Below are positions 1 to 64,000 of a stretch of 64,000 nucleotides of DNA, piece by piece. How positions within the stretch are numbered: position 1 is the first letter of the stretch; each line of letters starts with the position of its first letter. Position numbers and translations under genes: made by a program. The stretch comes from Imperialibacter sp. EC-SDR9 (lineage in GTDB: Bacteria > Bacteroidota > Bacteroidia > Cytophagales > Cyclobacteriaceae): positions 1 to 64,000 of the forward strand of contig NZ_LR701576.1 of NCBI RefSeq assembly GCF_902498805.1, in the 5' to 3' direction. The notes under the pieces are model-generated. The model was not told the DNA's origin, ran no database searches, and saw only the letters and a list, made by a program, of their open reading frames with translations.

Positions 1-1
1 C

Positions 2-223
2 AAAACAGGCCTCCGTCTCAAGCACTTTACGCCTGAACTGGTGGGTTGGGAAACAAAAGAAAACTATATCACTTTTGAAATGGTGTCGTTCACCAAAGAC
101 AAAATCGAGCTAAAGGGCCTTGTGTTTGAACAAAAATCGGACAGCCAGATGGAAATACGGCTCAGGTTAAAGACTGGCGATAAAATAGAAACGGAGACTT
201 TTCAAATGAAACGGGCCAATTAG
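2..223 (+). CDS. C-terminal part of a hypothetical protein (gene begins before the window)
   Basis: The reading frame is open from base 2 to the TAG stop at 221-223, so this is the last 73 codons of a gene that starts upstream of the window. The visible part holds the motif LRLKHFTPELVGWETK followed by alternating beta-type segments and ends in QMKRAN. From memory this resembles the tail of a Bacteroidota family often labelled DUF6265, but that name is a recollection and not demonstrated. Its stop lies two bases from the stop of the convergent channel gene. Confidence 0.6.
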   Translation, partial: KTGLRLKHFTPELVGWETKENYITFEMVSFTKDKIELKGLVFEQKSDSQMEIRLRLKTGDKIETETFQMKRAN

Positions 224-225
224 CC

Positions 226-1272
226 TCACATCTTCTCGTACTTCAACTGCGTATACTGATCAAAGAATTTCTTCAGGATAATATTGGAGCCCAAAACGAT
301 AAGGTAGTCGTCTTCACCTATAAAAGTGTCGGCGGAGGGGCCTGGGATAAGTCCTTTGACATTGTCTTTTACGCCCACAACAATGACACCCGTAGATGCC
401 GAAATATTCAGTTCCCGAAGCGTTTTGTCCTTGAACTCCGGCTTCAGGTCGTCGTAGCCAACTTCCTCCAGGTGGTAGCTCATGCCCGACACGCCATTGA
501 GCAGATTTAGAAACTCTATAACGATAGGTTTGGTCACCAGCTGCGCCATGAACATGCCTCCCAGCAAGTCTGGTAGAATGACGTTGTTGGCACCAGCCCT
601 GTAGAGTTTATTCTCCGTTTCAATATTGGAAGCCCTGGCTATGATTCTGATCTTTTCATTCATTGCCCTGGCTGTCAGGGTTATGAACACATTCGACGCA
701 TCGGAAGGAGTGGTGATGATAATAGCCCTGGCCCGGTCTATGCCGACGGTGGTAAGGTTGTCATCCTCGGTGGCGTCGCCAATAAAAAGCTTCATCGACT
801 CAGGAATAATATTCACCATGTCAGGATCCTTTTCTATTACTACAAATTGCTCGCCACTCTTTTGGAGCTCCTGGCACGACCGGGCGCCATTTCTGCCATA
901 CCCACAGACAATTACGTGGTTCTTTAGTTTGTTTATTTCCATACCCGAGCGATAGCTTTTGACAATTGATTTCAGTTTCCCTTCAAATATGTAGCTGGAT
1001 ATCACGGAGACCACATAGGCAAAAATACCCAGATTCAATAAAATATAGATGGAGGTAAACACCCTACCTGCTGCGCTCAACTCCTTTACCTCTGTAAAGC
1101 CAACGGTGCCCACAGTAATAATGGTCATATAGAGAGCATTCACAAAATCCAGGTCTTCTATGAGCGTGAATCCAGCCAAACCCACGCCCAAACTGAAAAG
1201 GAAAAGGAAAAACGAAATGATGAGATTCCTGAGTTGCTTGTTTACATGATTGATGGTCTTCAGTTCCGACAT
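226..1272 (-). CDS. Potassium channel with cytoplasmic RCK (TrkA-N/TrkA-C) domains
   Basis: A two-transmembrane ion channel subunit of 348 residues. TM1 lies at about residues 18-36, the pore helix and filter at about 46-61, and TM2 at about 74-95. The filter reads TVGFTE where classical K+ channels have TVGYGD, so the outer glycine is replaced. Behind TM2 is an RCK domain with the Rossmann motif GYGRNG (residues 124-129) and a C-terminal TrkA-C domain (about 255-345). It probably sits in the inner membrane as a tetramer gated by a ligand bound to RCK. The gene stands alone, convergent with the partial gene to its left and divergent from the DUF3124 gene. Confidence 0.88.
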   Translation of the reverse strand: MSELKTINHVNKQLRNLIISFFLFLFSLGVGLAGFTLIEDLDFVNALYMTIITVGTVGFTEVKELSAAGRVFTSIYILLNLGIFAYVVSVISSYIFEGKLKSIVKSYRSGMEINKLKNHVIVCGYGRNGARSCQELQKSGEQFVVIEKDPDMVNIIPESMKLFIGDATEDDNLTTVGIDRARAIIITTPSDASNVFITLTARAMNEKIRIIARASNIETENKLYRAGANNVILPDLLGGMFMAQLVTKPIVIEFLNLLNGVSGMSYHLEEVGYDDLKPEFKDKTLRELNISASTGVIVVGVKDNVKGLIPGPSADTFIGEDDYLIVLGSNIILKKFFDQYTQLKYEKM

Positions 1273-1446
1273 CTGCGATTGAGCCTCCGAATAGTTCTCG
1301 GAAATTAGAGAAATTTAGGGAAGGAATAAAGCTGAAGCCTCCAGGGGGAGACAATACTTTTTCCTTTGATCGATCAATAAGGCATCCATCGCATGGCTTT
1401 CATCAATTGTTCCGTAAATTGAATCACAAACGAAACCAGGTAATTT

Positions 1447-1998
1447 ATGGGTATTTCAATACGGGGAACTTCGTCAATTAAAACACTTGCACGCCACATA
1501 CTTTTGGCGGCGACTTTAGGTGTTGTACTTTTTGCCTGCAACGAGCCTGAACCTATAAGTTCGGTAAACCCGGTAAATTGGAAACAAAGGTTCATTGAAC
1601 TGAACGAGTCGGACTCGCTGGTCGCAGGATCAACTTATCTGTCGGTCTATTCTCAAATTTACAGCCGGTCGGAAAGCAGGACTCACGATCTTACGTCCAC
1701 CATCAGCATGAGAAATACCAGCCTGACTGACTCTATCTATATGCTGAAAGCTGATTACTACAATACCCATGGCGAGTTGCTAAGAACATACTTTAAGAAT
1801 CCGATATTCATCAGCCCCATGGAAACGATAGAAATAGTGATTGATGAAGTAGACAATGAAGGAGGCACCGGGGCTAATTTTATCTTTGACTGGGCGGTAA
1901 AAGATGAAACGCATGAGCCATTGTTTGAAGCCGTAATGATTTCTACTTCTGGCCAGCAGGGCATTTCTTTTACTACGCAGGGGGTTCACATCCACTAA
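1447..1998 (+). CDS. DUF3124 family lipoprotein
   Basis: 183 residues. The N-terminus is a lipoprotein signal with a basic stretch, a hydrophobic core and Cys31 in the context VVLFAC, so the mature protein should be lipid-anchored in the cell envelope. The rest matches the DUF3124 pattern as I know it: a YSQIYSR segment, a Thr-rich SIRN-like stretch (TISMRNTSLTD), a YYNTHGELLRTY segment and the end GGTGANFIFDW with VMISTSGQQGISF. The function of DUF3124 is unknown. It precedes the PD40/PHP hydrolase gene by 76 bases on the same strand and could share its transcript. Confidence 0.82.
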   Translation: MGISIRGTSSIKTLARHILLAATLGVVLFACNEPEPISSVNPVNWKQRFIELNESDSLVAGSTYLSVYSQIYSRSESRTHDLTSTISMRNTSLTDSIYMLKADYYNTHGELLRTYFKNPIFISPMETIEIVIDEVDNEGGTGANFIFDWAVKDETHEPLFEAVMISTSGQQGISFTTQGVHIH

Positions 1999-2074
1999 AG
2001 TTCTGTGAGGGTGATTCCTGTCCGCTGCACTGTAAAACGTTTTGATTGTCATCCCTTTTTTCCGAACTAGCTAA

Positions 2075-4582
2075 ATGAATAAGCAGATCAATCTACTACT
2101 GTTTCTGGTGTGTCTAGCATTCTCTCCTCTATTGGCTCAAAGGCCTTGGGTGTTGGGCCAAATCGACATCCCCCACCCCTACTACTACCGGGAAATGTAT
2201 GTGCCACAGCTCACCACCGGCCCTTCTTCTGCCACATGGTCGCCCGACGGCAGAAGCCTGATCTACTCCATGGCCGGCAGCTTGTGGCGGCAAAAAATAG
2301 ATGAAACCACGGCCACACAAATCACAGACGGGCCTGGCTACGACTACCAGCCCGACTGGTCGCCCGATGGAACCTCGGTAGTATTTGTCCGCTACAACAA
2401 CGATGCCATGGAGCTTCACCTACTCGACCTGCCAACTGGCAAAACCACCCAGCTAACAGAAGGCGGCGCCGTCAATACCGACCCTCGTTTTTCACCCGAT
2501 GGCAACAGCATTGCTTATGTTTCCACAAAGGAAACGGGGAACTTCCGCATATGGATTGGCAGGTTGACGAATAACATGCTGGCAGCCAAACCGCTTTCAC
2601 CGGAGCGCACCACCTCCATCCCACGCTACTACTACGGTCAGCCGGATCATCAGTTGAGCCCATCCTGGGCACCCGATGGCAAATCACTGGTGTTTGTGAC
2701 CAACCCCGACGTGCTGCATGGATCAGGTAATATTTACAGAACCGAAATAGACAACTACCAGCCGGTTTTGCTGAGGGAGGAAGAAACGAACTGGCGTGCC
2801 AGCCCCGACTGGTCGCCTGACGGCAAGCGCATCATTTACTCGTCGTACCTGGGCCAGCAATGGCACCAGCTCTGGATGACTCCCGCCGATGAAAAAGGCT
2901 ACCCCATTGCCATGGGATACGGCGATTTCGACATCACCCATGCCCGCTGGTCTCCCGACGGAAGTAAGATAGCCTACATCAGCAATGAACATGGTAACAC
3001 GGCACTCTACCTGATGGACTGGCTTACAAGTAAAAAGTGGCCATTGCTGATCAGGGAGAAGAAGTACATCCACCCAACGGCAACGATCTTCATAAAAACT
3101 TACAACGATAGCAAGCAACCAACACCGGCCCGCCTGACGGTAAGGGTTGGCGACAAAAGCTATGCACCTGATAATGCATGGATGCATGGCAATGAAATGT
3201 TTGACAGAAGTAAGCAAAAATTCGAGACCTACTATTTCCATTCTTCTGGAGAAGTGAAAGTGACAGTGCCTGTCGGTGAGGTAAAAATTACCGCATGGAA
3301 AGGGTTTCAAAAAGCAACGGATGCTACTATCGTGGTGAAAGCAGGCGAGAAAAAAGAGGTTGCTTTTTCATGGTCGCCGCCCACTATTCCATCCTACCAT
3401 GGCACCTGGAAATCGGCCGATGTGCATGTACATATGAACTACGGCGGCCACTACCGCAACACTCCCGAACACCTGGCTTTTCAGGCCAAAGCAGAAGACC
3501 TGGACATTGTATACAACCTGGTGGTGAACAAAGAACAGCGCATTCCTGATATTGAGTATTTTTCTGTGAACCCTGACAATGCTTCAGACGAACAAACCCT
3601 CATCATGCACGGGCAGGAGTACCACACCAGTTTTTGGGGACATACGGGTTTATTGGGCATGACGTCGAATTATTTACTTCCGGGTTACGTAGCCTACACG
3701 CATACTGGCGCTGAAAGCCCCTACCCTTCCAATGCTGTTGTGGCCGACATGACCCACGAACAAAACGGCATCGTAGGCTATGTCCATCCTTTTGAAACAG
3801 AGCCTGACCTCTCCCAACCCACGAGCTTTTCCTTGCCTGTAGATGTGGCCCTGGGCAAGGTAGACTATTATGAGGCGGTAGGGTATAGCGATCATCATAT
3901 CTCAGCCGGGGTCTGGTACAAGCTGATGAACTGTGGTTTTAGGCTGGCTCCGGTCGGTGGCACCGACGCCATGGCCAACTACGCTTCTATCCGTGGGCCG
4001 GTTGGTTTAACACGGGTATTTGTAAAAATGGCCGACGGAGACCAGCGCCCGCTGCATGAGAAGTTTATTGATGGCATCAAAAAAGGGGAAACCTTTGCCA
4101 GCAACGGGCCCATTGTCGGGTTTGAGATGGAGGACCATGGCCCGGGCGAAGAAATTGCCCTTGCAAAAAAAGGAAAGCTCAGCTACAAAGGCTTTGTTCG
4201 CTCCCCGGTGCCTATCGACAAGCTGGAAATCATTCAGAATGGGAAGGTGGTAAAAACTATTGCGTTAAGCGGCGACCGCACCACAGCTGATTTCACGGGA
4301 ACCTTGAATATTGCTAACAGTTCCTGGGTGCTTCTCCGTGCTTATAGTGCACCCAATCCCGAAGTCCTCGATATCTATCCGTATGCCACTACCAATGCGG
4401 TGTTTGTAAACGTAGGTGGGCAACCCATACATTCGGCTGAAGACGCTGATTACTTTCTCACCTGGATTAATCGGATTGAAAAAGCAGCGGCGGCTGTTAC
4501 TACATGGAATACGGAAGCTGAAAAAAGCAGGGCAATGAACGACATCAAAGAGGCTCGAAAGGTGTTCGAAAGTCGCAGGTAA
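2075..4582 (+). CDS. Secreted PD40 (TolB-like) repeat protein with CehA/McbA-type PHP metallohydrolase domain
   Basis: 835 residues with a Sec signal peptide ending near AQ (residues 21-22). Residues about 50-310 hold six PD40/TolB-like propeller motifs of the type SPDGxSL (for example SPDGR at 56, SPDGT at 96, SPDGS at 293). A beta-rich linker follows (about 330-435). Residues about 446-690 carry a PHP-like metal-dependent hydrolase domain opening with ADVHVHMNYGG (448-458; His451 and His453 are probable metal ligands), similar to CehA/McbA family hydrolases. A short beta domain ends the protein. It probably acts in the periplasm or outside the cell on an ester, amide or phosphoester; the substrate cannot be read from sequence. 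Confidence 0.8.
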   Translation: MNKQINLLLFLVCLAFSPLLAQRPWVLGQIDIPHPYYYREMYVPQLTTGPSSATWSPDGRSLIYSMAGSLWRQKIDETTATQITDGPGYDYQPDWSPDGTSVVFVRYNNDAMELHLLDLPTGKTTQLTEGGAVNTDPRFSPDGNSIAYVSTKETGNFRIWIGRLTNNMLAAKPLSPERTTSIPRYYYGQPDHQLSPSWAPDGKSLVFVTNPDVLHGSGNIYRTEIDNYQPVLLREEETNWRASPDWSPDGKRIIYSSYLGQQWHQLWMTPADEKGYPIAMGYGDFDITHARWSPDGSKIAYISNEHGNTALYLMDWLTSKKWPLLIREKKYIHPTATIFIKTYNDSKQPTPARLTVRVGDKSYAPDNAWMHGNEMFDRSKQKFETYYFHSSGEVKVTVPVGEVKITAWKGFQKATDATIVVKAGEKKEVAFSWSPPTIPSYHGTWKSADVHVHMNYGGHYRNTPEHLAFQAKAEDLDIVYNLVVNKEQRIPDIEYFSVNPDNASDEQTLIMHGQEYHTSFWGHTGLLGMTSNYLLPGYVAYTHTGAESPYPSNAVVADMTHEQNGIVGYVHPFETEPDLSQPTSFSLPVDVALGKVDYYEAVGYSDHHISAGVWYKLMNCGFRLAPVGGTDAMANYASIRGPVGLTRVFVKMADGDQRPLHEKFIDGIKKGETFASNGPIVGFEMEDHGPGEEIALAKKGKLSYKGFVRSPVPIDKLEIIQNGKVVKTIALSGDRTTADFTGTLNIANSSWVLLRAYSAPNPEVLDIYPYATTNAVFVNVGGQPIHSAEDADYFLTWINRIEKAAAAVTTWNTEAEKSRAMNDIKEARKVFESRR

Positions 4583-4631
4583 TAGTATCAAACTAGATAA
4601 ATTTCTACCTTGTATTCAACCAGAAAATTAA

Positions 4632-5276
4632 ATGGAAATGTCTACAATGACAGATAAAAAACCTTTATATAAAGTTGCTTTGGGGCTTGCCGTATTTACG
4701 ATAATCTACAATGTTTTAGAAGGTTTGGTTTCAACCTTTCTTGGATTTGAAGGCGAGAGTTTAGCCCTTTTCGGATTCGGCTCTGATAGTTTTATCGAAG
4801 TAATATCAGGACTTGGAATTGCTCATATGATTGTAAGAATTCAAAATAACCCAGATAGCCATAGGGATGGTTTTGAGCGAACCGCCTTAAAAATAACAGG
4901 AATGGCTTTTTACTCATTGGTTTTTGGTCTAATTGTAACGAGTATCTATAATATTTGGACGGGGCATAAACCAATTACAACTTTTTGGGGAGTTGTGATT
5001 TCCGTCATTTCAATCATTGTCATGTGGGGATTGGTAGTTTGGAAAAGAAAAGTCGGAGCTAAATTGAACTCAGCGCCTATTCTGGCAGACGCCAATTGTA
5101 CTTTGGTCTGTGTTTATATGTCCGTTATTCTGCTTTTAAGTAGCGGGATTTATGAGCTTTTTGGGCTTGCTTATATAGATAGTGCTGGGACATTGGGGCT
5201 TTCATACTTTGCTTATAATGAAGGGAAAGAATGTTTTGAAAAAGCAAAAAGCAACAACCATTGCTGTTCCGATTAA
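4632..5276 (+). CDS. Cation transporter of the cation diffusion facilitator type
   Basis: 214 residues, six predicted membrane helices, no cytoplasmic CDF tail. The CDF-like signature DSFIEVISG is in the second helix and ADANCTLVCVYMS in the fifth; the acidic residues in both are candidate metal ligands. The C-terminus is cysteine- and histidine-bearing (NNHCCSD), which suggests soft-metal or zinc binding. Starts at 4638 and 4647 are also possible. The gene is more A/T-rich than its neighbours (about 38% G+C in a hand-counted line against about 55% in the next gene) and prefers A/T-ending codons, which hints at horizontal transfer. The exact metal is not determinable. Confidence 0.75.
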   Translation: MEMSTMTDKKPLYKVALGLAVFTIIYNVLEGLVSTFLGFEGESLALFGFGSDSFIEVISGLGIAHMIVRIQNNPDSHRDGFERTALKITGMAFYSLVFGLIVTSIYNIWTGHKPITTFWGVVISVISIIVMWGLVVWKRKVGAKLNSAPILADANCTLVCVYMSVILLLSSGIYELFGLAYIDSAGTLGLSYFAYNEGKECFEKAKSNNHCCSD

Positions 5277-5389
5277 AACACAAACGCAGCAGAAAACAGT
5301 ATTAGTCAAATGGTCGGATTTCAGCGAAATAACCCAACGAAAGACTCCATACAGAAATCACAGGCCATACGATATTTACTAGCAAGCAA

Positions 5390-6652
5390 GTGCACAACAT
5401 ACAACCCAACCTGAACAAGACGTACCTGAAAGCGGCAAGTGCCAAAGGTGTCTACATTTACGATGAACACGGCAAGGCCTACCTCGATGGATCTTCCGGA
5501 GCGGTGACTTGTTCGCTGGGCCATTCCCACGAAAAGCTCCTGCCATTTATCAAAAAACAGCTCGATAAGCTTCAGTTTGTTTATCGGTCGCAGTTTGCCT
5601 CTGAAGAAGCCGAACAGCTGGCCACTAAGTTGTACGAACTATCGCCTGACAGGTCATTGACGCACAGCTTTTTTGTCAACAGTGGTACCGAAGCCATTGA
5701 AACGGCCATGAAAATCGCCATTCAGTATTGGCAGGAAAAAGGCAAGCCTGAAAAGACACACTTCATTACCCGGAAGAAAAGTTACCACGGCATCACCATG
5801 GGAGCCCTTTCTTTATCGGGCCATGCCCTGAGAAGGCAGCGCTTTGAAGGCATGTTGGAGAAATACCCATCGCTATCGGCTGACCTGGAAAACGATTCAC
5901 TGGAAGATCAGGTAGCCGAATTTGAAAAAACAATCGATACTATCGGCGCTTCAAAGATTGCTGCTTTTGTAGCCGAGCCTATGGTGGGAGCGGCCGGCAC
6001 AGCCCTGGCTCCGGTGAACGAATACTACGCTTGCTTCAAAGCAGTCTGCGACAGACACGACATTTTATTCATTGCCGATGAAGTAATGACAGGTCTGGGA
6101 AGAACCGGAACATGGTTTGGCATGGAACACTGGGGCACTCAGGCCGACATCGTTGCCGTTGGAAAAAGTCTGGGAGCCGGCTATGCGCCCATAGCTGCCA
6201 CTTTGATGACCGACAAGGTTCTTGCGCCGATAAAGAAAGGAAGCGGGATCATCATGAGTGGTCATACCTATAGCGGGCATCCACTCTCCTGCGCCACGGC
6301 CCTTAAAGTGCTGGATATCGTAGAAGAAGACGACCTGCTGGACAACGTAAACAAGAAAGGCGTTTACATCAAATCGGCACTTTATGACCTGCAAAAGAAA
6401 TACCCTGTCATACAAATAGTGCGGGGCAAGGGGTTGATGATGGGTTTCGAATTGGATCCAGCGATCAAAGGAATACAGGCAAAACTCATTGAGCGTTGCT
6501 ACCAAAACGGACTGCTGATTTACCCGGCGGTGGGAGGAAAAGAAGGAACGGATGAAAACGGTATGTTGATTTCACCACCGTTCACCATCAACAGAAGCGA
6601 AGCCGATGAACTCCTCGGCAAGCTGGAGCAATCACTAAAAGAATGCAGCTAA
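5390..6652 (+). CDS. yodT: Class III PLP aminotransferase, YodT-like (beta-lysine catabolism operon)
   Basis: 420 residues of the acetylornithine/GABA aminotransferase fold. Visible motifs are YLDGSSGAV near the N-terminus, VNSGTEAIE for cofactor phosphate binding (about 97-105), IADEVMTGLGRTG with Asp230 for the pyridine nitrogen, and VAVGKSLGAGY with Lys259 as Schiff-base lysine. The start chosen is GTG at 5390; no strong Shine-Dalgarno sequence is seen. It is the first of five closely packed genes whose order matches yodT-yodS-yodR-yodQ-yodP of Bacillus subtilis. By that context it probably removes the amino group left free on an acetylated beta-lysine derivative. The pathway role is inference from synteny; the enzyme class is secure. 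Confidence 0.85.
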   Translation: MHNIQPNLNKTYLKAASAKGVYIYDEHGKAYLDGSSGAVTCSLGHSHEKLLPFIKKQLDKLQFVYRSQFASEEAEQLATKLYELSPDRSLTHSFFVNSGTEAIETAMKIAIQYWQEKGKPEKTHFITRKKSYHGITMGALSLSGHALRRQRFEGMLEKYPSLSADLENDSLEDQVAEFEKTIDTIGASKIAAFVAEPMVGAAGTALAPVNEYYACFKAVCDRHDILFIADEVMTGLGRTGTWFGMEHWGTQADIVAVGKSLGAGYAPIAATLMTDKVLAPIKKGSGIIMSGHTYSGHPLSCATALKVLDIVEEDDLLDNVNKKGVYIKSALYDLQKKYPVIQIVRGKGLMMGFELDPAIKGIQAKLIERCYQNGLLIYPAVGGKEGTDENGMLISPPFTINRSEADELLGKLEQSLKECS

Positions 6653-6655
6653 CCT

Positions 6656-7357
6656 ATGCACCTATTCGATAAAGTTACCGACTATGCCACCGCCAAATCA
6701 GCTTTTTTTGATGGGATGACCCTGCTTTTTGGTGGGTTTGGTGGTGTAGGAACGCCGCCCGGCCTGATTGACTGCCTCATCGACTCAGGAGTGAAAGATG
6801 TGAAGCTGATCGGCAACGATGCAGGCTTCCCATGGATCGGCATTGGCAAATTCGTTTGTCTGGAGCGGGCCACACACCTGCTGGCGTCACATATTGGCTC
6901 CAACCCTACGGCTGGTGATTTAATGAACCAGGGCAAGCTACATGTAGAGTTTTCGCCGCAGGGCATTTTGGTGGAGCGGATACGCTCTGGCGGCGTGGGG
7001 TTGAACGGCTTTTTAACGGAACTCAGCAAAGGAACTCAGCTGGAATACGACAAACCAAAAGTGAACATTGGCGGCAAAGAATACATTTACGAAGCGCCTG
7101 TTACAGGTGATGTTGGGATTGTTTACGCTAAGAAAGCTGACACCTTTGGGAATTTGATCTTTGATAAAACAGCCCGAAACACAAACCCTTATGTGGCCAT
7201 GGCCAGCAAGGTGACCATTGTGGAAGCAGACGAAATTGTGCCCATGGGAGCGCTTGATCCGGAGGAAATTGTGGTACCGGGCATCTATGTGAAATACATC
7301 GTGCAATCGAAAGGTTATAACTGGAAATGGGTATGGGAGACACAAGACAAACAATAG
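6656..7357 (+). CDS. yodS: 3-oxoacid-type CoA-transferase subunit A (YodS-like)
   Basis: 233 residues, the usual length of an alpha subunit. The N-terminal glycine-rich motif GGFGGVGTPPGLID (about 23-36) is typical of family I CoA-transferase A subunits. With subunit B it would move CoA from a donor acyl-CoA to the keto acid or acyl product of the pathway. It starts three bases after the YodT-like gene and its 3' end overlaps the start of subunit B by 25-31 bases, which indicates translational coupling and equal dosage. Cytoplasmic. The substrate is inferred from the operon only. Confidence 0.87.
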   Translation: MHLFDKVTDYATAKSAFFDGMTLLFGGFGGVGTPPGLIDCLIDSGVKDVKLIGNDAGFPWIGIGKFVCLERATHLLASHIGSNPTAGDLMNQGKLHVEFSPQGILVERIRSGGVGLNGFLTELSKGTQLEYDKPKVNIGGKEYIYEAPVTGDVGIVYAKKADTFGNLIFDKTARNTNPYVAMASKVTIVEADEIVPMGALDPEEIVVPGIYVKYIVQSKGYNWKWVWETQDKQ

Positions 7358-7983
7358 CCAAAAGAGCGGCCCTGGAAGTAAAGGATGGCATGGTCGTGAA
7401 CCTTGGTATTGGTATTCCCTCCATGGTGCCCAACTTTCTTGGCGAAAATATGAAGGTCTTTTTTCAGGCGGAAAACGGCATTCTCGGCATGGGGCCAACC
7501 CCCAAGGAAAATGCTGAAGGCAACCTGAGCAATGCCGCTGGGCTGCCGGTGACTATCCTGCCTGGTGCCAGCTACTTCGACAGTGCCATTGCCTTTGGCA
7601 TGATCCGCAGAGGCTGCATTGACCTGTCCATTCTTGGGGCGCTGCAGGTGAACGCCCTTGGTGACCTGGCCAACTGGATAGTGCCGGGCAAAAGGGTGCC
7701 CGGTGTTGGCGGTGCCATGGAGCTTGCCTATGGTGCCAAAAACCTCATTGCCGTGATGAACCACTGCGACAAAGACGGACAGCCAAAGATTGTGACTCAG
7801 TGCTCCCTTCCGGTTACGACCTATCGTTGCGTACAGAAAATCATCACCGAAATGGCTGTGTTTTCCATCGTCGATCAGCAGCTGTATCTCGATGAACTGA
7901 TGCCGGGCTACACTTTAGCCGACGTGAAAAACAATACCGAAGCCGACTTTTCCTTCTCCACCAACTTCAAAGCCCATGACTGA
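7327..7983 (+). CDS. yodR: 3-oxoacid-type CoA-transferase subunit B (YodR-like)
   Basis: 218 residues. The catalytic glutamate is visible in AENGILGMGP (about residues 50-60); this Glu forms the glutamyl-CoA thioester in family I CoA-transferases. GxGGAMEL-type and MNHCDKDG segments further on are also family-typical. Two in-frame ATG codons, 7327 and 7333, are possible starts; both lie inside the end of subunit A. The stop overlaps the next gene's start by eight bases. Acts as a heteromer with the preceding subunit in the cytoplasm. Confidence 0.88.
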   Translation: MGMGDTRQTIAKRAALEVKDGMVVNLGIGIPSMVPNFLGENMKVFFQAENGILGMGPTPKENAEGNLSNAAGLPVTILPGASYFDSAIAFGMIRRGCIDLSILGALQVNALGDLANWIVPGKRVPGVGGAMELAYGAKNLIAVMNHCDKDGQPKIVTQCSLPVTTYRCVQKIITEMAVFSIVDQQLYLDELMPGYTLADVKNNTEADFSFSTNFKAHD

Positions 7984-9250
7984 CCTTCAAAAAACGTTGG
8001 AAGCCTATATCGATAAACACGCCGATGCAGCCATCTCCTACCTACAGCAATTGATTCAGCAGCCCAGCGTGCAAACCAACGAGCAGGGCGTGCAGGAAAT
8101 AGTGATCGAAAAACTAAACCGACTAGGCCTTGAAGTAGACGTTTGGGACCCTGTTTATGAGGAGCTGGCCAAAAGTCCCTACTTCGTTGCTTCCCGTGAC
8201 ACTTACGTGGGCAGCCCCAATGTGGTAGGTGTGCTGAAAGGACAGGGCGGCGGCAAGTCGATCATTTACAATGGCCACATTGACGTGGTTCCTGAAGGAG
8301 ACCGAGGCAAATGGGCCGATGATCCATTTTCAGGTAAGATCGAAAATGGCAAAATGTATGGCCGTGGCACCACCGACATGAAGGGCGGAAACGTGGCGCT
8401 ACTCATGGCCATTGAAGCGGTTATAAAAAGCGGCGCAAAGCTAAAAGGCGATGTGATCTTTCATTCAGTCATTGAAGAAGAATCCGGGGGCGTGGGCACG
8501 CTGGCCGCCGTACTTCGTGGTTATACTGCCGATGCCGCCATTATTCCTGAGCCCACCAACATGAAGCTCTTTATCAAGCAGCAGGGCTCCATGTGGTTTC
8601 GGGTTACGGTGGAAGGGCGGTCTGCACACGGCGGCACACGCTACGAGGGCGTGTCGGCCATTGAGCAGGCCATCAAAGTCCACCAGAGCATTTTGGCACT
8701 GGAGAAAAAACGCAATGCCTCCATCGACGACCCTTTGTACAGTCATATTCCTATCCCGCTACCTATCAATGTGGGGTCGATCAAAGGCGGTTCATGGCCA
8801 TCTTCCGTACCCGACCTGGTAACAATGGAAGGCCGCATGGGTGTGGGGCCACATGAAAACATGCAGGAGGTGAAAAAAGAACTGATTGACCACCTGGCCA
8901 ACCTTTGCGCTGCTGACGACTGGCTGAAGGACCATCCGGTGAAGGTGGAATTTTTTGGGGCGCAATGGGTGCCCAATGCGGTGGAAACTGATCACCCATT
9001 TGCTGAGCTGATGAAAGAGAACTTTGAGGCGATCTATAAGCGTAAAATAAAAATAGAAGCCTCACCCTGGGGGACAGATGCCGGGCTGCTGGGGAAGGTG
9101 GGTAACATCCCTTCGCTGGTGATGGGGCCGGGCGAAACAAAAATGGCTCACTACCCCAACGAGTATATTGAAATAAAAGAAGTGATACAGGCGGCCAAGC
9201 TTTTCGCACTTACCCTTACTTCGTGGTGTGGAGTGGAACCAAAAGGTTAG
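7976..9250 (+). CDS. yodQ: M20 family metallohydrolase (YodQ-like N-deacylase)
   Basis: 424 residues of the ArgE/DapE/carboxypeptidase G2 fold. Dinuclear zinc ligands can be placed: His101 and Asp103 in NGHIDVVPEGD, Asp134 in GRGTTDMKGG, and the acidic EEES cluster at 167-170. The dimerisation-domain motif GRSAHGGTRYEG is also present. In the B. subtilis yod operon the equivalent gene is placed as the deacetylase that removes the acetyl group added by the partner acetyltransferase; that role is inferred here from synteny. The start overlaps the CoA-transferase B stop by eight bases, and four bases separate its stop from the acetyltransferase. Confidence 0.85.
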   Translation: MTDLQKTLEAYIDKHADAAISYLQQLIQQPSVQTNEQGVQEIVIEKLNRLGLEVDVWDPVYEELAKSPYFVASRDTYVGSPNVVGVLKGQGGGKSIIYNGHIDVVPEGDRGKWADDPFSGKIENGKMYGRGTTDMKGGNVALLMAIEAVIKSGAKLKGDVIFHSVIEEESGGVGTLAAVLRGYTADAAIIPEPTNMKLFIKQQGSMWFRVTVEGRSAHGGTRYEGVSAIEQAIKVHQSILALEKKRNASIDDPLYSHIPIPLPINVGSIKGGSWPSSVPDLVTMEGRMGVGPHENMQEVKKELIDHLANLCAADDWLKDHPVKVEFFGAQWVPNAVETDHPFAELMKENFEAIYKRKIKIEASPWGTDAGLLGKVGNIPSLVMGPGETKMAHYPNEYIEIKEVIQAAKLFALTLTSWCGVEPKG

Positions 9251-9253
9251 TCC

Positions 9254-10090
9254 ATGAATTCAATCATCAAAAATGGCTCAGCCAGCATCACTTTGTATTC
9301 CGATTCTTTCAACAAAAGAATCAGGATCGACGACTATTCCGGCGACGCTCAGGAAGTGCTTGCACTCATTGCCCAGTCTGAATATAGTTGGGTAGAAAAA
9401 ATCATCGTCAAGGCACGGGAAGAGGAACTGCCGGTTTTTTTATCAAATGGCTATTCAAAAGAAGCCCTGATAAAAGGGTATTTCCAGGGAGTAGATATGC
9501 ATTTTCTGGCAAAGTATCAAAAGCCAACCAGAGGTAGCAATCCCGGGCATTACCAGGAGCAGCAAATGATTGAAAGTATACTGAGCCAGCCTGCTATTGC
9601 CAGAAAAACTGATACGCAAATCGTTTCCGTGGCTACCGTGGAAGATGCAGATGGACTGGCGCAACTGTATGCCGCTATTTTTAACGTGTACCCAACGCCC
9701 GTCAATGAGTCGGCCTACATCCTGAAAACCATGCAGGATGGCACAAAGTATGTGGTCATTCGGGAGCAAAACAAAATCGTAAGTGCCGCTTCCGCTGAAA
9801 TAAATGCACAGTATGGCAATGCCGAGCTGACCGACTGCGGCACCTTACCGGAAGCCCAGGGAAAAGGACACATAAAAAAGCTCTTGTCAAAATTGGAAGA
9901 AGTTTTGGCTGTTGACAACATCCAGTGCCTGTACACTATTGCCAGGGCGGAATCGTATGCCATGAACAAGGCCTTTTATCAATTGGGATATTGCTACGGG
10001 GGCACGTTGATCAACAATTGTTATATTTTCTCGGGCTTAGAAGACATGAATGTGTGGCACAAGGCGGTGCAACCGAAATTCAGCACATAA
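9254..10090 (+). CDS. ablB: Putative beta-lysine N-acetyltransferase (AblB/YodP-like GNAT)
   Basis: 278 residues. The first ~120 residues form the extra N-terminal domain found in AblB/YodP proteins (segments VEKIIVKAREEELPVFLSNG and GYFQGVDMHFLAKY), followed by a GNAT acetyltransferase domain with the acetyl-CoA loop QGKGHIKKLL (about 206-215). AblB acetylates the epsilon amino group of beta-lysine. In methanogens it works with lysine 2,3-aminomutase to make an osmolyte; in Bacillus it sits with kamA in a degradative operon. Here it closes an operon with degradative genes, so breakdown is the better reading. No aminomutase gene lies in this window. Confidence 0.8.
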   Translation: MNSIIKNGSASITLYSDSFNKRIRIDDYSGDAQEVLALIAQSEYSWVEKIIVKAREEELPVFLSNGYSKEALIKGYFQGVDMHFLAKYQKPTRGSNPGHYQEQQMIESILSQPAIARKTDTQIVSVATVEDADGLAQLYAAIFNVYPTPVNESAYILKTMQDGTKYVVIREQNKIVSAASAEINAQYGNAELTDCGTLPEAQGKGHIKKLLSKLEEVLAVDNIQCLYTIARAESYAMNKAFYQLGYCYGGTLINNCYIFSGLEDMNVWHKAVQPKFST

Positions 10091-10114
10091 GCGGCTGCTC
10101 ACTTGTCGTGCTTA

Positions 10115-10768
10115 CTAACTCCCGAGATCAATCAGCCCCTCCTTCACTCCAATACTTTTTAGGGCTTTTGCCATGGCCTTATTGAAAGCCGGAGGGCCAC
10201 ACACCAGTACAGGCCTCGACAGGTCGTCGATGTGGTTTTTGAGCCACGCTTCGTCGATGTTTCCATAGTAATCCGGGTCGTCCCTTTCTTCGGCGATAAT
10301 ATTATGGAAGTGGTCGCCCAGCATGTCGCTCAGTTCTTCTTCCAAAAAGAGGTCTTTTCTGGTTTTGTTGGAAAAGAATAAGTGACAATCAGCCAGCGTG
10401 CCCTCCTTTTGCATTTGTCTCATTATAGCAATGAACGGCGTAATGCCTGTGCCTCCTGTAAGAAAAATAGCTCTTTTCTGAGGCTGGAAGGTATTGAACG
10501 GTTCGGTGAAGCCAATTTCTTCACCCACCTTCAGCTTACTGATGGCTTCTGTTTTCCCATGATGTTCGGGATAAATACGAATAACGAACTCAAGCTTGTC
10601 ACCGTTTGGCAAGTTCGTGATAGTAAAAGGCCCCGGATCTTGCCCAGCTACCTTAATCTCCACAGCATCCCCCACGCTAAATTTAAAGCCTTCTGGTTTG
10701 GGTACTTCAAGTTGTATGACATTGTGAGCTAACCAATTGATGGTTTTAACTTTTTCGTTGTATTGCAT
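10115..10768 (-). CDS. FAD/NAD(P)-binding oxidoreductase, ferredoxin/flavodoxin-reductase type
   Basis: 217 residues. The N-terminal half is a flavin-binding barrel with GPFTITNLP in the place of the usual RxYS/T flavin motif, and the C-terminal half is a nucleotide-binding domain with LTGGTGITPFIAIM (about 113-126) and VLVCGPPAFN (about 187-196). No [2Fe-2S] domain is attached, so electrons must go to a separate partner. It is convergent with the acetyltransferase gene. Nothing in the neighbourhood identifies the partner. Confidence 0.8.
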   Translation of the reverse strand: MQYNEKVKTINWLAHNVIQLEVPKPEGFKFSVGDAVEIKVAGQDPGPFTITNLPNGDKLEFVIRIYPEHHGKTEAISKLKVGEEIGFTEPFNTFQPQKRAIFLTGGTGITPFIAIMRQMQKEGTLADCHLFFSNKTRKDLFLEEELSDMLGDHFHNIIAEERDDPDYYGNIDEAWLKNHIDDLSRPVLVCGPPAFNKAMAKALKSIGVKEGLIDLGS

Positions 10769-10945
10769 GTGTTTGCTGGTTTACATTGAATAATTAAGGC
10801 GGTGAATTTTCTTTACCTACTTATTAACAACGGCTCCCAGCCAAATTGTTTCAAACAACACTGATAGAGTAAGTGTGTATAGCATCCCAAATTCGCCTTG
10901 GCTATCCATTTCTTTGTTAACTTTAACTCCACCAAACCCTATCCC

Positions 10946-12172
10946 ATGTTTCGCTTACTACTTTCTATTGGCTTTGCTTTCCTGGCACTGGTATCCTACG
11001 GCCAGCATCCTCACCTCTTCAGAGTCAGAACCATCACAGCGGGCATTACGGTAGAAAGCCTCTCGGATACTACCTCGGTGATCAAAGCGGTCGAATTCCT
11101 GAAACAGGCCCGAACCGACTACACCAATGCTGGCTATGAGGTGCAAACCATCCGAATTGCTACGCAGAACCTGTATGAGTACCTCGGCGAAAAAACACTG
11201 AACGAGGCCCTGCCCTACCTGAAGAAATTTAATGAAATCGCACAGAGAGATGATGTATCTTTTGCCATCGGAGCAGTGCTTCCGCCCAACGAATATAGTG
11301 CAGAAGTCGCAAGCTGGGCCGCCAAACTCATCGGAGAAACTGATCTAATCAACTTCAGTCTACCCGTTTCCTCCACCGAGCTAGGTATCCATCGCAACGG
11401 CATCAAAGCCGCCGCCGAAATAGTGGTAGCCGTCGCTAAAGTGGGCAAAGGCGGCGAAGGTAACTTCCGATTTACTGCTTCAGCCAATTGTCCAGCTGGG
11501 ATTCCGTTTTTTCCAGCCGCCTTTCATTCGGGAGTAAATAGTTTCGCCGTCGGGCTTGAGTACCCGAACCTTTTGACCGAAGTGTTCTCTCAATCGACCA
11601 TGGTCAACGCCAGGCAAAACTTAAAAGCCGAACTGGAAAAGCAGTTCCAGCCGGTGCAGGCGCTCGCTACCAAAATATCAGCGACTTACGGCTGGCAGTA
11701 CGACGGCATCGACACCTCTCCAGCCCCCGGGCTGGACGCCAGCATTGGCACCGCCATTGAAACATTGACCAAGCAGCCTTTCGGCGAGCCCTCTACGCTG
11801 AGTGCCTGCTCCCTGATCACAGATGTCATCAAAAGCCTCGATCTGAAAACCTGCGGCTATTCGGGCCTCATGCTGCCCGTCATTGAAGACAAAGTATTGG
11901 CGCAACGAGCCAATGAAAACAGGTATACCGTGCAAGAGCTTTTGTTATTCTCCTCGGTCTCAGGCACCGGGCTGGATGTGATCCCACTAGCAGGCGCCAC
12001 TTCGCAGGCTACTGTTGAACGCATCTTTACCGATGTGGCTTCTCTTTCCCTCAAGTACACCAACAAGGCATTGTCAGCTAGACTCTTTCTCATCCCTGGT
12101 AAAAAAGTAGGCGACAAAGTGACCTTCGACAATCCTTATTTGACAGCAGCGAAGGTGATGAGGGTGGAGTAG
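10946..12172 (+). CDS. DUF711 family protein with a signal peptide
   Basis: 408 residues from the ATG at 10946. An in-frame ATG at 10898 would add 16 residues, but the later start gives a clean Sec signal (MFRLLLSIGFAFLALVSYGQ), so it is preferred. The mature part matches DUF711, a family near the anaerobic ribonucleotide reductase/pyruvate-formate-lyase superfold with unknown function; features are NFSLPVSS, GGEGNFRFTASANCPAGIPF and GTGLDVIPLAGATS. An export signal is surprising for this family, which I know as cytoplasmic. The last 45 codons recur as an orphan copy at 14157-14291, which marks this gene's end as an insertion boundary. Confidence 0.8.
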   Translation: MFRLLLSIGFAFLALVSYGQHPHLFRVRTITAGITVESLSDTTSVIKAVEFLKQARTDYTNAGYEVQTIRIATQNLYEYLGEKTLNEALPYLKKFNEIAQRDDVSFAIGAVLPPNEYSAEVASWAAKLIGETDLINFSLPVSSTELGIHRNGIKAAAEIVVAVAKVGKGGEGNFRFTASANCPAGIPFFPAAFHSGVNSFAVGLEYPNLLTEVFSQSTMVNARQNLKAELEKQFQPVQALATKISATYGWQYDGIDTSPAPGLDASIGTAIETLTKQPFGEPSTLSACSLITDVIKSLDLKTCGYSGLMLPVIEDKVLAQRANENRYTVQELLLFSSVSGTGLDVIPLAGATSQATVERIFTDVASLSLKYTNKALSARLFLIPGKKVGDKVTFDNPYLTAAKVMRVE

Positions 12173-12279
12173 TAGAGTTACCTCAGTTGCTCAAAACATC
12201 TTTTTCACATGTGTTGAAAAGACTTTGACATGGCCAAAGTTTACAGGAAATTGATGCTGGGCTACTAAAGTAATAATTG

Positions 12280-12287
12280 TAAATTTG
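12280..12287 (+). promoter_or_regulatory. Bacteroidota -7 element TAAATTTG before the ATPase gene
   Basis: TAAATTTG fits the TAnnTTTG consensus of Bacteroidota housekeeping promoters and lies 17 bases before the ATPase start codon. No well-spaced TTTG -33 element is visible, so support is only moderate. Confidence 0.4.
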
Positions 12288-12304
12288 AAGCTTATAAACA
12301 TAAA

Positions 12305-13543
12305 ATGAGCAGCGTAAAAGTTGAGAACTTCGGACCAATCAAAAAGGGCTATCAAGAGAATGGTGGTTGGCTTGATGTGAAGAAAGTCACTGTGTTTATT
12401 GGTAATCAGGGGAGTGGTAAGAGCACGGTTGCAAAAGTAATATCAACACTCACATGGCTAGAGAAAGCATTACATCGTGGAGATGTTGACGGAGATCATC
12501 TGCCTCACTACAAGTTTTATGAGCTATTTAAGTATCAGCGGATACAAAACTATTTCAGAGACGATACAATAATTGAGTATAGAGGAGAAACCGTTGACAT
12601 TTATTACTCAGGGGCCAATGATTGGCCAATAATCGAATATAAGGAAACACAACACTTCAGCGTCCCGAAAATCATGTACATTCCTGCCGAAAGGAATTTC
12701 CTGAGTGTTGTGAAAAATGCTTATGGGGTGAAAAACCTACCTGATACGCTATACACCTTTGCCGAAGAACTGAAGAAAGGGCAGCAGTCGCTAAATAAGG
12801 AGTTGCTTCCACTTCCGATAGGGAATGTTAAGTTTAAATATGAAAATGAGACAGATGCCTCCTATCTCATAGGCGAGGGATTCAACCTTAATTTACTGGA
12901 ATCTTCCAGCGGCTATCAGTCATTAGTGCCGTTATATCTCGTCACCAAGTTTCTTATAGATGAACTAAACATTACAGATGACAGAGCAAGAGAACGGCTA
13001 ACTGTCGAGCAAAGTATTCGAAGAAATGAAGAGATGGCTGAAGTTATGCAAAATAAGGTCTTGTCAGCTTCTGAGAAAACAAAAAAGGTAGACGAGATAT
13101 TAGCCAAATACATAAATACTTGCCTGATAAATATCGTTGAAGAACCTGAACAAAACCTTTTCCCTTCTTCTCAGCGTCAAGTATTAAATAGCTTGCTTGA
13201 GTTTAATAACGACAAGCCAGGCAACAAACTTATTATTACGACCCACAGTCCTTACATCATTAGTTTTTTGAGCATTGCCATCCAGACAGGTTATTTGAAA
13301 GAGAAAATAAAGGATTCATCAAACGAAAGAAAATTACTCACGAAGTTGGAAAGCATCATTCCTAACAAGTCGTCCGTAACATCCGATGAAGTGGCTATAT
13401 ATCAGCTCAATGAAGAATTGGGGGCAATTACTTCTCTTCCGCAACCTGAAGGGATTCCTTCAGATAGAAACTTCTTGAATGACAGTATCCGAGAAGGCAA
13501 CAGGCTTTTTGATGCGCTTTTGGAAATCGAAGAAGACCTTTAA
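12305..13543 (+). CDS. AAA/ABC-type ATPase of the OLD/RecF-like class, probable defence ATPase
   Basis: 412 residues. Walker A is GNQGSGKST (33-41). An ABC-like signature, LLESSSGYQSLVPL, is at 197-210. Walker B with paired acids is INIVEEPEQNLFP (275-287), and the switch histidine is in ITTHSPYI (His314). This order is typical of AAA_15/AAA_21 ATPases found in OLD nucleases, Septu, PARIS and retron systems. There is no TOPRIM domain at the C-terminus, so the effector must be separate, and the next gene two bases downstream is the obvious candidate. The gene is A/T-rich (18 G+C in a hand-counted 60-base line against 41 in a line of the upstream gene). Anti-phage function is inference. Confidence 0.82.
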   Translation: MSSVKVENFGPIKKGYQENGGWLDVKKVTVFIGNQGSGKSTVAKVISTLTWLEKALHRGDVDGDHLPHYKFYELFKYQRIQNYFRDDTIIEYRGETVDIYYSGANDWPIIEYKETQHFSVPKIMYIPAERNFLSVVKNAYGVKNLPDTLYTFAEELKKGQQSLNKELLPLPIGNVKFKYENETDASYLIGEGFNLNLLESSSGYQSLVPLYLVTKFLIDELNITDDRARERLTVEQSIRRNEEMAEVMQNKVLSASEKTKKVDEILAKYINTCLINIVEEPEQNLFPSSQRQVLNSLLEFNNDKPGNKLIITTHSPYIISFLSIAIQTGYLKEKIKDSSNERKLLTKLESIIPNKSSVTSDEVAIYQLNEELGAITSLPQPEGIPSDRNFLNDSIREGNRLFDALLEIEEDL

Positions 13544-13545
13544 CT

Positions 13546-14031
13546 ATGGATTTTTTCAACCCCGACTGTCAGGAATTACCAATCAATCATTCACTTTTTG
13601 GAATATGCGACGACCAGGAAGGCGGCAAAGCGTATACAGATCTTGACAATCCAGACAAATGGATCGCTACCGTTAGAAACGACAAAAACATACTTCTGAC
13701 ATTTGCAGCCATTGACAAGTGTGTAGTAAAAGACGATGAATTAAAGGGAGTTGGCCGTTGTGATGGGATGCTGACTTCAAATACTCACCTCTATCTAATC
13801 GAGCTTAAGGATCAGGTAAAGAAATGGATTCCAGGTGCACTCGAGCAACTAGAGTCGACTATCAAATTGTTTATTGCTAACCACGACATATCTGCATTCA
13901 GACATAAAAAGGCCTTCGCTTGCAACAAAAGGCACCGGCACTTCGAAGAAATAGATAACGAACTAAATCTCCACTTCTTCCGAACCTATGGCTTCCGTAT
14001 TGATGTTCAGGTTGAGGTGATTATCGTCTAA
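13546..14031 (+). CDS. Small partner of the ATPase; possible PD-(D/E)XK-type nuclease
   Basis: 161 residues, no recognised family name. The segment VGRCDGMLTSNTHLYLIELK (69-88) places Asp73, Glu86 and Lys88 as D-x12-E-x-K inside two hydrophobic strands. A helix with Gln101 (PGALEQLESTI) follows, as in many PD-(D/E)XK nucleases. The arrangement is suggestive but short motifs of this type can arise by chance. The gene starts two bases after the ATPase stop, so the two are almost surely co-translated. There is no signal peptide or membrane segment. Alternative readings are an inactive nuclease fold that acts as adaptor, or an inhibitor of the ATPase. Confidence 0.6.
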   Translation: MDFFNPDCQELPINHSLFGICDDQEGGKAYTDLDNPDKWIATVRNDKNILLTFAAIDKCVVKDDELKGVGRCDGMLTSNTHLYLIELKDQVKKWIPGALEQLESTIKLFIANHDISAFRHKKAFACNKRHRHFEEIDNELNLHFFRTYGFRIDVQVEVIIV

Positions 14032-14156
14032 CATCCACCTAGCAGCCTATAACCTCCAAAAGGAGTTCAAAATTTATTACTCTAATCGAAATAATCAACC
14101 GTTTATCTCAAAAGCAAGAACTACTCTTTTCTAAAAAATTAAGCACCGACTCGACT

Positions 14157-14291
14157 GCCTCCCTTTCACTCAAATACACCAACAAAGCATTGTCGGCACG
14201 GCTGTTTCTTATCCCTGGCAAAAAAGCAGGCGACAAAGTGACTTTTGATAATCCATATCTGACGGCTGCGAAGGTGATGAAGGTGGAGTAG
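14157..14291 (+). pseudogene. Orphan 3' end of a DUF711 gene (partial repeat of 12038-12172)
   Basis: 45 codons including the stop, aligning without gaps to the last 45 codons of the DUF711 gene. By hand I count 114 of 135 identical bases, with 19 changes silent and two altering residues (Val to Ala, Arg to Lys). The pattern means both copies evolved as parts of working genes before this one lost its 5' part. Upstream of about 14150 no DUF711 similarity is visible. The stretch 14032-14397 has no other gene; apart from this remnant it holds A/T-rich sequence and the operator next to the antitoxin start. Confidence 0.85.
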
Positions 14292-14385
14292 TGGCGAACT
14301 CCGTTTGTCAGTTCTACCCTGGTGCCGATTTTAAAACCAAACTTGTCGTGAACTTTGGGTGTTAGATGAAATAAGTAATATTCAT

Positions 14386-14398
14386 TACATTTAATGTA
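14386..14398. promoter_or_regulatory. Inverted repeat TACATT-T-AATGTA at the toxin-antitoxin start
   Basis: Perfect 6-bp arms around one central base; the last A is the first base of the antitoxin ATG. It also contains a near -7 element (TACATTTA). The position fits an autoregulatory operator bound by the antitoxin or toxin-antitoxin complex, which is the common mode for such pairs; binding itself is inference. Confidence 0.5.
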
Positions 14399-14601
14399 TG
14401 CAAGTAGATAGGTCAGACAAAGAAATTATTGTTCGGATACCCATAGGCCTCGATTCTGAAAAGCTTCAAAGTGTGCTGGATTTAATCCGGTATGGTGAGC
14501 TAACGTCGAAGAGTACTGTCGCTCAGGAGGAAGTTGACCAACTGGCTTCCGACATCAACAAATCCTGGTGGTTAAAGAACAGAGATAGGTTCATCAAATG
14601 A
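14398..14601 (+). CDS. Probable antitoxin of a PIN-domain toxin-antitoxin pair
   Basis: 67 residues, acidic N-terminal half with a short predicted strand (EIIVRIPI), a helix (SEKLQSVLDLIRYGEL) and a C-terminal tail WWLKNRDRFIK. The first part could be a ribbon-helix-helix-like or similar DNA-binding/dimer element, and the tail resembles those that thread into PIN toxins. The stop overlaps the toxin start as ATGA, the usual coupling in these modules. Identification rests mainly on size and the neighbour. Confidence 0.65.
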   Translation: MQVDRSDKEIIVRIPIGLDSEKLQSVLDLIRYGELTSKSTVAQEEVDQLASDINKSWWLKNRDRFIK

Positions 14602-15026
14602 ATCTGGTTGTCGATACCAATATCGTTTTTAGCGCCATACTGAATACAAATAGCAGAATCGCCAATATCCTTACAAAGCCTGACTCTGGTTTAATATTCC
14701 ATGCCCCTACCTACCTATTGTCTGAATTGGTTGAGCATCGGCAAAAGCTTAAAAAGGCATTGAAACTAAGTACAAGCGAAATCCTCGAACTAACACATCT
14801 TGTTACTCACAGAATCCATTTTATTGAAGAGGAACAGGTTTCAAGTCAAAACTGGATAACCGCTGACCAGCTTACGGCTGCAGTTGACAGCGATGACATT
14901 GCATTCGTAGCCCTTGCTCTAGAGCTTAAGTGTGCCTTGTGGACAGGTGACAAAAAGCTCCAACGTGAAATTAGCGATATAGAAATACTTAGTACCAACC
15001 TATTGGAAGGTATGATTAAATCCTAA
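14598..15026 (+). CDS. PIN-domain toxin (VapC-like ribonuclease)
   Basis: 142 residues, a complete PIN domain. The acidic residues expected at the metal site are visible: Asp6 in VVDTNIVFSA, a Glu in LLSELVEHR, Asp in AVDSDDIAF and Asp in LWTGDKKLQ. PIN toxins of this group cleave RNA when released from antitoxin. The start codon overlaps the antitoxin stop. It lies just behind the ATPase cassette and the DUF711 remnant, so it may belong to the same acquired segment or help keep it in the chromosome. Confidence 0.82.
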   Translation: MNLVVDTNIVFSAILNTNSRIANILTKPDSGLIFHAPTYLLSELVEHRQKLKKALKLSTSEILELTHLVTHRIHFIEEEQVSSQNWITADQLTAAVDSDDIAFVALALELKCALWTGDKKLQREISDIEILSTNLLEGMIKS

Positions 15027-15034
15027 AGTGAACC

Positions 15035-15754
15035 ATGGTAAAAAAGGTAATTCTGCTTCTCGGTGTCCCTTTCGTCATGCTTGTGACAACTTCATTTATT
15101 TATGAAAGCGAAGTAAACATCTGGCTGATAGGCGACTCTACCATGGCACCAAAGTCTGCCAAAGCCTATCCTGAGCTTGGCTGGGGAGAAGGACTGGCTG
15201 ACTACGTCACTAACGAAGCCAAAGTCCACAACCACGCCGTCAATGGCCGAAGCAGCCTAAGTTTTATCAATGAGGGCCGCTGGCAGGCGGTGTACGACAG
15301 CCTGCAAAAAGGAGATTACGTTATTATCCAATTTGGTCACAACGATGAGAAAACGGATACAGCCCGACACACTGAGCCGTTTGGCAGCTTCAAACAAAAC
15401 ATCCAAAAATTCATTGATGAAGCCAGAAAGAAAGGGGCCATTCCCATCGTTTGCTCCTCTATTGTCAGGCGCCATTTTGATGCAGAAGGCAACCTCAAAG
15501 ACACGCACGGTGACTACATCACGGGGGCAGCGCAAATCGCCAGAGAAACCAACACACCTTATGTGAACATGGAAGCGTCGACACGCAAGCTGGTGTCAGA
15601 CATGGGGCCAGAAAAATCGAAAAACATCTTTCTCTTCACCGACAGCAAGCAGGACTCCACTCATTTGAATGAGGCAGGAGCTGGTATCGTAGCAGGGCTG
15701 TTTGTGGAAGAAGCTAAAGCGCAGAGGTTACCGATTGCCAGGCTTTTCAAGTAG
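15035..15754 (+). CDS. SGNH/GDSL hydrolase, rhamnogalacturonan acetylesterase-like
   Basis: 239 residues with an N-terminal hydrophobic signal segment. SGNH blocks are clear: GDST with the nucleophile Ser near residue 35, AVNGRSS (Gly/Asn block), FGHNDEK (block III) and DSTHLNEAG (Asp and His of block V). The GDST and GHNDEK spellings are typical of rhamnogalacturonan acetylesterases, which remove acetyl groups from pectin. The start lies 8 bases after the PIN toxin stop, but function differs and it more likely belongs with the following carbohydrate-related genes. Confidence 0.82.
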   Translation: MVKKVILLLGVPFVMLVTTSFIYESEVNIWLIGDSTMAPKSAKAYPELGWGEGLADYVTNEAKVHNHAVNGRSSLSFINEGRWQAVYDSLQKGDYVIIQFGHNDEKTDTARHTEPFGSFKQNIQKFIDEARKKGAIPIVCSSIVRRHFDAEGNLKDTHGDYITGAAQIARETNTPYVNMEASTRKLVSDMGPEKSKNIFLFTDSKQDSTHLNEAGAGIVAGLFVEEAKAQRLPIARLFK

Positions 15755-15899
15755 GTTCAATTACCATTTGACGGCAACCAGTCATTTTTTTACTACCGAA
15801 AACTGGTTAAATCCGGCCGCAGACCCGCCACCCATCGATTTCACCAGCCCGGATCCGTAAATGTTTGTACCCTTGCTCCGGTACAAACCTCAAAGTAAC

Positions 15900-16826
15900 A
15901 TGAAGAAAACAATCATTTTATCACTATGTATTTGCGTGCAACACGCACTTATTGGCCAGCAGTTAACAGAGCAAGCCGACAGTCTGAAAAGAATCGGCTT
16001 GTTAATGCCGGCCCTTGAAAAATACAGACAGGCCTACTTCGCTAACCCCGTACCTGAGCTGTCATATGAAATTGCTTCCACATGCGCTCTTTTGTGGACT
16101 ACCCAAATGAGAGACACAGCATTTTACTTTTTGGATCGTGCGCTGGCGGAGGATCACACTTTGAAAGTATTGCATGACCCTCAGTTCCTAAGCCTGATCG
16201 ACGACCCCAGATGGAAAGAGGTAGAAACCAGGCAAATCAAAAAGTATGAAGCAAAAAAAGGGTCAATCCAAAACGAGCCCTTCGCCCGGGAGCTATTCAA
16301 AATGATCATCAAAGACCAGGGTTTTATGTATGCCGGCAACATCGAACGACGAAAGTACATTCAGAACGACGGCTACTTCAGTTCGCCCTCCATATTCCCG
16401 GTATCGGCCATGGAGGAGAGGAACATGAAGGAAAACCAGGAGGCGCTGCTCCAACTGCTCGACGAATATGGTTGGCCTACTGCAAGTGCCGTAACAGAAT
16501 ATGCCGCAGCTGGTGCGGCGCTCATTATCAGTCATAGCTCCTATGAGCTCCGGTCAAAATATTTCCCTTTACTGAAGGAGGCTTTTGAGAAAGGTGAAGC
16601 CCAACCTCTCCGGTTTGCCAAAATGCAGGATCGCCTGCTGGTGGAAGAGGGACAGGAGCAGTTGTACGGCACCCAAATCAAATTTGAAGACCTGGTGAAA
16701 ACACCCTACCCCATTGAAAATCCACGGTACGTGGATCAACGAAGAGCCAAAATCGGCTTAGGCCCTTTGAAGCCCTGCCTGAAAGAGAGGTTCGATATTG
16801 ACTGGAACATAGCACAGGAAAAATAG
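15900..16826 (+). CDS. Exported DUF6624-like protein
   Basis: 308 residues from the ATG at 15900, chosen because it begins a clean Sec signal (MKKTIILSLCICVQHALIGQ); an in-frame ATG at 15861 would add 13 residues ahead of it. Residues about 20-110 look TPR-like (ALEKYRQAYFANP, DRALAEDHTLKVL). The C-terminal part has the pattern of DUF6624: YGWPTASAV, AAAGAALIISHSSYELRSKY, DRLLVEEGQEQLYGTQ and VDQRRAKIGLGPL. The function is unknown. A strong terminator hairpin follows. Confidence 0.72.
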   Translation: MKKTIILSLCICVQHALIGQQLTEQADSLKRIGLLMPALEKYRQAYFANPVPELSYEIASTCALLWTTQMRDTAFYFLDRALAEDHTLKVLHDPQFLSLIDDPRWKEVETRQIKKYEAKKGSIQNEPFARELFKMIIKDQGFMYAGNIERRKYIQNDGYFSSPSIFPVSAMEERNMKENQEALLQLLDEYGWPTASAVTEYAAAGAALIISHSSYELRSKYFPLLKEAFEKGEAQPLRFAKMQDRLLVEEGQEQLYGTQIKFEDLVKTPYPIENPRYVDQRRAKIGLGPLKPCLKERFDIDWNIAQEK

Positions 16827-16844
16827 ACGTTAATTGATCCAGTG

Positions 16845-16885
16845 CCCACAAACTTCGAAGTCAGTGAAGTTTGTGGGCTTTCATT
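16845..16885 (+). terminator. Rho-independent-type terminator after the DUF6624-like gene
   Basis: A perfect 12-bp stem (CCCACAAACTTC at 16845-16856 with GAAGTTTGTGGG at 16866-16877) and a 9-base loop, followed by a moderately T-rich stretch. It separates this gene from the GH26-like gene. Confidence 0.7.
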
Positions 16886-16968
16886 ATTCAGAATAGGCTG
16901 TACCTACGTTTTTTTTAAAGTGCTTTCATAACCACACTTTTGTTTAATTTACATTTCGAAAATAGATC

Positions 16969-17943
16969 ATGAGATTAGCACACATCCTCTCCTTTCTATT
17001 AATGCTTTTGTTCGGCGCTTATCAGGGTCATTCCCACCCAACAAAAAAAGTACTAAAATACATGAAAGGACTGGGTAACGGCACCTACCTGTTCGGGCAA
17101 GTGGGCACATGGGTACACAATGAAAATCCTGACATAGATGATGAAAGCAACTGGGTCAAAAAGGTATACGACCACACAGGAAAAATGCCACGGTACGGCT
17201 GCATCACCTACGACTTTGACGACAATCCATTTACCGATGAAGAATGGAACAACGCAGCCAGGAAAATGTGGGACAGGGGAATGATTGTGGGCATTTATAG
17301 CTGGTACGCCAATCCTGCCGGAGGCAAATGGAACGACCCACTTGACATCGACCCTATTTTCGCCGAGGGTGACAATCCGACCAAATCAAACTTTTACAAA
17401 CAAATGGATCGCATGGCAGCCAACCTCCAATGGCTGGAAAACCAGAAAATCCCGGTTGTCTACACGCCTTTCGTAGAAAGCGACGATAAAAATAAGTGGC
17501 ACGCCAAAGAAGGGGCTGAACATGCCATTAAGCTCTACCAACTGGTGCACGACTACTTCACCAAAACCAAGAAGCTGAAAAACATCATTTGGGCTTACCA
17601 TACCACACAGAGACAAGGTGCTCTGATTGACTACTACCCGGGCGATGCTTATGTAGATGTCATTGGAAAATCAGCCTATGGAACAGGCCTGGTATTTACT
17701 GAATACGACTGGGCAGTGGAAAAGAAGGAAAATAAAGGCAAAATAATCTGGTGGGCAGAATTAGGCATCAGAGGCGAGAAAGATGCACCGAGAGATTGCC
17801 TGGATGTACTCGACAAGTTGGAAAGCACCTTCCCTGAGCTAGCAGGGTTTGTCTTTTGGAGTGACACCGGCTTCTACAACGTCACTGGAAATTTGCACGG
17901 AGCTGAACTGATGAACTCCCCGAAAATTGTGACATTAAAATAG
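16969..17943 (+). CDS. Exported glycoside hydrolase, GH26 (beta-mannanase)-like
   Basis: 324 residues with a signal peptide (about 1-22, cleavage near GHS-HP). The fold pattern is that of GH26: an early HxW-type stretch, GQVGTWVHNENPD, then IVGIYSWYANPAGGKW, VVYTPFVESDDKNKWHAKEG with a candidate acid/base Glu, and IIWWAELGIRG with a candidate nucleophile Glu, ending GFVFWSDTGFY. Such enzymes cut beta-1,4-mannans or related glycans outside the cytoplasm. The family call is from motif layout, and the exact substrate is uncertain. Confidence 0.7.
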   Translation: MRLAHILSFLLMLLFGAYQGHSHPTKKVLKYMKGLGNGTYLFGQVGTWVHNENPDIDDESNWVKKVYDHTGKMPRYGCITYDFDDNPFTDEEWNNAARKMWDRGMIVGIYSWYANPAGGKWNDPLDIDPIFAEGDNPTKSNFYKQMDRMAANLQWLENQKIPVVYTPFVESDDKNKWHAKEGAEHAIKLYQLVHDYFTKTKKLKNIIWAYHTTQRQGALIDYYPGDAYVDVIGKSAYGTGLVFTEYDWAVEKKENKGKIIWWAELGIRGEKDAPRDCLDVLDKLESTFPELAGFVFWSDTGFYNVTGNLHGAELMNSPKIVTLK

Positions 17944-18030
17944 TTAGAGGTTGCAGCTTCGGTTTGCCAGAAGCATAACCATTTCAGGGTATCCTTGCGC
18001 ATGGTTAACTGAATCCCAGCGACTCCAACA

Positions 18031-19143
18031 TCACACCTCGATCTTCCTATCTCTGGCTATCACCTTCCATTCGCCAGTCACTCTCCCTTTTTGCACTGTA
18101 TTAACTCTTTCATAAAGTGCTACGGTTGGGCAAATATGAAAAGGCAGCCCGTACAATACATCGCCCACCTTGTAGCCATGCCCTTCACCAGCTTCGAGCA
18201 CCAGGTGCTCTTCGCTTTGCCCAACGGGCTTCAGGTCAGGCGCATTGAGAAAGTGAACTCGGTTAGTGAGAATATTCTCGGAGGCAATGGATTTATGCCC
18301 AAGGTCTGTACAGATTCTGGTTTTTGTAGGCAAGGAAATCACACGGGAAACGACCAACGCAGCAGGCACAAAGGGCTGCTCTGTGCAAATATCGCTATAA
18401 CCCTTGTCCCAATAAACAAAAGTACCGGGGCAGCATATTACATCCTTCCGCTGTGCATGAATGGGGAATGTTGGCGAGCCTCCAGCCAGGATGACGGGCT
18501 CAGGAAAACCGAGCTGTTGAATATCAGTTTTTAATTTCTCCACTGCCGCAAAGGCTGCGTTGCAAGCTTTGGTTCTTTCCGCAATATCAACTTGTCTATG
18601 CTGGCCGTCGTACACATGGAAGCCTACCGGAACGATGCCCTTCATGGTGGCTACCTTTTCGTAAAGGGCGACAGCTTCCGGGCCTGGTATAATACCCGAT
18701 CTGTCGTTGCCGTTATTCACGTCCATATAGGCATTGATGCGAAGCCCCTGATCGGCAAAGGCAATAGATATGTCCTGAGCCGATTGGGCGTTGTCGTAAA
18801 GGCAGGAGTAGGTCGTCGTCGGATATTTTCTAATCAATTGCAGGAACCGTGTCAGCTTAGGTCCTGTGGGCTGATAAGCCAGCACCACGTCCTGCGCCCT
18901 GACCATCCCCAGCATTTCTGCCTCGGCTATGGTGGCGCATTTAAATTTCTTGATGCCTTCATCCATGAGCATTTTGCACACCTCCTTCGCCTTATTGGTC
19001 TTTACATGAGGTCGCAGCCTGTCTACATCGTCGATTATGCTCTTCACCCCTTTGATGTTCTCACGCACTCTTTCCGGGTACACGACCATGGCTGGCGAAT
19101 CAAGCTCATCTATATTGTCAATTGTATACCATTCACTGCTCAT
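18031..19143 (-). CDS. D-threonine-aldolase-fold PLP enzyme, probably a D-serine dehydratase
   Basis: 370 residues, alanine racemase-like barrel plus C-terminal beta domain. Lys48 in RPHVKTNKAKEV is the PLP lysine. Near the C-terminus the metal motif is GLPFHICPT with His336 and Cys338. In eukaryotic D-serine dehydratases the zinc is held by His-x-Cys, whereas D-threonine aldolases use His-x-Asp, so this protein has the dehydratase-type pair. It is last in an operon after RidA (11-base gap) and a GntP-family permease. A dehydratase releases 2-aminoacrylate, which RidA hydrolyses, so the three fit together as D-serine uptake and breakdown to pyruvate. The substrate is inferred. Confidence 0.8.
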   Translation of the reverse strand: MSSEWYTIDNIDELDSPAMVVYPERVRENIKGVKSIIDDVDRLRPHVKTNKAKEVCKMLMDEGIKKFKCATIAEAEMLGMVRAQDVVLAYQPTGPKLTRFLQLIRKYPTTTYSCLYDNAQSAQDISIAFADQGLRINAYMDVNNGNDRSGIIPGPEAVALYEKVATMKGIVPVGFHVYDGQHRQVDIAERTKACNAAFAAVEKLKTDIQQLGFPEPVILAGGSPTFPIHAQRKDVICCPGTFVYWDKGYSDICTEQPFVPAALVVSRVISLPTKTRICTDLGHKSIASENILTNRVHFLNAPDLKPVGQSEEHLVLEAGEGHGYKVGDVLYGLPFHICPTVALYERVNTVQKGRVTGEWKVIARDRKIEV

Positions 19144-19154
19144 TGCTCTCTCAG

Positions 19155-19634
19155 TTATTTTAATTCAAAAAGTGCCTCAATTTCCACGGGGATGTTCTCG
19201 GGCAGCATACCCATCCCCACTGCGCTCCTCACGCCAATACCATTTTCCTCCCCCCACACCTTTGCAAACAGTTCACTGCAACCATTGATTACATAAGGGT
19301 GGCGGTCAAAAGCGGGCACTCCGTTTACCATACCCAGCACTTTAATCACCCGTTTTACTTTCTCAAGACTGCCAAGGTTGGTCTTGATGGTCGAAAGGAT
19401 CGTCAAACCCACCTGCTGAGCAGCCAATTTGCCCTGCTCAACATCCAGCTCACCTCCTACCTTGCCAAAAATCAGGGTGCCGTCTGTTTTTACAGGCCCG
19501 TGACCAGACACGTACAAGTGCCGACCATCAATAAGGAAGGGCTTGTACACCCCTTTGGGTGCCGGAGGTGGAGGCAATTCAAGGCCCAATTGGGCAAATC
19601 TTTCGTCAGCAGTCATTCGATATCCAATTTTCAA
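19155..19634 (-). CDS. RidA/YjgF family enamine-imine deaminase
   Basis: 159 residues, slightly longer than classical RidA because of an N-terminal extension (LGLELPPPPAPKGVYKPF). Core features are VSGHGPV, a central helix pair, and the terminal GVRSAVGMGMLPENIPVEI with the Arg and Glu that contact the substrate carboxylate and water in RidA proteins. It hydrolyses 2-aminoacrylate and similar reactive enamines made by PLP dehydratases. The second gene of the GntP-RidA-PLP enzyme operon; starts at 19634 or 19616 are possible. Confidence 0.85.
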   Translation of the reverse strand: MKIGYRMTADERFAQLGLELPPPPAPKGVYKPFLIDGRHLYVSGHGPVKTDGTLIFGKVGGELDVEQGKLAAQQVGLTILSTIKTNLGSLEKVKRVIKVLGMVNGVPAFDRHPYVINGCSELFAKVWGEENGIGVRSAVGMGMLPENIPVEIEALFELK

Positions 19635-19674
19635 TTGTTAGTTTCAAAATCCTCAGTTCTACGCTGAATGGGAA

Positions 19675-20988
19675 TCATATAAACAAGTCGATCAGCAACA
19701 CCACAGCCATACCCACCACAGAAACAACAGTTTCCATCAGCGACCATGAAAGAATGGTGTCTTTGATGCTCACGTTGAAGTATTCTTTATACATCCAGAA
19801 GCCAGAGTCGTTGACGTGTGAAAACATCAGGCTACCAGCGCCGACAGCCAGCACCATGAGGTTAGGGTCAACACCGAGCTGCGGCATAATTGGCGCCAGT
19901 ATCCCCGCAGAGGTTAGTCCAGCCACGGTAGCAGAGCCAATGCAAACTCTGATAAAAGCTGCTATCATCCAACCCAGAATCAGAGGATGAATATCCATGT
20001 TTTGAAGTAAAGCCCCTATCTCAACACTCACTCCGCTGTCGCTAAATACTTGTTTCAAAGCGCCTGCACCTCCAACAATCAGCAGAATGGGAGCAACGTC
20101 TTTAATGGCCTCTGTGTAGTAGCCCATCACCTCGCTCATTTTCTTTTTGTAAGCAAGCCCAATGGAGTAGGTAGCAACAGCCAGCGAAATGATCATTACA
20201 ATGGTGGCGTCAGAAAAGAAGGAAACCACTTTAGCTGTGCCTCCCGAAAAGTCACCAAATCTATTCAGCAGTGCCGCACCGGCCAGCAAAACTACCGGCA
20301 GCAGCGCAGAAAAAAAGCTGGTGAACCCACTTGGAAGCTGATCGTCAGGCAATGGCTTAGCCTGAAAAGTGGCCAGCGGCTTGGAGTCGATTCCCTTCAG
20401 TGTACGGGCAAATATTGGTCCGGCGACAATGATGGTTGGCACCGCCACGATAAACCCATACAAAAGCGTTAGGCCCATATCTGCATTGAGCTGACCAACC
20501 AGCGCAGCGGGTGACGGGTGGGGTGGCAAAAACCCATGAGTCACAGATAACGCTGCGAGCATCGGAATTCCAATATAAACGGCAGGCAGCTTGTACTGGT
20601 AAGTCACCGAAAAAATAAGCGGCACCAGCAGCACGAAGCCTACATTATAAAACAGGGGAATACCCACCACAAAGCCGGTAGCCATCAATGCCCACTGTAT
20701 GTTTTTTTCTCCAAAGGAGCTCATCAGCACCTGGCTGATTTTTTGCGCAGCACCACTTTCTGCGACAAGCTTACCCAACATGGCACCGAGGCCGATTACG
20801 ATGACAAGATCCCCAAGGAGCCCACCAATACCCTTTTGCACAGAACCCGCCACATTTTCAAGGGGGATGCCCAGCGCCAAACCGGTGCCAATGGAAACTA
20901 CAAGGAAGGCCAGAAATGGATTGACCTTGCCCCAGGTGATCAGCAGAACCAACACAAGGATGCAAAGCAGGATGATGAATATCGACAT
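19675..20988 (-). CDS. GntP-family permease (gluconate/D-serine:H+ symporter type)
   Basis: 437 residues with about 12 hydrophobic segments. Family motifs include FLPPHPSPAALVGQ (about 173-186), GGAGALKQV and CIGSATVAGLTSAGI. The GntP family includes gluconate transporters and the E. coli D-serine permease DsdX. Here it heads an operon with RidA and a D-serine-dehydratase-type enzyme, so an amino-acid or hydroxy-acid substrate such as D-serine is a reasonable guess. It sits divergently from the PhyH gene with a 223-base intergenic region. Confidence 0.86.
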   Translation of the reverse strand: MSIFIILLCILVLVLLITWGKVNPFLAFLVVSIGTGLALGIPLENVAGSVQKGIGGLLGDLVIVIGLGAMLGKLVAESGAAQKISQVLMSSFGEKNIQWALMATGFVVGIPLFYNVGFVLLVPLIFSVTYQYKLPAVYIGIPMLAALSVTHGFLPPHPSPAALVGQLNADMGLTLLYGFIVAVPTIIVAGPIFARTLKGIDSKPLATFQAKPLPDDQLPSGFTSFFSALLPVVLLAGAALLNRFGDFSGGTAKVVSFFSDATIVMIISLAVATYSIGLAYKKKMSEVMGYYTEAIKDVAPILLIVGGAGALKQVFSDSGVSVEIGALLQNMDIHPLILGWMIAAFIRVCIGSATVAGLTSAGILAPIMPQLGVDPNLMVLAVGAGSLMFSHVNDSGFWMYKEYFNVSIKDTILSWSLMETVVSVVGMAVVLLIDLFI

Positions 20989-21211
20989 GGTTAAAAGTAG
21001 GTGAGTTATAATTGAAATTGGAAGATAACAGAATTACTCGCTGGTGCCAACAAAAATTATCCGGGGAATCCACCAAACCAGCGCACAGTTACCATTGATG
21101 TATTCACATGGCCAGTCGAAAATACCTGTGACAGAATTTATCTGGCTGGCACTCCAATCCATCATTTTGTTTGTAAATTGGCTACTACTGAACACCCAAA
21201 ATTTATACCTC

Positions 21212-22069
21212 ATGACACATGTCTTGTCAGACAAAGAAGTTCACTCCTATCAACAGGATGGTTTCGTTATCGTCAAAAAACTCTTTAGTACCCCCGAAAT
21301 TGACAAGCTTTACAAGGTAGCTACGGGCGACCAGGTGATGAAAGAGAATGCCGTTGACCTGAACGACCAAACGGGTAAAAAAACCAGGCTCACACTTTGG
21401 TTCAAGCCCGGCGATGACATCTACAGTTTGCTGGTGCGAAGTGAGCGAATGGTGAAGTCCGTTGAGAAGCTTCTTGATAGCACTTCCCCTGTTTGCCACT
21501 TCCATTCTAAGCTGATGCAAAAAGAGCCTAAGGTTGGTGGTGCCTGGGAATGGCATCAGGACTATGGTTATTGGTACAAAAACCAGTTTCTATATCCGGA
21601 ACAACTCACCAGCGTAATGATCGCCCTCACCGAAGCCAACAAAGCCAACGGGTGTCTTCAGATCATCAGGGGGTCACACAAAATGGGCCGTGTCAACCAC
21701 GGCTTCACAGGCGAGCAGGTGGGAGCAGACATGGTGATGGTGGATCACGCTTTGGCGACACTGGAGCATATGTATGTGGAGCTACAACCTGGCGACGCCC
21801 TCTTCTTCCATCCTAATCTCTTACATCGGTCGGAGGCCAACACATCTGACAGCCCCCGCTGGTCACTTATTTCTTGCTACAACTCACTTTCTAACCCAGC
21901 TTACAACGACGATTCTCTGGGATGGCGTGAACCAATTTCGATGGTGAACGATGATGCGCTGATGAAGGCCGCAGCCGTCGGAGCTACCTCTCAGTCCGAT
22001 TTCCTGAAAAAGGAAAAAGACCCTGCACTAAAAGAAACAGGCTGGGAAAAAGAGGTCGTCACGAAGTAG
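21212..22069 (+). CDS. Phytanoyl-CoA dioxygenase (PhyH) family protein
   Basis: 285 residues from the ATG at 21212. The frame is open to 21044, but the upstream part is intergenic-like and the family normally begins near the motif SYQQDGFVIVKKLF. Fe(II) ligands are visible: HQD in WEWHQDYGYW and the distal His in FHPNLLHRSEAN; an Arg that would bind 2-oxoglutarate follows in SPRWSLIS. These enzymes hydroxylate small substrates with O2 and 2-oxoglutarate. It heads a plus-strand group with a nucleoside-type permease and a Gfo/Idh/MocA oxidoreductase, suggesting catabolism of an imported sugar-like or nucleoside-like compound. Confidence 0.82.
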   Translation: MTHVLSDKEVHSYQQDGFVIVKKLFSTPEIDKLYKVATGDQVMKENAVDLNDQTGKKTRLTLWFKPGDDIYSLLVRSERMVKSVEKLLDSTSPVCHFHSKLMQKEPKVGGAWEWHQDYGYWYKNQFLYPEQLTSVMIALTEANKANGCLQIIRGSHKMGRVNHGFTGEQVGADMVMVDHALATLEHMYVELQPGDALFFHPNLLHRSEANTSDSPRWSLISCYNSLSNPAYNDDSLGWREPISMVNDDALMKAAAVGATSQSDFLKKEKDPALKETGWEKEVVTK

Positions 22070-22118
22070 AACTACGCATCAAATAATTGACTTTTAACAA
22101 CTAACATCTCAGCTACAA

Positions 22119-23309
22119 ATGAAGCTAACTACCGGTATTTCACTTTCCATTATGATGCTCCTCGAATACTTCGTGTGGGGCGCCTGGTATGTAACCATGG
22201 GCACTTATATGTCAGAACACCTTGGGTCAACCGGCATCCACATCGGAGCCGCCTACAGTGCCCTGGCCATTGCCACCATGATTTCACCGTTTTTTGTGGG
22301 TATGGTAGCCGACAGGTTCTTTGCCGCACAAAAAATCATGGGAGTACTTCATCTACTCGGAGCGGCATTGCTGTTTCTTGCCACCCAGGTAGCTGATAAC
22401 TCTTCTTTTTATTGGATCATCATGGCCTACTCATTGCTCTACATGCCGACCATCGCCCTCTCCAACAGCATTGCCTTCGGGCAAATGACCGACCCTGGCA
22501 AGCAATTCCCCTGGATCAGAGTGTTCGGAACCCTTGGCTGGATTGTGGCTGGCTTGATGATTGGCTTTTTGGGCATTGAAAAAACGCCTTCCACCTTCGT
22601 AATGGCGGCCGTAGTTTCTGCTGTACTTGGCGTATTTAGTTTTATGCTACCCAACACGCCACCGAAGGGTGGTGAAGATGCCTCAGCAGCACTGGGTACA
22701 GAAGCTTTCGTCCTCTTCAAAGACAAGCCCTACCTGATCTTCTTTGTCGCTGCCATTTTGGTGTGTATCCCGTTGTCGTTTTACTATGGCTTTGCCAACC
22801 CCTTTCTTAACGATGTCGGGATGGAAAACGCCGCTTCCAAAATGACCCTGGGACAGGTGTCTGAAGCAGTATTTATTCTCGCCATTCCTTTCCTGTTCAA
22901 CAGCATAGGGGTAAAGAAAATGCTGCTACTCGGCATGGCTGCCTGGATTCTCCGCTACGTGTGTTTTGCTTACGGAAATGTAGACGCTGGCATGTGGATG
23001 CTCTACGCAGGGATCATCCTTCATGGTATTTGTTACGACTTCTTCTTCGTCACAGGCTATATGTACACAGAGAAGAAGGCAGGGGCAAAAATCAAGAATG
23101 CAGCCCAGGGGCTATTCACATTTGCTACCTACGGCGTAGGCATGACAATAGGCACCTGGTTCTCAGGCTACGCAGTGGACATGTATACCACTGACGGCGT
23201 GAAAGACTGGACAAGTATTTGGTGGGTACCAGCCTTTATTGCCATTGGTGTGATGATCTATTTCATCCTTTTCTTCCGAGAGAAAAAAGAGGTAAAGGTA
23301 GCGGCTTAG
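22119..23309 (+). CDS. MFS permease of the nucleoside:H+ symporter (NupG-like) family
   Basis: 396 residues, about 12 membrane helices. N-terminal motif LEYFVWGAWYVTMGTYM and the loop FPWIRVFGTLGWIVAG are characteristic of NHS-family transporters (NupG/XapB). It lies 49 bases after the PhyH gene and about 95 bases before the Gfo/Idh/MocA gene on the same strand. In Bacteroidota, such permeases often stand beside sugar oxidoreductases; the substrate here may be a nucleoside or a sugar derivative. Confidence 0.83.
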   Translation: MKLTTGISLSIMMLLEYFVWGAWYVTMGTYMSEHLGSTGIHIGAAYSALAIATMISPFFVGMVADRFFAAQKIMGVLHLLGAALLFLATQVADNSSFYWIIMAYSLLYMPTIALSNSIAFGQMTDPGKQFPWIRVFGTLGWIVAGLMIGFLGIEKTPSTFVMAAVVSAVLGVFSFMLPNTPPKGGEDASAALGTEAFVLFKDKPYLIFFVAAILVCIPLSFYYGFANPFLNDVGMENAASKMTLGQVSEAVFILAIPFLFNSIGVKKMLLLGMAAWILRYVCFAYGNVDAGMWMLYAGIILHGICYDFFFVTGYMYTEKKAGAKIKNAAQGLFTFATYGVGMTIGTWFSGYAVDMYTTDGVKDWTSIWWVPAFIAIGVMIYFILFFREKKEVKVAA

Positions 23310-23342
23310 TGTTATGAGTGCTTCCAATAGAAACAAAATCCA

Positions 23343-23364
23343 GGGCCTGTCCCCTGACAGGCCC
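23343..23364. repeat. Perfect 9-bp stem hairpin between permease and oxidoreductase genes
   Basis: GGGCCTGTC and GACAGGCCC separated by CCCT. It lacks a T-run, so it may stabilise the mRNA 3' end of the permease part or act as a weak terminator rather than a full stop. Confidence 0.5.
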
Positions 23365-23403
23365 TCATCGAAACTTGAAATGAACATTTAACCTACTTCG
23401 ACG

Positions 23404-24597
23404 ATGAGAAAACTAGCTATGCTTGGTGGCGGTTTCATTGGCCGCTTCTACACTGACTCCATTCAGGGCTACCGCAACAAAGACAAGGTGGTAAGCATAT
23501 ATGCCCGCAGAGAGGAAACCGCTACTCAGTTTGCCAAAGACTACGACGTAAAACACTGGACTACCGGTATGGAAGAGGCCATTGCCCACCCCGAAGTGGA
23601 TGTGGTCTGCGTAGCACTTCCTAACAACCTCCATGAGCAAGCGGTGTTGCTCTGCTGCAAACACAAAAAAGCAGTCATTTGCACAAAGCCATTGGCCCGA
23701 AATGCCGCTGAAGCCAAACGCATGCTGGAAGCTGTGGAAAAAGCAGGCATTTTTGCAGGCTATCTTGAAGACCTGGTTTATACACCCAAGCACATCAAAG
23801 CTCACGAAAGCGTAATGAATGGTGCTTTGGGCCGTATCCTTTGGGCAAAATCGAGAGAAACACACCCGGGGCCGCACAGCAACTGGTTTTGGGACATGGA
23901 GCAGGCCGGTGGCGGCTGTATGCTCGACTTGGGCTGTCATTGCGTGGAAATTGCCCGCAGCTACATCGGCAAAGACATCAGGCCGGTGGAAGTGATGTGC
24001 TGGGCCGATACCCAGGTAAAGCCTATTGATGCAGAAGACCATGGCATAGCCCTGGTGAAGTACGAAAACGGTGCTATTGGTCAGTTTGAGGTCAGCTGGA
24101 CATTCCGGGGAGGCATGGACTTAAGGGACGAAGTGATGGGCACCGAAGGCACCATCTGGATCAACAGTTTCCTGCGTACCGGCTTCGAAATGTTTACTAC
24201 CGGCAAGGGGGCAGACTATGTGGCTGAAAAAGCGGAAAGCAACACTGGCTGGTTATTTCCGGTTGGCGATGAAATGAATGAGTTGGGCTACAACCACATG
24301 TTCATGGACATGTTCGATGCCATAGAAGAGGGCAGGCAAGCCAAAGAAACGTTTTATGATGGCTATGTGGTCAACTGTATCCTCGATGCTTGCTATAAGT
24401 CAGCCAAAACCAAGCAATGGGAACCTGTGCAGCTCGACATTTGGCGTGGTAAGACAGGTGTGACTAGAGACGGCCATCTGGTAGAATACGACGCTGATCA
24501 CTACCTGGTGAAAGAGGAAATGACTCACTATGGAGCCAAAAAACTTATCCTAAAGGAGAAAGCAACCGGGAAGTTTATAGAGCGAGTGGAGAAGTAA
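23404..24597 (+). CDS. Gfo/Idh/MocA family oxidoreductase
   Basis: 397 residues. The N-terminal Rossmann fold starts [13 protein letters not shown], the family lysine is in [14 protein letters not shown] (about 96-109), and the substrate-domain motif [16 protein letters not shown] (about 175-190) supplies the usual Asp and His pair. These NAD(P)-dependent enzymes oxidise or reduce sugar and cyclitol derivatives. It is the third gene of the PhyH-permease-oxidoreductase group. Confidence 0.85.
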
Positions 24598-24661
24598 AGA
24601 GTAGGGTGTTTGGGAATTTGAATCTTTGAAAGCTGATAGATTTAATTGACATTGAACCTCA

Positions 24662-25255
24662 ATGGGGCTATCTATTCACTATAGCGGACGTATAAGAAAC
24701 CCAAAATCTCTCCCTTCCATAATAGAGGAAGTCAGGGACATTGCCAGAATCAATAAATGGAAGTTGTCGACTTTCAATGAGGAACTTCCAGCTCAAATTA
24801 CCGATGAGGAATTGATCGACGGCACTCTTTACGGGCTAGCTTTTTCCCCGCCAAACTGCGAGCCTGTCTGGCTTTCCTTTCTATCCAATGGGAAAATGAG
24901 CAGCCCGGTAGCACTTCAATTTCTGGGAGGCGAGATAGACGAGCAAAAAAATGAGTATCTCTACCAGCTTTCTACTAAAACTCAGTTTGCGGGGGCTCAA
25001 ACGCACCAACTGATCATCCATTTATTCAAATACCTCGAACAGAAATATCTGGACGAATTCACCTTAATTGACGAAGGGGGGTATTGGGAGACTGGTGATA
25101 AAAACGTGCTGGAGACAAATTTTGCCCGTTACTCACTTTTGCTTGACGTAGTTGAGCAAGGCCTCAAAAACATGCCTAGAAATCCTGGCGAAAGTGTGGA
25201 AGATTTCGTCGAAAGAGTTCTGAAAAACTTACCTGGAAAAGGCAATCCAACATAG
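24662..25255 (+). CDS. Hypothetical cytoplasmic protein
   Basis: 197 residues with no signal peptide or membrane segment and no domain I recognise. It begins MGLSIHYSGRIRNPKSL, has a mixed alpha/beta core with several Trp and Pro, and ends in a helical acidic segment (GESVEDFVERVLKNL). Codon use matches its neighbours. The ATG at 24662 has no strong ribosome site, which is normal for Bacteroidota. Convergent with the ThuA gene, six bases between stops. Confidence 0.7.
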   Translation: MGLSIHYSGRIRNPKSLPSIIEEVRDIARINKWKLSTFNEELPAQITDEELIDGTLYGLAFSPPNCEPVWLSFLSNGKMSSPVALQFLGGEIDEQKNEYLYQLSTKTQFAGAQTHQLIIHLFKYLEQKYLDEFTLIDEGGYWETGDKNVLETNFARYSLLLDVVEQGLKNMPRNPGESVEDFVERVLKNLPGKGNPT

Positions 25256-25261
25256 TTGCAA

Positions 25262-26179
25262 TTACCTAATCGGCGAATCATCACATTTTAAATCTCCCAC
25301 CGCATATTGAATTCCATCCAGGAAGAATCTCAGTAGTTTTGGGTTTTCAAATGCCTGGGCATTGTGTGAGGGCGAAGAATAAAAAACGTGACCCTTGCCA
25401 TATCGCTTGATCCACGAGATATACTTGATATTGTCGCCAATAGGCTCTTTTAGCCCTGATATTTTGTCCGCTTCCATATAAAGCAAAGGATGGAAGTTAT
25501 ACTGTGAATAGGCATTATTGAAGATATAGGCCTCATCTACGTGCTCAAACCCTTCACCCCCAAATGCCTGAACCATTGGGTGCTTTGGATCCACCAGTTT
25601 CACGGCAATGCTTTGTTGTTTCGGGTGGTAGTCAAAACTCCCACCTACCATCTGGCTGAAGTTGTCTGACTTATTTTCCATTGTTATGGCCCCGTGCAGC
25701 ACCACCAATCCACCACCACGATCCACGTAGCTAAGCAGGTTGTCTTCCAGTTGCTTTGCTTTCATGCGTGCCACCTGCTCGGTAAGCGTGCTGTCTTTTT
25801 TCAACACGTCCCAGAATATATTTCGTTCATCACTTATTGAGCAGTTATTATTGAGTACAACAGCGTCGTAATTCTTTAGATTGTCCTTTTCAAAAACGCT
25901 TATGTCTTTTGAGGTTACCACTTTAAACGCACCACTCTTCTCAGCAATCAGCTTTACAACAGCTTCTGTATGTGGAATCGTCCAGTGCTCAAAGCCTGTA
26001 TGCAGAGAGAAAATAAGTAGGGTCTTCTTTTTCCTTACCGAGACTGTAGTAGAAGATGGTGCGACTTCATCCACGCTAGCAAGCCAGGCGTCCGTTAATT
26101 CGAAAGGTTTCAAATCCTGAGCGAACATCGAAGCAGCACACAAAAGCAGGCAAATTGTGGAAAGGGTTTTATTCATCAT
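25262..26179 (-). CDS. ThuA-domain protein, exported
   Basis: About 305 residues from the ATG at 26179 (26176 is equally possible), chosen because it starts a clean signal peptide (MMNKTLSTICLLLCAASMFA). The open frame extends to 26266 but without a plausible protein start. The body is a ThuA/trehalose-utilisation fold: LLIFSLHTGFEHWTIPH, YDAVVLNNNC, GGGLVVLHGAI and KRYGKGHVFYSSPSHN near the C-terminus. ThuA proteins are class I glutamine-amidotransferase-like and act in disaccharide or 3-keto-sugar metabolism. Its proximity to the Gfo/Idh/MocA gene fits that theme. Confidence 0.82.
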   Translation of the reverse strand: MMNKTLSTICLLLCAASMFAQDLKPFELTDAWLASVDEVAPSSTTVSVRKKKTLLIFSLHTGFEHWTIPHTEAVVKLIAEKSGAFKVVTSKDISVFEKDNLKNYDAVVLNNNCSISDERNIFWDVLKKDSTLTEQVARMKAKQLEDNLLSYVDRGGGLVVLHGAITMENKSDNFSQMVGGSFDYHPKQQSIAVKLVDPKHPMVQAFGGEGFEHVDEAYIFNNAYSQYNFHPLLYMEADKISGLKEPIGDNIKYISWIKRYGKGHVFYSSPSHNAQAFENPKLLRFFLDGIQYAVGDLKCDDSPIR

Positions 26180-26370
26180 AGTTATTCTCTGGTTGGCTTT
26201 CAATCTAAAAAAGCTAATAAAGCACACACCCAATATAGGCACTTTCTGCCAAAGCATTTCGACCATTATATGAACAATGTCTCACTTAGTTAGTTGGCTA
26301 CCTGCAACACCTCCATTATAGGCATTCTTATATTTCTGTCTTATTTTAGAGTTCCAGATTCATTTTTTAC

Positions 26371-26607
26371 GTGAAAAAAGATCTACTACTCCTTTTAAAC
26401 CTGATTTTTCGCCCTTCGCTCCAAAGGCAAGTTGGTGCGCCCTTCTGGTTTTCTTTTGGATATAACGATAGCGTTTGTCCTCATACTTCCATTTTTTCTA
26501 CGTATAATGTAATCAAATCTCCAAAAGAGGTATTTTTAGTTCTCGAAGAAGCTCACATGGTATATCCAGAGCGAAGAGAAGATATTAGTGGCCAACTGAA
26601 GAAATAG
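26371..26607 (+). pseudogene. Remnant of an acetylxylan esterase / cephalosporin-C deacetylase gene (C-terminal end only)
   Basis: An open frame of 78 codons, GTG-started. From about codon 18 it reads as the last ~60 residues of an AXE1-type alpha/beta hydrolase: VGAPFWFSFGYNDSVCPH with the catalytic Asp, FSTYNVIKSPKEV, and EEAHMVYPE with the catalytic His. The nucleophile part (normally ~200 residues upstream) is missing; upstream sequence 26180-26370 shows no further coding match to it. Most likely a decayed gene. Confidence 0.65.
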
Positions 26608-27129
26608 ATGTTAAAATTGGATCAACACCTGGTGCAGATGCTCAACGACAACAAATACGTTGTTAGTTACGACACTGGCTCCATCACAATTAAGATGTCC
26701 TCTGGCAAACAGCTTGAATCCCAGGTATCGCTTACAATCGCCATTTTTGCTTTTTTATTTGGTGTAAACCCCACAATTCTTCTTTTAGTCCTGCTTTTAC
26801 TGCTCGTCCCAATTTTGTACGACAGATGGAAGTTCCCTAAGATGATAACTTTTAATATCCATGAAGAGGCTGTCTATATCAAAAAAGGGATTATCCTCGG
26901 AAACGAAGTTGCCATCCACGACATCTATGACCTTTATGGTGAGAAAAATGAGCTTTCTTCCGATGTGAGTGCCTTCAAGGAAGGCAACACCGACTATATT
27001 TATAAACTGTTTTTGAGTACCAAGTCAGGCAAAGTTCACAAGTTACTGAGGCTGCAGTTTCGTGAAGAAAGAGATGGACAGATTAGTCAGCTAACAAGGT
27101 ATTTGAAAAACCTGAAACCAGTAAAGTAG
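26608..27129 (+). CDS. Hypothetical membrane protein
   Basis: 173 residues. A central hydrophobic block (about 42-70, FLFGVNPTILLLVLLLLLVPIL) forms one or two membrane helices; the parts before and after are beta-rich and look soluble, like a PH-type or YcxB-like domain, although I cannot name the family. The ATG follows directly on the stop of the esterase remnant. Function unknown. Confidence 0.65.
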   Translation: MLKLDQHLVQMLNDNKYVVSYDTGSITIKMSSGKQLESQVSLTIAIFAFLFGVNPTILLLVLLLLLVPILYDRWKFPKMITFNIHEEAVYIKKGIILGNEVAIHDIYDLYGEKNELSSDVSAFKEGNTDYIYKLFLSTKSGKVHKLLRLQFREERDGQISQLTRYLKNLKPVK

Positions 27130-27181
27130 GCACCGCCGCTACTGGGGACTCACGTGTAGCAATTTTCACGTTCTTTGAAGC

Positions 27182-27766
27182 ATGAACAAAAACAGACTTG
27201 AGGCATTTAGCGATGGCGTGCTGGCCATCATCATCACCATCATGGTATTGGAAATGAAAGTACCACATGGAACCAGTTTTGCTTCGCTCAAGCCATTGTT
27301 CCCTGTTTTCGTAAGCTATATTCTGAGCTTTATCTATCTGGGTATTTACTGGAACAATCACCACCACCTGCTACACGCAGCCAGAGTAGTAAGCGGTGGC
27401 GTCCTTTGGGCCAACCTTCACCTGCTGTTTTGGCTGTCACTTGTACCTTTTGTTACCGGCTGGATGGGCGAAAATCATTTTGCGCCTGTGCCCGTCGCCT
27501 TGTACGGTTTTGTGCTTCTAATGGCAGCAGTCTCCTACTTCATTTTGCAAATAAGAATTATCAAAGCCAACGGAAAAGACTCGGTATTAGCCAAGGCACT
27601 CGGCAGCGATGCCAAAGGCAAGGCCTCCCCCGTGCTCTATACAATTGCAATCGGATGTTCATTTATCAATGAGTGGATCGCCTGCGGCATTTATGGCCTG
27701 GTGGCTTTAATGTGGCTCATTCCCGACCGACGTATTGAAAAGAAGCTAAAAGACGGAGCCACATAA
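27182..27766 (+). CDS. TMEM175-family potassium channel protein
   Basis: 194 residues, five to six membrane helices. The RxxxFSDG signature of TMEM175/DUF1211 channels is at residues 5-12 (RLEAFSDG) and IITIMVLEMKVP follows. Bacterial members are K+ leak channels without the classical filter, working as tetramers of single repeats. The next gene begins 13 bases after its stop, so they may share a transcript. Confidence 0.87.
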   Translation: MNKNRLEAFSDGVLAIIITIMVLEMKVPHGTSFASLKPLFPVFVSYILSFIYLGIYWNNHHHLLHAARVVSGGVLWANLHLLFWLSLVPFVTGWMGENHFAPVPVALYGFVLLMAAVSYFILQIRIIKANGKDSVLAKALGSDAKGKASPVLYTIAIGCSFINEWIACGIYGLVALMWLIPDRRIEKKLKDGAT

Positions 27767-27779
27767 AGAAACAAATTGT

Positions 27780-28226
27780 ATGACAATTGTAGACGACATA
27801 GAAGAAGCAATTGCGGCCGGATATGCCAGCTTTGCGTCCATCAGCGATAACGAATGGAATCAAAAACCTACAGCCAAAAAGTGGTCCAAAAAAGAAATAC
27901 TTGGGCACTTGATCGATAGCGCTCAAAACAACCTTCGTCGGTTCATTGTCAGTCAACATGAGCCCGACAACAAGATAATTTACCACCAGGATGAATGGGT
28001 GTTGCACCAAAACTACCAGTCGGCCGATATCAACGAGCTTCAACAGCTTTGGCTGCTTATCAATAAGCAGCTTGTGCGGACAGTCAGAAATATTCCCGCC
28101 TCAGCGCTAAAGAATACCTGCAACACCGGCAAGGAAGCTGTTGAACTCCATAGTCTTGAATTTCTTATCGAAGACTACCACGCCCATATGCTCCACCACC
28201 TGAAGCAAATAACAGCCAGGCACTAA
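27780..28226 (+). CDS. DinB-like four-helix-bundle protein
   Basis: 148 residues of the DinB_2/YfiT-like fold. The three metal-binding histidines can be placed: GHLIDSAQNN (His near 44), YHQDEWVL (near 66) and HAHMLHHLKQI at the C-terminus. Related proteins are metal-dependent thiol transferases or hydrolases; the exact activity is unknown. Its stop overlaps the stop of the convergent gene. Confidence 0.82.
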   Translation: MTIVDDIEEAIAAGYASFASISDNEWNQKPTAKKWSKKEILGHLIDSAQNNLRRFIVSQHEPDNKIIYHQDEWVLHQNYQSADINELQQLWLLINKQLVRTVRNIPASALKNTCNTGKEAVELHSLEFLIEDYHAHMLHHLKQITARH

Positions 28227-30361
28227 AACTGCACCCTGATTCCCGGCCCTACCAGGGAGAATAATGTACCCTCCTTCATTAAGTAGCCAAACCCAACATA
28301 CAATGGGAATGTCAATTTGTTGGTACTGGAAATCGGATAGAGGGATCCCATCACGACTAGCCCTACGTCTCTGTTGGCCTGTGCTGCCTCCGAGAAATTA
28401 AATGCATTTATGGCAATGAAGCCTGCTCCCAGCTTATATGGTTTCACTTTGGCAATCCTCCCTTCCTGATAAAAACTAAATTGGGCAATCATGGCAAAGC
28501 TAATGCCACCAAAATTCGCAAAATCCTCACTACCAGCTTTTAAGATCAAAAGTCCCCCAGGGAAAGACACGTCAACATCGAATGTGTGATTTCTTTTCAG
28601 GTAAATAGTGATCCTTTTCTTGGACACCTGCTGCCCGGGATATTTTTCATTCACATGACTGATGTCAATTTCTATTTTTGACCACTCGTCCAGATCGTAA
28701 GTCTTTCTGGATAAGTAATTATTGAAGTTGATGTTCTCTGACTGACAGTCAGTTTGACTATAGTTCCCGAATCGGGGTGAGTTTTCGCCAGGGCACACCG
28801 CCACCTGATCGAACTTATAAATCTCAAGCAGGTTGCCTTGTTTGTTACTAACCTTTACATCAATCTTAAGATATTGTTTTCCGTTGAGGTCTCCGGGCCG
28901 GTCGATTTTAGAACGATCGAATGCCAACACCAGGTCGGTAATAGTGCCTTCATAATAAATCGGCTTGTTGATTTCGTCCAATTGCAGTTGCTCATTGCCG
29001 AAATCAAGTTTCATGAAGTCAAACTTGCGGGCCCTCTGATACTCAGTCACAGTCAGAAATTTGCCCGTATTTTCCCTGTGGTTAAAAATCTCGATCTTCC
29101 TCGATGATGTCGTCTCAGGTACTTTGATCCGGAAAACGGCCATGTTTTCATTTCTGATCAGCGAATCGAGCAATAAATTATCTGCTCCCTGAAAGAAGAA
29201 ATTTCCCTTGTGCAGTCCCTGACCTTCAAGCTTAATAGAAACCGTCTCTCCGGGGTAAACGGTGTTTCCCGCCTGCCAATCCTTACCTTCTCTTTGAACA
29301 TAGATGGTTTGAATATCAGTCTTAGGCGTAATATCCACGTTGGTCACAAATTTAGCCTCATCCCCATCTTTGATGTACAAATAGCCCGCCGACTTTCGGT
29401 GATTGCCGTACACCCGCATCAGGCAGAGAATCTTATTGGTGGTAAGCCTGCTCTTGGTGTAGAGTTCAGCAATCAGCGGACCGCCTTGCGCCTCCTGATT
29501 TTCTACCCGGTAGGTTTTGCCCAGCTCAAGGTTTCGGTTATTGTCTATAAGAATTTCAATGGGCACCGTATTGTCATCAGGTGGTGTGATCTCCTGCTTA
29601 TCCATTTGCAGAAACACGAGGCGACCTGATTTCACCTGAAATGTATACTCAAGTGGCTGCAAATGGTAAGAGAATCCCTCCGGTGTTAAAATTGGCTTTC
29701 GAACAAGCAGAGGTATAGATACTTGCTGATACCCAAGGTTTCTTGGCACGATCGACATGACAAGCTGGCTACCTTGTTTGTCGATTCGATAGTTAATAGG
29801 AAGCCCCGAAGTCCAGCGATTATCGTAAATAATATTACCGGCATTATTGGTTGTGATGTCGAACGAAACTTCCTCGCCAATGAACACCTCATCAGCAGAC
29901 GGGTAAATTTCAACGTAGGTCTGGGTGTAAGGGAACAATGGAAGCTCTGTTAGCTGATAGGATGAAGTATCAGTACTCACCTCAAAGGTAAACTTGAGGA
30001 AATTACTCTCGGTAAGGCCTCTAAACCTCACCTTGAAACGAGCATAGCCGGGGTAAACCAACAAAGAGTCAATCAGTTCATAGTCTTTTGAAGGTGCCAG
30101 TCTAAGGTTGTTGCTGTCGCCAATTTGACTAAATTTCAAATAAAATTCAGCCACCTCATTTTCCTCGTCGTAAGCAAACGGCAGCTGGCGTCTGTTTTGA
30201 ATGATTTGAGAGTTTTTCTTCCACGAATACACCATCGTATCGACGTGCATTTCTATATCCGAAAAATAATAAGACAAACTCCTGGGGTCGCTTTGACCCT
30301 GGGCCAGTGCTGAAGAAATACTAACAAACAGGAAGAATACTACGGTGGTTGCTATGCGCAT
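28223..30361 (-). CDS. Large exported protein with beta-sandwich repeats and C-terminal barrel-like region
   Basis: About 712 residues from the ATG at 30361, which starts a signal peptide (MRIATTVVFFLFVSISSALAQ); a GTG three codons earlier is less likely. The body is almost wholly beta-strand, like a series of Ig-like or bacterial-surface domains (segments such as PGYARFKVRFRGLTESN and VYPGETVSIKLEG). The last ~110 residues carry amphipathic strands rich in Gly and aromatic residues (GGISFAMIAQFSFY) and end GPGIRVQF, typical of an outer-membrane strand with terminal Phe. Probably an outer-membrane or surface protein; I do not recognise the family. Confidence 0.72.
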   Translation of the reverse strand: MRIATTVVFFLFVSISSALAQGQSDPRSLSYYFSDIEMHVDTMVYSWKKNSQIIQNRRQLPFAYDEENEVAEFYLKFSQIGDSNNLRLAPSKDYELIDSLLVYPGYARFKVRFRGLTESNFLKFTFEVSTDTSSYQLTELPLFPYTQTYVEIYPSADEVFIGEEVSFDITTNNAGNIIYDNRWTSGLPINYRIDKQGSQLVMSIVPRNLGYQQVSIPLLVRKPILTPEGFSYHLQPLEYTFQVKSGRLVFLQMDKQEITPPDDNTVPIEILIDNNRNLELGKTYRVENQEAQGGPLIAELYTKSRLTTNKILCLMRVYGNHRKSAGYLYIKDGDEAKFVTNVDITPKTDIQTIYVQREGKDWQAGNTVYPGETVSIKLEGQGLHKGNFFFQGADNLLLDSLIRNENMAVFRIKVPETTSSRKIEIFNHRENTGKFLTVTEYQRARKFDFMKLDFGNEQLQLDEINKPIYYEGTITDLVLAFDRSKIDRPGDLNGKQYLKIDVKVSNKQGNLLEIYKFDQVAVCPGENSPRFGNYSQTDCQSENINFNNYLSRKTYDLDEWSKIEIDISHVNEKYPGQQVSKKRITIYLKRNHTFDVDVSFPGGLLILKAGSEDFANFGGISFAMIAQFSFYQEGRIAKVKPYKLGAGFIAINAFNFSEAAQANRDVGLVVMGSLYPISSTNKLTFPLYVGFGYLMKEGTLFSLVGPGIRVQF

Positions 30362-30565
30362 GAGTAACACTTTTTACAAAGATGCGTGAAAACTTAGATC
30401 AAAGGATTAGGCCAGTTGAACTTCCGGCATCAAAATTAGAATTATATTTTATCACAAGCCAAAGGAAGGTGACGCTATGGTGCCACAACCTATACAAACG
30501 GCAACGGGTGCCCTTTCCTTGCCCGAAAATGGGGATTTTCCACCATTCAAAAGCTCCACGCTTAC

Positions 30566-30598
30566 AAATAAAAAAGGCTAACCCTGAGGCCAGCCTTT
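30566..30598 (-). terminator. Terminator of the BlaI-M56 operon
   Basis: On the minus strand, stem AAGGCT...AGCCTT with an inner CC/GG and a short loop (30574-30597 on the plus strand), then a T-rich tail. It lies about 20 bases beyond the M56 peptidase stop. The wider gap 30371-30619 holds no gene I can support. Confidence 0.65.
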
Positions 30599-30619
30599 CA
30601 ACTTTATATGGACTTGAAA

Positions 30620-32710
30620 TTAAAAACTAAAACTCATGTTCATTTCTTCATTGCTATCCTCATCAAACCTGTAGCCATCGCCAAACTTCTCCTGAATAAG
30701 TTTTCGGTACTTTTTGTACATCTCAGCAGACTGCTTGTCTCCGTTGACCGTCAGCTCTTTCCCGTTAATTCTTAGTTTGAAATGGTCGTCCTTTAAGGAG
30801 ATAATACCATCCTTTACCAGCTCTGATCTGAGTTCCTTCTCGAAGATATTCATTTTCTCCTCGTGTACTCTCATTTCGGCTTCCATCTTCTTCATTTCAG
30901 TTTGCTGAATAGCAAGCATCTTTTTTTGCTCTTTCATCATTTCCTCCTGATGCTTCATCATTTCTTCCTGATGCTTTTCACCAAATTCCTGCGCCATTAG
31001 CGCATGCTTTTCGGCCATTTCCCTGTGCCGTTCAGCCATCTCCTCGGCCATCTCCTGCTGATGTCGGGCCATTTCAGAGGCCATTTCCTCATGGTGAAGC
31101 GACATGTTCTCTGCGGCCTTACTCATTTCAACAGCTCTTTCAGCCATTTCCCTCGCCATGTGCTCTTGCATATGTGCCATTTCCCGGGCCATATCCTGCA
31201 TGTGCATCGCAAATTCCTGCGTGTCCGCCGGTGCAGGTGCATCCCAAACGACAGTGTCGCTGCGTGAGACTGCCACATTCCATTTGCTGTCGGCGGACGA
31301 TGAATAGCTCCACCTGGCTCTTGGGGCCGCCAGAGAGTACATGTCAGGAGTGCCTGGGCTCAAAACAGCGCCTACCGGTGGCAATGGAGGAGTTTCTGCC
31401 AAAGGCAGCGTAGTAGCCCGACCACTCACCGGGGCCAGCGCCGGCAATGGAGCTTCATCTTGAATCAACGTGTCAGCGCTTACCACCGCCACAACGGCTT
31501 CAGGTTCTTCCACGGGTTCAACTTCTGCGATTGCCAGGGGCTCTTTGGACTCAACAGGCTCGGTCATCTCTATCGCTGGCTCCACCTCTAATGGTTCCTG
31601 CGCCACTTCCTCCTGGGCGGGTATTTCCTGGACTATTTCATAATCGATTCCCTTCAATGCCGTGAGCGTGCTCAGGCAAAGACCGGCAATGATGGCTACC
31701 GCCAGTAAATTACCGTCTCTGTTTTGTGCTTTCATTGTTTTGTCGTTGATTATCCTTTTTATTCTATTGAGTAATGAGTTTTTGTTGCCTGAAAATCCTA
31801 AAGCCACATTGCTGGTCAGTTTCCACTCTTCCACATGCGTGAGTGCCAAAGCCAGGCTCATGCTGTTGCCACTTAGCTGGACGGCTATATCATCACAGCA
31901 GTTTTCCCTTTCGCTTCTGATGGCTGAACCAATGACCCAAACACCAGGGTGATAAAAGAAAAGTACCTCCACGCAGCACTGCAGAATATTGACAAGGAAA
32001 TCATGGCGACGAATATGGGCTATTTCGTGGGCAAGGATAGCCTCCACTTCGCTGGTTGACAAGCTGGACGCCAGACCTATTGGGAGCAAAATCACTGGTT
32101 TAAAATAGCCAACAAGCACAGGCGCCTTTACAAGAAGAGACTCCATGAGACAGACACCTTTGCTCACCCCGGAAGTCTTGAGCAATGAATTAAACGCCTT
32201 TATCAATTCATCGCCCGGTTCTAAAAGTCCCTGCTTGCGAAGCCTGCCTGAATAGAGGTAGCCACCAATATTTTGAGCTGACAGCAAGGCTATTCCAAGA
32301 AGCCAAACAGTGACCAGAAACGAATGGTATTTGTAAAAATAATAAGTCCTGATTTCGTTGAGCCATCCTACATAAAATGGTACTTCAGCCGATTGTGATT
32401 CAACATCAGCAGCTCCTGTGGTAAATTCAGCCAGCTGGGTCGTGCCCAGCTCCATCTCCGGCGTATCGGAAGAGCTCAACTGGGCCAGTTCGTTAAAAGT
32501 GTAAACAAAAACGAGCAGCATAATGGCGGGGAGCAAGCTAAGAAATGACAGTCCTGCCACGTACTTCGACTGCGCACTGTGAGACTTCATGATCCATCTC
32601 ACTCCAAGAAATATGACACTTAACAGTGCCCCAATCCACAAAGAGTGAAGGAATGTCCACCCAAGGGCTTGCACCAGTGTGTCGGATAAGTAAGGTTGAA
32701 GCATGTTCAT
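30620..32710 (-). CDS. BlaR1-type M56 peptidase with Met/Glu/His-rich helical sensor tail
   Basis: 696 residues. Membrane helices at about 15-40, 53-72 and 131-150. The zinc site is HEIAH (228-232) with a downstream acidic SERENCCDD motif, then a further membrane helix (about 334-350). After it comes an acidic Pro/Val/Glu linker (about 360-460) and a long helix (about 500-625) built of EMA/EEM-like repeats, very rich in Met, Glu and His. M56 peptidases of the BlaR1 class sense an envelope signal and cut the partner BlaI-type repressor. Its start overlaps the BlaI stop as ATGA. The Met/His-rich tail could bind copper or another soft metal, but that is inference. Confidence 0.85.
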   Translation of the reverse strand: MNMLQPYLSDTLVQALGWTFLHSLWIGALLSVIFLGVRWIMKSHSAQSKYVAGLSFLSLLPAIMLLVFVYTFNELAQLSSSDTPEMELGTTQLAEFTTGAADVESQSAEVPFYVGWLNEIRTYYFYKYHSFLVTVWLLGIALLSAQNIGGYLYSGRLRKQGLLEPGDELIKAFNSLLKTSGVSKGVCLMESLLVKAPVLVGYFKPVILLPIGLASSLSTSEVEAILAHEIAHIRRHDFLVNILQCCVEVLFFYHPGVWVIGSAIRSERENCCDDIAVQLSGNSMSLALALTHVEEWKLTSNVALGFSGNKNSLLNRIKRIINDKTMKAQNRDGNLLAVAIIAGLCLSTLTALKGIDYEIVQEIPAQEEVAQEPLEVEPAIEMTEPVESKEPLAIAEVEPVEEPEAVVAVVSADTLIQDEAPLPALAPVSGRATTLPLAETPPLPPVGAVLSPGTPDMYSLAAPRARWSYSSSADSKWNVAVSRSDTVVWDAPAPADTQEFAMHMQDMAREMAHMQEHMAREMAERAVEMSKAAENMSLHHEEMASEMARHQQEMAEEMAERHREMAEKHALMAQEFGEKHQEEMMKHQEEMMKEQKKMLAIQQTEMKKMEAEMRVHEEKMNIFEKELRSELVKDGIISLKDDHFKLRINGKELTVNGDKQSAEMYKKYRKLIQEKFGDGYRFDEDSNEEMNMSFSF

Positions 32711-33099
32711 TCTCTATCTCCTTTCTTGTTTTCCAGCTGGTCATCCAGAAACTTGCGGATTTCATCCAGCTCAGCTTTTGTTGTTTTATTATTGCCAAGT
32801 GCCTGCATCACAAGTTTGGAAGCTGAGCCCCCAAAAGCCGAATTGAGAAGTTTATCCATCATCGTCCGCTGCGTATCGCTCTCCTTCATCAGGGGCTTGT
32901 ACACATGGGTTCTGCTACTCTCATCTCTTTCGAGCAAGCCCTTCGCCGTCATAATTTGCATGATCTTCAGTGTGGTGGTGTAGCCCACTTCCTTCTCATG
33001 GCTCAGCATTTCATTGATTTCCCTAACTGTAGAGGGACCTTTCGCCCAAAGGACGTTTAGTACCTCTAGTTCAGCATCTGTCGGTGTGCTCTTGCTCAT
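32707..33099 (-). CDS. BlaI/MecI/CopY-type repressor
   Basis: 130 residues. The winged-helix domain (about 5-75) contains ELEVLNVLWAKGPSTVREI and GYTTTLKIMQIMTAKGLLERDE, both typical of BlaI/MecI. The second half is the dimerisation and cleavage-susceptible region. It is first in the operon with the M56 peptidase, and two TACGAA-N4-TTCGTA sites lie just upstream, suggesting autorepression. Confidence 0.9.
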   Translation of the reverse strand: MSKSTPTDAELEVLNVLWAKGPSTVREINEMLSHEKEVGYTTTLKIMQIMTAKGLLERDESSRTHVYKPLMKESDTQRTMMDKLLNSAFGGSASKLVMQALGNNKTTKAELDEIRKFLDDQLENKKGDRE

Positions 33100-33114
33100 T
33101 GTGGTTTCTGTGTG

Positions 33115-33130
33115 TACGAATAATTTCGTA
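33115..33130. promoter_or_regulatory. BlaI-type operator 1 (TACGAA-N4-TTCGTA)
   Basis: Inverted 6-bp arms TACGAA and TTCGTA with spacer TAAT, 15 bases before the BlaI start codon. Same arms and spacing as the second site 56 bases upstream. Binding by the adjacent BlaI is inference from placement and symmetry. Confidence 0.6.
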
Positions 33131-33170
33131 GTTCAAATATAGGAACTGATTTTGAACTCACAAGAAGCTC

Positions 33171-33186
33171 TACGAAATATTTCGTA
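33171..33186. promoter_or_regulatory. BlaI-type operator 2, perfect palindrome TACGAAATATTTCGTA
   Basis: A 16-bp perfect palindrome containing the same TACGAA/TTCGTA arms. Together the two sites bracket the expected promoter of the minus-strand BlaI-M56 operon. Confidence 0.65.
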
Positions 33187-33282
33187 ATAAGGTTTCTGAA
33201 GACGACTCACAGCCGGCGGTCGGCGCCAACTCTACTAAGCATTAAACTGGTTCGAAAAAAGTAATGAAGGCAGAAAACCCGA

Positions 33283-35277
33283 TCAGGAGATAAAGAACTC
33301 GAGCATGAATATACTTTCTCCCTCGTCGCCGCTATAGTCAACTACCTTTCCCTTCAGCCTCTTTGTGGCCTTCCTCACCAAATACAGGCCAAGGCCATTG
33401 CCCTGGGAAATTGGGCTGCCTCTGAAAAAAGGCTCGTATATTCTACTTCTTATTTCGTGTGAAATACCTACACCATTATCGCTGATCAAGATCTTCCATC
33501 CCTTTTCAGTTAATCTGGAACTTATTTTGATCATCTTTCGCTCCTTACCCTCATCTGAAAAAATGAATGCATTTTCCAAAAGGTTAGTCAGTATCAATTG
33601 CAAAAATCGTGTGTCGGTTTCAACGGTCATTTCACCAGGCACTTCTACAATCAATTGCATTTTTAGGACCGAGAAGTCATCATCAAATCCAGTGATCACT
33701 TCCTCCACAACTTCCATCAAGTTTGTCTGAACAATAGTTGGCTCCAAAGTATTGACTTCGTGGATATATGTCATCTTAAGCAGCATCCTATCCATTTGCT
33801 TAGCGGTCTTTCCCACTTTAAAGAACAGCTCGCTTGTTTCAGGGTCTTTGCTTAATGTTCGCCCTAATGAATCCAGCCCAATCAAAGTTGTAAGCGGGCG
33901 CCTGAAGTCATGAGACAACCGATATATAAATGTATCAAGTTCTTTTACCGTGCTGGCCAGTCGCCTGGTTCTCTTTTCAACTTCTCTTTCAAGCTCTTTA
34001 TTAAGTTTGATTTTCAGTTGATTGCTTCTGATCAGGACAATAAGCAATGCGATGGTGAGCACTGTAACACAAGTGCCTCCATATATGAGCACATTCTTGT
34101 ATTCAAGCTCCTTGTCCTTTAACTCATTTTCTTTTTCCAGAAGCTGCAAAGTCTCGAGCTTGGTTTTGAAATCATTATTTGACTGAAGTAAAATAAGCTC
34201 CTTAGATTTCTTCAACTTTTCTAATGAGTCAGCCAGCACATCGTAGGTATTTTTGAAATCGATGGCCATTTTATAATCCTGCATAGCATATGCCAACTCC
34301 GCTCTCCTTTTGAAGTAACTGGCATATAGCATTTTGTTTTCCGTTACAACCTGATAAGCCGAGTCAAAATATGTTCGGGCGGTTAAAAGATCGTTGCGAC
34401 CCTGGTATATTCTACCAATCGAAACATAGTCGGCTGCAACACTGCGGAAGGCATTGTGCTTTTTACTTGCAAGGAGATCAATACTGACAAGCATTTCAGC
34501 TGAATCGAGTTTGCCTTGCTCAAAGAAAACGCTACCCATATTGCCGTGAATTAGACCAACCCAAAAGTCACTTCCTCGTTTTTCCGCAGCCATCAATCCT
34601 TTATTGTAGGCCGCAATAGCTTCCGAATAGTTTTGAAGTGCAAAATAGCAGAGCCCCATAGTGTTGTAAGCACTCACCACATCCATCGTTGTAAATTTGT
34701 CCCGCCCCATCCATTCTTCAGTAGAAAAAAAGCCAAGCCCCTTATTGAGCACCTCAATAGCCTCTTGATAGTTATCGGACGAGTAGTGAAGATTAGCTAC
34801 ATGGTAGTACCCCCGGAAGGCCTGATCAGCATAATCGTTTCGTTCCGAAAGCTCTGCCGCTAATAAAAAATGTTGCAGCGCTTCTTCTTTGGAGCCCACA
34901 GAATTGTATACATTACCTATTTCAAGGTGAGCCAGTGCGGCCTCATAATACATATTCAATCTCTCAGCAGTTTTCACTGCGTTCTCAAGGTCTAAATAAG
35001 CATCTGTTCTCGACACAGACCGCCTTAGCTGGCCGAGTATTATTTGCAAATTGATACTATTGGCTGTGTGGTTAACCTGCTCCTGCTTGACGATTTCGCC
35101 TTTCAGCCATACAATCACACTATCCCTGTTCGCTTTCTTTCTCAACTCATGAAAATAATCTCTGTAGAAAGATGGGGAATAATCTGCGTCGTTAAGAGGC
35201 GCCACATCCTGAAATCCGTCAGCCAACAAGTAGCTAAGGCGAAAAACAGTGAAAATGATACTAAGAAGGATTCTCAT
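33283..35277 (-). CDS. TPR-containing sensor histidine kinase
   Basis: 664 residues from the ATG at 35277, which begins a signal/anchor segment (MRILLSIIFTVF); the open frame to 35514 is not needed. Residues about 100-345 are tetratricopeptide repeats (for example EALQHFLLAAELSE, EAIAAYNKGLMAAE) facing the periplasm. A membrane helix follows at about 397-416, then a coiled coil and HisKA with the phosphorylated His456 in YRLSHDFRRP. HATPase motifs are LTNLLENAFIF (N box), ISDNGVGIS (G1) and GNGLGLYLVRKA (G2). No response regulator is adjacent, so it is an orphan kinase whose partner lies elsewhere. Confidence 0.87.
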   Translation of the reverse strand: MRILLSIIFTVFRLSYLLADGFQDVAPLNDADYSPSFYRDYFHELRKKANRDSVIVWLKGEIVKQEQVNHTANSINLQIILGQLRRSVSRTDAYLDLENAVKTAERLNMYYEAALAHLEIGNVYNSVGSKEEALQHFLLAAELSERNDYADQAFRGYYHVANLHYSSDNYQEAIEVLNKGLGFFSTEEWMGRDKFTTMDVVSAYNTMGLCYFALQNYSEAIAAYNKGLMAAEKRGSDFWVGLIHGNMGSVFFEQGKLDSAEMLVSIDLLASKKHNAFRSVAADYVSIGRIYQGRNDLLTARTYFDSAYQVVTENKMLYASYFKRRAELAYAMQDYKMAIDFKNTYDVLADSLEKLKKSKELILLQSNNDFKTKLETLQLLEKENELKDKELEYKNVLIYGGTCVTVLTIALLIVLIRSNQLKIKLNKELEREVEKRTRRLASTVKELDTFIYRLSHDFRRPLTTLIGLDSLGRTLSKDPETSELFFKVGKTAKQMDRMLLKMTYIHEVNTLEPTIVQTNLMEVVEEVITGFDDDFSVLKMQLIVEVPGEMTVETDTRFLQLILTNLLENAFIFSDEGKERKMIKISSRLTEKGWKILISDNGVGISHEIRSRIYEPFFRGSPISQGNGLGLYLVRKATKRLKGKVVDYSGDEGESIFMLEFFIS

Positions 35278-35485
35278 AATTAACAAAACCGCACCCAACC
35301 AATAAAAAAACGGGTTATGCGCAATGAAGGCGAGTTCTGGACAAAATAAGGTAAAAGAATTAGATAAATAGCCATCTGCAAGGCATTCCGGGAAATTAGC
35401 CGACAGTAAATTTCCAGTCATATAAGAATCGGTTAAAGTCAATCCCAATTTTTTGCAACTTCTATCATCACAAGCCAACCCCGTT

Positions 35486-37063
35486 ATGAAATATCTCTTA
35501 TCCGGCCTATTCACTTGCCTCGTTCTTTTCGCTGGCTGTCAGCAAAAAGTGCCCTACGACCTGGTCATTCTTAACGCCAGGGTGTACGACGGCCTCGGCA
35601 ATGAGCCCATCCTCAGTGACATTGCCGTCAATGGCGACACCATTGCCGCCATTGGGAAGCTAGAACATGGCGGCAAGGACACCATCGACGCTTCTGGTTT
35701 GGCAGTGTCTCCTGGCTTCATCGATCTTCACACACATATTGAACGGCTTTTGCAAATTCCTTCAGCCTCTTCCCATCTAAAGCAAGGGGTCACCCTCACC
35801 CTGGGTGGACCCGATGGCCGAAGCCCCTGGCCCTTTCAACCTTATCTTGATTCGCTGGCACAAGTCCAACTCGGGCCCAACGTAGCCTATCTGGTGGGAC
35901 ACAACACCGTAAGAAGCAACATCATGGGATTGGAAGACAGGCAGCCTACCCCAGCAGAACTCACCGCCATGAAAGCGCAAATTAATACTGCCATGCAGGC
36001 GGGTGCCTTCGGAATATCAACGGGCCTTAAGTACCTGCCAGGAGCATTTTCAACAGTAGACGAAGTCATTGAGCTATCAAAAGTTGCAGCATCGTACGGC
36101 GGAATCTATACCTCGCATCTCAGAGAAGAAGGGCTTGGACTGATTGAGGGGGTGCAGGAGGCCATTCAAATTGCGCAGGAAGCAACGATACCTGTTGTGC
36201 TCACTCATCATAAGGCCATCGGACTTCCAATGTGGGGTGCCAGCAAAAAAACCTTGGCCATGGTCGATTCTGCCAGGGCTATTGGTCTCGACGTGATGAT
36301 GGACCAGTATCCATATACTGCCAGCCAAACAGGGATTTCGGTGCTCATTCCCGCATGGGCAATGGAAGGCGGGATTGAAAAATACAGGGCCCGGCTAAAC
36401 GACAAAAAAACAAGATCGGACATAAAAGCCGGCGTGGAATTCAATATCCTTAACGACAGAGGAGGTGGGGATTTGAACAGGGTACAATTCGGCAGAGTCA
36501 AATGGAAGCCAGAGCTGGAAGGGAAAACCTTAAAGGACTGGGCTGAAATGGAAGGGCTCAAGCCGACAGTTTCCACTGGTGCTGAGCTGGTAATGAAGGC
36601 ACAGGAAAACGGGGGAGCCTCGTGTATTTTCCACGTTATCAGCGAAGAAGATGTGCAACGGATCATGCAACACCCTGTGGCTATGGTGGCCAGCGACGGA
36701 TCGTTGGTAGAACCGGGAGATGGCCACCCACACCCAAGGAGCTATGGCACCTTTCCCCGGGTACTTGGCCATTATAGCAGAGACCTCGGCGTCATTCCCA
36801 TGAAAGAAGCTATAAGAAAAATGACATCCTTACCAGCTGCCCGGCTGGGCCTGACAGATCGGGGAAGCATCACAGTTGGCAACTTCGCCGACCTGGTCAT
36901 TTTCAACCCAGAGACCATTGCCGACAAGGCAACTTTTGAAAACCCGCATCAGTATCCTGAAGGCATTAGTTATGTGATTGTGAATGGAGTGATTTCTGTT
37001 AGCCCAGATGGTTCAATAAAAACAGGGGCTGGAAGGGTGCTCAGGAAGGGCTTTCCCGATTGA
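35486..37063 (+). CDS. D-aminoacylase-like amidohydrolase, lipoprotein
   Basis: 525 residues from the ATG at 35486, giving a lipoprotein signal with Cys in LVLFAGCQQ; the open frame reaches 35453. The amidohydrolase barrel shows GFIDLHTHIERL (HxH metal ligands), YTSHLREEG, VVLTHHKAIG, the catalytic Asp in MVASDGSLVEPGDG and the family motif HPHPRSYGTFPRVLG. This is the N-acyl-D-amino-acid deacylase subgroup. As a lipoprotein it would act on the periplasmic face, perhaps on D-amino-acid derivatives from cell-wall turnover. The exact substrate is uncertain. Confidence 0.83.
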   Translation: MKYLLSGLFTCLVLFAGCQQKVPYDLVILNARVYDGLGNEPILSDIAVNGDTIAAIGKLEHGGKDTIDASGLAVSPGFIDLHTHIERLLQIPSASSHLKQGVTLTLGGPDGRSPWPFQPYLDSLAQVQLGPNVAYLVGHNTVRSNIMGLEDRQPTPAELTAMKAQINTAMQAGAFGISTGLKYLPGAFSTVDEVIELSKVAASYGGIYTSHLREEGLGLIEGVQEAIQIAQEATIPVVLTHHKAIGLPMWGASKKTLAMVDSARAIGLDVMMDQYPYTASQTGISVLIPAWAMEGGIEKYRARLNDKKTRSDIKAGVEFNILNDRGGGDLNRVQFGRVKWKPELEGKTLKDWAEMEGLKPTVSTGAELVMKAQENGGASCIFHVISEEDVQRIMQHPVAMVASDGSLVEPGDGHPHPRSYGTFPRVLGHYSRDLGVIPMKEAIRKMTSLPAARLGLTDRGSITVGNFADLVIFNPETIADKATFENPHQYPEGISYVIVNGVISVSPDGSIKTGAGRVLRKGFPD

Positions 37064-37129
37064 ATTTAGGTTAATGTCAACTTTTCGGAAATCGTTTTCT
37101 GTTATATTTGAAATAGAAATCACAAAGTC

Positions 37130-37339
37130 ATGGATAAATCACTGAATGAAATCGGAAAACTAAGGAATGAGATGAAGGTGGGGTTTATCGAACTAGAAAA
37201 TCAACTCCAATCGAATAATGACTCCTTGCAAAAGAAGATTCAGGAAACTTCACAGCTGACCATTGAGGCTATGGAACGATTCTCAAAAAAAGTAGAAGTG
37301 GGCTTTATAGCAGTGGAAGACGCATTAGAGAATGACTGA
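37130..37339 (+). CDS. Small coiled-coil protein, possibly cut short by an in-frame TGA
   Basis: 69 residues, almost wholly helical with heptad-like spacing (IGKLRNEMKVGFIELENQL). Two near-repeats, EMKVGFIELENQL and KVEVGFIAVEDALE, are visible. After the TGA (37337-37339) the same frame continues for 19 codons with coiled-coil character (VIKKELGDIKKRL) to a TAA at 37397-37399. The TGA may therefore be a recent nonsense mutation. The function is unknown; there is no signal peptide. Spacing to its neighbours suggests a separate unit. Confidence 0.55.
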   Translation: MDKSLNEIGKLRNEMKVGFIELENQLQSNNDSLQKKIQETSQLTIEAMERFSKKVEVGFIAVEDALEND

Positions 37340-37494
37340 AGCGTGATAAAAAAAGAGTTAGGCGATATCAAAAAACGACTTGACCAAGGTAATCTTTAAA
37401 AATCTGATCTGACAATTGTTTTCCTCTCCGAAGATCTAAATCTCGCCAATAGAAAAAACTAATTATCTCCCATCAACAGCATGATGCTTGCAAA

Positions 37495-37510
37495 CTTACT
37501 AATTAGTAAG
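37495..37510. promoter_or_regulatory. Perfect 16-bp palindrome CTTACTAATTAGTAAG, TetR operator candidate
   Basis: The palindrome ends 12 bases before the TetR start codon. Length and symmetry fit a TetR-family dimer site, so the regulator probably represses its own operon, including FabF downstream. Binding is inferred. Confidence 0.65.
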
Positions 37511-37522
37511 TAGGTTTGTTTT

Positions 37523-38089
37523 ATGAAACGCCCCGACACACGTCAACAGATATTGGATCTGGCCGAAAACCTCATCCGAAGCAAGGGCTATAACTCATTT
37601 AGCTACCATGAGATATCTCATACGCTGGGTGTGAAAAATGCAGCTGTTCACTACCACTTCCCAACGAAAGAGGTACTGGGCCTTGAAGTAATCAGGAGTG
37701 CCATACAACGGTTCAAAGACTTCAAGGAAGAAACCGCCTCATTGTCGCTTGAGGAACAACTGGATGCCTTCATTCAAACCTATTCAATAAACTCAGAAAA
37801 TGACAAAGTCTGCCTCGTGGGTGCCATCAGTGTTGAATTCTATGGGTTACCGGAGAATATGACGAATGTGATGAAGGGCCTTACCCGCCTTATTCATGAC
37901 TGGGCCACCAATCTTTTGGCAATTGGGAAAGCCGAAGGTATGTTTACGTTCGACATGAAACCCGAAACGAAAGCAACAATGATCATTACCAACCTTGCGG
38001 CGGGAGTGCAAATAGCCAGGCTCATGGGGAATGAGACTTTCAGTGATTTGATTAAGGGCATCAAAATCGATCTGGGAGTAAACCAATAA
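37523..38089 (+). CDS. TetR/AcrR family transcriptional regulator
   Basis: 188 residues. The N-terminal helix-turn-helix is clear: RQQILDLAENLIRSKGYNSF followed by YHEISHTLGVKNAAVHYHFP and TKEVLGLEVI. The C-terminal domain resembles that of TetR regulators of the YxaF/LmrA-like group. It lies 37 bases before a FabF gene on the same strand and likely controls it, possibly in response to a fatty acid, acyl-CoA or a toxic compound; the ligand cannot be read. Confidence 0.88.
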   Translation: MKRPDTRQQILDLAENLIRSKGYNSFSYHEISHTLGVKNAAVHYHFPTKEVLGLEVIRSAIQRFKDFKEETASLSLEEQLDAFIQTYSINSENDKVCLVGAISVEFYGLPENMTNVMKGLTRLIHDWATNLLAIGKAEGMFTFDMKPETKATMIITNLAAGVQIARLMGNETFSDLIKGIKIDLGVNQ

Positions 38090-38126
38090 AACCATCTGAA
38101 ATAAATATTAACTCTTACATACAACC

Positions 38127-39383
38127 ATGCAACATCCTCAACGAGTAGTTATCACTGGCCTTGGTGCCATTACCCCGCTTGGGAATTCAGTAAAGGAGTT
38201 TTGGGACAACCTGGCGGCTGGAAAGTCTGGCGCTGCCAATATCAAACATTTCAATGCAGAGAAGTTCAAAACCCGCTTTGCCTGCGAGGTCAAAGACTTT
38301 GACCCCAGCCCTTACCTCGAAAGAAGTGAGCTTCGACGCAATGACTTGTTTTCTCAATATGCCATTGCAGCTTCAGAGCAAGCCATCGCTGATTCAGGCA
38401 TACTGAATTTTGAGGGGCTTAACAGAGACAAAGTAGGTGTCATCTGGGCATCGGGCAATGGCGGGCTGCTTACCCTTCAGGAAAACATTATGGAGTTTGC
38501 TCTGGGCGACGGCACGCCGAGATTCAACCCTTTCCTGGTGCCCAAAATGATCGTGGACATTGCAGCTGGTTTAATCTCCATGCGCCATGGCTTCCGTGGA
38601 CCCAACTACACGACCGTATCGGCCTGTGCGAGCTCCAACACCGCCATCATCGACGCCTTTAACTATATCAAGTGGGGTAAAGCCGTGGCATTTGTCACCG
38701 GAGGGTCAGAAGCGGCGGTAAATGAAACCGGTGTGGGTGGGTTTGGTGCTATGAAAGCCCTTTCGACAAGAAACGACAGTCCCGAAACTGCTAGCCGCCC
38801 TTACGACATCGACCGTGATGGCTTCGTGATCGGCGAAGGAGCTGGGGCACTCATCCTGGAAAGCCTGGATCATGCGACCAGGCGTGGCGCCACTATTTAT
38901 GGCGAAGTTGTGGGCGGCGGCATGTCGGCCGATGCGTATCACCTCACGGCGACTCACCCGGAGGGCGAAGGAGCTGCTCTGGGCATGCGGGCAGCACTGG
39001 AGGATGCTGAAATAAACCCGGAGTCCATTGACTATATCAACACACACGGAACCTCAACACCAGTGGGTGATCCCAGCGAATTGAAAGGAATCATGTCAGT
39101 ATTTGGCGACCACGCCAAAAAGCTGAATATCAGCTCCACCAAGTCTATGACTGGCCACTTGCTAGGCGGGGCAGGGGCGATTGAGGCCCTGGCAGGGCTC
39201 ATGGCTATCCAGAAACAGCTGGTGCCTCCTACGATCAATATCCAAACACTGGATCCTGAGCTGCCGCAAGGGTTGAACCTAACGGTTGGAACGGCTCAGG
39301 AACGAAAGGTAGACTATGTGATGAGCAATACCTTCGGCTTTGGTGGACACAACGCCACAGTAATTCTGAAACGGTTCAGCTAG
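38127..39383 (+). CDS. fabF: Beta-ketoacyl-ACP synthase II
   Basis: 418 residues, full length for FabF. The catalytic Cys167 is in VSACASSNTA; the two histidines are in NTHGTSTPVGD (near 308) and MTGHLLGGAGA (near 345). It condenses malonyl-ACP with acyl-ACP in fatty acid elongation. The gene is with TetR rather than with acpP and fab genes, so it may be a second, regulated copy, for example for membrane remodelling or a specialised lipid. Confidence 0.88.
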   Translation: MQHPQRVVITGLGAITPLGNSVKEFWDNLAAGKSGAANIKHFNAEKFKTRFACEVKDFDPSPYLERSELRRNDLFSQYAIAASEQAIADSGILNFEGLNRDKVGVIWASGNGGLLTLQENIMEFALGDGTPRFNPFLVPKMIVDIAAGLISMRHGFRGPNYTTVSACASSNTAIIDAFNYIKWGKAVAFVTGGSEAAVNETGVGGFGAMKALSTRNDSPETASRPYDIDRDGFVIGEGAGALILESLDHATRRGATIYGEVVGGGMSADAYHLTATHPEGEGAALGMRAALEDAEINPESIDYINTHGTSTPVGDPSELKGIMSVFGDHAKKLNISSTKSMTGHLLGGAGAIEALAGLMAIQKQLVPPTINIQTLDPELPQGLNLTVGTAQERKVDYVMSNTFGFGGHNATVILKRFS

Positions 39384-39407
39384 AAACTGTTAATTGCCGA
39401 AAGTTTA

Positions 39408-39440
39408 AAGGCATCCCGACTGGGGTGCCTTTTTTGTTTT
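39408..39440 (+). terminator. Terminator after fabF
   Basis: Stem AAGGCATCCC (39408-39417) with GGGGTGCCTT (39422-39431), one wobble pair, four-base loop, then a T-rich tail. Confidence 0.8.
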
Positions 39441-39482
39441 TTACGGCTCCAAAAAAATATTTTACTCGGCTGTTTGAATTTT

Positions 39483-39502
39483 AAAACTAATAGATTAGTT
39501 TT
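39483..39502. promoter_or_regulatory. Operator candidate of the second BlaI-M56 operon
   Basis: Inverted 9-bp arms AAAACTAAT and ATTAGTTTT with a two-base centre. A further half-site, TTAGTTTTAAAA, is at 39515-39526, close to the BlaI start codon at 39533. The sequence differs from the operators of the first BlaI system, so the two are probably insulated from each other. Binding is inference. Confidence 0.55.
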
Positions 39503-39532
39503 ATTCTTAATTAGTTAGTTTTAAAATTTAGC

Positions 39533-39895
39533 ATGAAGGAATTAGCGAGAGTTGAAGAGCAGATAATGAAGATATTCTGGGCGTTAAAAAAAGGCCTGGT
39601 GAAAGATGTGCTGGAGAAAATGCCCGAACCAAAACCTGCTTACAATTCGGTGTTGACGACAGTCCGTATTCTGGAGAAAAAAGGGTTCCTGTCGCACAAG
39701 GCTTACGGAAAGACCCACGAATATTTCCCTCTTATAAGCAAAGAAAAATATACCGTCTTCTACCTCAACAACTTCCTAAAGGGTTACTTCAATGGGTCTT
39801 TTGAGGGGCTAGTCTCCTTTTTTGTTAAAGAAAACAATTTATCTGAGGAGGAAATTGAAAAATTGATGGAGGAAGCTAAAAACCAGCAAGAATGA
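39533..39895 (+). CDS. BlaI/MecI/CopY-type repressor (second system)
   Basis: 120 residues with the winged-helix motif EEQIMKIFWALKKGLVKDVL and YNSVLTTVRILEKKGFLSHK. The C-terminal half contains FYLNNFLKGYFNGSFEGLVS, typical of BlaI dimerisation regions. The next gene, an M56 peptidase, begins inside its stop (ATGA overlap). This pair is distinct in sequence from the 33-kb pair. Confidence 0.9.
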   Translation: MKELARVEEQIMKIFWALKKGLVKDVLEKMPEPKPAYNSVLTTVRILEKKGFLSHKAYGKTHEYFPLISKEKYTVFYLNNFLKGYFNGSFEGLVSFFVKENNLSEEEIEKLMEEAKNQQE

Positions 39896-41415
39896 ACGAC
39901 TACGCATCGTACCTCGCACAGGTAAACATTGGGCTGCTACTATTTGGACTGGCCTATATTGTCTTTCTTCAAAAGGAACAAGCTTTCCTTTTGAAGCGAT
40001 TTTTGATTCTATTATTGCTCATGGCAGCAGCATTATTGCCTCTTCTCTCCTTCGAGACCGCCCTGCCATTAGCCACTAAGGCTACTCAGCTCAACGGGAA
40101 CTATTTGCCCGCCTTTTTACTATCTGCCGAAAAAGCTGAAGTAGCGACCGCCTCTGATTCGGAAGCTATGCTAACTGTTTGCGTCTGGCTATACTGGCTT
40201 GTAACGTCTGCCTTTTTTATCCTGTTTTTGTCCAGACTGGCGGCCTTACTGCGGCGCTCCTTCATTGCTCCTGTCACAGGAAAAATGGGTTTGGTAAAAA
40301 TCCATGAGGCAGACAGCATTGAATATGCTTTCTCGTTTTTCAATCATATTTTCATCGGGCACCTATCAGACCTGGACGATTCAGCCCGAAATAAAATCGT
40401 CAATCACGAGTTGGTACACTGCAAAGAATGGCACAGTCTGGACATCCTGTTAATTGAGTTGCTGCAAATATTCTGCTGGTTCAATCCGGCTGTCTACCTA
40501 TTCAAACAAAGGCTGATTGAAACGCACGAATACAGAGCTGATCAATTGTCTGTGGAAAAAGGTAACAAGCAGGCTTACTGTAGTCTTATTGCGACGCTAG
40601 CACTAAGCAGTGCAGGTTACTCTATCGCTAACCATTTCAATAAATCTTTGACACTAAAAAGAATAGCCATGATTAAGTCAAATAAAACAAAAACAAGTTG
40701 GTGGAAACTGGCAGCCATTGCTCCCTTCACCCTGGTATTCTTTATCGTAGTTTCGTGTGACCAACAGCCTGCCGCCGAAGCTGCCGATGAAATCGAAATT
40801 GCTAACGAGGCTTCCAAAGAGGATATATTCACAATAGTTGAGAATCTTCCGGCCTTTCCTGGTGGCATGGAAAGCCTCTACAAGTTTTTCAGCGAGAATT
40901 TAACTTATCCAGAGGAGGCCAAAAAGGCAGGTGTGGAGGGGAAAGTACTGGTTGAGTTCGTGGTAGACAAGGACGGCACTATAACTAATGCAAAGGTGAT
41001 AGAAGGAATAGGAAACGGCTGCGATGAGGAAGCGCTGCGAGTCATTAATGCCTCTCCAACGTGGACGCCCGCCATGCAGAGAGGGAAAAGGGTACGAACA
41101 AGGTTGATCCTTCCGCTATATTTTTCGCTCGGTTCATCTGCGGCGGCGGAAATCCCTTCGGTGCCCACTCTGGTTGGCGATCCATTGGAGGTCGAAATTA
41201 AAAAAACCAAAAATAAAGATGGGCAGACCGTGATCTCAGGAGTCGTAAAAACGGATGATGGTGAAGGCATACCCGGCGCAAACATCATCTTCGCCGGAAC
41301 AACAAATGGTACTGTCTCTGACCTCGACGGAACATTTAAGCTCGTAACTGAAGCCGAAAGTGGCGATCTGATCGTTTCATTCGTAGGGTTTAAAACTCGT
41401 AAAACCGCTTTTTGA
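39892..41415 (+). CDS. M56 peptidase fused to a TonB C-terminal domain and a carboxypeptidase-regulatory-like domain
   Basis: 507 residues. Membrane helices near 10-25, 35-55 and 95-116. The zinc motif is HELVH (172-176) with the third-ligand region ETHEYRAD (210-217), and a fourth helix is at about 273-289. Next is a TonB C-terminal domain (about 315-412: FPGGMESLYKFFSENLTYP, VVDKDGTI, WTPAMQRGKRVRTR), then a CarboxypepD_reg-like domain (about 445-507: GVVKTDDGEGIPGANI, VSFVGFKTR). It presumably receives an envelope signal, with the TonB part contacting an outer-membrane receptor, and inactivates the BlaI repressor next to it. The coupling model is inference. Confidence 0.85.
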   Translation: MNDYASYLAQVNIGLLLFGLAYIVFLQKEQAFLLKRFLILLLLMAAALLPLLSFETALPLATKATQLNGNYLPAFLLSAEKAEVATASDSEAMLTVCVWLYWLVTSAFFILFLSRLAALLRRSFIAPVTGKMGLVKIHEADSIEYAFSFFNHIFIGHLSDLDDSARNKIVNHELVHCKEWHSLDILLIELLQIFCWFNPAVYLFKQRLIETHEYRADQLSVEKGNKQAYCSLIATLALSSAGYSIANHFNKSLTLKRIAMIKSNKTKTSWWKLAAIAPFTLVFFIVVSCDQQPAAEAADEIEIANEASKEDIFTIVENLPAFPGGMESLYKFFSENLTYPEEAKKAGVEGKVLVEFVVDKDGTITNAKVIEGIGNGCDEEALRVINASPTWTPAMQRGKRVRTRLILPLYFSLGSSAAAEIPSVPTLVGDPLEVEIKKTKNKDGQTVISGVVKTDDGEGIPGANIIFAGTTNGTVSDLDGTFKLVTEAESGDLIVSFVGFKTRKTAF

Positions 41416-41533
41416 TTATTCCCATGTTGTCAAATTGATATCGTTGGGCAACAGAGGATAGACAGTTATTTTTGGATACCTTGATTTGTGCCCGCTATTT
41501 TGAGTGGGCATAATTCGTTATCAATAGTTCGAT

Positions 41534-41977
41534 ATGAAACAATACCCTGAACCAACAGTAGGTGCTATCATTTTCAACCCCGACAACAAGGTGCTGCTTT
41601 GCAGGTCGAAAAAATGGAGCAACAAATATGTTTTCCCTGGCGGCCACATAGAGCTGGGAGAAAAAATGGAAGATGCGCTGGTGAGAGAAGTAAAGGAGGA
41701 AACCGGCCTTGATGTCTTTGACATCCAACTAATTAGCCTACAGGAAGCAGCGTACAGCGACACATTTGAAGCTCAAAAGCACTTCATCTTTATCGACTTC
41801 CTTTGCAAAACCGACTCCTCGGACGTGGTTTTGAACGACGAGGCGGAGGAGTTTGAATGGGTGCTACTGGAAGAAATTGAAAGCTATGACCTGGGTGGGT
41901 TTACGAGGCGGTTTTTTGAGGAATTGAAAGTAGAACACTCCACATTCAAGGTAAATCTGCTCTACAATTACATATAG
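41534..41977 (+). CDS. NUDIX hydrolase
   Basis: 147 residues. The Nudix box GGHIELGEKMEDALVREVKEE-TGLDV (positions about 35-60) has all the expected Gly, Arg-Glu and Glu-Glu residues. The N-terminus (VGAIIFNPDNKVLLCRSKKW) is typical for the fold. It hydrolyses a nucleoside diphosphate linked to another group; the substrate is not determinable from sequence. Confidence 0.87.
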   Translation: MKQYPEPTVGAIIFNPDNKVLLCRSKKWSNKYVFPGGHIELGEKMEDALVREVKEETGLDVFDIQLISLQEAAYSDTFEAQKHFIFIDFLCKTDSSDVVLNDEAEEFEWVLLEEIESYDLGGFTRRFFEELKVEHSTFKVNLLYNYI

Positions 41978-41992
41978 GGACTGAATACGATG

Positions 41993-42030
41993 AAAAGCTG
42001 GCCCCCGATACTCTGAGGACCAGCTTTTTT
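41993..42030. terminator. Bidirectional terminator between the NUDIX and serine hydrolase genes
   Basis: Stem AAAAGCTGG (41993-42001) with CCAGCTTTT (42020-42028), with T-runs for the plus strand and an A-run on the other side; it serves both convergent genes. Confidence 0.75.
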
Positions 42031-43174
42031 ATTCTTTCAACAACATATCGAAAAGAAACTGCTTTCTCGAAGGGCCATTTCGGTTTCTGAAAAACACCCC
42101 AACGGCGTCGTGTTCAACAAAAAAAAGCAAGAGCGATTCCATGCCCACTTCGCCACCGCTGTGCCCAAAAGCGTCGCCATAGGCAGTATTCTTCCAGTAG
42201 CTCAACCCAAGGGTGTATCCGCAAACCCCTTCGTCAATAGCATCCGGTCCGCAAGGAACAAACATCATCTCGCTGAGCGACTCAGCTGTCAGCAATCCTC
42301 CGGCGAAGAGCCCACGGGCAAACGCAGTCAGGTCTTGCACGGTGCTCACCACGCCGCCTTCCGGGGTGCCTATCACGCCATCATCATATTTCGACGATTC
42401 AATCAGCACTCCCTTGCCACTCAGGTCAACATAGTTCTTAGCCCGGCGGGGGTTCCTAAAATCAACCATGTAAGTATCCGTCAAACCGACAGGGTCAATC
42501 ACTTTCTCTTTTACTACAGCTTCAAACGGCTTTTTGGTTACCTCCGCAATTATCCAACCCAGCATCACATAACCCGAATTGCTGTAGTTCCACCCCTCGC
42601 CCGGAAAAAAGTCCGCCTTCTTGCCGTAGTTATACTTCCGCAATGCCTCGTTTGCCGAGCGCTTGATCGACGACGGGTCGTTCATCATGTCAAAAGTATA
42701 CGCTTGCATGTAGTAGTAATCTGGTACACCAGCCGTATGATTCAATAGCTGCCTCACCGTCATTCTGTCAACATGTTCAATGTTGCCTTTCAGCTGCGGC
42801 AAATAGGTGCTCACCTTTTCGTCGATGTCAATTTTTCCTTCCTCCTGGAGCAACAGCACTGTGGCGGCAGTAAACATCTTGGAAATACTGCCGATCTGAA
42901 ACTGGTGGCAAGTCTGCATAGCAGTACCATTTTCCAGGTCGGCTTGCCCAACGGCCCCAGCCCAGGTATTCCCGGGTTGGCTGATCATGGCCACCACACC
43001 CGGACTACCAGTTTCAATCCAGTATTCTTTAAGCAATGATTCATAAAAAGTCGCATTCGGCACTTCATAGGCACTCGTGTTGCAATCCGACACCTCAGGG
43101 CCTGGAGCCACTTCTCCGGCGCAGGAACTAAACAGCAGGCAAGTGGAAACAATAAAAAAATTGGTGGGTTTCAT
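42029..43174 (-). CDS. Serine hydrolase of the class C beta-lactamase-like family, lipoprotein
   Basis: 381 residues with a lipobox (LLFSSC, Cys18). The catalytic motif SxxK is SISK (Ser96, Lys99) and the tyrosine motif is YSN in GWNYSNSGYVML. HSGGEVGMES near the C-terminus takes the place of the KTG/HTG motif. Such proteins are DD-peptidase- or esterase-like and need not be beta-lactamases. The gene follows the putative outer-membrane protein gene by nine bases on the same strand. Confidence 0.85.
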   Translation of the reverse strand: MKPTNFFIVSTCLLFSSCAGEVAPGPEVSDCNTSAYEVPNATFYESLLKEYWIETGSPGVVAMISQPGNTWAGAVGQADLENGTAMQTCHQFQIGSISKMFTAATVLLLQEEGKIDIDEKVSTYLPQLKGNIEHVDRMTVRQLLNHTAGVPDYYYMQAYTFDMMNDPSSIKRSANEALRKYNYGKKADFFPGEGWNYSNSGYVMLGWIIAEVTKKPFEAVVKEKVIDPVGLTDTYMVDFRNPRRAKNYVDLSGKGVLIESSKYDDGVIGTPEGGVVSTVQDLTAFARGLFAGGLLTAESLSEMMFVPCGPDAIDEGVCGYTLGLSYWKNTAYGDAFGHSGGEVGMESLLLFFVEHDAVGVFFRNRNGPSRKQFLFDMLLKE

Positions 43175-43183
43175 TGTAGTACA

Positions 43184-43804
43184 TTAAAAGTTGGAGGAAA
43201 AAGGAATTCTTGCTCCTATGTGGAACAAATGGTGGGGGAAAACAGGTGTATACTGATTTCGCACCAGCTCGGCTATCGTTTGCGTTTCGGCAAAAACAGT
43301 CATATTCAGGTTCGAACGTTTGCCCAGATTGTAGCCAATGCCCAGAGAGCCTGTGAGAAGCCAGGGTGAATAAAATGCATGATGCTCTCTGGTGAAGGTT
43401 CCGTCGCCATTGTCTTTGTAGCCGTTTTGAGCCATCAGGTTAACTGCCTTGCCAGCCCCCAGTGAGAAATAAGCTTCGAAGCCTCCTTTGGTGGCGAGGC
43501 GGATTGTGGGTGCCGTCGACACCATCCAGGAATTTTGCATGCGCTTGTGCACATACCAACCCAGGTTGACATCCTGACCAACGCTAAAAATACCTTTGGT
43601 AAAGTAACTCCACTCGGTGCCCACCCTTAGGCCATACGACAATGAAGGGTTGGGCACGCCCGACAGGCTATGACCAAACCCCTGGCAAAGCACACTAACT
43701 TTTAGTGACGGCAGTTGCTGAGCTTCTGTTGCATGCTGGCAACCCATAATGGCGAGCAACAGGTAACTGTTCAGGAGCATCTTTCTTTTTAAGTTCCTTT
43801 TCAT
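43184..43804 (-). CDS. Hypothetical outer-membrane protein
   Basis: 206 residues with a signal peptide ending near EAQ. The rest shows alternating polar/apolar strands with aromatic ends (GLRVGTEWSYF, GWYVHKRMQNSW, LLTGSLGIGYNLG) and ends HIGARIPFSSNF with a terminal Phe, as in small outer-membrane beta barrels. It lies directly upstream of the serine hydrolase gene, likely in one transcript. Family unknown. Confidence 0.65.
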   Translation of the reverse strand: MKRNLKRKMLLNSYLLLAIMGCQHATEAQQLPSLKVSVLCQGFGHSLSGVPNPSLSYGLRVGTEWSYFTKGIFSVGQDVNLGWYVHKRMQNSWMVSTAPTIRLATKGGFEAYFSLGAGKAVNLMAQNGYKDNGDGTFTREHHAFYSPWLLTGSLGIGYNLGKRSNLNMTVFAETQTIAELVRNQYTPVFPHHLFHIGARIPFSSNF

Positions 43805-43969
43805 TCTGCTGAGTTTTTTTTTACAGTGCGTTGAACGTCACAAAAGCGCATCCGTTAGCTTGCTACGGCCTTTTTAAGAATGAAAGAACAAATTGAGCGC
43901 CCGAAATGACCGTTTAAGCACCCGAAAGAACAGTCCGAAAAATCCCAACAAACAGATTTCACGAAAAAC

Positions 43970-43977
43970 TATATTTG
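43970..43977 (+). promoter_or_regulatory. -7 element TATATTTG very close to the LytTR gene start
   Basis: Fits TAnnTTTG and ends only six bases before the ATG at 43984, so the transcript would have almost no leader. No clear -33 TTTG is seen at the usual spacing. Confidence 0.4.
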
Positions 43978-43983
43978 TGACAC

Positions 43984-44811
43984 ATGGAGCATCGTTCACA
44001 TCGCTACCAGGACAAGTGGCTTTGGCTGCTTGTTCCCTTCTTTGGGGTGCTTTACCGCCATACCGGCGAGACGGCGTCGCTCAAAGACCTGCTCAGTAGC
44101 CCGATCTACTACCTCGACATAATCACCAGCATCTTGGTGATTGGGATTATTTTCACAGTCACCCGAACATTGATCGTGTACCTTGATAAGAGAGTTGCCT
44201 GGGAAAAACAAGCCACCCTTAGGGCACTCGTTCAGGGCTTTGCTGTGTATGGATTCACTATTGTGCTTACTGTATTGGTCAGTTTTTTCTACAACGAATT
44301 CTTCATGACCAGACCACCTGAGTTCAATGTTGCCATAGTTTTTGCCTACGATGTGCCTTTTGCCTGCCTGATGGTCACCATCATTCAAATGGCCTACGGT
44401 CTGCTCTATATGAGAGCACATTACGAGGCCAGGCTTGAGCAAGAAGCCGGAACCCCGGAAATAAATAACGTATCCAGAAAAACGATTTTGGCCAACTTTG
44501 GAAAAGCTAAGGTGCCACTACCAGCCTCTACTATTGCTTACGTACACAAAGTAGGCGACTTTAGCACACTCCAAACTTTCGAAGGTAAGGAGTACACTTT
44601 AGATGATACGCTCGACCAGTTGGAGCAATGGCTGGAAAAAACTGATTTTTTCAGAATCAACCGGCAGTGTATTGCTCAGCGGAGAGCCATCTTCTCTATG
44701 AAAAATGACCCAACAGGTAAAGTACTGTTAAAACTATCGCCGAGCCCGCCTGAAGAGATAACTGTGAGTAGGAAAAAAGCGCAGGAATTCAGAAGTTGGA
44801 TGCAGCAATAA
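43984..44811 (+). CDS. LytTR-domain transcriptional regulator with membrane-spanning N-terminus
   Basis: 275 residues. Four hydrophobic helices in the first ~145 residues, for example around WLWLLVPFFGVLY and DIITSILVIGIIF. The LytTR DNA-binding domain (about 175-275) shows IAYVHKVGDFSTLQT, LDQLEQWLEKTDFFRINRQ and the C-terminal KKAQEFRSWMQQ. Membrane-bound LytTR regulators sense a signal in the bilayer and bind DNA directly. The downstream small gene may be a target. Confidence 0.85.
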   Translation: MEHRSHRYQDKWLWLLVPFFGVLYRHTGETASLKDLLSSPIYYLDIITSILVIGIIFTVTRTLIVYLDKRVAWEKQATLRALVQGFAVYGFTIVLTVLVSFFYNEFFMTRPPEFNVAIVFAYDVPFACLMVTIIQMAYGLLYMRAHYEARLEQEAGTPEINNVSRKTILANFGKAKVPLPASTIAYVHKVGDFSTLQTFEGKEYTLDDTLDQLEQWLEKTDFFRINRQCIAQRRAIFSMKNDPTGKVLLKLSPSPPEEITVSRKKAQEFRSWMQQ

Positions 44812-44837
44812 ACAAACCCTGATTAGTCTCACCAAGG

Positions 44838-45140
44838 ATGCTTTATCTTATACAACTCATTTACCTCAAAGAAGGCAAAGAAGACATCTTCGATCAGTTT
44901 GAAGCTGTAGCCATTCCCCGTATCCCGATCTACAACGGAAAGCTGCTTTTCAGACTCCGGCCTACAAGGGAGTCGTACATTGATCTTGACATAGAACAGC
45001 CCTACGAAATTCACTATGTGAGCTTCGAATCGCAAGCCGATTTCGAGGCCTATATGAAGGACGAGGAAAGAAAGAAATTTCTACACCTGAAGGAAGAATC
45101 CATCAAGTCGGTGACTTTGATAAAAGGGGAGAAACTATAG
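44838..45140 (+). CDS. Small DUF1330-like protein
   Basis: 100 residues. It begins MLYLIQLIYLKEGKEDIFDQ and has a ferredoxin-like alpha/beta pattern (QPYEIHYVSFES, FEAYMKDEERKK) like DUF1330/EthD-type dimeric barrels. The function is unknown. It lies 26 bases downstream of the LytTR gene. Confidence 0.65.
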   Translation: MLYLIQLIYLKEGKEDIFDQFEAVAIPRIPIYNGKLLFRLRPTRESYIDLDIEQPYEIHYVSFESQADFEAYMKDEERKKFLHLKEESIKSVTLIKGEKL

Positions 45141-45174
45141 AGTGGCAGTTAGCTGTATATTGTAGCAAAAAAAG

Positions 45175-46170
45175 ATGAAGAATTTCAGTCTCTTAACTGC
45201 GGTAGTCGTTCTCCTTGGCAGTGCGGCTTGCGATGACAAGGCCAGAACTATGACAGCGCCTGTTCAATTGATCTTCGACACGGACTTTGGACCGGACTAC
45301 GATGATGTCGGAGCGATCACAGTCCTCCATGCATTGGCCGACAGTGGTCAGGTGAATATTCTGGCGACCGTTGCCAGCTGCAGCCACCCCAATGCTGCTG
45401 CGGCCATTGACGTGTTCAATACTTACTTTGGAAGGCCTGGCTTGCCCATCGGCGTTCCTAAAGGCCCATCAGTAGCCGACACCGACAAGCAGCACTGGAC
45501 CGATTCGGTAACTGCTAATTACCCCCACCGGCTACAGTCAAATGATGAGGCACCAGACGCAGTGGAGGTCTACCGCAAGGTACTGGCAGCCCAACCCGAC
45601 GGCAGCGTGACCGTCGTTACGGTGGGCTTCTTTACCAATCTTGCCAACCTCCTCAACTCGGCTCCCGACGAATTCAGCGACCTCACCGGCAAGCAGCTTG
45701 TATCCAAAAAGGTAAAGCAGCTGGTAAGCATGGCTGGTTGGTTTCCAACTGGGGCAGAATACAATGTAAAAAGAGACCCTATCGCATCGATGCAGGTAAT
45801 GGAAGAGTGGCCGACTCCCATCCTTCTTAGTGGGTTTCACATCGGGCAAAAAATAAAAACGGGACTTCCTCTGATCAATAACGCTGCCATCAAAAACAGC
45901 CCTGTGGAAGATGCGTTTCGCATTTCAATTCCTCTCGACCCACAAGACTCAGCCGGTCGTATGAGCTGGGATCAGACGGCCGTGCTGGTAGCTGTAAAAG
46001 GCTACGACCCTTACTACAGCATTGAAACAGGTCACATGTCGGTCGACTCTACTGGCACCAACACCTGGGACACAAGCGGTAAAGGCCATGCTCGTCTGGT
46101 GGAGAAAATGGAGATCAGCAAAGTCAACAAGTTGATTGATGAGTTGATGATGTATCAGCCGAAAAATTAA
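45175..46170 (+). CDS. Nucleoside hydrolase family lipoprotein
   Basis: 331 residues. A lipobox is present (LGSAAC, Cys19). The nucleoside hydrolase calcium site is clear: DTDFGPDYDDVGA (about 36-48). Further family residues are VTVVTVGFFTNLANLL and the late WDQTAVLVAV. These enzymes cleave N-glycosidic bonds of nucleosides. Exported and lipid-anchored, it may scavenge nucleosides outside the cytoplasm. Confidence 0.85.
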   Translation: MKNFSLLTAVVVLLGSAACDDKARTMTAPVQLIFDTDFGPDYDDVGAITVLHALADSGQVNILATVASCSHPNAAAAIDVFNTYFGRPGLPIGVPKGPSVADTDKQHWTDSVTANYPHRLQSNDEAPDAVEVYRKVLAAQPDGSVTVVTVGFFTNLANLLNSAPDEFSDLTGKQLVSKKVKQLVSMAGWFPTGAEYNVKRDPIASMQVMEEWPTPILLSGFHIGQKIKTGLPLINNAAIKNSPVEDAFRISIPLDPQDSAGRMSWDQTAVLVAVKGYDPYYSIETGHMSVDSTGTNTWDTSGKGHARLVEKMEISKVNKLIDELMMYQPKN

Positions 46171-46285
46171 AAAGTAGTTTCAATTCCAATACAAATCGGA
46201 TTTCCATCTGTCATTTCTCATATTTTTTTCTTTGATTAAGAATTTTATATATCCTTGCTAAAGCTCACAAAACACCATTTGACCA

Positions 46286-47542
46286 ATGAAAAAATACACC
46301 TATCTATTCCTGGAAATTTTTATATCTTCCATTTCAGCTGCCTTTTCACAGAAGCAAATACAGCCTGGCGAGTTAGTAACTTCTGACGGAACATTAATAC
46401 AGGGTGAAATCAATTATGAAGCACGAAAGGGCACTCCAACCTCCTTCGAATTTCGTCACGAGAATGGTACTACCACCACTTACACAGCAGATAACACTCA
46501 ATCAATTATAATTTATTTGGAAGACGATGTGAAAGAAGTTTTCACGTCTTTCAATCTTGATATTGATTTTGGGTCAATGGACTTAAAAAAACTTGACACA
46601 AAGGCTGAACCAACACTGACAAACAAGACGGTGTTTCTTAGAAACCTGGTGAATGGTACTATTGATCTCTATGGTTTAATCGACGCCAATGACAAGCCCC
46701 ACTACTTCATCTCCAAAGAATCATCCTCTCCAAAAGAACTTACCTACCGAAAATACTACTATTCAACAAATCCAGACGGCACGGTGTCAAGTATCACGAC
46801 GTCAACTGGTGTTGCGCAGGTAAGAACCAATGAGGGCTATAAAAATGAGCTCTATAATTTAATGAAAGACAATAGCACTTTTGTGGCCAAAGATTTTGAA
46901 AGACTTGAGTACAAACAGAAAGCCCTGATCACTATCGTTGATAAATACAACAACAGGTCTACTTACGTGGCAGCAAATGAAACGATCAAGTTTCGACCCG
47001 AGGTTAGTGCTGTTGCAGCGATTGTCAATGTTAAAGACGGCACTTTCAACAAAGAGGTGCAATCGTCGTTCAGCCCTAGCTTGGGAGTAGGAGTGTATGC
47101 AAAAATCCCCAGGACGAGCTGGGCGCTTCAGAATAACCTTCGGTTTACCTCTTTTAACAAAGAAGCAAGCAATCGAACTGCGGCAAACGCTGACAACTAC
47201 GAGATAACGACCTACCAGTTTAGCTATATCAAGCTTCATACGATGTTTAGATATATTCATCAATTCAACTCAGGAACTGAAATATACTTTCAAGGCGGGA
47301 TGCTGAACGGACTTCTCGTTAAAGAAAAAGTGCTCACTAAGAAGCATTTCTATACATCTGACACAGAGACCATTGCACCGCCGCCTGACAAAAAAATAGA
47401 GAGAGGAATAGTCGCTGGAGCAGGTGTTGGTATTAAAAAAATCTACCTCGGCATCGACTATGAAATGAGTAGCGGCTTTAATTTTTCGGTTCTGCAACCA
47501 ACTTTCAAAACGATATACATCACTGGTACTTATCGATTTTAA
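46286..47542 (+). CDS. Hypothetical exported protein with C-terminal outer-membrane barrel-like region
   Basis: 418 residues with a signal peptide (to about FSQ, residue 22). The first part resembles an uncharacterised domain seen in Bacteroidota proteins that begin GELVTSDGTLIQGEINY. The last ~170 residues show alternating strands (SPSLGVGVYAKI, WALQNNLRFTSF, IYFQGGMLNG) and end TGTYRF with terminal Phe, as in outer-membrane porin-like beta barrels. The function is unknown. A near -7 element is upstream (TATATCCTTG). Confidence 0.7.
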   Translation: MKKYTYLFLEIFISSISAAFSQKQIQPGELVTSDGTLIQGEINYEARKGTPTSFEFRHENGTTTTYTADNTQSIIIYLEDDVKEVFTSFNLDIDFGSMDLKKLDTKAEPTLTNKTVFLRNLVNGTIDLYGLIDANDKPHYFISKESSSPKELTYRKYYYSTNPDGTVSSITTSTGVAQVRTNEGYKNELYNLMKDNSTFVAKDFERLEYKQKALITIVDKYNNRSTYVAANETIKFRPEVSAVAAIVNVKDGTFNKEVQSSFSPSLGVGVYAKIPRTSWALQNNLRFTSFNKEASNRTAANADNYEITTYQFSYIKLHTMFRYIHQFNSGTEIYFQGGMLNGLLVKEKVLTKKHFYTSDTETIAPPPDKKIERGIVAGAGVGIKKIYLGIDYEMSSGFNFSVLQPTFKTIYITGTYRF

Positions 47543-47557
47543 AGATGGCGTAGAAAA

Positions 47558-48730
47558 TCAGGCCCGCTGAATCGTCTTGCTCATCGAAGTAATAACTGCC
47601 ACCAGGCTACCAATAACAGCGATGAATAGAAAAGAAGCACGCAAGCTGCTGGCCTCGGCAATGAACCCGATCAGTGGCGGGCCCAAAAGAAATCCAAGAA
47701 ACGAGATAGAACTTACCATGGTCAGCGCCATGCCAGCTGACATTGTCTTTGATTTGCCAGCCACCGAATAAGCAAGGGGCACTACCGAAGACACGCCAAA
47801 GCCCACCAGTAGAAACCCAATCAACGCAGTCGCAAAATAGGGCAAAGCCACTGCGAACAGCAGGCCGCCGGCAATGAGGATGCCACTGGCTTTCAACACC
47901 GTGCCTATGCCGAATCTATTCGTGAGCCGGTCGGAGATAAACCTACCCCCTGCCATGGTCATCATGAAGGCACTAAAACCCAGCGGGACCCAAGCCTCCG
48001 GAGCTTCCACCACCTTTTTGAAATAGACACCGCTCCAGTCGAACATACAACCTTCACTCATCATACCACACATCGCAATAAGGCCAATCTTGGCCAGTGT
48101 TCCGTCGGGTTTTACCCATTTGAACTTACCGGTGTTCCTGTTCACATCTTCTTTCAGGGTATGCGGGTAGTTAATTGATAGAATTACTACTACCAGTGCC
48201 AACATGATCAGATAGTGCATCTGAGGCTCAACGCCAAGCGCCACCATCAAAGTACCGATGCCCGCTCCGGTAAAACCCGCCAGGCTCCAGGTCCCGTGAA
48301 ACGAAGCCATAATGGTTCGCCCGTAATGTGTCTGAACACCGATGGCTTGTGTGTTCACAGCTATATTCACGGTGTTGCCAAAAAAGCCATAAATGAAAAG
48401 CCCGACGCTTAGCATAGCCACACTGGAAGAAAAGCCCAGAAATGGCAAAGTAAGAGCGTATCCAAGCGTTGCTACCAGCACCACCAGGCGGCTACCCAGC
48501 TTGTCGATAATGACTCCCGAAAACGGTAACGAAGCAAGAGAACCTAAAGGCAAAACCAACAACACACCGCCAAGCGCTGCTTCGCTAAGTCCCAGTTTAA
48601 GCTGAATATCAGGTATTCGTGCTGCCCAGCTGGAAAAGTTAAGACCGTGCACAAAAAAGATAGAGGCCACAGCAATCCGAAGCCTTGTTTTATTCAAAAT
48701 TACAGAGGAAGTTTGGTCGGTCATATCCAT
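47558..48730 (-). CDS. MFS transporter
   Basis: 390 residues, 12 predicted helices. N-terminal FFVHGLNFSSWAARIPDIQ and PLGSLASLPFSGVIIDKLGSR fit an MFS subgroup sometimes compared to FucP or YbjJ-like carriers. The substrate cannot be inferred. It is divergent from the sulfotransferase-like gene. Confidence 0.82.
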   Translation of the reverse strand: MDMTDQTSSVILNKTRLRIAVASIFFVHGLNFSSWAARIPDIQLKLGLSEAALGGVLLVLPLGSLASLPFSGVIIDKLGSRLVVLVATLGYALTLPFLGFSSSVAMLSVGLFIYGFFGNTVNIAVNTQAIGVQTHYGRTIMASFHGTWSLAGFTGAGIGTLMVALGVEPQMHYLIMLALVVVILSINYPHTLKEDVNRNTGKFKWVKPDGTLAKIGLIAMCGMMSEGCMFDWSGVYFKKVVEAPEAWVPLGFSAFMMTMAGGRFISDRLTNRFGIGTVLKASGILIAGGLLFAVALPYFATALIGFLLVGFGVSSVVPLAYSVAGKSKTMSAGMALTMVSSISFLGFLLGPPLIGFIAEASSLRASFLFIAVIGSLVAVITSMSKTIQRA

Positions 48731-48859
48731 GAATCAGCATGCAAAAATCATCAAACCGATGCACGCATGAAAGCTTCAAAGGGTATTTATCACCGAAACC
48801 GATTGTATTAGTACCATTTACACCCATTTCAAAATATATTCGTCTTTCATTCTCAGTTT

Positions 48860-49579
48860 ATGACGCTTCGCATTTCAGTTTGGTCCGGGCCACGTAACAT
48901 TTCTACAGCTTTGATGTATTCTTTTGCACAACGGCCAGACACGGCTGTGGTAGACGAACCACTGTATGGCCATTACCTGAAAATCACCGGATCAGAGCAT
49001 CCTGGAAGAGAGCACTTGCTGAATGTGTTGGAAAAGGATGCTGGGAAAATCATCAGTGAAACGATCCTCGGCTACCACGATAAGCCTGTTTACTTCATCA
49101 AGAACATGTGCCATCACCTGACAGGCCTTGATGAATCGTTTCTTGATGAATTGGTCAACCTTTTTCTCATTCGTGACCCAAGAGAAATGCTTCCGTCGCT
49201 TGTCAATCAACTGCCTCATCCCATCCTGCGTGATACCGGCCTTGACAAGCAATTAGAGTTGTACCAAAGACTCAAGGCGTCGGGTAAAGAAACATTCATT
49301 TTCGACTCCAAAGACCTTCTGCTTAATCCGGAAGGGATGCTCAGAGCGTTTTGTAGCTTTGTCGGTATTCCATTTTACAAACAAATGTTGGAGTGGGAAG
49401 CTGGAGCAAGAGCCGAAGACGGTGCATGGGCCCCCTACTGGTACCACAACGTACATAAATCAACTGGCTTTGCGCAGTACACTCCGAAAAATGAAAAGAT
49501 AAGACCTGATCTACAGCCGCTAATGGAGGAGTCGGTGGTTTTGTATGAGGAGTTGTATGCCAATGCCATCAAAGTCTGA
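48860..49579 (+). CDS. P-loop sulfotransferase-like protein
   Basis: 239 residues. The sulfotransferase 5' loop motif appears as SVWSGPRNISTALM (residues 6-19) and the 3' binding motif as LIRDPREMLPS (about 103-113). The substrate region is atypical for classical sulfotransferases. It is followed 50 bases later by a class IV aminotransferase; in some bacteria and plants these two domains occur in one protein, which suggests a shared pathway. Whether it uses PAPS is not proven. Confidence 0.72.
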   Translation: MTLRISVWSGPRNISTALMYSFAQRPDTAVVDEPLYGHYLKITGSEHPGREHLLNVLEKDAGKIISETILGYHDKPVYFIKNMCHHLTGLDESFLDELVNLFLIRDPREMLPSLVNQLPHPILRDTGLDKQLELYQRLKASGKETFIFDSKDLLLNPEGMLRAFCSFVGIPFYKQMLEWEAGARAEDGAWAPYWYHNVHKSTGFAQYTPKNEKIRPDLQPLMEESVVLYEELYANAIKV

Positions 49580-49629
49580 CCTCAAGCTCCCTTCGAAATC
49601 AATTTTTAAACACAAAATGTAATCAAACC

Positions 49630-50535
49630 ATGGATCCAAAACTACCTAACCCAAAAAACAACGATATCAAAGTATACATCAACGGCGAGTTTTATGCCCG
49701 TGAAGATGCCAAGGTGTCTGTGTTTGACAGCGTGGTGCAGGGCGGCGATTCCGTTTGGGAAGGCTTGAGAGTGTATGACGGGAAAGTGTTTATGCTGGAC
49801 GAACACCTCGAAAGATTAGTCAACTCAGCCAAAGCAATGGCTTTTTCGGGCACTCCATCGAAAGAGGAAGTGAAAAAGGCTGTGGTAGAAACGCTGAAAG
49901 TGAATGGCATGATGAACGATGCCCATATCAGGCTGACTCTTACCAGAGGCAAAAAGATTACCTCCGGCATGAATCCAAAATTGAACCAATATGGCCCCAC
50001 GCTCATTGTGCTGGCAGAATGGAAGGCACCTATTTACACCACGGAGCAGGGTCTGACGTTGATTACGTCCTCCATTCGCCGCAACTCTCCTCAGTGTCTG
50101 GATTCAAAAATCCACCACAACAACCTGATCAATAATATCCTGGCGAAGATAGAAGCTAACCATGCTAATTGCGACGGCGCTGTGATGCTTGACCTGAATG
50201 GCTATGTGAGCGAGACCAACACCACCAATATTTTCTTTGTGAAAAAGGGAGAGCTCATCACACCGTTCGCAGATTTCTGTCTGCCTGGTATCACCAGAGC
50301 ACTTATGCTCGAACTAGCCGATAGAAATGGCGTGAAGTGGAAAGAGAAGAACGTGACCATTGCCGAAATGTACACCATGGATGAGATGTTCACCACTGGC
50401 ACAGAGGGCGGATTAGCAGCAGCTGTTGAAGTGGATGGCAGGCAAATTGGGGATGGAAAAGTTGGGCCTGTGACTAAACAGTTCCAGAAATGGCATGAAG
50501 AAGAGACAAGGGTGCGGGGAGTAAAAATTGGTTGA
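49630..50535 (+). CDS. Class IV PLP aminotransferase (branched-chain aminotransferase-like)
   Basis: 301 residues of the BCAT/D-amino acid transaminase/ADC lyase fold. Motifs include GDSVWEGLRVYDGK, LTLTRG with the usual Arg, the PLP lysine in LDSKIHHNNLINN (about 157-169) and GTEGGLAAAVEVDGRQIG near the C-terminus. It could transaminate branched-chain or D-amino acids. It is downstream of a sulfotransferase-like gene and probably in one transcript. Confidence 0.85.
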   Translation: MDPKLPNPKNNDIKVYINGEFYAREDAKVSVFDSVVQGGDSVWEGLRVYDGKVFMLDEHLERLVNSAKAMAFSGTPSKEEVKKAVVETLKVNGMMNDAHIRLTLTRGKKITSGMNPKLNQYGPTLIVLAEWKAPIYTTEQGLTLITSSIRRNSPQCLDSKIHHNNLINNILAKIEANHANCDGAVMLDLNGYVSETNTTNIFFVKKGELITPFADFCLPGITRALMLELADRNGVKWKEKNVTIAEMYTMDEMFTTGTEGGLAAAVEVDGRQIGDGKVGPVTKQFQKWHEEETRVRGVKIG

Positions 50536-50625
50536 TTTTTAGCAAAAAATACTAAATATTTATATTCCGCCCCCAACCATTTCGTTCTTCTAATATTCTT
50601 ATATTTATCTTAATAAGGATACCCT

Positions 50626-51843
50626 ATGAGAAAATTAGTTGCACTGCTGTCTATTTCTGGTCTGATCATTTCATTCTCATGCAGCAAAGAGGATTTTTCG
50701 GATGAACCGCTGCTCCCTTATAAGCTTGTTGGCTATCCAAAAGAGTCTGGAGTCGACATACGGTTTACCCGGCCCGGTCACGGATTGCTACCAGGAGCTC
50801 TTAGCCAACTCCCCCAGAAGGTAAACAGACCAGAGTCCTACGATATTTTTATTTCTAAAGAACCTGGCATCGATTTCAGACGAACTGCTACTCAGTTCAC
50901 AAACGAAAACAGAATTTCCCTTAATGACCTTGAAAACGGGATACCCTACTACATTACTGTAAGAGCCAACAAAAGAGGGTTCTCGTTAGTGCAATACGAC
51001 ACTATTATGGTAGTGGCTTCAAAGCTGAAGCAGACACGCAGTATTTCCTGGCGCTACGACCAGGCACAAAAAATCACTTTCTCCCCTACTACCGACAGTG
51101 CGGCTTTTATTGCACAAATAACTTACAGTGGTTGGAGCGAAACGCCCGATTTATATATCTACCCTTACTACAATGAATCCGTGCAGGTGGGCAAAAACAT
51201 TGCAGAATGCGAATGGTCACCATCCGGGGAATTGATAGCAGTTCTAAAGAAAATGGATGACGGTAATTCGATTGATAAAAACCTTAAACTCTCGGTCTAT
51301 ACTATTAAAGCCAATTCATTCAACGATTTGTCTGTACAATCCGAATCTTTAGCTTCAATTGAGTTTTCTGCGGACAGTAAATGGATTTACTATGTAGATG
51401 ACAGCGAGAACAACCTGATTTGGAGGATCAAAACTGATGGACAACAAAAGGAGATGGTTGTTGGCAGACAAACTGCTGGTCTCGAGAAAACAACTGGCTT
51501 TGAAATAGATAGAATCAGCATCCACTCCAATGGAGAGGATATTTACTTTTCTGGATCACAAAACGAGGTTTCTAAAATCTACAGGTATAACCAAAAGTCC
51601 GGGACAGCAGAAGTCGTATTAAATGATCAATGGTCATCATTCTCTCCATCGTTATCTCCGGATGGACAAAAATTGGCTTTTTACAGCACGAGAAGCGGTC
51701 AAAGGGAGCTTTGGGTTTACGAGTTTTCAAACACAAGCTACCGGCAGCTGACTGGTTTTGAAAGAGGTGGGTGGTTCGATCAAAAAATAGACTGGCTATC
51801 AAACACTGAATTGTCTATCGGAAACACCCTCATACAACTCTAA
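50626..51843 (+). CDS. PD40-repeat lipoprotein
   Basis: 405 residues. A lipobox is present near IISFSCSKE (Cys19). The N-terminal part (about 25-125) resembles a fibronectin-like strand domain, and the C-terminal two-thirds carry TolB-like PD40 propeller motifs (SPSGELIAVL, SADSKWIYYVDD, SPDGQKLAFYSTRSG). Likely a periplasm-facing binding or scaffold protein. The function is unknown. Confidence 0.75.
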   Translation: MRKLVALLSISGLIISFSCSKEDFSDEPLLPYKLVGYPKESGVDIRFTRPGHGLLPGALSQLPQKVNRPESYDIFISKEPGIDFRRTATQFTNENRISLNDLENGIPYYITVRANKRGFSLVQYDTIMVVASKLKQTRSISWRYDQAQKITFSPTTDSAAFIAQITYSGWSETPDLYIYPYYNESVQVGKNIAECEWSPSGELIAVLKKMDDGNSIDKNLKLSVYTIKANSFNDLSVQSESLASIEFSADSKWIYYVDDSENNLIWRIKTDGQQKEMVVGRQTAGLEKTTGFEIDRISIHSNGEDIYFSGSQNEVSKIYRYNQKSGTAEVVLNDQWSSFSPSLSPDGQKLAFYSTRSGQRELWVYEFSNTSYRQLTGFERGGWFDQKIDWLSNTELSIGNTLIQL

Positions 51844-51954
51844 GCGGTGATTGAGCACTTGCATTTAAGCCTGGCTTGATCCGTAAAAGCATTCTCATTT
51901 TTAACACTTAATCTGACGTTTTTTTTCATCTTTGCCCCCTTATTCTCAAGCAAA

Positions 51955-53076
51955 ATGAAACTATTCGACGTTTACCCTCTTTTCGACATCACGCCGGTAA
52001 AAGCGCAGGGTTCCTGGCTTTGGGACAACAAAGGAGACAAGTACCTCGACCTTTACGGAGGTCATGCGGTCATTTCCATCGGCCACTCCCATCCACACTA
52101 TGTGGAGAGGTTAAGTGAACAGCTGTCGAAAATTTCATTTTATTCCAATAGCATCAAGAACCCCCAGCAGGAGGAGCTGGCAGAAAAGCTGGGCAACATG
52201 TCTGGTTATCCTGACTATCAGCTTTTCCTTTGCAACTCAGGCGCTGAGGCCAACGAGAATGCATTGAAGCTGGCCTCCTTCGTTACTGGCAAAAAGAAGG
52301 TCATTGCGTTTGACAAGGCCTTCCACGGTCGCACATCCGGTGCTGTGGCTGCCACTGACAATCCTAAGATCGTGGCACCCTTCAATGCTGGTCACGAAAT
52401 CGTCTTTTGCCCGCTCAACGACGAACAGGCTTTCACCGAAGCATTGGATAGCGACGTGGCTTCCGTCATCATAGAAGGCATCCAGGGCGTGGGTGGCATC
52501 CGCATGCCCAACGACTCCTTCCTGCAATTCATCGATAAGAAATGTAAAGAGAAAGGATGCATTTTGATTCTCGATGAAATTCAATGTGGCTATGGCCGCA
52601 CCGGCAAATTCTTCGCTCACCAGTACGCAGGCATCAAACCTCACATCATCACCACTGCCAAAGGGATGGGCAACGGCTTTCCTGTGGGAGGCGTGCTCAT
52701 TCACCCTGACATCAAACCGTGGAGTGGCATGCTTGGCACAACATTCGGTGGCAACTACCTGGCGGCAGTAGCTTGCCTGGCTGTGCTTGAGGTGATGGAA
52801 AGTGAAAAATTATTAGACAATACCCTCTCCCTCGGCAGCCAATGGATCAAAGAAATCCAGGAGCTTGTTGGCGGTCAAAATGTGAGAGGCAGAGGTCTTA
52901 TTATAGGGTTTGACTTGCCTGACACGAAAACAACGGTGAGAAAGGACTTACTGGTGAAGCATCACATATTTACAGGCGAGGCAAAACCCAATACCATTCG
53001 TCTTCTCCCCTCTCTGGCATTAAAAGTTGAAGAAATCGATCTGTTCAATGAGGCATTAAAGGTGGAGCTGTCCTGA
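51955..53076 (+). CDS. Acetylornithine-type class III aminotransferase (ArgD-like)
   Basis: 373 residues. Motifs are LYGGHAVISIGHSHP, CNSGAEANENALK, LILDEIQCGYGRTGKF with the ring-N Asp, and TTAKGMGNGFPVGG with the PLP lysine. The short length and motifs are those of acetylornithine or LysJ-like transaminases, so it likely works in arginine biosynthesis, but no other arg genes are beside it here. Confidence 0.8.
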   Translation: MKLFDVYPLFDITPVKAQGSWLWDNKGDKYLDLYGGHAVISIGHSHPHYVERLSEQLSKISFYSNSIKNPQQEELAEKLGNMSGYPDYQLFLCNSGAEANENALKLASFVTGKKKVIAFDKAFHGRTSGAVAATDNPKIVAPFNAGHEIVFCPLNDEQAFTEALDSDVASVIIEGIQGVGGIRMPNDSFLQFIDKKCKEKGCILILDEIQCGYGRTGKFFAHQYAGIKPHIITTAKGMGNGFPVGGVLIHPDIKPWSGMLGTTFGGNYLAAVACLAVLEVMESEKLLDNTLSLGSQWIKEIQELVGGQNVRGRGLIIGFDLPDTKTTVRKDLLVKHHIFTGEAKPNTIRLLPSLALKVEEIDLFNEALKVELS

Positions 53077-53176
53077 AAGTGCTGGCAAACTTCATTAAAA
53101 ACGGATAGTTGGTCTATTAGTAAAACAATAGCTGAGGTAATCCGTTATCTGTACCAACACATAAACTTATTGTACT

Positions 53177-53749
53177 ATGAAAAAACTTCTTACACTCATT
53201 TTTGCAGTGGCCAGCGCACAACTTTATGCTCAAAGCTGGGAGTTAGACAAATCCCACACCAACATCAAATTCACCGTCACTCACATGGTGGTTTCTGAAG
53301 TTGACGGCACTTTTGGTGACTTCTCAGGAACAGTAACCGGTGGTGATGACAAATTTGTTGGCGCAGCGGTTGAATTCACTGCCCAAGCTGCCTCAGTAGA
53401 TACTGACAGCGAAAGAAGGGATACCCACCTGAAATCTGATGACTTCTTCAACGCAGAGAAGTTTCCTACCATCAAGTTCAGTGGTAAAATCGTTAATGAA
53501 GGTGGTAAGTACTACCTGGCAGGAAACTTCACCATGCGTGATGTGACTAAGCCAGTAAAATTCGATGTTAAGTATAATGGCAAGGTCGATACAGGAAGAG
53601 GCATGAAAGCTGGCTTCAAAGTGACCGGAGCAATCAACAGGTTCGACTACGGACTGAAGTGGGATGCTGCGCTTGAAGCCGGCGGACTGGTTGTAGCCGA
53701 CGAAGTACAGATTACTTGTAACGTTGAGTTGAATGCTCCGAAAAGTTAA
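53177..53749 (+). CDS. YceI family protein, exported
   Basis: 190 residues with a signal peptide to about YAQ. The YceI lipocalin-like fold shows WELDKSHTNIKFTVTHMVVSE, RDTHLKSDDFFNAEKFPTI and VKFDVKYNG. YceI proteins bind isoprenoid-like or other lipids in the periplasm. A strong terminator follows. Confidence 0.88.
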   Translation: MKKLLTLIFAVASAQLYAQSWELDKSHTNIKFTVTHMVVSEVDGTFGDFSGTVTGGDDKFVGAAVEFTAQAASVDTDSERRDTHLKSDDFFNAEKFPTIKFSGKIVNEGGKYYLAGNFTMRDVTKPVKFDVKYNGKVDTGRGMKAGFKVTGAINRFDYGLKWDAALEAGGLVVADEVQITCNVELNAPKS

Positions 53750-53810
53750 TTAACTTTGCGGAGGTTTCCATTTTAACATAACCCGAGAATCACCCTAATT
53801 TGATTATAGA

Positions 53811-53840
53811 AAGGCAGGCTAGTCCTGCCTTTTACTTTTT
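53811..53840 (+). terminator. Terminator after the YceI gene
   Basis: Perfect 8-bp stem AAGGCAGG with CCTGCCTT, five-base loop, then a T-rich tail. Confidence 0.85.
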
Positions 53841-53880
53841 CAGAGTGATTGGATTATAGCGTCCAATCAAATTTCATTAA

Positions 53881-55569
<1,689 letters not shown>

Positions 55570-55593
55570 AACATCACCTCAGAATAAGAAATA

Positions 55594-57414
55594 ATGGATA
55601 GACAGCAAGTAATTGGGATGGTCATGATGTTGATCTTGCTCACCGTTTATTTTACTTTTTTTGCCCCCGATCCTCCAGTTGAAGAGCCGATAGTAGCCAC
55701 TACCGAAAGTGCAGTGCAGCCTTCGCAGGTTTCAGCCGACACTACTACCACCGCCTTCATGCCTTTAGCTGATTCGGTGAAGGACAGCCAGCTCAAAGAA
55801 AAGTTTGGTGCATTTGCAGCCATTGCTTCTGGTAAGAACAATGAGGTTGCACTGGAGAATGATGACTTCAAAGTGGCTATCAGCACCAAGGGCGGTTTTG
55901 TTTCCTCGGTTGAGCTGAAGAACTACAAAACGTACGATGGCAAACCGCTTATCCTGCTGGATGAGCAAAGCTCTAAAATGAACCTGAGCTTTGGCGGCCA
56001 AAACAGGAACCTGAAGCTCGATGATTTCTATTTCAAGCCTTCTGTTACATCAAAGAAAGTATCGGGCAAAGATTCTGTCACAGTTACTCTTAGAGCATCC
56101 CTGAGCACTGGCCAGTATATCGAGCAGGCCTACACCATTTATGGTAAAGGCTATGAGATTGGCTATTCACTGACTACCAAAGGGCTGGACAATTACCTTA
56201 GTCAGGAACCTGTTGTGCTCCAGTGGAAAAATGATGTGAAAAGAGTTGAGAGTGATCTCAAAGACTCCCGCATTCGGACGACCATCAACTATTACACTAT
56301 AGCAGGCGAAACTGATGAACTCAGCGCCACATCGGAAGATCTGGAGGAAGAAACAATCAGCGAATCCATTCAATGGGTAGCCATCAAACAGAAATTCTTT
56401 ACAGCGGCTATTATTGCCAATGATGGTTTTTCCGGTGCTTATGTGGCCACCAAATATGCCGTAGCCGACACCACCAAGGTAAAAGAGGCCATGGTAAGCC
56501 TTACCCTCCCAGCCGAAAGATGGAAAACCAGTGGCCTGGTTGGTAAATTGTTTTTTGGCCCGAACGAATACAATACCCTTAAAGACGTAGCGCCAGAGTT
56601 CAGCAGTAATATCAACCTGGGCTGGAGCATACTGGGCTGGATCAATAAAGGATTTACGATCCCGGTTTTTCATTTTCTGGAAGGCTTCATGACCAACTAC
56701 GGTATCATCATTATCATTATCGTGATTCTGATGAGAATGATTCTTTTCCCGCTCAACTACAAGTCGTACATGAGCATGGCGAAAATGAAGGTGCTTAAGC
56801 CCGAGATAGATGAAATCAAAGCACAGTACCCTGACGACATGCAGAAGCAGCAGTCGGAAACCATGGCCCTGTACCAGAAGGTTGGCATTAACCCTCTCAG
56901 CGGTTGTATTCCCATGCTACTGCAAATGCCAATTTTGTTTGCGATGTTCTATTTCTTCCCAAATGCCATCGAGCTTAGGCAGGTATCATTCCTTTGGGCG
57001 CATGACTTGTCTACTTATGACAGCGTGTTGAACCTTCCTTTCGTGATCCCATTTTATGGAGACCACGTCAGTTTGTTCACTTTGCTGATGACGGCTTCTA
57101 CCATACTTTATACATGGAGCAACAGCCAGATGACCACCGTGCAGGGGCCTATGAAAACGCTTCAGTACATCATGCCTATTACGTTCCTGTTCTTTCTGAA
57201 CTCTTATGCAGCTGGCTTGACTTACTATTACTTTGTTTCTAACATTCTGTCATTTGGCCAGCAGATGTTGATCAGGCGGTTTGTGGATGAAGACAAAATC
57301 AAGCTGAAACTGGAAGAGAACAAAAAGAAGAACGCCAACAAGAAAAAATCATCGTTCCAGCAGCGACTGGACGAGGCCATGAAGGCTGGCAATGCTTCGA
57401 GGAAAAAGAAGTAA
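55594..57414 (+). CDS. yidC: Membrane protein insertase YidC
   Basis: 606 residues, the long Gram-negative form: an N-terminal helix, a periplasmic beta-sandwich (about 80-340) and five C-terminal helices starting near FTIPVFHFLEGFMTNYGI. The basic C-terminal tail (KKKNANKKKSSFQQ) faces the cytoplasm. It inserts and folds inner-membrane proteins. The gene order with pyrG and parAB is conserved in Bacteroidota. Confidence 0.96.
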   Translation: MDRQQVIGMVMMLILLTVYFTFFAPDPPVEEPIVATTESAVQPSQVSADTTTTAFMPLADSVKDSQLKEKFGAFAAIASGKNNEVALENDDFKVAISTKGGFVSSVELKNYKTYDGKPLILLDEQSSKMNLSFGGQNRNLKLDDFYFKPSVTSKKVSGKDSVTVTLRASLSTGQYIEQAYTIYGKGYEIGYSLTTKGLDNYLSQEPVVLQWKNDVKRVESDLKDSRIRTTINYYTIAGETDELSATSEDLEEETISESIQWVAIKQKFFTAAIIANDGFSGAYVATKYAVADTTKVKEAMVSLTLPAERWKTSGLVGKLFFGPNEYNTLKDVAPEFSSNINLGWSILGWINKGFTIPVFHFLEGFMTNYGIIIIIIVILMRMILFPLNYKSYMSMAKMKVLKPEIDEIKAQYPDDMQKQQSETMALYQKVGINPLSGCIPMLLQMPILFAMFYFFPNAIELRQVSFLWAHDLSTYDSVLNLPFVIPFYGDHVSLFTLLMTASTILYTWSNSQMTTVQGPMKTLQYIMPITFLFFLNSYAAGLTYYYFVSNILSFGQQMLIRRFVDEDKIKLKLEENKKKNANKKKSSFQQRLDEAMKAGNASRKKK

Positions 57415-57426
57415 GGGGTAAAGGGT

Positions 57427-57463
57427 AAGCGGTTAGCAGTGCTTCATTTGCTACTAACCGCTT
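57427..57463. repeat. Imperfect hairpin after yidC
   Basis: AAGCGGTTAG (57427-57436) with CTAACCGCTT (57454-57463), perfect 10-bp stem, no T-run. A weak terminator or mRNA stabiliser; function not proven. The rest of 57464-57649 shows a -7 element but no gene. Confidence 0.45.
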
Positions 57464-57556
57464 GCTACTTACCAACTACCTACCATTGTGAATTACCCGT
57501 GGATAACTTGGGGATTACCAAATAAGCCATTCACTAACAATTCTTCTTTATTCATC

Positions 57557-57564
57557 TATATTTG
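57557..57564 (+). promoter_or_regulatory. -7 element TATATTTG before parA
   Basis: Fits TAnnTTTG, 86 bases upstream of the parA ATG. No well-spaced -33 box is seen. Confidence 0.35.
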
Positions 57565-57649
57565 TGCTTCCCCCAAGAAGACCTTTGTTAAATCAGTCGC
57601 TTATTTGGAGGTTTAAACCAGTTTCCTGAACCAATTTTTGGATTTTCTC

Positions 57650-58438
57650 ATGGGCAAAATCATTTCGATTGCGAACCAGAAAGGCGGAGTAGGTAAAACA
57701 ACCTCGGCCATCAATTTAGCTGCCAGCTTAGCCGCTTTGGAGTACAAGACCCTCATTGTAGACGCTGACCCTCAGGCCAACTCTACTTCAGGTGTAGGCT
57801 TGAACCCCAAGGAGGTGGAAGTTAGTATTTACGAGTGTATGGTGAACGGAGATGATCCGCACGACGCCATCGTAAAAACGGATTTGGAGTACCTGTACCT
57901 GATGCCTTCCCACATTGACCTGGTAGGTGCCGAGGTAGAAATGGTGAGTATCAGTGGCAGAGAAGAAAAAATGAGAACGGCTCTTGGGCTGGTCAAGGAT
58001 GAGTACGACTTCATCATCATCGATTGTTCTCCATCATTGGGTTTGATCACCATCAATGCCCTTGTTGCCAGCGATTCGGTAATGGTGCCCGTTCAGTGCG
58101 AGTACTTCGCCCTTGAAGGTTTGGGAAAACTCCTGAATACTATTAAGATCATTCAGTCCAGGCTTAATCCAGAGCTGGAAATAGAAGGTATTCTGCTCAC
58201 CATGTACGACGTGAGACTGAGGCTTTCTAACCAGGTGGTGGAAGAAGTAAATACACACTTCAAGTCACTCGTGTTTGAAACAATCATACCTAGAAATATT
58301 AAGTTAAGTGAATCCCCAAGTTTCGGCCTGCCGGCTATAGCGCACGATGCGGAAAGCAAAGGAGCTATCAGCTACCTCAACCTGGCCGAAGAAATCCTGA
58401 AAAGGAATGAAATGAGGATTCCAAAAGTGAGCGCTTGA
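57650..58438 (+). CDS. parA: Chromosome partitioning ATPase ParA (Soj)
   Basis: 262 residues from the ATG at 57650, giving MGKIISIANQKGGVGKTT, the usual ParA start; the frame is open to 57638. The deviant Walker A is KGGVGKTT (11-18), and Walker B/A' motifs VDADPQANST and DFIIIDCSPSLG follow. It moves origins with ParB. Its stop overlaps the parB start (TGATG). Confidence 0.95.
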   Translation: MGKIISIANQKGGVGKTTSAINLAASLAALEYKTLIVDADPQANSTSGVGLNPKEVEVSIYECMVNGDDPHDAIVKTDLEYLYLMPSHIDLVGAEVEMVSISGREEKMRTALGLVKDEYDFIIIDCSPSLGLITINALVASDSVMVPVQCEYFALEGLGKLLNTIKIIQSRLNPELEIEGILLTMYDVRLRLSNQVVEEVNTHFKSLVFETIIPRNIKLSESPSFGLPAIAHDAESKGAISYLNLAEEILKRNEMRIPKVSA

Positions 58439-59349
58439 TGACGGACAATAAACTACCTAAAAGGAGAAATGCTTTAGGAAGAGGCCTTGGGGCTTTGCTT
58501 GATGACAATACCAACACTTCTGAAAAGCTAAGCGGTTCAGGAGCAGGTACGGCCAACGCTATCGGTGAGATTCCTGTGACACAAATTGAGGTCAATCCGT
58601 TCCAGCCACGAACTGAGTTCAACAAAGAAGCATTAGCTGAGCTTTCTGAGTCCATCAAGGTGCAGGGCATCATTCAGCCCATTACCGTCAGGCAGCTGAG
58701 TAAAAACCAGTTTCAGCTGATTTCCGGTGAGCGCCGTTTGCAGGCGTCGAAGCTGGCCGGGCTGGAAAGCATCCCTGCCTATATCAGAACAGCCGACGAC
58801 CAGCAAATGCTGGAAATGGCACTCATAGAAAATATCCAGCGGGAAAACCTGAATAGCATTGAAATTGCGCTGTCTTACCAGCGGCTTATTTCAGAATGCA
58901 ACCTCAAGCAGGAAGAACTGGGTGACAGGGTTGGCAAAAACAGAACAACTGTCACCAACTACCTCAGGCTGCTCAAACTCCCTCCTGATATCCAGATAGC
59001 CCTGCGTGATGGCAGACTTTCTATGGGCCATGCGAGAGCCATTATTGGCATCGACAATCCTGCCACACAGCTGAGTATTTTCAAGAAAATTATCAGCGAA
59101 GATCTTTCCGTTAGAAAAGTGGAATCGCTGGTGAGGGAATATACTCAAAAAGCTCCAGAATCACCCAGCCTCAATAAAACGGCCAATCCTTCGTTATCAC
59201 CCGAAGTAAAAAACCTCCAAAATAAACTATCTTCGCACTTTGGCACCCGGATCTCGCTTAAGGCAGATGAAAAAAACAAAGGAGAAATTAGAATTCCTTT
59301 TGTTTCTACCGAGGACCTAAACAGAATTTTGGAAATACTGAACATCTGA
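58438..59349 (+). CDS. parB: Chromosome partitioning protein ParB
   Basis: 303 residues from the ATG at 58438 (the TTG at 58435 is less likely). N-terminal RRNALGRGLGALLDD, the CTPase/ParB motif VNPFQPRTEF and SGERRLQASK (GERR box), and a helix-turn-helix (GDRVGKNRTTVTNYLRLL) that binds parS. No parS (consensus TGTTTCACGTGAAACA) was found in the window by eye. It overlaps parA and the next gene, DUF5683. Confidence 0.95.
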   Translation: MTDNKLPKRRNALGRGLGALLDDNTNTSEKLSGSGAGTANAIGEIPVTQIEVNPFQPRTEFNKEALAELSESIKVQGIIQPITVRQLSKNQFQLISGERRLQASKLAGLESIPAYIRTADDQQMLEMALIENIQRENLNSIEIALSYQRLISECNLKQEELGDRVGKNRTTVTNYLRLLKLPPDIQIALRDGRLSMGHARAIIGIDNPATQLSIFKKIISEDLSVRKVESLVREYTQKAPESPSLNKTANPSLSPEVKNLQNKLSSHFGTRISLKADEKNKGEIRIPFVSTEDLNRILEILNI

Positions 59350-60005
59350 TGTTCCGAAAGGAAGCTTTAAAATTGATAGCGGCTGCACCTGCCTGGAGAG
59401 GTATATCTTTGGCGGCGTTGCTGCTTTTTTTATGTCAATTTGTGCAAGCCCAGGAAATATCCGGTGATTCGGTTGAAGTAATAACTGGCGAGCCCCTGAT
59501 CATACGAGGAGACAGCGTTTCAAACCTCCCTAAAGGCATCATGCTTGAAGAAGAGCTCAGCACACTTGATCCCCAAAAAGCTGCGATGCTTTCCGCCATA
59601 TTTCCCGGTATGGGACAGGCCTATGTTGGACAAATATGGAAAGTGCCAGTTTACTATGGTGCCTTCATCGTCTTAGGGCATATGATCTACACAAACAACC
59701 GCCTTTACAACATCTTCAGGCAGTCTCTTTTTGCGGAAAAAGACCTCGACCCTAACACGGTCAATCCTTTTCCAAGATTCAATGAAACAGCGTTGCGCCG
59801 TAATACTGACAGTTTTCGCAGAAACAGGGACTATATGATTGTTATTTCCGGCGTGGTGTATATGCTTAATATTGTGGACGCACATATCGCTGCCCACCTC
59901 GACGAATTTGATATAAATGACGAACTTGTCATCAATTACACACCCACTATTGGCAATATAAATGGCTACGCCTACGCAGGTTTGGGCATTAAAATAAGTT
60001 TTTAA
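59349..60005 (+). CDS. DUF5683 membrane protein
   Basis: 218 residues with an N-terminal hydrophobic signal segment and a C-terminal membrane-rich domain (SAIFPGMGQAYVGQIWKVPVYY) typical of DUF5683. It overlaps the parB stop (TGATG) and is two bases before dapB. This placement is conserved in Bacteroidota. The function is unknown; the GMGQAY motif suggests a small envelope protein. Confidence 0.87.
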   Translation: MFRKEALKLIAAAPAWRGISLAALLLFLCQFVQAQEISGDSVEVITGEPLIIRGDSVSNLPKGIMLEEELSTLDPQKAAMLSAIFPGMGQAYVGQIWKVPVYYGAFIVLGHMIYTNNRLYNIFRQSLFAEKDLDPNTVNPFPRFNETALRRNTDSFRRNRDYMIVISGVVYMLNIVDAHIAAHLDEFDINDELVINYTPTIGNINGYAYAGLGIKISF

Positions 60006-60007
60006 GG

Positions 60008-60742
60008 ATGAAAGTATTTTTAGTTGGCTATGGGAAAATGGGTAAGACCATCGAAAAAATAGCCATTTCACGTGGACACGAAATTGCAGGCACACTTGAA
60101 AATCAGGTTGAGAATGTTGGGAAGCTTGTGAAGGACAGCGGCGCCAACATCGCCATAGAGTTCACCCAACCAGAAGGTGCCGTAAAAAACATCCTCTCTC
60201 TAATGGAGGTAAATATCCCCACAGTGTGTGGCACCACAGGCTGGCTCGGTAAATGGGATGAAGTGGTGAGCAGTTGCGAAAAAAACAATGGCGCTTTTTT
60301 CTATGCTTCCAATTATAGCCTTGGTGTCAATCTGTTTTTCCGACTGAACAGAGCGTTAGCCAGGCTAATGCAAGACTACCCTGAGTACAAAGTAGGACTA
60401 AAAGAGATTCACCACACGGAGAAAAAGGACGCTCCCAGTGGCACAGGCATCACGCTGGCAGAGGGCATCCAAAAAGAGCGCCCTGAGTTCACCAAATTGA
60501 TCAATGACAAATGCAATAACCCCGGTGTACTGGGTATCGAATCCTTCAGGATGACAAATGTACCAGGCACCCACAGCATACATTACGCCTCACCAATTGA
60601 CGAAATAGAAATCAAACATACGGCCTTCAGTCGTGAAGGCTTCGCCCTTGGGGCTGTAGTAGCCGCTGAGTGGCTGCTTGACAAAAAAGGAGTGCGAGGC
60701 ATGGATGATTTGATGGGGTCAAAAGAAGGTGAAAAATTTTAG
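60008..60742 (+). CDS. dapB: 4-hydroxy-tetrahydrodipicolinate reductase
   Basis: 244 residues. The nucleotide-binding motif is LVGYGKMGKTIEKIA (N-terminus), the catalytic region is EIHHTEKKDAPSGTG (about 137-151) and SIHYASPIDEIEIKH follows. It reduces dipicolinate precursors in lysine and diaminopimelate synthesis. It starts two bases after the DUF5683 gene. Confidence 0.93.
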   Translation: MKVFLVGYGKMGKTIEKIAISRGHEIAGTLENQVENVGKLVKDSGANIAIEFTQPEGAVKNILSLMEVNIPTVCGTTGWLGKWDEVVSSCEKNNGAFFYASNYSLGVNLFFRLNRALARLMQDYPEYKVGLKEIHHTEKKDAPSGTGITLAEGIQKERPEFTKLINDKCNNPGVLGIESFRMTNVPGTHSIHYASPIDEIEIKHTAFSREGFALGAVVAAEWLLDKKGVRGMDDLMGSKEGEKF

Positions 60743-60783
60743 TTATTATTGCGAGCGAATAGCCCGAATAAATAGAGACTCAC

Positions 60784-61875
60784 ATGAAATTGAAGTTTTT
60801 TGGTAAAAAGGAAGAAAAGGAGCAAGTGAAAAAATCTCCTCTGAGAGAGTGGTTAGACGCCATTGTTTTTGCAGTGGTAGCCGCTACACTCATCCGGTGG
60901 ATTTTTATGGAAGCCTTCACCATCCCCACTCCTTCCATGGAGAAATCTCTGCTCGTTGGGGATTTCCTTTTTGTCAGCAAAGTGTCGTATGGTGCCCGCA
61001 CCCCAGCTACTCCTCTTCAAATACCATTAACGCACGCTAAAATCTGGGGAACCGACGTCCCATCTTACCTCGACTGGATACAGCTACCTCAGTACCGTTT
61101 GCCTGCTTTTAGCGAGGTGGAAAGAAACGATGTGGTTGTTTTTAACTATCCACCCGAGTTCGAGCATCCTGTCGATTTGAAAACCCACTACATCAAGCGG
61201 TGTATTGGCATCCACGGCGATGTGGTAGAAGTAAGAGAAGGGCAAGTGTACGTGAACGGCGAAAAGGGTGAAAACCCCGAGCTGATGCAATACAGGTACT
61301 TTATAAAAACTGATCAAAGGATCAATGATCGGGTATTCGCCAAGTACGAGATTTCTGAACACAACCAGCTTCAGGGTGGCTACCTGGTCCATACGACGCC
61401 AGCCACAGCCGAACTATTGAAAGCTGAACCCTTCATCGAAGACGTGATCAGCACCCTGATGCCGTCGGATCAGCCCAACCCACGCATTTTTCCCGATGCC
61501 AACTATTTTCCCTGGAATGCCGACAACTGGGGGCCTCTTGAAATACCCTATGAGGGCATGAAGCTTCAGCTGAACGACACACTCGTTGCCAAGTATGGCA
61601 GCACCATTGTTGACTACGAAGGCCATAAGAATGCTGAGGTAAAAGACTACAGACTGTATATTGACGGGCAAGAAGTGACAGACTACACCTTTGGGCAGGA
61701 CTACTACTTTATGATGGGTGACAACCGCCACAACTCTGAAGATTCCCGTTTTTGGGGATTTGTACCTGCCGACCATGTAGTGGGTGAGGCTGCCTTCATC
61801 TGGCTTTCACTCGATGCACAGGAGAGCTTCCTGAATAAAATTCGGTGGCGCAGGTTCTTCAATCTGATTGATTAA
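60784..61875 (+). CDS. lepB: Signal peptidase I
   Basis: 363 residues, the long Bacteroidota form. One N-terminal helix, then the catalytic Ser51 in IPTPSMEKSLLVGD, Lys138 in HYIKRCIGIHGD and the signature MGDNRHNSEDSRFWGF near the C-terminus. It removes signal peptides at the periplasmic face. A terminator follows the gene. Confidence 0.93.
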   Translation: MKLKFFGKKEEKEQVKKSPLREWLDAIVFAVVAATLIRWIFMEAFTIPTPSMEKSLLVGDFLFVSKVSYGARTPATPLQIPLTHAKIWGTDVPSYLDWIQLPQYRLPAFSEVERNDVVVFNYPPEFEHPVDLKTHYIKRCIGIHGDVVEVREGQVYVNGEKGENPELMQYRYFIKTDQRINDRVFAKYEISEHNQLQGGYLVHTTPATAELLKAEPFIEDVISTLMPSDQPNPRIFPDANYFPWNADNWGPLEIPYEGMKLQLNDTLVAKYGSTIVDYEGHKNAEVKDYRLYIDGQEVTDYTFGQDYYFMMGDNRHNSEDSRFWGFVPADHVVGEAAFIWLSLDAQESFLNKIRWRRFFNLID

Positions 61876-61909
61876 CTATATTGTAGAAACTTCCCAGGCG
61901 TGATAATAC

Positions 61910-61940
61910 GGGCCATCCTTTTTTAGGGTGGCCCTTTTTT
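61910..61940 (+). terminator. Terminator after lepB
   Basis: Stem GGGCCATCC (61910-61918) with GGGTGGCCC (61926-61934), followed by six Ts. Confidence 0.85.
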
Positions 61941-62025
61941 ATGTAGCTGTAAGCGAACACAAACGACACTGTCATTTGTTACATCAGTAAGCAGCCTTCA
62001 AAACCAATAAACCCGGTTTGGCTGT

Positions 62026-62033
62026 TATCTTTG
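62026..62033 (+). promoter_or_regulatory. -7 element TATCTTTG before the hydroxyacid dehydrogenase gene
   Basis: Fits TAnnTTTG, 22 bases upstream of the ATG. A TTTG further upstream is too close for a classical -33 element. Confidence 0.4.
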
Positions 62034-62055
62034 CATCAAACCCCATCACGTTGTT

Positions 62056-63051
62056 ATGAAAAGACCGGCCCACGAAACCAAAGTACTTGTAGCCAGAGAA
62101 ATTCCAGACCTCGGTATCAACATGCTAAAAGAGGCTGGCTTTCAGGTAACAGTGTGGCCAGGGAAAGTACCCATGACGCAGCAAGAGCTGATTGAGAAGG
62201 CAAACCAAATGCACGCCATCCTTACCCTCAGCGCCGACAAACTAAACGCAAATTTCTTTCAGGAGTGCAGCCATCTCGACATTGTATCGCAGTTTGCGGC
62301 GGGCTACGACAACATCGACATACCGGCTGCGATCAAGGCAGGTATCCCGGTTGGCAATACGCCCGGAGCCATGAGTGATGCGACTGCCGACATTGCCTTC
62401 GGGCTGATGCTGGCCGTGAGCAGGAAGTTCTTTCACATGCATAAAACCATTGGCAGAGGCGAATGGGGTGCCTTTCAGCCAAAAGCCAATTTGGGGCTTG
62501 AGCAAAAAGGGAAAACGCTGGGCGTCTTTGGCTTGGGCGCTATCGGCATGGAAATGGCCAAACGGTGCCACGGTGCCTACGACATGGAGATCATTTACTG
62601 CAACCGCAGCCAGAACGAAGAAGCAGAAAAACGCTTTGGAGCCAAAAAAGTGAGCTTCGATGAGCTGCTGGAGAAAAGCGACGTTATCTCTGTGCACAGT
62701 GTACTCAGCGATGAAACCAGAGGTATTTTCAATAAAGCCGCCTTCAGCAAAATGAAGCCGACAGCCATCTTTATCAATACTTCCCGTGGTGGCACTCACA
62801 ACGAAATCGACCTCATCGAAGCGCTGAGGTCAGGTACGATCTGGGGAGCAGGGCTTGATGTAACCAACCCCGAACCGATGAAATCGGATAACCCTCTGCT
62901 CGAAATGGAAAACGTGGCTGTGCTGCCCCATATTGGCTCTGCTTCGGTGAATGCCAGAAACGAAATGTCGAGGATGGCAGCCGTCAATATTATCGAATTC
63001 TACAAGACTGGCAAGGTTCCCTATATCATCAACCCCGAGGTGCTCAGCTGA
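62056..63051 (+). CDS. D-2-hydroxyacid dehydrogenase (glyoxylate/hydroxypyruvate reductase type)
   Basis: 331 residues. The NAD-binding loop is GLGAIGMEMAKR (about 156-167), the catalytic triad residues lie in SVHSVLSDETRG, INTSRGGTHNE and the terminal LPHIGSAS (His). The closest group is glycerate/glyoxylate reductase. It reduces hydroxypyruvate or glyoxylate using NAD(P)H. It stands alone with its own promoter. Confidence 0.87.
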   Translation: MKRPAHETKVLVAREIPDLGINMLKEAGFQVTVWPGKVPMTQQELIEKANQMHAILTLSADKLNANFFQECSHLDIVSQFAAGYDNIDIPAAIKAGIPVGNTPGAMSDATADIAFGLMLAVSRKFFHMHKTIGRGEWGAFQPKANLGLEQKGKTLGVFGLGAIGMEMAKRCHGAYDMEIIYCNRSQNEEAEKRFGAKKVSFDELLEKSDVISVHSVLSDETRGIFNKAAFSKMKPTAIFINTSRGGTHNEIDLIEALRSGTIWGAGLDVTNPEPMKSDNPLLEMENVAVLPHIGSASVNARNEMSRMAAVNIIEFYKTGKVPYIINPEVLS

Positions 63052-63119
63052 GCCACTGACATAGGGTTGTCAGTAGCTAATGTTTCTTTGTTGTATGTTT
63101 CATCTAAAGCTGTTGCTTC

Positions 63120-63569
63120 ATGCCCAAAGAAATGATCATCAAAAACACTGTTACTATTGCTGCGCCTGCCTCCAAAGTGTGGGACGCCCTTGTCAACCCT
63201 GAGCACACCAAAAAATACATGTTTGGCTGCGAGCCCATCACCAACTGGCAGCCAGGAAGCTCCATCAGGTGGGTGGGGGTGTTTGATGGCAAAGAAATAG
63301 AAGCTGTAACCGGCAAGGTGGTCAGCATAGGCAAAGGAAAATCACTTGCCTACACCACGTTCGATCCCAATGGCACCTACCCCGATTTGCCTGAAAATCA
63401 CCTTATCGTTACTTATAGGCTAGTGGAGAAAGGTGGAAGCACCGAATTCACAGTCACCCAGGGAGACTACTCAACAGTGGCCGAAGGACAAAAACGGTAT
63501 GATGACACAATGAATGAAGGAGGATGGGCAGGCATTCTCGAGCAGATAAAAGGCATTGTGGAGGCATAA
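63120..63569 (+). CDS. SRPBCC (AHSA1-like) family protein
   Basis: 149 residues. The START-like fold shows TIAAPASKVWDALVNPEHTKKYM, a beta-rich centre and the C-terminal MNEGGWAGILEQIKGI, all typical of AHSA1-type SRPBCC proteins. Its function is unspecified; it likely binds a hydrophobic ligand. Confidence 0.85.
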   Translation: MPKEMIIKNTVTIAAPASKVWDALVNPEHTKKYMFGCEPITNWQPGSSIRWVGVFDGKEIEAVTGKVVSIGKGKSLAYTTFDPNGTYPDLPENHLIVTYRLVEKGGSTEFTVTQGDYSTVAEGQKRYDDTMNEGGWAGILEQIKGIVEA

Positions 63570-63691
63570 ATTGTGTTTTTTTTACAATTGAGGCCATACT
63601 ATCCTGAAGTATAGTGTAAGTAAGTCATTATAAAGATGTTTTTTTCTTATCAATGTATGTACATTCATCAAAGAAACATCTGCAAAATACT

Positions 63692-64000
63692 ATGGCTACA
63701 GAACAAAAACCCTCAAAAGTACTTCATGTCGCACTATGGGTAGTACAAGTCCTCCTTGCCCTTTCTTTCGGCATGGCCGGTTTTATGAAACTTACGACAC
63801 CAATTTCCGACCTGGCTGCCCAGATGGTGTGGCCCGGCGACATACCGGCCGCACTTGTCCGTTTCATCGGTGCTTCTGAGCTTGCAGCGGCGGTGGGTTT
63901 AATCCTTCCTGCCCTCACTCGTATCAAGCCTATACTCACAGCATACGCTGGCTGGGGGCTGGTCATCGTCATGCTGCTGGCTGCCTTGTTTCATGCCGGC
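63692..64000 (+). CDS. DoxX family membrane protein, truncated by the window end
   Basis: The first 103 codons from the ATG at 63692. It reads MATEQKPSKVLHVALWVVQV, then LALSFGMAGFMKLTTP (DoxX motif) and IGASELAAAVGLILP, with three predicted helices so far. DoxX proteins are small membrane proteins, some linked to oxidative stress. The gene continues past the right edge. Confidence 0.82.
   Translation, partial: MATEQKPSKVLHVALWVVQVLLALSFGMAGFMKLTTPISDLAAQMVWPGDIPAALVRFIGASELAAAVGLILPALTRIKPILTAYAGWGLVIVMLLAALFHAG

Follow-up and report, generated by a model that had tools for sequence, protein, structure and literature searches.

What does a member of the Bacteroidota consume with a minus-strand operon for a GntP-family permease, a Rid protein and a PLP-dependent enzyme? 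The operon lies in the window, by which we mean the whole stretch of 64,000 nucleotides from Imperialibacter sp. EC-SDR9 analysed here (contig NZ_LR701576.1, positions 1 to 64,000). An earlier note on this DNA had proposed uptake and breakdown of D-serine. We propose, with a probability of roughly 55%, that the operon would import and dehydrate a 2-amino-2-deoxy-sugar acid, with D-glucosaminate (GlcN1A) or its N-acetylated form (GlcNAc1A) as the likeliest candidates, its activities and substrate being predictions. The proposal is based on gene content, the metal-ligand motif of the enzyme, its clade, the conservation of its neighbours and the presence of likely genes for the last step of the pathway.

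A compact three-gene operon

The three genes span positions 18031-20988 on the minus strand, separated by 58 nt (GntP-Rid) and 11 nt (Rid-PLP), and are therefore likely to form one transcript (Table 1). The same gene order is found again in many related loci; open reading frames, gaps and gene order together uphold the operon that the earlier note had described. For the Rid gene, which ends at 19155, the open reading frame list gives a TTG start at 19634, the likely start being the ATG at 19616. A scan of positions 17900-21300 gave four promoter-like sites, against 4.1 in shuffled sequence, and five terminator-like sites, against 3.6. Since Bacteroidota promoters depart from the sigma-70 consensus used, the promoter scan was set aside.

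Table 1. Features of the operon in the window.
Feature	Position	Strand	Evidence
GntP-family permease (TIGR00791), GntT/IdnT-like	19675..20988	-	437 aa; TIGR00791 489.9 bits; identity to E. coli GntT 46%, IdnT 42%, DsdX 31%; tree
Rid1-type imine/enamine deaminase, predicted	19155..19616	-	PF14588/PF01042; PDB matches 3d01, PA0814, 2otm, ACIAD3089
Conserved Arg codon of Rid (Arg136 from the TTG start; equivalent to RidA Arg105)	19227..19229	-	Aligned with Arg of 3d01 and PA0814
PLP- and metal-dependent D-beta-hydroxy-amino-acid dehydratase, predicted, Bacteroidota subfamily	18031..19143	-	370 aa; PF14031 and PF01168
His336-Ile-Cys338 metal-ligand motif	18130..18138	-	His336 18138-18136, Cys338 18132-18130; context P-F-H-I-C-P-T

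The PLP enzyme as a predicted dehydratase

The usual database label of the enzyme is D-TA family PLP-dependent enzyme. It has the features of fold-type III (alanine-racemase-like) proteins, namely PF01168, a PLP-binding Lys48 and the matches of its structure model (AlphaFold, pLDDT 95.5, pTM 0.92). As a whole its sequence and fold are slightly nearer to aldolases than to dehydratases: hmmsearch gave 164 bits to AxDTA versus 117 to D-serine dehydratase (DSD), and VIA-align 2 superposed the model on AxDTA with Z 40.5 (rmsd 2.1, 354 aligned) and on chicken DSD with Z 38.8 (rmsd 2.4, 355 aligned). The two groups received similar ranks from phmmer, hmmsearch, Foldseek and VIA; overall similarity was therefore dropped as a judge between aldolase and dehydratase, and residues and gene neighbours were used to decide.

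The four solved aldolases all carry His193, Asp321 and a His-x-Asp motif, where the window enzyme has Gln184, Glu311 and His-x-Cys. Residues His336 and Cys338, which align with His347 and Asp349 of AxDTA, are found in all 121 of the relatives aligned (120 distinct, one pair of rows being identical). This conservation, together with the recurring gene order, means that His-x-Cys is not a chance reading, and the motif on which the earlier note was built is secure. A His equivalent to His193, the aldolase base, occurs in only 5 of the 121. The D-threonine aldolases 4V15, 7DIB and 7YQA and BhcC (6QKB) resemble the enzyme in fold, side of the tree and highest profile score, but both their His-x-Asp and their His193 are missing from it. 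Chicken DSD (3ANU) and the Delftia D-threo-3-hydroxyaspartate dehydratase (DTHADH; 3WQC) share with it the fold, the PLP Lys and Arg, the His-x-Cys motif and the lack of His193, the last two described as DSD hallmarks in PMC4401734; they differ in sequence (22-24% identity in Foldseek), in clade and in having Gln at the position of Glu311.

In a tree with characterised DSD, DTHADH and aldolases, built without OngC, the subfamily of the window enzyme formed a long-stemmed clade of its own (100/100) on the same side as the D-threonine aldolases, and a 100/99 branch set apart the DSD group, in which the DSD row is long-branched. The tree, which the earlier note had named as a check, thus gave no grouping with D-serine dehydratases. 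We nevertheless consider it very unlikely that the enzyme is of the D-threonine-aldolase type, as its label says, despite its slightly higher aldolase scores and its side of the tree. The His-x-Cys pair, Gln184 in place of His193 and an adjoining Rid protein with the deaminase Arg point instead to a dehydratase, as the earlier note had held; an aldolase would produce no enamine for a Rid partner. His-x-Cys fixes the chemistry and not the substrate, since the motif is also present in DTHADH and Dsd1p accepts several beta-hydroxy-D-amino acids (PMC8071972). At position 181 the window enzyme has Gln where 118 of the 121 relatives have His, so its specificity might differ from that of its subfamily.

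The permease and the Rid protein

When the E. coli GntP-family members are ranked by identity to the permease, five of the other six come before DsdX, although by bit score DsdX (219) stands narrowly above GntU (217). Against the DsdX model it reached 234 bits, short of the cut-off of 618, and DsdX is not its closest E. coli paralogue. It is a probable importer of an aldonate-like acid, judged by these comparisons. The suggestion of a D-serine permease was sound as to family, to which DsdX belongs, but the permease is GntT-like and distant from DsdX (Table 1).

Among the four solved matches of the Rid protein, PA0814 and ACIAD3089 belong to the Rid1 subfamily (PMC5619798). The substrate-binding Arg, the role of which is described in PMC4433059 and PMC5619798, is present in the alignments with 3d01 and PA0814. 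From these matches and the Arg the protein is probably of Rid1 type; a Rid protein does adjoin the enzyme, as had been claimed, but it is probably not RidA proper.

Gene neighbourhoods in relatives

Relatives of the PLP enzyme occur on at least 589 contig stretches, the organisms being known for the best 80. Neighbourhoods were compared in 122 distinct loci: 80 named (L060-L139), 39 sampled (L178-L217 less L198) and four (L218-L221) that were added to complete genus g13 after a pattern was seen in three of its loci, minus one duplicate (L183 is L137). L198 was left out as an ORF filter had lost its enzyme, and for the same cause L102 and L126 have no enzyme row in the alignment of 121 relatives. 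In the named loci a neighbour was scored as present anywhere in the stretch, and contig ends cut many stretches. One relative, at 22% identity, is on a Vibrio plasmid, among the 60 plasmid relatives listed.

Genes of a 2-keto-3-deoxygluconate (KDG) route lie in or beside the operon in seven of the 122 loci, the other 115 having no KDG-kinase match. The order is kinase fragment-aldolase-PLP-M19 in L065 and GntP-Rid-PLP-kinase-M19 in L070, the enzymes of these two loci being 58-59% identical to the window enzyme. In L106 an aldolase and a kinase are convergent on GntP-Rid-PLP-M19, and four of the seven g13 loci (L195, L197, L217 and L219) have SusC-SusD-GntP-Rid-kinase-aldolase-PLP-M19. GH20-type genes are found in or beside the operon in all seven g13 loci, in L082, in L132 from Pedobacter sp. 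MR2016-24 (SusC-SusD-fucosidase-GH20-GntP-Rid-PLP-M19) and in L216, from a genome of the window's own family (GH20-GntP-Rid-PLP-M19). In L184, L188 and L214 the enzyme belongs to another kind of cluster, in which its neighbours are a class III aminotransferase and 3HCDH-like dehydrogenases. The operon is also carried by Pedobacter cryoconitis (L111/L116). Within the window neither a KDG-route gene nor a GH20 gene lies beside the operon; elsewhere in the genome KDG-kinase-like and KDPG-aldolase-like genes are side by side (G000:C57:7398-9155). The kinases score below the cut-offs of KDG-kinase models.

The commonest further partner of the module is an M19 'dipeptidase', which occurs in 40 of the 61 well-flanked stretches, the window being one of the 61; in this genome its gene is on contig 21, outside the window. 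Among 296 Bacteroidota genomes, 22 have both the PLP enzyme (at least 267 bits to the subfamily) and M19 (at least 448 bits), 8 the PLP enzyme only, 3 M19 only and 263 neither. Eight further genomes, in which M19 scored 257-322 bits and the subfamily PLP enzyme is lacking, were not scored as having M19; including them would raise the M19-only class to 11. Fisher's test gave p = 1e-23, which is not a true probability as the genomes are related. In this genome M19 is directly preceded by an S41-peptidase gene (PF03572), and in some intact clusters S41 genes come after M19; a split of an ancestral cluster, inferred from S41, proved unsupported, as the S41 gene of L133 has no BLAST match to that of this genome at 1e-6 and is thus of another kind.

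Comparison with known systems

The ong pathway of Pseudoalteromonas prydzensis for oxidised chitin comprises OngOT, OngA, OngIT, OngB, OngC, OngD and KdgK (PMC9537276). OngC, described there as a fold-type III PLP enzyme, converts GlcN1A to KDG and ammonia, with D-serine and D-threonine as further substrates; growth on GlcNAc1A requires OngD, its partner of the RidA family; and the complete pathway is reported only from Gammaproteobacteria and one Betaproteobacterium. Common to both systems are a transporter, a PLP dehydratase and a Rid protein, and in some Bacteroidota loci the likeness extends to a TonB-type receptor, GH20 and a KDG-kinase-like gene. A KDPG aldolase gene, present in some of the Bacteroidota loci, is found in the ong clusters of Vibrio, Klebsiella and Serratia as well. 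Of these features the window has the Rid gene adjoining that of the PLP enzyme, with a KDG-kinase-like gene elsewhere in the genome; such a gene is within the operon or next to it in only seven of 122 other loci. The parts differ: a GntP permease stands in place of an SSS symporter, M19 in place of the D-aminoacylase-like OngB, and a Rid1-type protein of about 155 aa in place of the 127-aa OngD. AA10 LPMO, the usual source of GlcNAc1A and the only LPMO family searched, was found in one of 296 Bacteroidota genomes and is absent from that of the window.

E. coli dsdX-dsdA likewise pairs a GntP-family permease with a PLP dehydratase, but the window permease is not DsdX-like, and DsdA has another PLP fold type. 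The open PMC literature, by titles and the beginnings of abstracts, gave nothing relevant that joins glucosaminate, Bacteroidetes, dehydratase and GntP, and no paper under the database label of the enzyme.

Proposed pathway and alternatives

In the proposed pathway an aldonate-like anion would be imported by the GntP permease and, if N-acylated, have its amino group freed by the M19 hydrolase of contig 21, the task of OngB in Pseudoalteromonas. The PLP enzyme, with its metal on His336 and Cys338, would form an aldimine with the D-configured C2 amine and eliminate the C3 hydroxyl. The resulting enamine/imine would be hydrolysed, helped by the Rid1 protein, to ammonia and KDG, and the latter would be taken on to pyruvate and glyceraldehyde-3-phosphate by a KDG kinase and a KDPG aldolase from genes in another part of the genome. 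We favour this reading because the enzyme has the residues of a dehydratase, because the KDG-kinase-like, KDPG aldolase and GH20 partners in some lineages follow the logic of the ong pathway, because the permease resembles sugar-acid carriers more than it does DsdX and because M19 co-occurs with the enzyme.

A D-serine pathway, in which the permease imports D-serine, the enzyme dehydrates it and Rid takes the 2-aminoacrylate, would agree with the His-x-Cys motif of chicken DSD, with the family of DsdX, with the activity of Rid1 proteins on 2-aminoacrylate in vitro (PMC5619798) and with the deamination of D-serine by OngC (PMC9537276). It seems unlikely to us, as few of the E. coli paralogues resemble the permease less than DsdX does, the tree keeps the enzyme apart from DSD, and KDG kinase, KDPG aldolase and GH20, found in several lineages, would serve no purpose in D-serine breakdown and suit a 2-amino-2-deoxy-aldonate; M19 would also be unexplained unless peptides supply the D-serine. 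The substrate named in the earlier note is thus not supported, although D-serine may be a side substrate by analogy with OngC. M19 enzymes are known as dipeptidases that free C-terminal D-residues, and its frequency beside the operon would suit a salvage of D-threonine, D-allo-threonine or amino acids of the beta-hydroxy-aspartate and -asparagine types, freed from peptides or natural products. This too is improbable in our view: it leaves the GntT-like permease and the KDG-kinase-like, KDPG aldolase and GH20 partners unexplained, and no peptide importer is among the annotated neighbours, which are a minority of the neighbour clusters.

Several observations weigh against an amino-aldonate as well. 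KDG-route and GH20 genes are not beside the operon in the window, and in most loci no KDG-kinase match is; uronate and gluconate routes likewise use KDG kinase and KDPG aldolase; and we know of no M19 enzyme reported to deacetylate a sugar acid. The near-absence of AA10 LPMO implies a substrate from other organisms or from another oxidation. To these are added the slight overall nearness to aldolases, Gln181 and the members in the aminotransferase/3HCDH cluster. More tentatively, at rather less than even odds, the loci may represent a widespread and independently assembled Bacteroidota pathway for oxidised amino sugars, with a cytosolic M19 de-N-acylase, a His-x-Cys D-glucosaminate dehydratase and a gluconate-type symporter.

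If true, a pathway known from Gammaproteobacteria would extend to the Bacteroidota, built from different parts, and the labels RidA, gluconate symporter and membrane dipeptidase would mask the common purpose of genes that travel together in many of the loci examined. Should the substrate be D-glucosaminate or GlcNAc1A, it would be of a new kind for an M19 peptidase, and many Bacteroidota would consume oxidised amino-sugar fragments from other organisms.

Operon and active-site residues

The permease, Rid and PLP-enzyme genes follow one another in the same direction, 58 and 11 nt apart, and since the flanking genes on either side have the opposite orientation, the operon comprises these three genes, as an earlier note on this DNA had proposed. 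The divergent genes beyond the permease are probably a separate unit. The PLP enzyme is the one PF14031 match in the genome of the strain (G000).

Features of the window, its genome and related loci (L, loci carrying enzyme relatives)
Feature	Location	Strand	Length	Models
GntP-family permease	20988-18031, first gene	-	437 aa	TIGR00791, PF02447
Rid-family protein	20988-18031, middle gene	-		PF14588, PF01042
PLP enzyme	18031-19143, last gene	-	370 aa	PF14031 D-ser_dehydrat, PF01168
Codon 181 of PLP enzyme	18601-18603	-
GH26-like gene	16969-17943	opposite to operon		PF02156
PhyH gene	21215-22069	opposite to operon		PF05721
PhyH-type dioxygenase, nucleoside-permease-like MFS gene, Gfo/Idh/MocA oxidoreductase	21215-24597	divergent from operon		PF05721, PF03825, PF01408
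M19 orthologue	G000:C21:848-1915
S41-peptidase gene just upstream of M19 gene (L143)	G000:C21:213-1924			PF03572 (S41)
KDG-kinase and KDPG-aldolase matches, side by side	G000:C57:7398-9155
GMC oxidoreductase and gluconate-2-dehydrogenase-subunit-3-like gene, upstream of module	L111:1659-4033; L125:694-2994			PF13618 (both loci)
3HCDH-like dehydrogenases, class III aminotransferase, M19, PLP enzyme	L184:1801-9239; L188:2248-9233; L214:7715-12660			PF00202 (aminotransferase)

All four solved aldolases (AxDTA from A. xylosoxidans, whose numbering is used here, BhcC, Filomicrobium DTA and Chlamydomonas DTA) carry Lys59, Arg157, His193, Asp321, His347 and Asp349; metal binding is ascribed to His347 and Asp349, and the role of base to His193 (PMC4401734). 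Chicken D-serine dehydratase (DSD) and Delftia D-threo-3-hydroxyaspartate dehydratase (DTHADH) have Lys, Arg, no His, Gln, His and Cys at the aligned positions, and the same paper describes DSD and 3LLX as having the His/Cys pair and lacking His193. The window enzyme has Lys48, Arg148, Gln184, Glu311, His336 and Cys338, with Gln184 replacing the aldolase base. Both ligands are invariant in 121 aligned relatives (120 distinct), five of which have His at position 184. The complete aldolase signature occurs in two more distant Bacteroidota rows (L162 and L163, 27-29% identity), so that these residues tell both kinds apart within the Bacteroidota too. Given the His/Cys ligands, the missing His193 equivalent and the invariance among relatives, the prediction of a dehydratase, made in the earlier note, is much better supported by sequence than that of an aldolase. 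Three residues before the aldolase-base position the window enzyme has Gln181 (Y-D-G-Q), shared only with L063 and with L144, a congener, while 118 of the 121 relatives have Y-D-G-H; this residue may tune the active site.

In an unrooted tree of 53 rows (IQ-TREE, LG+C20; OngC absent from the rows), six aldolase-residue rows group together with support of 100/97 and 26 rows of the window enzyme's subfamily with 100/100, the stem of the latter being very long; DSD, DTHADH, 3LLX and other His-x-Cys rows lie across a 100/99 branch from both clades. Every His-x-Cys row lies on the same side of the aldolase branch, so that a single ligand change suffices. The window enzyme is nonetheless placed outside the proven D-serine dehydratases rather than nested among them, chicken DSD being a long branch. 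The BhcC aldolase model scored 95.8 bits against the window enzyme, below its cut-off of 690. With A1, the search profile for the enzyme, hmmsearch gave 164 bits for AxDTA and 117 for DSD, and VIA on an AlphaFold model (pLDDT 95.5) gave Z 40.5 for AxDTA (rmsd 2.1, 354 aligned), 38.8 for DSD (rmsd 2.4, 355 aligned) and 37.5 for DTHADH (rmsd 2.3, 352 aligned). Such overall similarity tilts slightly toward aldolases and leaves function undecided.

Rid protein and permease

Four solved structures were matched by the Rid protein: 3d01, PA0814, 2otm and ACIAD3089. PA0814 and ACIAD3089 are reported as Rid1, and Rid1-3 proteins as deaminating 2-aminoacrylate in vitro (PMC5619798); the alignments to 3d01 and PA0814 show the Arg that is described as the hallmark of deaminating Rid subfamilies (PMC4433059). 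Among E. coli K-12 paralogues the permease is closest to GntT (46% identity), followed by IdnT (42%), YjhF (40%), GntP (36%), GntU (34%), DsdX (31%) and YgbN (31%). In a tree it groups with GntT, IdnT and GntP (96/92) to the exclusion of DsdX, GntU, YjhF and YgbN; long branches lead to several of the E. coli rows, among them DsdX and GntU, which join as such. The DsdX model gave 234 bits, short of its cut-off of 618, and together these results argue against the DsdX-type D-serine carrier suggested earlier. The genome holds five further GntP-family matches (26-31%).

An M19 peptidase as a further partner

The best 80 of at least 589 loci found with A1 in genome contigs showed 50-63% identity, all from Bacteroidota where the title named a taxon. 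Among 61 stretches with at least 3 kb either side of the enzyme, window included, neighbours were Rid in 45, an M19 peptidase (PF01244, checked on one member) in 40 and GntP in 29. The counts were 27, 27 and 20 in 42 further enzyme-bearing stretches (sampled genomes, plasmid matches and genus g13; one duplicates a named locus). NCBI annotation gives gluconate:H+ symporter, DUF4833, RidA, D-TA family enzyme and membrane dipeptidase on a Parabacteroides distasonis plasmid, and the last three on a Hymenobacter plasmid.

No M19 gene was found in the 64-kb window; the orthologue elsewhere in the genome is 80% identical to a Pedobacter protein. Across 296 Bacteroidota genomes (M19 at least 448 bits, PLP subfamily at least 267 bits), 22 have both genes, 8 the enzyme alone, 3 M19 alone and 263 neither. 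M19 lies directly beside the enzyme in 17 of the 22, one gene away in 2 and apart in 3, including the window's genome. Its metal motif, M-F-x-I-D-A-H-L-D, comes almost at once and leaves no room for a signal peptide, so the protein is predicted to be cytosolic. S41 genes of a different kind from that in L143 follow M19 in L122, L124, L133, L135 and L203.

Sugar-acid genes and the probable substrate

Kinase-type genes accompany the enzyme in 7 of 122 distinct loci; about half a kinase within six genes would be expected by chance over that many loci, taking two such genes per genome, as in the window's, and about 1 gene per 1.2 kb. A KDG-kinase-like fragment and a KDPG aldolase precede the enzyme and M19 in L065, a KDG-kinase-like gene lies between the two in L070, and L106 has aldolase and kinase genes convergent with the operon. 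In g13, of the window's class, a divergent DeoR-type regulator and a GH20-type gene adjoin the operon in 7/7 loci, with the order SusC-SusD-GntP-Rid-kinase-aldolase-PLP-M19 in four. Because these arrangements differ, we infer about four separate events behind the linkage. The kinases match PF00294, their best single-function matches being KDG/KDGal kinase models, under the cut-offs. The aldolase (PF01081 in L197 and L065) reaches an equivalog/subfamily cut-off in L106 and L065 and narrowly misses it in L197, a g13 locus that also matches PF00728, SusD and TonB-receptor models and to which the remaining g13 loci were annotated by BLAST. GH20 genes recur in L132 (SusC-SusD-alpha-fucosidase-GH20-GntP-Rid-PLP-M19), in L216, from the window's family (GH20-GntP-Rid-PLP-M19), and, as a weaker match before Rid, in L082. 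The window's genome has two GH20 matches, neither near the operon; its KDG-kinase and KDPG-aldolase matches are at 39% and 46%. The GMC gene pair of L111 and L125 (GMC recognised by Pfam in L111 and by neighbour cluster C73 in L125) might supply oxidised sugar acids locally.

The earlier note had D-serine as the substrate. The dehydratase residues stand, and OngC of Pseudoalteromonas prydzensis, which converts D-glucosaminate (GlcN1A) to KDG and ammonia, is reported to accept D-serine and D-threonine as well (PMC9537276); but the linked kinase, aldolase and GH20 genes would be useless for D-serine breakdown, and D-serine is an improbable physiological substrate. Loss of water and ammonia from 2-amino-2-deoxy-D-gluconate is expected to yield KDG, and we favour, at a probability of about 0.55, an operon that would import and dehydrate a 2-amino-2-deoxy-aldonate, its activities and exact substrate being inferred. 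The permease would import the substrate, M19 would remove an N-acyl group if needed, PLP- and metal-assisted beta-elimination would follow at His336/Cys338, and the imine would be hydrolysed with Rid assistance before KDG kinase and then KDPG aldolase, for which the C57 genes are candidates. The subfamily need not share one substrate, since some members sit in the aminotransferase/3HCDH cluster (L184, L188, L214). In L184 that cluster has both a Rid protein (PF01042) and a ceramidase-like gene (PF04734), of which L214 shares the former and L188 the latter. A different arrangement occurs in L121 and L133, where enzyme and M19 are separated by a fatty-acid-hydroxylase-family gene, an SDR and a 3HCDH.

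Comparison with the ong pathway

In P. prydzensis, TonB-dependent receptors are described for the outer-membrane step, OngA as a hexosaminidase compared with GH20 enzymes, OngB as deacetylating GlcNAc1A, the RidA-family OngD as essential and KdgK as phosphorylating KDG; the complete pathway is reported in Gammaproteobacteria and one Betaproteobacterium (PMC9537276). In PMC12017989, on OngB, neither 'Bacteroid' nor 'dipeptidase' appears in the main text. The Bacteroidota module would function alike, but it is not classed as an ong cluster because GntP, M19 and a Rid1-type protein replace OngIT, OngB and OngD. AA10, the LPMO family searched, occurs in one of the 296 Bacteroidota genomes and is absent from the window's; with AA10 so rare, users of the module would need fragments that other organisms had oxidised, or a different 2-amino-aldonate.
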